Virus record (IMG/VR): IMGVR_UViG_3300023174_000693
Span: 1-22,042 of that record
Source: a virus
Strand: one strand, 5' to 3'
Length of the DNA: 22,042 nucleotides
Shown piece by piece: positions 1 to 22,042 of this stretch. A program made the translations under genes and the position numbers. The notes under the pieces were generated by a model. It was given only the letters and a program-made list of their open reading frames with translations, did no database searches and was not told the DNA's origin. Within the stretch, counting starts at the first letter, position 1. Each line of letters begins with the position of its first letter.

Positions 1-879
1 AGTCATCACGAATGCGTAGTCTTCCGTAGGAGGAAACTCCTGGTACATCAGCGCATCGTCCTTGATCCCCTCGTGCAGCTTCCACCTCCACCACGCCATC
101 TGCCTGCTGTTGATCTCCACCCCGTACAACTTCTTGATGTCCTTCACCCACTCTTTCTCTTCCCCTGTTAATTTTCCATCCCAATAAACCTTATAAACAT
201 CCGTCTCTGCTTCTACAGAATAAAGTTCATTTCTCCACCACCCACAGAATATAGCCCTCTGGGTTCTAGCCTTCTTAGCCGTAACATACATATCGTGGAA
301 CATATTAAACCCACGAGCAGTACTCTCAAATAAATACAATCGCTGAGGATTGGTCTCCGCAAGAGATGCCAAGAGAGACGCTAGGCCCTCCTCATCTCCC
401 CAACTGGATGTCTCAGTACCATGCAAGTACGTTATCGCCTTACCGCGCCCCAGAGACCCCTTAGAACGCAATCCAGCAACCTGGTAAAACAACCGACTGC
501 GGTTCTTCAACGAAAGATGGTTTCTGTTGTGAGCAATAACAGGTACTTTATATTCTCTGGGTAACCCATCTATATACATAGATAAGGTACTACGGAACAT
601 ATCCCTGTTCTCTTCCGTATCTGTAGTCAATGTACCCTGTAATCCAGGATGTACAAAATGCCAGTAAAGATCTAATGCTAAAGAAATAGTAGTTATTCCT
701 AACTGTCTACCCTTTAATATCACAAAGAAATGAATATCATCCTGTAGACCCTTAGCTATCTCATCCATAATATATGTCTGAGTACCTAATAACCTATCCA
801 TCTTTCTGAGACCATGTTCTTTAGTCTCTATTTTAAGTTCACTACAGAACTTGTAGAACTGAGCCAGATTAAATGACAT
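1..879 (-). CDS. terL: Terminase large subunit, N-terminal part (runs off left edge)
   Basis: Packaging motor ATPase that would translocate phage DNA into the prohead. The minus-strand frame is open for 293 codons from ATG 879-877 to base 1 with no stop. Near residues 56-64 is KGRQLGITT, a deviant Walker A typical of phage terminases. Residues 149-160 (ITYLHGTETSSW) fit the Walker B and catalytic-glutamate region (E156), and LFESTARG some 25 residues later fits the ATPase coupling motif. The C-terminal nuclease domain would lie outside the window. The chosen ATG is the only one after the in-frame stop at 930-928, but no good Shine-Dalgarno precedes it. The small subunit is not adjacent. The family call is from recognised motifs, not from a search. 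Confidence 0.85.
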   Translation of the reverse strand, partial: MSFNLAQFYKFCSELKIETKEHGLRKMDRLLGTQTYIMDEIAKGLQDDIHFFVILKGRQLGITTISLALDLYWHFVHPGLQGTLTTDTEENRDMFRSTLSMYIDGLPREYKVPVIAHNRNHLSLKNRSRLFYQVAGLRSKGSLGRGKAITYLHGTETSSWGDEEGLASLLASLAETNPQRLYLFESTARGFNMFHDMYVTAKKARTQRAIFCGWWRNELYSVEAETDVYKVYWDGKLTGEEKEWVKDIKKLYGVEINSRQMAWWRWKLHEGIKDDALMYQEFPPTEDYAFVMT

Positions 880-1173
880 GGATTTTTCTATGGGGGGAGA
901 AGCGTTGGGTGCACGCCCACACGGGGGTCATGTCCCACCTCTCTGGGCCACGGGATCTGCGGATGGTAGCACGGGTTCGGTTGGCGTCCCAGCCCATGCC
1001 AGAGCCAGCGTGCGGGATCGGCCGTGGATCGACAGCTGGTGCGGACAAGGGGAGAGGGTATGGGATAGGGCCATGACGGGAAAGGCCGGTGCCCCATGTA
1101 AGAAGAATTGCCCAAAACGTATGAACAAGGGATGTGGCATGCACCGTGCCAATACCCTAGGTTGGTGTCGCAG

Positions 1174-1269
1174 TAGATCTATAGACCACTACCCTATGTA
1201 CCTATATACATATATAGGACACTGTACAGGTAGGACAGTTAGAGTACTGTATAGATGTACATTAGGGTA
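1174..1269. repeat. Palindrome-dense block with nested inverted repeats
   Basis: Perfect or near-perfect palindromes follow one another: TAGATCTA 1174-1181, TCTATAGA 1178-1185, an 8-bp inverted repeat with a 2-base centre at 1201-1218 (CCTATATA / TATATAGG), CTGTACAG 1222-1229 and AGTACT 1243-1248. An outer inverted repeat encloses most of them: TACCCTATGTAC 1190-1201 pairs with GTACATTAGGGTA 1257-1269 (12 pairs, one bulged T). TACCCTA is also present at 1153-1159. Likely a protein-binding or cruciform-forming control region; the binding protein is unknown. Confidence 0.7.
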
Positions 1270-1299
1270 AGCACCTATAAAAAAAAAGAGATTATTCTA

Positions 1300-1331
1300 C
1301 ACACAGAACAAAATGTGTGAGATTATATCTC
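1300..1331 (+). promoter_or_regulatory. Two small hairpins in the ardC leader
   Basis: CACACA 1300-1305 pairs with TGTGTG 1314-1319 (8-base loop), and GAGAT 1319-1323 pairs with ATCTC 1327-1331 (3-base loop). They lie 55-85 bases before the chosen GTG start, so they would sit in the leader of the early transcript. They share one base, so they probably do not form fully at the same time. The function is inferred only from position. Confidence 0.35.
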
Positions 1332-1384
1332 TACCGGATCACACAGATCACGGTTTATCAAAATCATATATAGAGAGGTGTACA

Positions 1385-2233
1385 GTGAACGGTTATGAAA
1401 AGATCACAGAATCGATCATTGCTGAACTTGAGAACGGCGCTGCGCCGTGGGTTAAGCCTTGGAAAGCAGATAGCACGGCAGCAAAGAACATCGTCTCTGG
1501 TAAGGCCTATCAGGGCATTAACCGATTGGTGCTTGGCATGGGTTCGATGATGCCTGGATACACGCCGTATTGGGCGAGCTACAAACAGTGGGCAGAGCGT
1601 GGCGCACAAGTTCGCAAAGGTGAAAAGGGAACTCAGATCGTTTTCTTTTCGCCGGTTACAAAAGAGCAGGCAAACGCGGCAGGCGAGCTCGAAGAGAAAC
1701 AGTTCGCAGTGTTGCGTCTCTACACTGTTTTCAACTCTGCTCAGTGTGAAGGTGCCGAGGTGCCGGTTGCTACTGTATCTGGCTCGTTTGATCCTATCCA
1801 GGCAGCAGAGCAGCGCATCGTCAAGACGGGAGCAGTTATCCGACACGGTGGTGATGCTGCTTTCTACTCTCCTGCTCACGATGCAATCCAGATGCCGCAC
1901 AAAGTGTCCTTCGATTCGCCTGCGAGCTACTACTGCACGGCATTCCATGAGCTAGGCCATTGGACGGGAGCCAAGCATCGTCTTGAGCGTGAGTTCGGCG
2001 GCAAGTTCGGGAATCCTGCTTACGCTTTCGAGGAGCTCGTCGCAGAGTTGACGGCAGCGTTTCTGTGTCAAGAACATGGGATCGCAGGCGAGTTGCGCCA
2101 CGCTGGATATATCGGAAGCTGGCTCAAAGCCTGCCGTGATGATGCCAAGGCGATCTTTAAGGCTGCGGCATTAGCTCAGAAAGCAGCAGATTACATCCTG
2201 AGTCTTGACGCTGAACTAGCTATCGCGGCATAA
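1385..2233 (+). CDS. ardC: ArdC-like antirestriction / ssDNA-binding metallopeptidase-fold protein
   Basis: The 282-residue protein has the two-part ArdC architecture. The N-terminal ssDNA-binding type domain (residues about 1-130) includes PWVKPWKA, YQGINRLVLG, YTPYWASYKQW and RKGEKGTQIVFF. The C-terminal zincin-like domain has HELGH at 188-192 and a further H198 in the KHRLER segment. ArdC proteins from plasmids protect incoming DNA from type I restriction. I chose GTG 1385 because AGAGAGG at 1372-1378 precedes it at good spacing and the family match begins at NGYEKITESII; an upstream in-frame ATG at 1313 would add 24 residues unlike the family. As the first gene after the divergent control region it is well placed for immediate-early expression. 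Confidence 0.82.
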   Translation: MNGYEKITESIIAELENGAAPWVKPWKADSTAAKNIVSGKAYQGINRLVLGMGSMMPGYTPYWASYKQWAERGAQVRKGEKGTQIVFFSPVTKEQANAAGELEEKQFAVLRLYTVFNSAQCEGAEVPVATVSGSFDPIQAAEQRIVKTGAVIRHGGDAAFYSPAHDAIQMPHKVSFDSPASYYCTAFHELGHWTGAKHRLEREFGGKFGNPAYAFEELVAELTAAFLCQEHGIAGELRHAGYIGSWLKACRDDAKAIFKAAALAQKAADYILSLDAELAIAA

Positions 2234-2245
2234 CTAACACTTGAC

Positions 2246-2263
2246 GGGGGGATAATCTCCCCC
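2246..2263 (+). terminator. G5/C5 intercistronic hairpin after ardC
   Basis: GGGGG 2246-2250 pairs with CCCCC 2259-2263, with a G-T closing pair, 13 bases after the ardC stop. There is no T-run afterwards (sequence is TATTATC), so it is at best a weak terminator or an RNA-stability hairpin. A similar hairpin follows the H-NS-like gene. Confidence 0.4.
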
Positions 2264-2282
2264 TATTATCTGGATTCAACCA

Positions 2283-2360
2283 GTGAAACATTACCTCGAA
2301 ATGTTGTTTTGGATCTTGCTGGTTGCGGTCTACTGCATCTTAATTGATCTTATCTGGTGA
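2283..2360 (+). CDS. Small hydrophobic membrane peptide (25 aa)
   Basis: A 25-codon frame begins at GTG 2283 and ends at TGA 2360. Residues 7-25 (MLFWILLVAVYCILIDLIW) form one hydrophobic segment long enough to span a membrane. An internal ATG at 2301 would give only 19 residues. No strong Shine-Dalgarno precedes either start. Its stop lies next to GGTGAG, which serves the following gene, suggesting coupled translation. I do not recognise a family; it could be a small inner-membrane effector or a fortuitous frame. Confidence 0.4.
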   Translation: MKHYLEMLFWILLVAVYCILIDLIW

Positions 2361-2366
2361 GCATCC

Positions 2367-2546
2367 ATGCAACCTACCGTTGACCAGCTACTCGACCTCC
2401 TGCTAGACGGTGACCCCGTTGCGTGGGAGATATCCAGAACCCCCGACGGTCTCAGGATTGTCGGGGTCATGGCTAACGGGGAAACCCGTGTGCTTGCGAC
2501 GGTCCCCATAGCGGCTCCAGATAGCGATCAAGACCCTTGCAGGTAG
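2367..2546 (+). CDS. Hypothetical 59-residue protein
   Basis: ATG 2367 to TAG 2546 encodes an acidic 59-residue protein with an amphipathic start (TVDQLLDLLLDGD) followed by a segment that looks like a short beta sheet (AWEISRTPDGLRIVGVMANG). GGTGAG immediately upstream (2356-2361) is an acceptable ribosome site. It sits between the 25-residue membrane peptide and the H-NS-like gene in the early plus-strand cluster. Codon use resembles its neighbours. No family is recognised. Confidence 0.6.
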   Translation: MQPTVDQLLDLLLDGDPVAWEISRTPDGLRIVGVMANGETRVLATVPIAAPDSDQDPCR

Positions 2547-2570
2547 GGTAGCCTCACCTGAACCCTTTTC

Positions 2571-2606
2571 GCCTCACTGAGAGGCTTCTACCGCCCTTTT
2601 CAGGGC
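2571..2606 (+). promoter_or_regulatory. Tandem hairpins in the leader of the H-NS-like gene
   Basis: GCCTC 2571-2575 pairs with GAGGC 2581-2585, and GCCC 2593-2596 pairs with GGGC 2603-2606. Both lie just upstream of the GGAGAG ribosome site and ATG 2625. They could be a weak terminator/attenuator or could modulate translation; only the complementarity is seen. Confidence 0.35.
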
Positions 2607-2624
2607 ATTACCATCGGAGAGTGT

Positions 2625-2918
2625 ATGTTGTACGAAGAACTTAGAGCTAAGGCAGCTGAGATTCTGGCCCAGGCGGAACTGGTCAAGGCTGAGGAGAGAC
2701 AGAAAACAATTGACACTGTGCGTGTCATGATCGCCACCTACGGGATCACGGCTAAAGACCTAGGTCTGGACAAGGTCGTGAAGGTCAAGACCGGACCTAA
2801 GCCAGGAAACAAAGTAGTCCCCAAGTATCGAGACCCAGCTAGTGGTGCTACTTGGTCTGGCAGGGGTAAGACTCCACGTTGGATCAACGGTGCTGATAGG
2901 TCCCAATACGCTATCTAA
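2625..2918 (+). CDS. H-NS-like nucleoid-associated DNA-binding protein
   Basis: The 97-residue protein has the H-NS family layout. Residues 1-35 form a charged helical oligomerisation region (YEELRAKAAEILAQAELV), followed by a linker (about 36-64). The C-terminal DNA-binding core has YRDP at 68-71 and TWSGRGKTPRWI at 76-87, the form common in betaproteobacterial H-NS proteins. H-NS binds AT-rich DNA and silences transcription. A phage copy could silence host or phage genes, or interfere with host H-NS by mixed oligomers; neither is shown here. GGAGAG precedes ATG 2625. It sits inside the early cluster with the antirestriction gene, consistent with early host takeover. Confidence 0.85.
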   Translation: MLYEELRAKAAEILAQAELVKAEERQKTIDTVRVMIATYGITAKDLGLDKVVKVKTGPKPGNKVVPKYRDPASGATWSGRGKTPRWINGADRSQYAI

Positions 2919-2925
2919 TCACATC

Positions 2926-2944
2926 TGGGGGTTGTGAGCCCCCA
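2926..2944 (+). terminator. G5/C5 hairpin after the H-NS-like gene
   Basis: TGGGGG 2926-2931 pairs with CCCCCA 2939-2944 around a 7-base loop, 8 bases after the stop. The following TCTATATATT is not a T-run, so intrinsic termination would be weak. It closely resembles the hairpin at 2246-2263. Confidence 0.4.
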
Positions 2945-2962
2945 TCTATATATTGAGTAATC

Positions 2963-3115
2963 ATGCGTTTACATCTTATATTGCAGACAATCTTGGTTTC
3001 TACTTTCTGTTTAGGTATAGCTGGTGCAGTTGTAGGTGACCTACATCTGTGCGCTATCGGTCTCGTTTCTGCCTTTGGTTGTGTGATGCTACTGGTTGGG
3101 AGGGATGACGAATGA
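2963..3115 (+). CDS. Small two-pass membrane protein (50 aa)
   Basis: ATG 2963 to TGA 3115 encodes 50 residues. Residues 4-25 (HLILQTILVSTFCLGIAGAVVG) and 29-45 (HLCAIGLVSAFGCVMLLVG, approximately) are hydrophobic, giving a probable helical hairpin with a charged C-terminus (RDDE). The stop overlaps the next start (ATGA at 3112-3115), so translation is probably coupled. The upstream ribosome site is weak. No family is recognised; a role in membrane modification or superinfection exclusion would be a guess. Confidence 0.55.
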   Translation: MRLHLILQTILVSTFCLGIAGAVVGDLHLCAIGLVSAFGCVMLLVGRDDE

Positions 3116-3300
3116 AGGGACAATGGATTATCAAAGAGGTTTATTTCGAGGATGGATTCCCCAAGATCATCCGAGACTTGAAACCAGAGACCCCCGAGAT
3201 CACCCCGGAGATTGCCGATCATCACCCATCAATAACCTACAAAATGGCGCCATCAACTTATACCGTATATAAATCAAATAAGGGGAAAGAGAATGAATGA
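3112..3300 (+). CDS. Hypothetical 62-residue protein
   Basis: ATG 3112 overlaps the preceding stop and GGGAGGG lies just upstream at 3098-3104, a strong ribosome site. The N-terminal half (KGQWIIKEVYFEDGFPKIIRDL) looks like a short beta-rich domain; the rest is proline- and lysine-rich and probably flexible. It ends 8 bases inside the next gene, whose ribosome site (AAGGGGAAAGAG) lies in its C-terminal codons. No function is recognised. Confidence 0.7.
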   Translation: MKGQWIIKEVYFEDGFPKIIRDLKPETPEITPEIADHHPSITYKMAPSTYTVYKSNKGKENE

Positions 3301-3586
3301 CTATCAGTTAATGCAAGTATGGAGAGGGATTAAATTCCCACAGAAAGAAGTAGAGCAGAGGGTTCTAGAGTTCGGAAGGCAAGTGATGCACGAGTCATCC
3401 GATCACTACTACCAGCTCGGCAGGCAAGAAGCATTCCAGGCCATGAAGCCGGTACTGTTAAAGGCTCTCAGTGCCCTAGACTCTGCTCACTACATTCTGA
3501 TGATCCAGCCGGTGACACCACGAGAAGAGGCACTGGCAGTAGATGATGCTATCAAGCACCTGAACTCTATCCTGGAGGTTCTATGA
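3293..3586 (+). CDS. Hypothetical helical protein (97 aa)
   Basis: ATG 3293 lies in the end of the previous gene and follows a purine-rich ribosome site. The 97-residue product looks fully helical, with heptad-like hydrophobic spacing through residues 15-60 and a C-terminal helix (DDAIKHLNSILEVL). It has no cysteines, no membrane segment and no catalytic motif that I can see. Its stop overlaps the next start (ATGA, 3583-3586). No family is recognised. Confidence 0.72.
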   Translation: MNDYQLMQVWRGIKFPQKEVEQRVLEFGRQVMHESSDHYYQLGRQEAFQAMKPVLLKALSALDSAHYILMIQPVTPREEALAVDDAIKHLNSILEVL

Positions 3587-3840
3587 CCCCTGACTGCTTC
3601 CCATCCCGCCTGGAGTACCTAGACTGGGTACACACGGCCAGGATGCACCCGCCAGCTCCTGGACATGAATTCTGTGAGGATTGTTTACCAGAGTATCAAG
3701 CCCAGATGATCAGGGTCAGACGCTGCCAGTACCCAGGCACCACGTTCATAGCCCACGGTGAGGGACGAGACTTCTCCATCATCGGGAAACGACCACAGGC
3801 AATAGTGTGGAAGTTGAAGAGAGATGCAGAAGTGATGTAA
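3583..3840 (+). CDS. Hypothetical small cysteine-containing protein (85 aa)
   Basis: Start ATG 3583 overlaps the stop of the preceding gene; GGAGGTT at 3573-3579 is a good ribosome site. The middle of the protein has H-E-F-C-E-D-C (the two cysteines about residues 31 and 34) and a later R-R-C (about 48), so one small zinc site is possible. The C-terminal half (GRDFSIIGKRPQAIVWKLKR) looks beta-rich. It is the last gene before the terminator at 3891-3921. No family is recognised. Confidence 0.7.
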   Translation: MTPDCFPSRLEYLDWVHTARMHPPAPGHEFCEDCLPEYQAQMIRVRRCQYPGTTFIAHGEGRDFSIIGKRPQAIVWKLKRDAEVM

Positions 3841-3890
3841 GATGAAGGTTGTTCAGTGCTGTCTCCTCTCTGCCATGACTCCGGCAGTTC

Positions 3891-3921
3891 AACCCAGGTT
3901 ACTTGATCTGGGTTTTTTTTT
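3891..3921 (+). terminator. Rho-independent terminator of the early plus-strand cluster
   Basis: AACCCAG 3891-3897 pairs with CTGGGTT 3908-3914 around a 10-base loop and runs directly into a nine-T tract (3913-3921). It lies 51 bases after the last early gene, as expected for a transcript end. Confidence 0.88.
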
Positions 3922-3926
3922 GTGTT

Positions 3927-4028
3927 AGGGTTTACCCTGTTGCCGTGGTAAGCGACAGAGAAGACTTACTCATGCATCCTCCCCATCGCCGGGGTTACCA
4001 CAGGGTGCAGCAGTAAGTCTTTTTTTTC
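3927..4028 (+). ncRNA. Nested hairpin with T-tract: second terminator or 3' end of a small RNA
   Basis: A 10-bp perfect inverted repeat (AAGACTTACT 3961-3970, AGTAAGTCTT 4012-4021) is followed by eight T through 4027. Inside it, GCATCCT 3974-3980 pairs with AGGGTGC 4002-4008 (one U-G wobble on the plus RNA), then CCCC 3981-3984 with GGGG 3991-3994. The unpaired side TTACCAC 3995-4001 is exactly complementary to GTGGTAA 3945-3951 upstream, and CCCTGT 3935-3940 to ACAGGG 4000-4005. AGGGT/ACCCT (3927-3938) forms a further small hairpin. This exceeds what a simple terminator needs and allows alternative folds. Confidence 0.55.
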
Positions 4029-4040
4029 GCCCACAAAACC

Positions 4041-4299
4041 GCACTCCTCGCGTTAGCAGTGCACCTAGATGGGTGGCAGGGAAGAGAACATAGGCTAGGG
4101 AGTACCACCCCCTGCAAGCCTCGCAGCGTTCCAGAGCGACTGCATAAGTGTCGAACCTCCTGGGTGGTCTCAGGCTCGGCATGATTGAATCTGGCGTCAA
4201 GCGAGCACTGGTAGGAACCATCTGTATAGATGAGTGACCCTGCGGGTGAGGCGGTAGGGCATACCACCTTGGAGGTTCTTTTGTCTGGAATATCCGACA
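4041..4299 (+). ncRNA. Candidate multibranched structured RNA (unrecognised)
   Basis: Hairpins tile this GC-rich block: GCACT/AGTGC (4041-4045, 4058-4062); GGGTGG/CCACCC (4071-4076, 4105-4110); GCAGCG with CG-A-CTGC (4123-4128, 4137-4143, bulged A). A closing stem pairs 4153-4168 with 4263-4278: eight pairs, one U-U mismatch, one G-U and six more. Inside it lie CAGGCTCG with CGAGC-A-CTG (4171-4178, 4202-4210, bulged A) extended by TTGA/TCAA (4185-4188, 4197-4200), CATCT/AGATG (4219-4223, 4228-4232) and ACCC/GGGT (4237-4240, 4244-4247). Outside is TGTC-T-GGA with TCCGACA (4282-4289, 4293-4299). The G-U in the closing stem slightly favours the plus strand. I know no RNA family that matches. No dedicated promoter is seen. 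Confidence 0.4.
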
Positions 4300-4313
4300 G
4301 GAGAACGAACAGC

Positions 4314-4353
4314 CACCGCTAACCACCGATAAGCACCGATAAGCACCGTTAAC
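4314..4353. repeat. Four tandem 10-bp direct repeats (operator or iteron-like array)
   Basis: The units are CACCGCTAAC, CACCGATAAG, CACCGATAAG and CACCGTTAAC, adjacent with no spacers; consensus CACCG-N-TAA-S. A period of 10 bp puts each unit on nearly the same DNA face. The last unit contributes to the perfect palindrome CCGTTAACGG (4346-4355). The array ends 8 bases before the TTGACA box, an ideal position for an activator or repressor; an origin-type iteron role is a less likely alternative. Confidence 0.75.
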
Positions 4354-4361
4354 GGACACAG

Positions 4362-4390
4362 TTGACAACCTGTTTTATCTGTGATCTAGT
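4362..4390 (+). promoter_or_regulatory. Sigma70-type promoter of the recombination operon
   Basis: A consensus -35 TTGACA (4362-4367) is followed after 17 bases by TCTAGT (4385-4390), which matches four of six -10 positions. The -35 lies inside the small inverted repeat GTTGACAAC. Transcription would start near 4397 and read the gene at 4426. The weak -10 and the adjacent repeat array suggest a regulated promoter. Confidence 0.65.
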
Positions 4391-4425
4391 GTTGTCTCTC
4401 TCGTATCTTATCTATAGGTGATCTT

Positions 4426-4635
4426 ATGAAACTCTGCATTCACTGCAAACATCTAATCCCACGTCCTGGTGACGATGACTACGCTTTAGCCAAGTGTGGT
4501 GCCTTCTTCACCCTGCACCCTGTCTCTGGTGCGAAGCTCTATACCTACGCTTTCAACCAACGCACATTCCTAGACGGTAAGTGCGGGATGCCTGCTGCTT
4601 TCTTCGAAGCTATTGAGGGACACAACGATGAGTGA
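4426..4635 (+). CDS. Small zinc-binding protein (69 aa)
   Basis: AGGTG at 4416-4420 precedes ATG 4426. Four cysteines are placed as C4, C7, C24 and C53, with the last two in A-K-C-G and G-K-C-G contexts, a pattern seen in small phage proteins with one zinc site. It is the first gene of the recombination operon, and its stop overlaps the exonuclease start. It could be a DNA-binding accessory protein, but that is inferred from location. The exact family name is not known to me. Confidence 0.75.
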   Translation: MKLCIHCKHLIPRPGDDDYALAKCGAFFTLHPVSGAKLYTYAFNQRTFLDGKCGMPAAFFEAIEGHNDE

Positions 4636-5515
4636 CTTCACCCCGGAAATCCGTAACTCTGCTTGGTGGTCCGGAGATAGCCGTATGGCCGCTAATGGTC
4701 GTGCAGCAGAAGCTATCCTCGTTAAGCAGGGCAAGATCATTCCTGAAGACATCTCTGACAAAGAGAATGTGAAGATGGGTCACGTCATGCAGCCAGTGAT
4801 TGGTCGGCTGGTGCAGGACCGTCTGAAGGTTGAACTCAAGGATGCTGACTACTCTATGACTCATCCTAGAGAACCTTGGCTACGTTCTCACTTTGACTTC
4901 ATCTCTGCTGATGGCAGTTTCCTGGTCGAGGCCAAGAACTACAACGGCAGTCAGCGTAAAAAGTTTGATGAATCCGGGATCATGCCTGACGCTGATCGTA
5001 TCCAGTGTATCCACGAGGCTACAGTTCACGGTATCTCAACTGTGTATCTCGCAGTTCTGCTGGGAGGCCAGGAGCTGCAGGTAATCAAAGTAGATGTCAC
5101 TCCTGAAATGATGCTCGACCACGTTAAGTGGTGCGCTAAATGGTGGGGCTATGTCGCATCTAAGACTGAACCCGAACCTGAGACTGTTGAACAGGCCAGA
5201 CTTCTCTTTCCACAGTCTGAGTCATCTGTAGCTACTGCTAATGCTGAACTGGAATCTATCCTTGAGAGGCTCTCTAGCCTCACAGAACAGCGTAAGAGCC
5301 TGGAAGACGCTGAGGAGCAGCACAAGTTAGCAGTGATGCGTTTCATGCGCGACAGGGACGTTCTATCGTCCGTTGATGGTAGTGTTCTGGCAACTTGGAA
5401 GTCAGCCAAAGGCAGCAGGAAGTTCGATGCCACTGCTTTCAAGGAAGCCTATCCCCAGATGTACGATCAGTTTGTCCGGGAGGTTCCCGGATCTAGAAGG
5501 TTCCTTATCAAATGA
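4628..5515 (+). CDS. YqaJ-like / lambda-exonuclease-type recombination nuclease
   Basis: A PD-(D/E)XK exonuclease of the viral recombinase type, expected to resect dsDNA ends 5' to 3' for RecT. In the 295-residue product, MGHVMQPVIG (50-59) fits the helix with the family G-x-x-x-E/Q-P signature. D90 (SHFDFI) and E101-A-K103 (FLVEAKNYN) are the metal site, and RIQCIHEATVHG plus a following strand complete the core. Residues about 205-240 form a predicted coiled coil with many E, R and L residues, followed by a small C-terminal domain. I chose ATG 4628, which overlaps the previous stop, with GAGGGA upstream; an in-frame ATG at 4613 lacks a ribosome site. Confidence 0.8.
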   Translation: MSDFTPEIRNSAWWSGDSRMAANGRAAEAILVKQGKIIPEDISDKENVKMGHVMQPVIGRLVQDRLKVELKDADYSMTHPREPWLRSHFDFISADGSFLVEAKNYNGSQRKKFDESGIMPDADRIQCIHEATVHGISTVYLAVLLGGQELQVIKVDVTPEMMLDHVKWCAKWWGYVASKTEPEPETVEQARLLFPQSESSVATANAELESILERLSSLTEQRKSLEDAEEQHKLAVMRFMRDRDVLSSVDGSVLATWKSAKGSRKFDATAFKEAYPQMYDQFVREVPGSRRFLIK

Positions 5516-5694
5516 CCGAAGACAACGACGATGATGTGTGGCATCTCTATCGTGCTCTTGCGATGGCTGCTTTTATAATCAAACGAGAGAACCCTTACCA
5601 TCATCAAAGCAAACAGATGATTAAGGACTCTGCTTCCGAATATGCCAATCTTATGTTAGAGGGACTTGAACATGAGCCAGTTAATAACCGTTGA
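5512..5694 (+). CDS. Hypothetical 60-residue protein between exonuclease and RecT
   Basis: ATG 5512 overlaps the exonuclease stop (ATGA), and its end overlaps the recT start by 23 bases, so all three genes are probably translated in sequence. The product is acidic at the start (TEDNDDD) and then helical (WHLYRALAMAAFIIKRENPY). No cysteine cluster, membrane segment or known motif is visible. Its fixed place between the two recombination partners suggests an accessory role, which is inference. Confidence 0.65.
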   Translation: MTEDNDDDVWHLYRALAMAAFIIKRENPYHHQSKQMIKDSASEYANLMLEGLEHEPVNNR

Positions 5695-6496
5695 CCAAAT
5701 CCAGACGATGGCAAATGCTGTCGTTAAATCACAACTATTTGGGATGAAGACAGTAGAACAAGCTACTGCTCTCATGCTCATCGCCCAGGCAGAAGGCTAT
5801 CACCCTGCTCTCGCAGCTCGTGACTATCACATCATCCAAGGTCGACCAACCCTGAAAGCAGAAACCATGATGGCAAGGTTTCAGCAGCAGGGCGGCAAGG
5901 TTGACTGGAAGACTCTGACTGACGAGGAAGTCACCGCCACCTTCTCTCATCCATCTGGTGGATCTGCAACCATCACCTGGACGTTTGAGCAGGCTAGGAA
6001 AGCAGGACTAACAGGCAAGGACAACTGGAAGAACTACCCTCGTGCGATGCTGCGTGCAAGGGTGGTATCGGAAGGTATCAGGACGGTCTTCCCAGGCGTT
6101 GTGCTGGGCGTCTACACGCCTGAGGAGGTGCAGGACATACCTACACAACCACAGACTCGTGATATGGGCACAGCGGTCGTTGTAGAGGAGGAGAAGGTCG
6201 AGCACCCCTTTTCACTCTTTCTCGCAGATGGAAGTGTCTACAAGGGCTACCCGGATTTCTCCGAGTACCTGGAGGGCATTAGGTCTATGGTATCGAAGAT
6301 AACCAACTCTTCTAAGTTCAACGAGGAAGAGAAGAAGGCCAAGATCACCAGCCTGCTTACGGCTAACAGCAAGCAGATAGAAGCACTTCCTGCTATCTCC
6401 AAGATCCAACTTAAGGCTGCTCTTATCGGGGAGGGATCGAACCTCCCAAACGCAATAAGGGAGCCGTCCGTCCCGGAGACATCGGAGGAACTGTAG
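5672..6496 (+). CDS. recT: RecT-family single-strand annealing recombinase
   Basis: RecT-type proteins coat ssDNA produced by the partner exonuclease and anneal it. The 274-residue product has the family succession: ATALMLIAQAEGYHPALAAR near residue 30-50, HIIQGRPTLKAETMMARF, a strand-rich middle with FSHPSGGSATITWT, then KDNWKNYPRAMLRARVVSEG and the GVYTPEEV stretch. The C-terminal third is charged and probably flexible, and ends in acidic residues (ETSEEL). I chose ATG 5672 with AGAGGGA upstream; the frame could begin 6 bases earlier at a TTG. With the YqaJ-like nuclease and the SSB-like protein it forms a complete SynExo-type recombination module. Confidence 0.83.
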   Translation: MSQLITVDQIQTMANAVVKSQLFGMKTVEQATALMLIAQAEGYHPALAARDYHIIQGRPTLKAETMMARFQQQGGKVDWKTLTDEEVTATFSHPSGGSATITWTFEQARKAGLTGKDNWKNYPRAMLRARVVSEGIRTVFPGVVLGVYTPEEVQDIPTQPQTRDMGTAVVVEEEKVEHPFSLFLADGSVYKGYPDFSEYLEGIRSMVSKITNSSKFNEEEKKAKITSLLTANSKQIEALPAISKIQLKAALIGEGSNLPNAIREPSVPETSEEL

Positions 6497-6538
6497 GCGG
6501 ATTCCATCGTATAGGTCAGATCAACATCAGAGGTTTTC

Positions 6539-6874
6539 ATGAGTTACGGCAAAAGCGAATATCCAGTGACCCCCGGCAAGGCAACTCTTTTCTCGAAAGA
6601 TCCCTCCCAAAAGAAGAACCCTAATCAACCAGACTGGGATGGTGATTTAGTTCTCACTAGATCGTATACAGAAGGTCAAACCCTCAAGCTATCTATCTGG
6701 AAGAGTATGGCTAAGAATGGTAAGGAATACTTTACCATCAAAGAAAATACATACTTCAAAGACAAAGAGCTTGCAGATAATGCTCCCAAGGAAGTGCCTG
6801 CTCAGTACAAACCTTATGGCGGGACATTCAAGAAGTCATCTATAGACGATGACTCTGACGTACCTTTTAATTAG
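6539..6874 (+). CDS. SSB-like protein with acidic C-terminal tip
   Basis: The 111-residue protein starts at ATG 6539, 42 bases after recT. A beta-rich middle (residues about 35-75, including TLKLSIWKSM and GKEYFTIKENTYF) is followed by a basic/flexible segment and the tail DDDSDVPFN (103-111). This ends like bacterial SSB (D-D-D-x-P-F), the part that recruits other repair proteins. Location after recT supports a ssDNA-binding role. The body does not show a clear full OB-fold signature, so the family could instead be another small strand-binding protein. Confidence 0.65.
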   Translation: MSYGKSEYPVTPGKATLFSKDPSQKKNPNQPDWDGDLVLTRSYTEGQTLKLSIWKSMAKNGKEYFTIKENTYFKDKELADNAPKEVPAQYKPYGGTFKKSSIDDDSDVPFN

Positions 6875-6916
6875 AACTGGTCTATAATGGTCGTACCACC
6901 AGCACAGAGGTACGGC

Positions 6917-7351
6917 ATGATCAGTTCTAAAGAGTGTTTCAAGTGCAACACCGTCAAGCCATTGGAAGAGTTTTACAAACACAAGATGATGGCTGACGGT
7001 CATCTCAACAAATGCAAGGCGTGTGCGAAATCTGATGTCAACAAGAATCGCCAAGACAACCTGGAAGCCAAGAGGGAGTACGACAGGCAAAGATCTAGAC
7101 TTGCCCATCGCATGGAACTCAGAGCCAGAGTCAACAAAGCGTGGAGGGCAGAAGATCTTCGTAGACAGCAATGTCATAGCGCAGTGCGTCAGGCAATCGT
7201 TAAAGGGACTCTTGTTAAATCTCCTTGTGAAAGATGCGGTGAAGCCAAAAGCCTCGCCCATCATGAAGACTATGACAAGCCTTTGGATGTCATGTGGCTT
7301 TGTCAGCCCTGCCACAAGCAGCGGCACAAAGAGTTGAAAGAAGAGTTTTGA
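6917..7351 (+). CDS. HNH-type protein with N-terminal zinc finger
   Basis: The 144-residue protein has two zinc sites. The N-terminal one uses C7, C10, C33 and C36 (CFKCN...CKAC). A basic helical linker (residues 40-100) follows. The C-terminal HNH-like unit has C104 and C107, HHED at 115-118, CQPC at 129-132, H133 and H137. It resembles phage proteins annotated as HNH endonucleases with a zinc-finger N-terminus. I prefer ATG 6917, preceded by GAGG at 6907-6910; an in-frame ATG at 6887 would add 10 residues. It could be a free-standing homing nuclease or a working part of DNA metabolism; it is tightly packed with its downstream neighbour (TGATG). Confidence 0.75.
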   Translation: MISSKECFKCNTVKPLEEFYKHKMMADGHLNKCKACAKSDVNKNRQDNLEAKREYDRQRSRLAHRMELRARVNKAWRAEDLRRQQCHSAVRQAIVKGTLVKSPCERCGEAKSLAHHEDYDKPLDVMWLCQPCHKQRHKELKEEF

Positions 7352-7659
7352 TGACTCCTACTCAGAGGTCTTTAGAGTACCTGCGTGAGCAAGGGTATCT
7401 CTGCGCCATAGTCGAGAAGTGGAACCCTCACGCTCGTATACGGCAGGATCTCTGGGGTTGGTGTGACATCCTAGCTATCCGCAAGAATGAGGTTCTGGCA
7501 GTCCAGGTCACCGCATCTGGAGTGTCAGACCGTATTAAGAAGATCACTGCATCTGAGACGGTAGGGCCTGTCAGAGAAGCAGGCATCAGGATAGAAGTAC
7601 ACGGGTGGCGGAAGAACTCCGCTGGTAAATATGTAATGAGGATTGAGGATATATCATGA
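7351..7659 (+). CDS. PD-(D/E)XK-like nuclease-fold protein (102 aa)
   Basis: ATG 7351 overlaps the preceding stop. The order helix, E22, then RQDLWGWCDILAI with D33/D39, then EVLAVQVTAS (Q52-x-T54) follows the minimal restriction-endonuclease-like core, where a D and a strand bearing (D/E/Q)-x-K bind metal. Here the usual E-x-K is replaced by Q-x-T, so activity may be altered or absent. The rest (VGPVREAGIRIEVHGWRK) matches the remaining strand-helix elements. It lies after the HNH gene in the recombination operon. A resolvase-like or structure-specific role is possible. Confidence 0.6.
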   Translation: MTPTQRSLEYLREQGYLCAIVEKWNPHARIRQDLWGWCDILAIRKNEVLAVQVTASGVSDRIKKITASETVGPVREAGIRIEVHGWRKNSAGKYVMRIEDIS

Positions 7660-8387
7660 AAAGTATATTTGTAGCCACACCTATGTACGGTGGGATGTGC
7701 ACGGGTTTCTACCTGCAATCAATGCTTGCACTCACCACGATTGCTAGGCAAGCAGAGGTTGAAATAGCCTGCTCTTTTATGTTCAACGAGTCTCTCATCC
7801 AGAGAGCCAGGAACAGTCTTGCACATCAATTCTTGAAGACTAATTGCACTCACTTGATGTTTATTGATGCTGACATCCGGTTTGATGCTAATGACATTCT
7901 GTCAATGCTTGCAGCAGACAAGGACATCATCTGCGGTCTCTACCCTAAGAAAGAGATAAACTGGCAACAAGTGGCAATTTCTGCCGCTGCCGGTGTTCCT
8001 GTAGACCAGCTCAAGAACCACACGGGTGCGATGGTGGTTAACCTAGTTGGTCAGGAAGGAGAGACTATCGTTCCGGCAGCAGAACCTCTGGAGATCGTCA
8101 ACGGTGGTACTGGCTTCATGCTCATCAATCGTAATGTCTTTCTGGGTTTGAAACCCTTTGTAGCCACCTATCACAACGATGTGATCGACACGGCAGGACT
8201 CTTCAAGCCTGACCTGATGCACGAGTTCTTCCCGGTCATGGTAGAGAACTCAAGACTTCTTTCAGAGGATTTTGCGTTTTGCACAATTGCAAGAAAGCAG
8301 GGGTATAACATCTATGCCGCACCCTGGGTACGCCTGGGACACTACGGCAGCTACCTTTTCGAAGGTTCCCTAATCCCCGCACCTTAA
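7656..8387 (+). CDS. GT-A-fold glycosyltransferase
   Basis: The 243-residue protein begins with a nucleotide-sugar-binding type strand and turn (KSIFVATPMYGG) and has LIQRARNSLAHQFL, then the metal-binding D-A-D at 71-73 in HLMFIDADIRF, and later GGTGFMLINR and SEDFAFC, which fits the acceptor-side acidic motif. It should transfer a sugar from a nucleotide sugar; acceptors in phages include modified DNA bases, virion proteins and host surface glycans, and nothing here decides. No membrane segment is seen. ATGA overlap with the upstream gene suggests coupling. Confidence 0.75.
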   Translation: MKSIFVATPMYGGMCTGFYLQSMLALTTIARQAEVEIACSFMFNESLIQRARNSLAHQFLKTNCTHLMFIDADIRFDANDILSMLAADKDIICGLYPKKEINWQQVAISAAAGVPVDQLKNHTGAMVVNLVGQEGETIVPAAEPLEIVNGGTGFMLINRNVFLGLKPFVATYHNDVIDTAGLFKPDLMHEFFPVMVENSRLLSEDFAFCTIARKQGYNIYAAPWVRLGHYGSYLFEGSLIPAP

Positions 8388-8398
8388 CGGAGTTTCTT

Positions 8399-8635
8399 AT
8401 GAAAGATCAGATACTTGACGCAATCGGTGGTTCAGAGCCTGTCGACGCGCTAAACGCACTTTTCTCAGTTGCGTTCCTCGTTGCCAAGGCTTCTAACATC
8501 AATGAATTTACTTTGGGAAGCCTCTTCTCCTCCACTATTGATGCCCTCTTCCAGGCGCATGAGGAAGATGACGACAAAGAGGACGAAGAAGAGGAAGAGG
8601 AAGAAGAAGAAGAGATCGACGAACAAACCGTCTGA
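8399..8635 (+). CDS. Hypothetical protein with polyglutamate tail (78 aa)
   Basis: Last gene of the plus block. Residues 1-52 look helical with hydrophobic stretches (ALNALFSVAFLVAKAS). Residues about 55-75 are almost all D and E, including an uninterrupted run of ten E. Such tails mimic DNA charge or bind basic proteins; a DNA-mimic inhibitor is a speculation. CGGAG precedes ATG 8399. The stop is 3 bases from the convergent minus-strand stop. The GAA/GAG run is prone to slippage. Confidence 0.65.
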   Translation: MKDQILDAIGGSEPVDALNALFSVAFLVAKASNINEFTLGSLFSSTIDALFQAHEEDDDKEDEEEEEEEEEEIDEQTV

Positions 8636-8638
8636 TCC

Positions 8639-8770
8639 TTATTTCTTAGCCGTTCTGGCAGATCTACGGAAGGCTGAGGCAGTTGGGTAACCCTTCTGCC
8701 CCGGCCTTTTCGCAGGAAGTCCAAGTTTTCTACGCCGGTTGATGTTGTAGTACAAACCTTTACTCGCCAT
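8639..8770 (-). CDS. Small basic phage protein (43 aa)
   Basis: ATG 8770-8768 to TAA 8641-8639 encodes a very basic protein beginning MASKGLYYNINRRRKLGLP and ending in R-S-A-R-T-A-K-K. Small proteins with this pattern (K-G-L-Y-x-N-I, basic stretch, G-x-P-T-A-x-A-F-x-x-S-A) recur in many tailed phages and have no known function. The start overlaps the methyltransferase end by 11 bases. It could bind nucleic acid or pack with the virion DNA; this is inference. Confidence 0.75.
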   Translation of the reverse strand: MASKGLYYNINRRRKLGLPAKRPGQKGYPTASAFRRSARTAKK

Positions 8771-9389
8771 CTCTGATACCTATAACGTCTGGGTTGACAT
8801 AAGCCACAGTACCAGTGATCAGGCGATCACCCAACACCGGCTCTCCCTTCTCTAGCATCACTATCGAGTTCGTAAACTCTAGACGCCTGACTTGATGGTT
8901 GGTCTTGGTCTGGGCGTTGACAGCCGCTATAAAGCCCGAGAAGAAGCGTATAGCGTTATTCCCATATCTAGGCATCCACATCGTGTGGAAGTCCTCTACA
9001 ACGTACAAACCACCGTTGTTGAGCTTGGGCCACCAAACATTCCAGTTCTCAATGATGTCGTCCGACTGGTGTGAACCATCGTCAATGATGACATCAAATG
9101 TGCTATCAATCTGAGTTGTCTTGGCATCACCAACGATGACCTGAATACGCTCATCCTCAAACTGGAGGTCAGCACACTTAGGGTCAATGTCAATGCCAAC
9201 AATCTTCTCCGCATTCCAAAAGTACTGCGCCCACGTTTCTAGTGAGCCGCCGTTCTGGACGCCGATCTCTAGAATATTGATCTGACTGTCTTGCAGATAG
9301 AAAAATCTGTCGTCATAAAAGTCTAGATACGATGACCACTTGTCAGAAACCTTACCTGTTTTCTGACGATGAATAGTTGCTAACGACAT
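8760..9389 (-). CDS. Class I SAM-dependent methyltransferase (CmcI/macrocin O-methyltransferase-like)
   Basis: The 209-residue product shows a Rossmann methyltransferase: motif I ILEIGVQNGGSLETW (about 39-53), the acidic end of strand 2 VGIDIDP (64-70), and FDVIIDDGSHQSDD (about 99-112). The DDGSH element is typical of the CmcI/macrocin O-methyltransferase group acting on sugars and small molecules. I chose ATG 9389, which lies inside the previous gene's stop (ATGTCGTTAG) with AGGAG upstream; two earlier in-frame ATGs (9395, 9431) have poorer context. It might methylate a glycan made by the glycosyltransferase at 7656-8387; that link is inferred. Confidence 0.75.
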   Translation of the reverse strand: MSLATIHRQKTGKVSDKWSSYLDFYDDRFFYLQDSQINILEIGVQNGGSLETWAQYFWNAEKIVGIDIDPKCADLQFEDERIQVIVGDAKTTQIDSTFDVIIDDGSHQSDDIIENWNVWWPKLNNGGLYVVEDFHTMWMPRYGNNAIRFFSGFIAAVNAQTKTNHQVRRLEFTNSIVMLEKGEPVLGDRLITGTVAYVNPDVIGIRDGE

Positions 9390-9601
9390 CCCCATCTTCT
9401 CCTGGCTGCTTTCCCGCGCTCCCCCGTCCACCCTTTTGAACGGGCGCAGAAACTCTTGTGGCGTGGTCCTGACTTGGTAGGTGCTTTCAGATTAGACCCC
9501 GCAGCACGGGCCTTCTTCCTACCCTTCTCAGTCAGTCCAGCACCTCTGCTGGCAGGCAACTTCTCACCCCTGCCAACACTTAAATTAGGAAACTTTCTCA
9601 C
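9380..9601 (-). CDS. DUF6321-type small basic phage protein (73 aa)
   Basis: GTG 9601-9599 overlaps the metallophosphoesterase stop (GTGA). The product contains GAGLTEKGRKKARAAGSNLK followed by K-S-F-C-A-R-S, the pattern I know from phage proteins assigned to DUF6321, which are often associated with virion or packaging regions. The function is unknown. The tail (GERGKAARRRWGCR) is strongly basic, and part of it is the alternative reading of the methyltransferase leader. The GTG start and short size make it easy to miss. Confidence 0.72.
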   Translation of the reverse strand: MRKFPNLSVGRGEKLPASRGAGLTEKGRKKARAAGSNLKAPTKSGPRHKSFCARSKGWTGERGKAARRRWGCR

Positions 9602-10557
9602 AGCGTACTCACATCAATGAGTGACCCCCGAAAGTCAATGATACCCTCCGCGTGCTTACTTACCAACTCAGGCCACAACAACTTGTTGTCTTTCATCGTA
9701 AGGACTGCAAAGCCAGACCGCCAGTTGACTGGACTATCTTCCAAGTAATCCAAGAACTGCGGTCCATCTATCTCCGCAAGAGTGCCGGTATCTACACCCC
9801 ATCTGGTCCCGTTGTAGTCCCCGAAAGGGGTGACCTTCAGACTGTGCAGATGGCCGGTGACGATGCTCGTTCCTGAGTTCACGGTGTTGTTGTGCGTCGC
9901 ATGAATACCATTTTTGTACCTATGCTTAATCACTACATCGTCAGACAGCCAACAAGTCCAGCAGGGATGCCATTTCGGAAAATGGTCTTTGAGAGCTGTA
10001 CCTTGCACGTTCTCAAACTCTGGGGCAGCTTGAGCCAAACGTGTCTCAAAACGGCTATCATGGTTTCCCAGCGGCCATACCAGTTGAGTATGGTGTCTTG
10101 CCTTTTCACAAGCATCCTCGATCTCTCTCATGGCTTCCTGGCAAGCATCTAACTCCTGCTTGACATTTGGCCTATGCGTCCATCCTATGCGTGGGAATCT
10201 AGAGATAGATGCACCATCGAAGATGTCTCCGTTGGCAACCACAACGTGCGGTTTAAGGGTGTTTATCGCCCATAACAAGCCCTTGAAAGCAGTTGTCCGG
10301 ATTCCCGGCCAGAAGTGTGCGTCTGAAAAAACTAAGGCTATCCCGTCCGTAAGGCCAGCTTGGTGTCTAGCCTTCTGCACATGGGGCTTGATTCCTCTGC
10401 TGCTGAGTTCTATCTTCAGCCTTCCTTCGATTTGTCGTCTTTTGGTGTGAGCATGCCGCTCAGATATGGATAATATTTTTGCCACTTTCATGGCGCTGTT
10501 GTGCTTATCCCATAACTCAAGAAACTCTTGATCAGAGATGATTGGCTTTTTTGCCAT
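9598..10557 (-). CDS. Calcineurin-like metallophosphoesterase with N-terminal HTH-like region
   Basis: The 319-residue protein has the full metallophosphoesterase motif set: D79-x-H81 (VFSDAHFW), GDIFDG around D111, GNHD at 164-167, a histidine-rich loop near 212-222 and GHLH at 235-238. The first 60 residues are different: QEFLELWDKHNSAMKVAKIL then ISERHAHTKRRQIE looks like a helix-turn-helix of the kind used to grip DNA. The enzyme probably cleaves a phosphodiester or phosphomonoester; such phage proteins may act as DNA nucleases or phosphatases. It starts 44 bases after the endolysin end, within the late minus block. Confidence 0.83.
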   Translation of the reverse strand: MAKKPIISDQEFLELWDKHNSAMKVAKILSISERHAHTKRRQIEGRLKIELSSRGIKPHVQKARHQAGLTDGIALVFSDAHFWPGIRTTAFKGLLWAINTLKPHVVVANGDIFDGASISRFPRIGWTHRPNVKQELDACQEAMREIEDACEKARHHTQLVWPLGNHDSRFETRLAQAAPEFENVQGTALKDHFPKWHPCWTCWLSDDVVIKHRYKNGIHATHNNTVNSGTSIVTGHLHSLKVTPFGDYNGTRWGVDTGTLAEIDGPQFLDYLEDSPVNWRSGFAVLTMKDNKLLWPELVSKHAEGIIDFRGSLIDVSTL

Positions 10558-10601
10558 GATTCAGTCCCGTAGTACGGAACATGTCAAATAGCACACAATT
10601 G

Positions 10602-11048
10602 TTACAGAAGATCGGCTTCTGCTTGTCTGCGTTTTAATAATCCGGGCAAGACCTTACCTCCAGCCTTGCACCACTTTAGAAGCTCTATCTTGGCTTCTTC
10701 CCAGTTCTGCTCGTTGATCTTCTTCTTGAGAGTGGAAGTCTGGAGCTTGCCAACACCCAGGTTGTAGCAGAAGTCTACAAGAGCGTTAAGCCTTCTTGGG
10801 TCTGTTATGAGTCCCGGACAGTGGCGCAAAGCCCCCGGTAAATATGTGTGCCTCAGTTCGTATTCCAACAGCGCCTGTGCTTCTGGCCGCGTCATTGGCG
10901 GGTCTTGCAGAGTTACTCTTTTCCCGTTGCTGTACTGGGTCGAGCCGAAACCAATTGTTGGGATCCCAGCAGGACATAGGTACGGCGACCCTCGGAAACC
11001 TTCGAAACGCTGGCATAACGATACCGCTATAGATAGATCAAAGTCCAC
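10602..11048 (-). CDS. Endolysin, T4-type lysozyme (GH24)
   Basis: Peptidoglycan muramidase for host lysis. The 148-residue product has the GH24 signature: catalytic E16 (QRFEGFRGSPY), C25 in place of the usual D, and T31 (GIPTIGFGSTQY), the E-x8-(D/C)-x5-T pattern of phage lysozymes. RLNALVDFCYNLGVG and LPGLLKRRQAE are further family segments. No signal or SAR segment is visible, so export would depend on a holin. GTG 11048-11046 is the start; it lies in the end of the upstream holin-type gene (11-base overlap). Confidence 0.88.
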   Translation of the reverse strand: MDFDLSIAVSLCQRFEGFRGSPYLCPAGIPTIGFGSTQYSNGKRVTLQDPPMTRPEAQALLEYELRHTYLPGALRHCPGLITDPRRLNALVDFCYNLGVGKLQTSTLKKKINEQNWEEAKIELLKWCKAGGKVLPGLLKRRQAEADLL

Positions 11049-11532
11049 GCTTGGCGAGCGTCCTGTCGAGAAACCAGTAATTCAACGTGCCTGAAACCAG
11101 AGCAGAAAAGTCTGCACTCATCATTAGCTTGAAGACCTCTGTAGGCTCCATCCCGGTATTCCATGAAGAATAGCCCATCCACAGATGTACACAAGACCAA
11201 ACAAACAAGATCCAGTAAGTAACAACAGGACGTACAGAGGCAGATAGAGACGCTGCGAACCCACCAGCAGCTTTAACCATCTCAGTCTGCGATTCAATCG
11301 CCGCATTGAAAGCATTCATTACTCCTGCATCAACAGTAGCCTCATGCTGTGCGCCAATCTCTGCCATCTTCTGAGCGCCCCTCTGGGCCTCCAGCTCGCA
11401 CTGGCGGTTGAACATCTCTAGTTCATGGCCGCGCTCGTTCTTCTTGTCTAGGAACTTTAGAACCTCAGGAGCCAGACGGAAGATTCCGCCCAGCAAGGAG
11501 CCAAAGATGCCACCAGACAAGAGTTCCAACAT
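11038..11532 (-). CDS. Holin-type membrane protein (3TM/GTA-holin-like)
   Basis: The 164-residue protein begins with a glycine-rich amphipathic segment (SGGIFGSLLGGIFRLAPEVLKF), followed by a charged coiled coil (about 28-66) and an Ala-rich stretch. Then comes a clear membrane helix (VTYWILFVWSCVHLWMGY, about 104-121) and a short hydrophobic C-terminal segment before DRTLAKRGL. This layout resembles the 3-TM holin family also found in gene-transfer agents. Its stop overlaps the endolysin start, supporting a lysis role. It could instead be a structural membrane-interacting protein. Start TGATG coupling with the upstream gene. Confidence 0.65.
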   Translation of the reverse strand: MLELLSGGIFGSLLGGIFRLAPEVLKFLDKKNERGHELEMFNRQCELEAQRGAQKMAEIGAQHEATVDAGVMNAFNAAIESQTEMVKAAGGFAASLSASVRPVVTYWILFVWSCVHLWMGYSSWNTGMEPTEVFKLMMSADFSALVSGTLNYWFLDRTLAKRGL

Positions 11533-11882
11533 CAGACACCCTCACCAGGAGTGACGTACACGTTAGCAGTGCCAGTAGCAGTGATGTAAGTGATGTACAC
11601 GTTCGCGGTAGGAGAACACTGAGGTCCACTCAACACGATAGACTCTGCTGGACGAATTGGCACACCATAGTTGCCAGACGTAGCATTGGCTACGGCAGCA
11701 TTGTTTCCGCTGGTGGACGAGATCCTGACGTAGACTGGCTGACCAGTAGAAGCAACCTCGTGATTGACAAACAAATACTGGCTGCAAGGGCTGTCAGCGT
11801 AGATGTTCGCACTCTGGTTGGTGGTTGTACCAGACAGAACAAACGTCCTGCCCATAGGGTAAAACGCTTGGTTGTAGGCCAT
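11532..11882 (-). CDS. Putative virion structural protein (116 aa)
   Basis: The product is rich in S, T, A, N and V with alternating hydrophobic residues, suggesting a compact beta sandwich. It ends in NVYVTPGEGV. The gene truncated by the right window edge ends VVYITPGDGV, so the two appear paralogous at least in their C-termini. It sits between a 71-residue basic protein and the holin-type gene. A decoration or tail-appendage role would fit; no family is recognised. Confidence 0.68.
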   Translation of the reverse strand: MAYNQAFYPMGRTFVLSGTTTNQSANIYADSPCSQYLFVNHEVASTGQPVYVRISSTSGNNAAVANATSGNYGVPIRPAESIVLSGPQCSPTANVYITYITATGTANVYVTPGEGV

Positions 11883-12097
11883 CAGTAGATCCTCTTACCT
11901 GCACCGCTGGTAGGACTCTGCTTGGTGTCGTACGCTCCCTCGCAGAAAGGGATGATAGAACGGAAACCACCGACAGGCAGTTGTCCTGGTTCCCACCTCA
12001 CCATGCCCTTGCTACCGTCTCTCGGCAACTGTGGCCGAGTTGACTTGGCAATCTGCTGGTTTAGATCATGGTCCCGTTGCTGGGGTCGGCTCTTCAT
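11882..12097 (-). CDS. Hypothetical 71-residue protein
   Basis: I chose ATG 12097 because AAGGAG lies 7 bases before it; earlier in-frame starts reach into the neighbouring gene without a ribosome site. The product is polar, with an N-terminal basic half (KSRPQQRDHDLNQQIAKSTR) and a glycine/proline-rich middle (WEPGQLPVGGFRSIIPF). It overlaps the upstream membrane-protein gene by 32 bases and the downstream start by one base. No function is recognised. Confidence 0.7.
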   Translation of the reverse strand: MKSRPQQRDHDLNQQIAKSTRPQLPRDGSKGMVRWEPGQLPVGGFRSIIPFCEGAYDTKQSPTSGAGKRIY

Positions 12098-12287
12098 TTC
12101 GATACTCCTTGGCAGTGATCGTAAGGTAACAGAACACCACATAGATGCCGAGTGTCGCCACCCGCTCCCACGTTGGGTCCCACATTGTCCAGCATCCTAG
12201 ACCACACGAGGTCAGCAGGGCTAGGACGGTAATAAGCCTGTCCGTCACCACGGTCAAGGCTAGTTTGATCAATTGAATGGCTTCCAT
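12066..12287 (-). CDS. Small two-pass membrane protein, possible holin/antiholin (73 aa)
   Basis: Residues 15-33 (TDRLITVLALLTSCGLGCW, approximately) and 43-58 (VATLGIYVVFCYLTIT) are hydrophobic, separated by a short loop, with a charged C-terminus (KEYRNEEPTP). Two-helix proteins of this size upstream of an endolysin are often class II holins. The lysozyme lies three genes downstream. A second holin-type gene (11038-11532) is closer to it, so this may be the partner or antiholin; inference from size and position. Confidence 0.6.
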   Translation of the reverse strand: MEAIQLIKLALTVVTDRLITVLALLTSCGLGCWTMWDPTWERVATLGIYVVFCYLTITAKEYRNEEPTPATGP

Positions 12288-12292
12288 ATAGA

Positions 12293-12490
12293 TTACTCAT
12301 CGTCATCGTTCATAAAACCCGTACCCCAGTCAGAACCCTCGTCTTTCAGGCGCAGGGCTTCCAACTTCAGCGCACGGTCGATAACCTTCATCTTAGCATC
12401 AAGACTGGCTTCCGGGTCAGAGATGGTCACGCGCAGCATATCTGCGATAGCTTTCTCCAACTCTGTGCTGATGCCACGTTTTTTGCTCAT
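12293..12490 (-). CDS. Small helical protein with acidic end (65 aa)
   Basis: ATG 12490 overlaps the preceding stop (ATGA). The product is helical: STELEKAIADMLRVTISD, then AKMKVIDRALKLEALRLKDE, ending in GFMNDDDE. The sequence type recurs as a small conserved phage protein upstream of lysis genes, and the helical layout would allow a small-terminase-like role, but I cannot confirm that and the large terminase is far away in this map. No enzymatic motif is visible. Confidence 0.68.
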   Translation of the reverse strand: MSKKRGISTELEKAIADMLRVTISDPEASLDAKMKVIDRALKLEALRLKDEGSDWGTGFMNDDDE

Positions 12491-13935
12491 AACCCAAATG
12501 CTCTTCTAACACCGTAATAAACAGGAGATGCTGCAACAAAACCTATAGTTGAGTATCCTATTTTCTTTAGTATTTCTTTTTTATCTGCTGCTGTTACAGC
12601 TTTATTTGCATAGTTTACAACATCATCGTAAATTCCGGCTTCTTTCATCCATCCGGAATTTTCTGCGTTCATTGCAAATGCCTTTACTTCTTTTGGTGTT
12701 TTGTTTGACAACACAGAAGCAACATATTCTTTTCCAAGTTTAGCAACGGATGATGGGTCTTGAGTAACCTCTTTGAGTTGCCTGACACTGTTTACGTCTG
12801 AAAAAAATGTTGGACCAAAGGCTTCTGGTGATTTGACAAGAGATTTTGGATCAAACTTTTCGCCCTTGAGAGCGTTTTCCATAAGACGGGTTTTGAACGG
12901 CTCCAGTTTCTGTGATGCGGCCCTATATGCTTCGTCAGCAATCCTATAGTCATTATTCCATTGATAAAGAGATTTCTCAAGCATATCAATCAAATCACGT
13001 TTGTATTCTGTTTGAAGTGCAGCGTATGCTTCGTAAGGTTTACCCTTGGCATCAACATCACGCAAGAAACGCAATTCTTCAACAACGGCTTCAATATCTT
13101 TTTCTGTTGTTTTCTTTGGCGTTTGAGTATAAATTTTTGCAGTAGGTCGTGCAGTCCTTTCAATTTCTTTGGCTGTTCTTTCTCCTCCTTTGGTCACGCC
13201 TTTAATTGCATCAATCAACCTATTTATCCCTGCAATTTTTTCTTCTCCGACAAGGTAATTTTTTGCTCCAGATAGTTTGGTTTTTTCTGATTCAAGCGCT
13301 TGAAGCAATGCTTGACCTTGAGGAGAAGTAGCAAATGGATTTCCTTGGGCCTGTGCATCACGAGCCGCTTTGAATGCGTCATTGTATTTGATGTCAGCTT
13401 CTTTTTTTCTTGCCTTATAAAGATCGTCAAACTTGTCTGTTAAAAGATCAAACCCCTTTTTTCCAACAACTTCAAGGCCTTCTGCATCAGCAAGAGGCTT
13501 TGGTTGTTTAAGACTTGACGCCAAATCACTTGCCTTGGTAACACCAAATTTGCCAAGTCTATATAAAGTTGGAATACCAGCGGCAACATCTGGCGCAATT
13601 TCTCCGGCAAATGTAGCTCTCGGAGCAGCTTTCCTTTCTACAGCACGTTGCTCTGGAGTAAATCCATACTCTTCTTTAACCTGTTGTGGAACGTATTGAC
13701 CGGCCTTTTCTTGAAGTTTGCTACCTGTATAGCCGCCAGCAATAGCGCCACCAAGACCACCAACAACGGTCCCAATAGGACCAACAAATGATCCTAGCGT
13801 TGCACCAAGTTCACCGCCAGCGATAGCTCCACCAGCCCCACCCAAACTTTCAAACGCAGCTTTGCCACCCGCCTTCAGTGGAGAAACCTCTTGCGGTTCT
13901 GTTTTTGCCAAATATTTATCTGGATCAAAAGCCAT
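12487..13935 (-). CDS. Putative internal virion/ejection protein with glycine-zipper segment (482 aa)
   Basis: After a short polar start, residues about 20-75 form a hydrophobic glycine-rich stretch (GGAGGAIAGGELGATLGSFV, then VVGGLGGAIAGGYTGSKL), as in membrane-inserting glycine zippers. The rest is long, charged and mostly helical (KARKKEADIKYNDAFKAARD and similar). Podoviral pilot proteins that form a conduit through the host envelope look like this. GGGAG precedes ATG 13935, one base after the upstream stop. The DNA is visibly richer in A and T at wobble positions than the genes on either side. Confidence 0.6.
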   Translation of the reverse strand: MAFDPDKYLAKTEPQEVSPLKAGGKAAFESLGGAGGAIAGGELGATLGSFVGPIGTVVGGLGGAIAGGYTGSKLQEKAGQYVPQQVKEEYGFTPEQRAVERKAAPRATFAGEIAPDVAAGIPTLYRLGKFGVTKASDLASSLKQPKPLADAEGLEVVGKKGFDLLTDKFDDLYKARKKEADIKYNDAFKAARDAQAQGNPFATSPQGQALLQALESEKTKLSGAKNYLVGEEKIAGINRLIDAIKGVTKGGERTAKEIERTARPTAKIYTQTPKKTTEKDIEAVVEELRFLRDVDAKGKPYEAYAALQTEYKRDLIDMLEKSLYQWNNDYRIADEAYRAASQKLEPFKTRLMENALKGEKFDPKSLVKSPEAFGPTFFSDVNSVRQLKEVTQDPSSVAKLGKEYVASVLSNKTPKEVKAFAMNAENSGWMKEAGIYDDVVNYANKAVTAADKKEILKKIGYSTIGFVAASPVYYGVRRAFGL

Positions 13936-13936
13936 G

Positions 13937-15694
13937 TCAAACTCCCAATCTAGATTTAATTTGTGCAGATCTTGGATCTTGAGGGTGTGAGTTTGCCCAA
14001 TCCAACGCCTCTTTATCTTCTGTAGATAAAGTTCTTGCGGGTCTAGGTTGTTCGGGAATGCCTGTTCCCATTCTTGATTCTATGTTTTTGACTTCTTCTT
14101 TGCTTATGCCAAATCTTTTTATTTTTTCAACGTCTGATTTTGCAAGATTGTCATAAACATCAACGGCTGTTTGAGGGGACATACCTTCTAAACCAATAAC
14201 GTCTTTTTGCAATTTAAGCTCTGCAACAAGAACCCTGCCGCCACCAGACGCAGCCAATGACCTGGCGTTAATAACATCCACTGCTTTTTTCAAAATCTGT
14301 CTTGCAGCAGATATTTGATCTGGGGGTTCTTTTGAATTAGCAAAAGCAGAAGATGCTTGAGAACTTAAATCTGCAAGTGCTACTGAAGCATCCGAATCTG
14401 GCGAATACCTATTAGCCAAATACCTATCAACCGTACCTAACCATTTTCCTGCAAGACCTGCTGCTTGAGGATTTTTTCTAATGTCATTTGCAAGATCTTT
14501 TGTCAAAAACGCAGATTCTAAATTGGCAGAAACGCTTGATATTTCTTTAGGTCCAAGTTTATTGACTTCAGATTGCGGCAATCCAAAATTAGAAATCAAT
14601 CCTTGAGCTTGACCTCGAACATCTTTAAACGCTCCTTGTGCCGCCCTGTCTCCTCTCATGCCTTCAAGCATAATTTGAAACTGTCTGTTTTGCTGTGCTA
14701 TTTGTTGTTGGCTAGCAATTTGACCTTGTGAAATAGTCGCTCTAAGAGCGCGATCAGAGGCCGCTTGCCTTTCTCTGCTTTCTAATAACTGACTTTGCAA
14801 GAACTCTCTTTCTGAATTTCTTAACTGATCTTGATACGCTTTAAATTTTTGATCAGACAGTTTTGCAACCGCATCAGCTTTTTTGGTTGCCACCAACTTT
14901 GCCCAGGTTTCATTTTGTTTGATCTGGGTTTCAAGTTTGGAAATGGTGTCTTGCAGACCAAACTTGTCTTTGTTCTGCTTTAAAAAGTCAGCACCGGCTT
15001 CTGCAAACGCTGCGTTAGCCTCAAGATCGGCTGCTTCAGCGTCATACTTCATCTTCTCTCTAGCAACATCAAGTTTTGTCTTTAAGATGCCCATGCGCTG
15101 ATTCATTGCCTTGACGTTAATGTCAAACGTCTGGCGCTCTTGCTTGTACAAATCTTCCTTGCCCTTGGTAAACCCTTCTGCCATGCCGTTCATAGCCGCC
15201 AGAGCCGATTTAGCATTGCCCTTGCTCAGGCCGCCCAACAGCATTCCGGTTGCACCAATAGTTGCAAACACAATGCCTAACAAAGGCGCTGTAGTTTCAC
15301 TAGGGACAAACACCATCTTATCTGCTGACTCATCAGCAAATTTTTTAAACTCTTGCATATCAGGAGAGTTGTAGAATTTTTCTCCCAACTCATCTCTAAT
15401 ACGCTTTCTTTCCCTGTCGTGTTTTGCCTGTAATTCTTTTTCTCTTATTGCAAGAAGATTCTTTCCTTCAACATCTTTTAGAAGAGCGTTACCAAGCTCT
15501 GTAGTTAATCTAATGTTTTCGTTAAGACGTGTAGTTTCTTCCGCTCCAAAGTCAGTAATCTCTTTCTCAAGCAAGTTCCCAGATTGAGGTGGTTTTGCCT
15601 CTGCTTCAAACGTCTTAGTTGGCTTTGTACTTTCCCGCAAAGCAGGAATAGGTTGTTTTAAAGCCTCAGTAAAAAAAAGATCAGCACCAGCCAT
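13937..15694 (-). CDS. Putative internal virion protein, long coiled coil (585 aa)
   Basis: Residues about 45-110 are charged and helical (LLAIREKELQAKHDRERKRI). A hydrophobic segment follows near 135-160 (APLLGIVFATIGATGMLLGG), then a long coiled coil (about 175-360) with many K, E, Q and A. The C-terminal 200 residues look globular, with SSVSANLESAFLTKDL and PQTAVDVYDNLAKSD. Order and character match the set of internal ejection proteins in podoviruses. Most of the gene is A/T-rich at third positions except roughly 15000-15350, which is closer to its upstream neighbour. No enzyme domain is seen. Confidence 0.62.
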   Translation of the reverse strand: MAGADLFFTEALKQPIPALRESTKPTKTFEAEAKPPQSGNLLEKEITDFGAEETTRLNENIRLTTELGNALLKDVEGKNLLAIREKELQAKHDRERKRIRDELGEKFYNSPDMQEFKKFADESADKMVFVPSETTAPLLGIVFATIGATGMLLGGLSKGNAKSALAAMNGMAEGFTKGKEDLYKQERQTFDINVKAMNQRMGILKTKLDVAREKMKYDAEAADLEANAAFAEAGADFLKQNKDKFGLQDTISKLETQIKQNETWAKLVATKKADAVAKLSDQKFKAYQDQLRNSEREFLQSQLLESRERQAASDRALRATISQGQIASQQQIAQQNRQFQIMLEGMRGDRAAQGAFKDVRGQAQGLISNFGLPQSEVNKLGPKEISSVSANLESAFLTKDLANDIRKNPQAAGLAGKWLGTVDRYLANRYSPDSDASVALADLSSQASSAFANSKEPPDQISAARQILKKAVDVINARSLAASGGGRVLVAELKLQKDVIGLEGMSPQTAVDVYDNLAKSDVEKIKRFGISKEEVKNIESRMGTGIPEQPRPARTLSTEDKEALDWANSHPQDPRSAQIKSRLGV

Positions 15695-15696
15695 GA

Positions 15697-16749
15697 TTAC
15701 CCCTTGGCAGGTTGGTTAGACTGAATGATCGTTGGTGCAGCCAGTCGAGTCAGGTTGCTGAAATAGTTCCCGTACATAGCCGAGATCTCTGCGTCAGCAC
15801 GGATGCCCTCTTGGATGGCCTTGGCAGTGTACTGATCGCCAATACCAGACAACTTTAACCCAAAGTCCTGCTGTGCTGCCAACAACCTCTGACGCAGATC
15901 TTCTTCTGCTCGTTGTTGTTGGGCAACACCTACGCCACCACGAGCAACACCTGCTTGCGAAGCCCTGGCTCTCATAGCATCCAGAGCCTGCTGGTTAACT
16001 GGGGTCAACTCACCACGAGAAGCGGCAGATTGTTGAGCCAGACCTTGTTCTTGGTATGGCCTACCAATTTCAGCTATACGCCGTGAAGCATCTTGTGCAC
16101 CCTGACGAGCCTTGCGAGCTGTCATGGCTGTTTGTACACCACCTGCAAGACCTAGACCCAAACGTAGCTTGTCACCACCGGACAGGGTTTGCAAGAAACT
16201 TTTCTCTGGCGGTTTTTCTTCTTGTGGAGCACCCGTGGCATCTTGTCCGTATAAACCGCGACTCAAACCAAGAGAGGTAGGGGTTGAAATGGGTGATGTG
16301 TCTTGACCGTATATACCTTGCGAGAGACCTAGACCAGTTGAGGCGTTTTCAGCAAATCCAGATCCGGGCCTAAACCCAGACATATCTGTCTGTTCGATTT
16401 GTGGCGCACCAGCCAATGAACGTGTAGCAGTCAAATCAAGACCACGACCAACCGGTGTACTCAACGTGGTTTCAGGAGTCAAATCTATTGGTGGATAGTT
16501 CTCAAATCCAGGCTCGTCATTTGCAGGTAACGGTTGATACGTTTCAAACCCAGGTTCTTCATCGTAGAACTCTGGCAACCCCGTTTCTGGATTGGTGGTT
16601 CCAGCGCCACCTTGCTCACGCAGGAGTGCAGCTTCACGCGGGTTGATGTGCGCCAGGATCGTATCTCCGTTCCTGCCCTTATCTTGCAGCAGACGGGCAA
16701 TCTTGCGGAGATCTCCACCCATGCGGGTCATGTTGCGTAGTTCACTCAT
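15697..16749 (-). CDS. Putative virion protein with LAHINPREAALL motif (350 aa)
   Basis: Near residues 30-62 is a motif shared by many uncultured-phage virion proteins: GDTILAHINPREAALL, then G-G-A-G-T-x-N-P-E-T-G-L-P-E-F. Residues 60-180 are low-complexity and proline/glycine-rich with short internal duplications (EEPGFETYQP/NDEPGFENYP; LGLSQGIYGQD/LGLSRGLYGQD). The C-terminal half is helical and Q/A/R-rich (about 215-325). The gene lies between the 829- and 585-residue virion proteins. Role inferred from neighbours; I know no assigned function. Confidence 0.62.
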   Translation of the reverse strand: MSELRNMTRMGGDLRKIARLLQDKGRNGDTILAHINPREAALLREQGGAGTTNPETGLPEFYDEEPGFETYQPLPANDEPGFENYPPIDLTPETTLSTPVGRGLDLTATRSLAGAPQIEQTDMSGFRPGSGFAENASTGLGLSQGIYGQDTSPISTPTSLGLSRGLYGQDATGAPQEEKPPEKSFLQTLSGGDKLRLGLGLAGGVQTAMTARKARQGAQDASRRIAEIGRPYQEQGLAQQSAASRGELTPVNQQALDAMRARASQAGVARGGVGVAQQQRAEEDLRQRLLAAQQDFGLKLSGIGDQYTAKAIQEGIRADAEISAMYGNYFSNLTRLAAPTIIQSNQPAKG

Positions 16750-19239
16750 TTACAGCCCCAGAGCGTCTCTAAGACGCAGTGATTTTTCATTCCAGACATT
16801 TTGCCTTTCTTTCCCAGATTCCGCACCTTCTATAGCACCCGCTGGTCTGTACGCAGCCAGAGCGTCCGCCAGTAATCGAGCAGGACTTGGACCCGCAAGA
16901 GTTGGATAAGATGGTGTTTTAGGTCGAGGAGTTTGAGTAACAGTCGGATATAACGTAGTGGGCGGAGCCTGACGTTCAGGAGGAGGTTCTGGTTCTGGCT
17001 CAGGCTCGGGTAGAGGTTCAGGAATAGTTGGTGGTAAAGATTCTGGAGGAGTGGGTGGTTGAACTCCCGGTGGAACTTCAGGAAGAGTTACAGGCAGCAA
17101 TTCAGGTGGGATCTCAGGAGTACCAGGGATAACAGGTTCTACACCCGGACCTGCACCTGGGCCTAAAGTTTGGCCTTCCCCGGTATCCGCTCCCGGACCT
17201 TGACTTGGGCCAACTCCCGGAACAACCCCAGGACCTTCTCCGGGACTTACTCCAGGTCCTATGTTTGCCCCCCCACCTGGGCCGCTTGTTATCCCAGATC
17301 CACTGTCAATTCCTGTTCCAGAAATGCCACCGCCTTCACCTATTAAAGTTCCTGAACCAGGGCCTGCCCCTGGACCACCATCCGACCCAGCGACAGTTCC
17401 AGCGCCTCCTCCTGATCCTCCGCCATCTCCACCTGCTCCACTACCGGCAGCTCCACCACCGGCAGCACCGGCTGTCTCGCCACCAACGGCTCCAGCACCG
17501 GGAGTGCCACCCCCTGGAGCTCCACCCCCACCCCCACCTCCAGCGGCACCTCCGCCTCCTCCGGCGGCACCTCCAGATGCTTGCGATCCGACAGGAACAA
17601 CATTATTAACGCTGATAACACCACTAGTAGTAGTGGCAGGTTGTGTTGTGGTTTGACCGTTAGGCTTTACAGTGGTTACTGTAGGTCGAATATTAGAAGC
17701 AGCTGCCTCAGCGGTTGCTGGGTTAGAAAGTTGTTGTATTTGCTCTGGAGTTAATTTTGTTTCAATAACAACAGTATCAAGTTCGTTTGGTTTATCGCTT
17801 GGTATATACGCTACGGTTGTCTGATACTTCTCATATAATTTATCAAGCCTACTTTGTTCGTCTTCAGAAATTGGAGGCAAATTTATTGTAACGGTTTGTC
17901 CGGTTTCCGGTATAAATCTTTGCCCAAAATAAGCATCATTGTTCAAGTTGTTTAGATACCAAAGCGCGGCACCGTGTCCAGCAACGTCAGCAATGGCTGC
18001 TGCTATCTGCTCCCTTGCCATATTTGCACCCACATACTCGGCAATGATAGGTGCGGCTCTAATAATAGCGGGAATACCTACTTCAGCAGCAATCTGCGCG
18101 CCGGCAGCAACAACAGGAAGTACAGAAACTTCTTGGAATGCTCTATCATTCATCAACTGATCACGCAGATCTTGTTGTAAATTCAACCTTTGCATTTGCG
18201 TATTGATGTCTGAACTTGTAGTTGGAGTTACAGTTCTTTCATCAATAGGAGCAGGCGGTTTTTTGTTTGAAGCATCAATTTCTGCACCAGCGGCTTTGAC
18301 AAGCGTTTGGTCAGATATTCTTCCTGTTCTTACCAAATCTGTTGCAATTGCTCCAGCACCCGGACCTAACTCTTGCGCAACACCAGCTCCAATTGCAGCA
18401 GCAGCAGCGTTTTTTGCAATTTGGTCTAAATCGCCCCCAGATACTGCGGTTCCAACAACAGATCCAGCGGCCGCACCAATTATTCCACCGCCTGCCGCAG
18501 CATTAACAATGCTTGCTGAACCCGCTGCGGCCGCAGCTTTAATAACGTCTTCTGCACTGCCACCTTGAGCGGCAGTCACGCTAGCGGCAATAGTTGCAGC
18601 ACCTGCAGATCCAGCAACTGATGCCGCAGTTACTGCAGAAAATCCAGCGGCGGTAGAAATTTCACCGGCTAATGCAGCACCGGCAATGACATCTCCCGCT
18701 CCAAGAACAGCGTATCCAACGGCTTGCCCAAGCCCAGGAACAACTTGCAAAGCAACCGCCGCCATTATAATCAGAGGCCTAACATCTGATACAACTTCGG
18801 AAAAACCAGACAGGTTGTATTGCTGAACGGGAACAGCAATCATCCCGCCTTTGCCGTCTGGAACCGCTTGTAAATTGTAATTGCTATACCCTTTACCGGC
18901 TCCCTCACTGGCAAACTTATTTGCTGGAATTACTTGACCAGTATTCTTATTGTAAAACTCATTGACTTTGCCTCCGGTTAGTTCAGAGGTGGCTTCTGTA
19001 AAATACGGACTACCTTCTTGAACTTCAACGCGTTCAGCGGGTGTGTAAAGACGTTCATCAACTGAACGCACACCAATGTCTGCAATGTTCCCAATCCCAT
19101 AATCTCTCGAAAGAGTTCTGGCAATATTGTTAATATGCAGGTTGGCGTCTAGAGGTGATCCACCTTTATATATGTCAACTTGACTTTGGATAGCTTGTAA
19201 TTGGCTAACAAGATTTTGATAATTGACATCTGGTTCCAT
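16750..19239 (-). CDS. Large virion protein with Ala/Gly-rich hydrophobic core and Gly/Pro-rich tail (829 aa)
   Basis: The N-terminal 150 residues look globular. Residues about 150-300 are strongly hydrophobic and Ala/Gly-rich (IIMAAVALQVVPGLGQAV and repeated A-A-G-A-A segments), suited to insertion in membranes. A second hydrophobic Ala-rich segment lies near 375-420. Residues about 555-680 are nearly all G, A, S and P with glycine runs. A proline-rich part with P-E-P repeats (PEPLPEPEPEPEPPPE) follows, then a charged C-terminal 70 residues. It probably acts in DNA ejection or as a tail component. TAATG junction with the upstream gene. Confidence 0.62.
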   Translation of the reverse strand: MEPDVNYQNLVSQLQAIQSQVDIYKGGSPLDANLHINNIARTLSRDYGIGNIADIGVRSVDERLYTPAERVEVQEGSPYFTEATSELTGGKVNEFYNKNTGQVIPANKFASEGAGKGYSNYNLQAVPDGKGGMIAVPVQQYNLSGFSEVVSDVRPLIIMAAVALQVVPGLGQAVGYAVLGAGDVIAGAALAGEISTAAGFSAVTAASVAGSAGAATIAASVTAAQGGSAEDVIKAAAAAGSASIVNAAAGGGIIGAAAGSVVGTAVSGGDLDQIAKNAAAAAIGAGVAQELGPGAGAIATDLVRTGRISDQTLVKAAGAEIDASNKKPPAPIDERTVTPTTSSDINTQMQRLNLQQDLRDQLMNDRAFQEVSVLPVVAAGAQIAAEVGIPAIIRAAPIIAEYVGANMAREQIAAAIADVAGHGAALWYLNNLNNDAYFGQRFIPETGQTVTINLPPISEDEQSRLDKLYEKYQTTVAYIPSDKPNELDTVVIETKLTPEQIQQLSNPATAEAAASNIRPTVTTVKPNGQTTTQPATTTSGVISVNNVVPVGSQASGGAAGGGGGAAGGGGGGGAPGGGTPGAGAVGGETAGAAGGGAAGSGAGGDGGGSGGGAGTVAGSDGGPGAGPGSGTLIGEGGGISGTGIDSGSGITSGPGGGANIGPGVSPGEGPGVVPGVGPSQGPGADTGEGQTLGPGAGPGVEPVIPGTPEIPPELLPVTLPEVPPGVQPPTPPESLPPTIPEPLPEPEPEPEPPPERQAPPTTLYPTVTQTPRPKTPSYPTLAGPSPARLLADALAAYRPAGAIEGAESGKERQNVWNEKSLRLRDALGL

Positions 19240-19490
19240 TACATCTCTCCCGCAAATTTACCCATGCCGGCGAGAGCAGACAATATTGTGTAATTTGTTT
19301 TTTCTGGCAAGTCTTTCTCTGTAAAAATCCCTGCGTCTATCAACTGTTCGCGCAACATAGCGTACAGGCTTTGATCTTGTATCGCTTCTTGTGCCATCTC
19401 ACCTAGTGCCATCATAGTCCTGGCATCAATCCCATGCTGTTGCATGAACTGCTGGGTTACGGCCTGCGCTTGTTGCAGTTGTGGGTCCAT
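19239..19490 (-). CDS. Hypothetical glutamine-rich helical protein (83 aa)
   Basis: I chose ATG 19490, which overlaps the preceding stop (TAATG); an upstream in-frame start would add 19 residues inside the neighbour. The product starts with DPQLQQAQAVTQQFMQQHG and is helical throughout, with several methionines (RTMMALGEMAQEAIQ). Its stop is fused to the 829-residue gene's start. Possibly a small virion or assembly protein; no family is recognised. Confidence 0.7.
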   Translation of the reverse strand: MDPQLQQAQAVTQQFMQQHGIDARTMMALGEMAQEAIQDQSLYAMLREQLIDAGIFTEKDLPEKTNYTILSALAGMGKFAGEM

Positions 19491-19828
19491 TACAGTCCTA
19501 ACACTTTGACGATCTGTTGGTGGATGCTCAAATGCACTCCTATCCAATCATAAAAATCATCTTCTACTTGCCAATCTGCGTTGATCAACTGAAAAGGATT
19601 GTCTAAGTTCAGTTGGTTTGCCAATCTTTCATGCTCTTGGTTGTGAACAAACAACCAGTCATCAAGGTTTTCTGGGTCTGCATCTATGATTGGGTACTGA
19701 GGTATCAATATTCCTTTGTCAGCCAACTGCTCGTAGAACAACTTGTGCTGCACACCGTTTTCAAACAGCATGACCCCTAGACCGTCTACGTCTCCAAACT
19801 CGACATAAGATAAATTATCCATGTCCAT
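19490..19828 (-). CDS. Hypothetical small acidic protein (112 aa)
   Basis: The product has a beta-like N-terminus (YVEFGDVDGLGVMLFENG) and a helical C-terminal half with repeated His-containing helices: WLFVHNQEHERLANQL and DWIGVHLSIHQQI. Similar D-W-x-x-x-H-N-x-x-H proteins are common near tail genes of uncultured phages, with no assigned role. Four histidines in two H-x(3-4)-H pairs could bind a metal. TAATG overlaps mark both ends. Confidence 0.7.
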   Translation of the reverse strand: MDMDNLSYVEFGDVDGLGVMLFENGVQHKLFYEQLADKGILIPQYPIIDADPENLDDWLFVHNQEHERLANQLNLDNPFQLINADWQVEDDFYDWIGVHLSIHQQIVKVLGL

Positions 19829-19983
19829 TACTTGTCTTTCATCTTATTGATGATTTCAAACGCAGACTTAATTTTTTCCTCAAGAACGGCAACTCTCAGG
19901 TCTAACTTAGACAGCACTACAATTAAGGTGACAATACCAAGTAGTACAGGCCATGCTTTGAGGAAAAGTTCAGCGATTTCCAT
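19828..19983 (-). CDS. Small membrane-anchored coiled-coil protein (51 aa)
   Basis: ATG 19983 to TAA 19830-19828. Residues 5-24 (ELFLKAWPVLLGIVTLIVVL) form one membrane helix, followed by an amphipathic charged helix (LRVAVLEEKIKSAFEIINKM). Both ends are TAATG junctions: its start overlaps the upstream stop and its stop overlaps the next start. Its N-terminal anchor and C-terminal coiled coil mirror the next small gene upstream, which has the reverse order. The pair could form a holin/XhlA-type or other envelope complex. Confidence 0.68.
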   Translation of the reverse strand: MEIAELFLKAWPVLLGIVTLIVVLSKLDLRVAVLEEKIKSAFEIINKMKDK

Positions 19984-20180
19984 TACAAACCAACAAGTTT
20001 CTTTACAAACTCAGCAGCAGCACCTGGACCAAACAACACTGCTACCATGACAGCGTACAAAAGATATTCAATCTTAGTCATACGCTTGTCGCCAGAAGCT
20101 AAGGTATCAGAGATTTGTTTGTATCTCTCAGCACAAATAGCTTCGTGCACGGCTAGTTTGGTTTCAATGTTGTCACTCAT
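19983..20180 (-). CDS. Small membrane protein, XhlA/holin-like layout (65 aa)
   Basis: Residues 1-38 are a charged helix (SDNIETKLAVHEAICAERYK), and residues 39-60 (EYLLYAVMVAVLFGPGAAAEF) a probable membrane segment with a short basic C-terminus (VKKLVGL). Coiled coil followed by a C-terminal membrane anchor resembles XhlA-type hemolysin-associated phage proteins. Its 5' end overlaps the preceding gene by 8 bases. A lysis or tail-tip membrane role is possible; the distance from the endolysin (about 9 kb) is unusual. Confidence 0.66.
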   Translation of the reverse strand: MSDNIETKLAVHEAICAERYKQISDTLASGDKRMTKIEYLLYAVMVAVLFGPGAAAEFVKKLVGL

Positions 20181-20535
20181 TTACCACCCATGAAACAGTG
20201 GCCTCGTCCCAGTAATAGAGCTGGCCGTCAGTAGGCATTGGGACTGGCGGGTCCCACAAACAAGTATCTTCGTTTAACGTCCAAGACGGAAATGGCTGCG
20301 GAGGAATAAAAGCATCTCGTTGGGCATCGTACTTGTAGCCAATACCGGCATAGTTTTTACGAAACGGTTTGCCGTTTGGATGCTGACCTCCAATCGTGTT
20401 GTAACTAGTACGTTTCCAAATGTTGCCAGTATGCAACAAATAAACTTGTTCCATTCCAGATTGAACACTCTCATCCGGTCCGGGGATTACTTGCATGACA
20501 ATATTTTCGTGGTTAATTTCAGCGTAATGTGCCAT
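20173..20535 (-). CDS. Tail-associated protein common in aquatic phages (120 aa)
   Basis: I chose ATG 20535, three bases after the adhesin stop. The product has AHYAEINHENIVMQVIPG, then W-K-R-T-S-Y-N-T-x-G-G, FRKNYAGIGYKYDAQRDAFI, and PPQPFPSWTLNEDTCLWDPP. I recognise this series from a small protein found next to tail-fibre genes of T4-like and aquatic phages, with no defined function. It follows the glycine-rich adhesin directly, so an assembly or fibre-tip role is plausible. No strong ribosome site is seen, consistent with coupling. Confidence 0.75.
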   Translation of the reverse strand: MAHYAEINHENIVMQVIPGPDESVQSGMEQVYLLHTGNIWKRTSYNTIGGQHPNGKPFRKNYAGIGYKYDAQRDAFIPPQPFPSWTLNEDTCLWDPPVPMPTDGQLYYWDEATVSWVVNE

Positions 20536-20537
20536 TT

Positions 20538-21962
20538 TTATGCCCAAGAAACGTTGCCCGTACCGGCAGTAATGGTTGTCACTTTATATCCACCAGATGC
20601 AGCAGCAGTTGAACCAGTAAGACCAACACCAATTGTTATAGTGTAGTTGTCTGGGTATTTGAGAATAACAATTCCTGAACCACCTGTACCTGATGGATAT
20701 GAACTAGAGGGACTCCATCCACCTTGACCGCCGCCACCGCCTCCAGTATTGGCGGTTCCTGAGGTTCCAGCAGTCCACGGCCCTCCATTATTACCAGAAC
20801 CACCGCCACCGCCACCACCAGTTCCCCCTGCTCCACCAGAACCATTCCCACCGCCGCCGCCGCCGCCAGCGTAATAAGTTGACGTTCCAGAAATAGATGA
20901 AGCTAAACCGACGCCTCCTACACCCGCCGGTCTTGCACTAGTTCCAACGCCTCCTGCTCCACCACCACCGCCACTTCCCGGTGTGGATGACAATCCTGCG
21001 CCGCCAGCACTCCCTTGACCTGAAGTCGCTGCACCACCACTGCCAGCAGTTCCGGTGTCACAACCGCCGCCTCCACCACCAGACCCGCCAGTTGCACCGC
21101 TGAGTGCTGACCCACCATTGTCAGGTGGTACTCCGTGACCCCCACCGCCACCACCAGTAGATGTAATAGTTGAAAATACTGAGTTGCTGCCGTTATTTCC
21201 AACAACACCTGTAGTTACTGCGGCTCCGCCTGCACCCACAGTTACTGTGTAATTTGTTGACGTACTTACAGAAAAACCAGTGTCTGTTCTTAATCCACCA
21301 GCGCCACCACCACCACCAATACTTAGCCCTCCACCGCCGCCGCCGCCTGCAACAACTAAATATTCAACTGTAAGAGGGGCTGGTGGTAATGTGCTAGACC
21401 AGCTTAAATTTCCTGTTCCATCAGTTTTTAACAATTGACCAGCGGTTCCATCTGTAACTGGCAGTGTCCACGTTACGTTAGCAGCAACAATAGCGTTGGC
21501 TTTGAACCCAACGTATCTAGTGGAAGTAAGGTTTGCCCACCGAATTGTGTTTGCAGATCCAACGGTGACGTTTGCGCCATCCGTTGTAAGGTTGGCTGCA
21601 CCTGCAAACGAACCAGCATTGTTGTACTGAAACTGTGTTGTGCTGCCGCCAGGACTTCCACCACCGCCTCCACCAACCGCAGCATTACTTACCCATGCAC
21701 CACCAATGCTTGTCAGTACGTTACCCGCAGTTCCGGGGGCAAGTCCGTATAACGCAGAAGTCCCGTTTCCGATAACCACGTTACCAGCAGGAATGGTTGC
21801 AAGGCCGGTTCCGCCTTTGGCAACAGAAACAATACCAGTCAGGCTAATATCTGGAGTGGTTCCACCGCTAGAGGCAAGCGGACTGGTTGCAGTGACGCTC
21901 GACACGCCTCCACCGCCGCCTCCACCAGTAGATCCAAAGTTAGCAACAGTCTTTAAAACCAT
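20538..21962 (-). CDS. Glycine-rich tail fibre/adhesin (474 aa)
   Basis: I chose ATG 21962 immediately after the previous stop; an upstream TTG/GTG-type start would lie in the neighbour. After a glycine run, residues about 20-100 carry the tail-fibre repeat VAKGGTGLATIPAGNVVIGN and APGTAGNVLTSIGGAWVS. A second repeat near 125-200 contains TTQFQYNNAGSFAGAANLTT and DGTAGQLLKTDGTGNLSWSS. From about 205, VEYLVVAGGGGGGG opens a long glycine-rich domain with many G runs, ending GGSGIVILKYPDNYTI. Such domains are found at phage fibre tips and may form polyglycine II bundles that present receptor-binding loops. It is the likely host-recognition protein. Confidence 0.8.
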   Translation of the reverse strand: MVLKTVANFGSTGGGGGGGVSSVTATSPLASSGGTTPDISLTGIVSVAKGGTGLATIPAGNVVIGNGTSALYGLAPGTAGNVLTSIGGAWVSNAAVGGGGGGSPGGSTTQFQYNNAGSFAGAANLTTDGANVTVGSANTIRWANLTSTRYVGFKANAIVAANVTWTLPVTDGTAGQLLKTDGTGNLSWSSTLPPAPLTVEYLVVAGGGGGGGLSIGGGGGAGGLRTDTGFSVSTSTNYTVTVGAGGAAVTTGVVGNNGSNSVFSTITSTGGGGGGHGVPPDNGGSALSGATGGSGGGGGGCDTGTAGSGGAATSGQGSAGGAGLSSTPGSGGGGGAGGVGTSARPAGVGGVGLASSISGTSTYYAGGGGGGGNGSGGAGGTGGGGGGGSGNNGGPWTAGTSGTANTGGGGGGQGGWSPSSSYPSGTGGSGIVILKYPDNYTITIGVGLTGSTAAASGGYKVTTITAGTGNVSWA

Positions 21963-21963
21963 G

Positions 21964-22042
21964 TTACACCCCGTCCCCTGGTGTGATGTACACAACCGAG
22001 TTGCCGCTGCTGGTTATCCCGCAGAAGTAAGCATTGGGAGTG
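21964..22042 (-). CDS. C-terminal end of a structural protein (runs off right edge)
   Basis: The open frame enters at the right edge and ends at TAA 21966-21964. The 25 visible residues, from TPNAYFCGITSSGN to SVVYITPGDGV, resemble the end of the 116-residue protein at 11532-11882 (NVYVTPGEGV). TAA is followed one base later by the adhesin ATG. Only the last part is visible, so the full size and role are unknown. Confidence 0.6.
   Translation of the reverse strand, partial: TPNAYFCGITSSGNSVVYITPGDGV

Follow-up and report, generated by a model that had tools for sequence, protein, structure and literature searches.

The window analysed here, a virus record of 22,042 bases, contains two neighbouring structured RNAs of the plus strand, RNA1 and RNA2 (Table 1), both of which are absent from Rfam 15. 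That RNA2, at 4039-4285, is a real structured RNA we regard as nearly certain. Comparison with related viral sequences establishes the fold of each RNA, the strand, the linkage of RNA2 to RNA1 and the replacement of RNA2 by other RNAs behind RNA1 in further phages. We lean towards reading the whole stretch 3903-4285 as an autonomous phage cassette of noncoding RNAs that would act in trans.

Table 1. Features in and around the RNA cassette (window positions, all on the plus strand).
Feature	Position	Strand	Basis and details
Putative sRNA promoter	3814..3843	+	TTGAAG, 18 nt, TAAGAT; sequence match
Double-hairpin sRNA	3853..3921	+	T-run terminator; resembles RF02278 (Betaproteobacteria toxic small RNA)
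Putative RNA1 promoter	3903..3931	+	TTGATC, 17 nt, TAGGGT; overlaps upstream sRNA terminator
RNA1	3939..4028	+	pseudoknot on terminator-like hairpin, ends in T-run
RNA2, structured RNA	4039..4285	+	covariation; 3' boundary from insertion point in other phages
RNA2 5' domain	4040..4082	+	hairpins 4040-4042/4050-4052 and 4062-4065/4072-4075; loop 4045-4048 pairs 4078-4081
Hairpin A	4092..4121	+	loop 4104-4109 kisses loop B
Hairpin C	4123..4143	+	bulge A4139 conserved; loop 4131-4135 pairs 4190-4194
Hairpin B	4148..4182	+	loop 4163-4168 kisses loop A
Helix H	4206..4248	+	4206-4209/4245-4248 and 4211-4213/4241-4243; encloses variable hairpin
Hairpin D (3')	4252..4266	+	3' strand repeats loop A sequence
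Putative promoter of downstream operon	4362..4390	+	TTGACA, 17 nt, TCTAGT; sequence match, TTGACA element conserved

A first-pass annotation, made from the letters alone, had singled out the gap at 4041-4299 as a candidate structured RNA outside known classes. The gap indeed holds no conserved gene, is GC-rich (0.56, modestly above its flanks) and can be folded into about eight hairpins. It is flanked by a small gene ending at 3840 and by an operon whose first gene, beginning at 4426, is small and precedes genes for a YqaJ-like nuclease and RecT (Pfam); a scan of the window for tRNA and tmRNA genes returned none. The proposed element was correctly placed but too small, as RNA1 belongs with it, and its pseudoknots had been missed. 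The statement that the genome has almost no spacer elsewhere was also too strong, since the stretches 860-1330 and 2234-2620 are likewise conserved without a clear large gene. The former is GC-rich, shares 73-82% identity with relatives and could hold a further structured RNA.

Relatives were collected with the YqaJ-like protein as query, which yielded 68 viral contigs. In about 50 of these the stretch ~3850-4290 is kept, wholly or partly, at 73-92% identity, and in two of them (L039, L046) it is 88% identical, compared with only 75% for the YqaJ-like protein. The block 4358-4425 in front of the operon is about 90-97% identical among relatives. A search of named phage records at the DNA level found no relative of the window region; one such record, MW202484, contains RNA1 and a partial match to RNA2. 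Scanning 84,980 species genomes by pattern gave a single match, which lacks the U-run and was judged to be due to chance, and the cassette thus appears to be a phage trait. No matching RNA was found in a literature search, which is weak evidence given that many subscription papers lie outside its coverage.

The alignment of RNA2 comprises 35 distinct sequences and was tested against a named structure, in its final version of 61 pairs, with two controls in which either the 3' letters were shuffled between sequences or the pairing partners were slid. In the real alignment 98.5% of the cells are paired, as opposed to 92.5% after shuffling and 34-44% after sliding. Changes on both sides of a pair, which the first-pass annotation had expected in homologous gaps, occur at 19 pairs in 152 cells (11 pairs and 51 cells in the shuffled control). 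The pairs include 169 G-U cells but only 16 A-C cells, and this excess fixes the plus strand, which had already been favoured from the sequence. A model of RNA2 also recognises distant phages, at E-values of 1e-8 to 1e-35 that are to be read as rough. Coding of the gap on the minus strand, named earlier as an observation that would speak against an RNA, was rejected: the frame at 3970-4368 is interrupted in 26 of the 35 RNA2 sequences, whose lengths moreover are spread over all three residue classes. Together with the lack of an Rfam match, the compensatory changes, the wobble bias and the broken minus-strand frame bear out the proposal of a new plus-strand RNA. The expectation that the gap should fold better than shuffled sequence failed, with z -0.74 on the plus strand, where 44 of 200 shuffled sequences reach an equally good energy, and z -1.06 on the minus strand. 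This says little about RNA2, because the RNA is pseudoknotted and the energy calculation is blind to pseudoknots.

The most strongly covarying element of RNA2 is hairpin B, with double changes in six of its seven outer pairs. Helix H was derived from an unconstrained consensus fold; two helices placed initially in the 3' part (F and G) were dropped in its favour, as both the consensus fold and the distant relatives supported H. The earlier model differed here. It had a multibranched domain closed by a 16-position stem (4153-4168 with 4263-4278), but this stem is paired in 82.7% of the cells both in the real and in the shuffled alignment and shows no excess covariation, and its 5' strand is part of hairpin B and of the kissing loop with hairpin A; the multibranched fold is unsupported. 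The G4162-T4269 pair of that stem gives way to a pair between G4162 and C4171, which changes from G-C to C-G in L050. Of the two bulged adenines that had been noticed, A4139 stands as a conserved bulge, whereas A4207 is paired with U4247, with a change from A-U to G-C in 10 of the 35 sequences.

Three pseudoknot-type contacts connect these elements. The contact of loop C with 4190-4194 reads CCAGA/UCUGG in the window and recurs with other letters in relatives: CCGUGA/UCACGG (L053), CAGCGA/UCGCUG (L158), UAGCGA/UCGCUA (L157), CAGUGA/UCACUG (L085) and UCAGAGA/UCUCUGG (L081). Similarly, the pairing of the first loop with 4078-4081 takes the forms ACUCCA/UGGAGU, UCCGC/GCGGA and GGG/CCC in relatives. 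The kissing pair between loops A and B (ACCACC/GGUGGU) is mostly invariant and less certain than the other two contacts, since its covariation rests mainly on L040, where loop A is UGUCAU and loop B AUGACA. Hairpin D carries a second copy of the loop A sequence in its 3' strand, and a change in one copy tends to be accompanied by a change in the other (ACCACC in the window, GCCACC in L047, GUCAUC in L040). Because of this joint change, the 16-position stem may survive as an alternative state of the RNA.

RNA1 combines a short hairpin (3939-3942/3953-3956), the loop of which (3945-3951) pairs with 3995-4001, and a long stem (3961-3970/4012-4021 and 3973-3979/4003-4009) followed by the T-run. 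Searching for its conserved stem upstream of RNA2 gave 90 and later at least 119 viral stretches. Over 33 pairs in 51 aligned sequences, 247 cells show double changes, compared with 67 after shuffling; nine stem pairs appear invariant merely because the search required them. The pseudoknot helix, examined in 100 distinct sequences, has a mean length of 8.7 bp as opposed to 6.5 bp when strands are exchanged between sequences. It occurs in about 35-40 different sequences (41 are listed, a few of which are alternative pairings) and reaches up to 15 bp. The same fold with other stem sequences is present in contigs that were found by other means (L056, L057, L060, L064, L203, L205, L207, L210, L214, L217). 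The best promoter match stops 11-13 nt short of the pseudoknot strand at 38 of 73 distinct RNA1 loci. This match is perfect in L179 (TTGACA-16-TATAAT) and weaker in the window. One contig carries two tandem copies of RNA1 (L004:5225-5420).

To avoid selection for RNA1, linkage was assessed by scanning viral contigs with the RNA2 motif alone. This gave 23 new loci, 22 of which match the RNA2 model and 20 of which extend far enough upstream. RNA1 lies just upstream of RNA2 in all 20 (19 recognised by model; in L218 a pseudoknotted terminator hairpin ahead of RNA2 was recognised by eye), and the spacing is 10-15 nt in the nine loci inspected. Elsewhere, RNA1 is followed by other RNAs: by Betaproteobacteria-1 (RF02932) in L008, with 105 bits, by further payload RNAs without a family name in other phages, and in L199 (245-496) by a tRNA-Met gene in place of a structured payload. 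The payloads of other families contain an exact direct repeat of 7-9 nt, one copy being internal and one at the 3' end (L008, L131, L155, L171, L177, L074, L167, L109, L153), and its copies are identical within one phage and differ between phages.

The small RNA at 3853-3921, which directly precedes the RNA1 promoter, is conserved in relatives. Its own putative promoter has -10 variants there (TAAGAT/TATGAT/TAGGAT), and its first hairpin covaries. It shares with RF02278 the UGUCUCC start, the first hairpin, UUCA and the terminator hairpin, and is matched by that model over the full length with 33.7 bits (E 5.5e-5), but it stays below the gathering cut-off of 50; it is a neighbour distinct from RNA1 and RNA2. 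Double-hairpin sRNAs of this type have been described from Burkholderia (PMC5688073), and the resemblance suggests a betaproteobacterial host.

Rfam 15 gave no match in the whole window at the gathering threshold, and at E<=10 over 3830-4440 only chance-level matches over RNA1 and none over RNA2. Phages are nevertheless already known to carry structured RNAs, and one of the sister payloads belongs to a named family. This family, RF02932, fills the RNA2 slot behind RNA1 in the sister phage L008 and its look-alikes L012, L017 and L037; it is similar in length to RNA2 if its 3' part is included, and its 3' end likewise reads CCACCU followed by a U-rich stretch. Its sequence and helices are, however, unlike those of RNA2, and its model has no match in the window and leaves RNA2 unmatched even at E<=10. 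The pistol ribozyme has its pseudoknot strand between the P2 and P3 5' strands, whereas that of RNA1 lies between 3' strands; RNA1 also lacks an Rfam match. The int-alpA RNA (RF02996) is likewise a predicted phage-borne sRNA, but is a separate element in which we saw no similarity to RNA1 or RNA2. It occurs immediately 3' of RNA2 in L071 (7448-7515), where part of the sequence resembles several enterobacterial and Vibrio phages.

Conservation frequently stops at 4286, and the RNA2 boundary at 4285-4286 is an insertion point for accessory genes in other phages: L001 and L019 carry one that resembles a DNA methyltransferase, L007 and L022 a different one, and L037 too has an insertion. In most members an [A/G/U]UG triplet stands at a fixed position just 3' of RNA2. 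A conserved ORF beginning there was considered and rejected, because relatives retain the start-like triplet while most of the frames behind it are short and bear no relation to one another, with 13 residues in the window, the methyltransferase-like gene in L001 and L019, and others elsewhere. The wider neighbourhood also varies: the cassette precedes the recombination operon in the window, is flanked in L177 by genes that resemble those for scaffold and coat proteins, and in L071 and L101 follows a gene that resembles a nuclease (these genes assigned by eye).

For the autonomous cassette, we infer that transcription would start from the putative promoter at about 3938, and that RNA1 would fold at the extreme 5' end as a pseudoknot on its terminator-like hairpin. 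Some transcripts would probably stop at about 4028 and others continue into RNA2. As the most likely mechanism, RNA2, whose shape is constant although its sequence varies, would bind a protein or ribonucleoprotein of host or phage in the course of infection, and RNA1 would form a stable 5' section regulating or protecting the synthesis of RNA2. The constancy of RNA1 combined with exchanged payloads, varied neighbours and the separate putative promoter of the operon argues for such a cassette acting in trans, and the promoter match at a fixed distance from RNA1 fits its autonomy. Against it counts that RNA2 always stands behind the U-run of RNA1, so that its synthesis would require read-through. 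The main rival, which we consider unlikely but worth serious attention, is a cis-acting leader, i.e., a riboswitch or translational switch, in which loop B would have two alternative partners, loop A and the 3' strand at 4263-4271, beside GGAGG at 4271-4275, and its choice would expose or hide a start site at about 4281. The repeat shared by loop A and the 3' strand hints at a switch and fits cis regulation as well; all three strands change in L040, the strand 4155-4168 is able to cover GGAGG, and the start-like triplet at a fixed distance would equally be expected of a translation leader. However, covariation of the closing stem is not above shuffled, and in place of the one constant type of downstream gene that marks riboswitches and cis leaders, the following genes differ between phages, and a separate putative promoter precedes the operon. 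For these last two reasons we favour the trans-acting cassette over a leader.

It is less probable still that RNA1 is a promoter-proximal antitermination element, comparable in effect to put of phage HK022, by which polymerase would read through the terminator of RNA1 and then through untranslated structured RNAs. HK022 put is a structured RNA with which a phage transcript begins. RNA1 would share this position if transcription starts where the promoter match at fixed distance predicts, and it precedes other RNAs and even a tRNA. HK022 put is not known to be followed by a terminator of its own or to contain a pseudoknot like that of RNA1, whereas RNA1 itself ends in a strong terminator-like hairpin, and antitermination would leave RNA2 unexplained. 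We give little credence to RNA2 as an ornate RNA that forms multimers by kissing of loops A and B between molecules. The conserved kissing pair, co-changed in L040, would fit, and GOLLD, ROOL and OLE assemble RNA-only complexes (PMC12286853). Like RNA2, these three are large pseudoknotted noncoding RNAs, and some are phage-borne. Yet at ~250 nt RNA2 is much smaller, none of the three models matches the window or the scanned relatives, and kissing within one molecule accounts for the same data. That the gap is just GC-rich DNA which folds easily, with no functional RNA, agrees with the folding energies, but it is practically excluded by the 152 compensatory cells, the distant relatives, the wobble bias and the linkage to RNA1.

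Returning to the cassette, a more far-reaching version can be put forward tentatively: an RNA-only phage module in which a universal pseudoknotted leader, RNA1, would be transcribed first and deliver interchangeable pseudoknotted payloads, each with a partner-switching internal repeat of its own 3' end, which would act on the host and be swapped like morons. Phage genomes are searched for proteins, and most of the large RNAs that they encode have yet to be described. In the present case a single leader fold persists across differing gene orders, and the RNA that accompanies it is exchanged between several families, of which only one is in Rfam. If the cassette is transcribed as predicted, a search for RNA1 and for the sequence behind it could uncover numerous phage RNAs in one step, and would provide strongly constrained molecules with which their host targets could be fished out directly.

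Two minor observations concern the surroundings. Short direct repeats at 4321-4352 of the window (CACCGATAAG, CACCGATAAG, CACCGTTAAC) are operator-like and lie directly before the operon promoter. In L008, positions 1966-2025 match the Type II hammerhead ribozyme with a score of 38.3 against a cut-off of 37.
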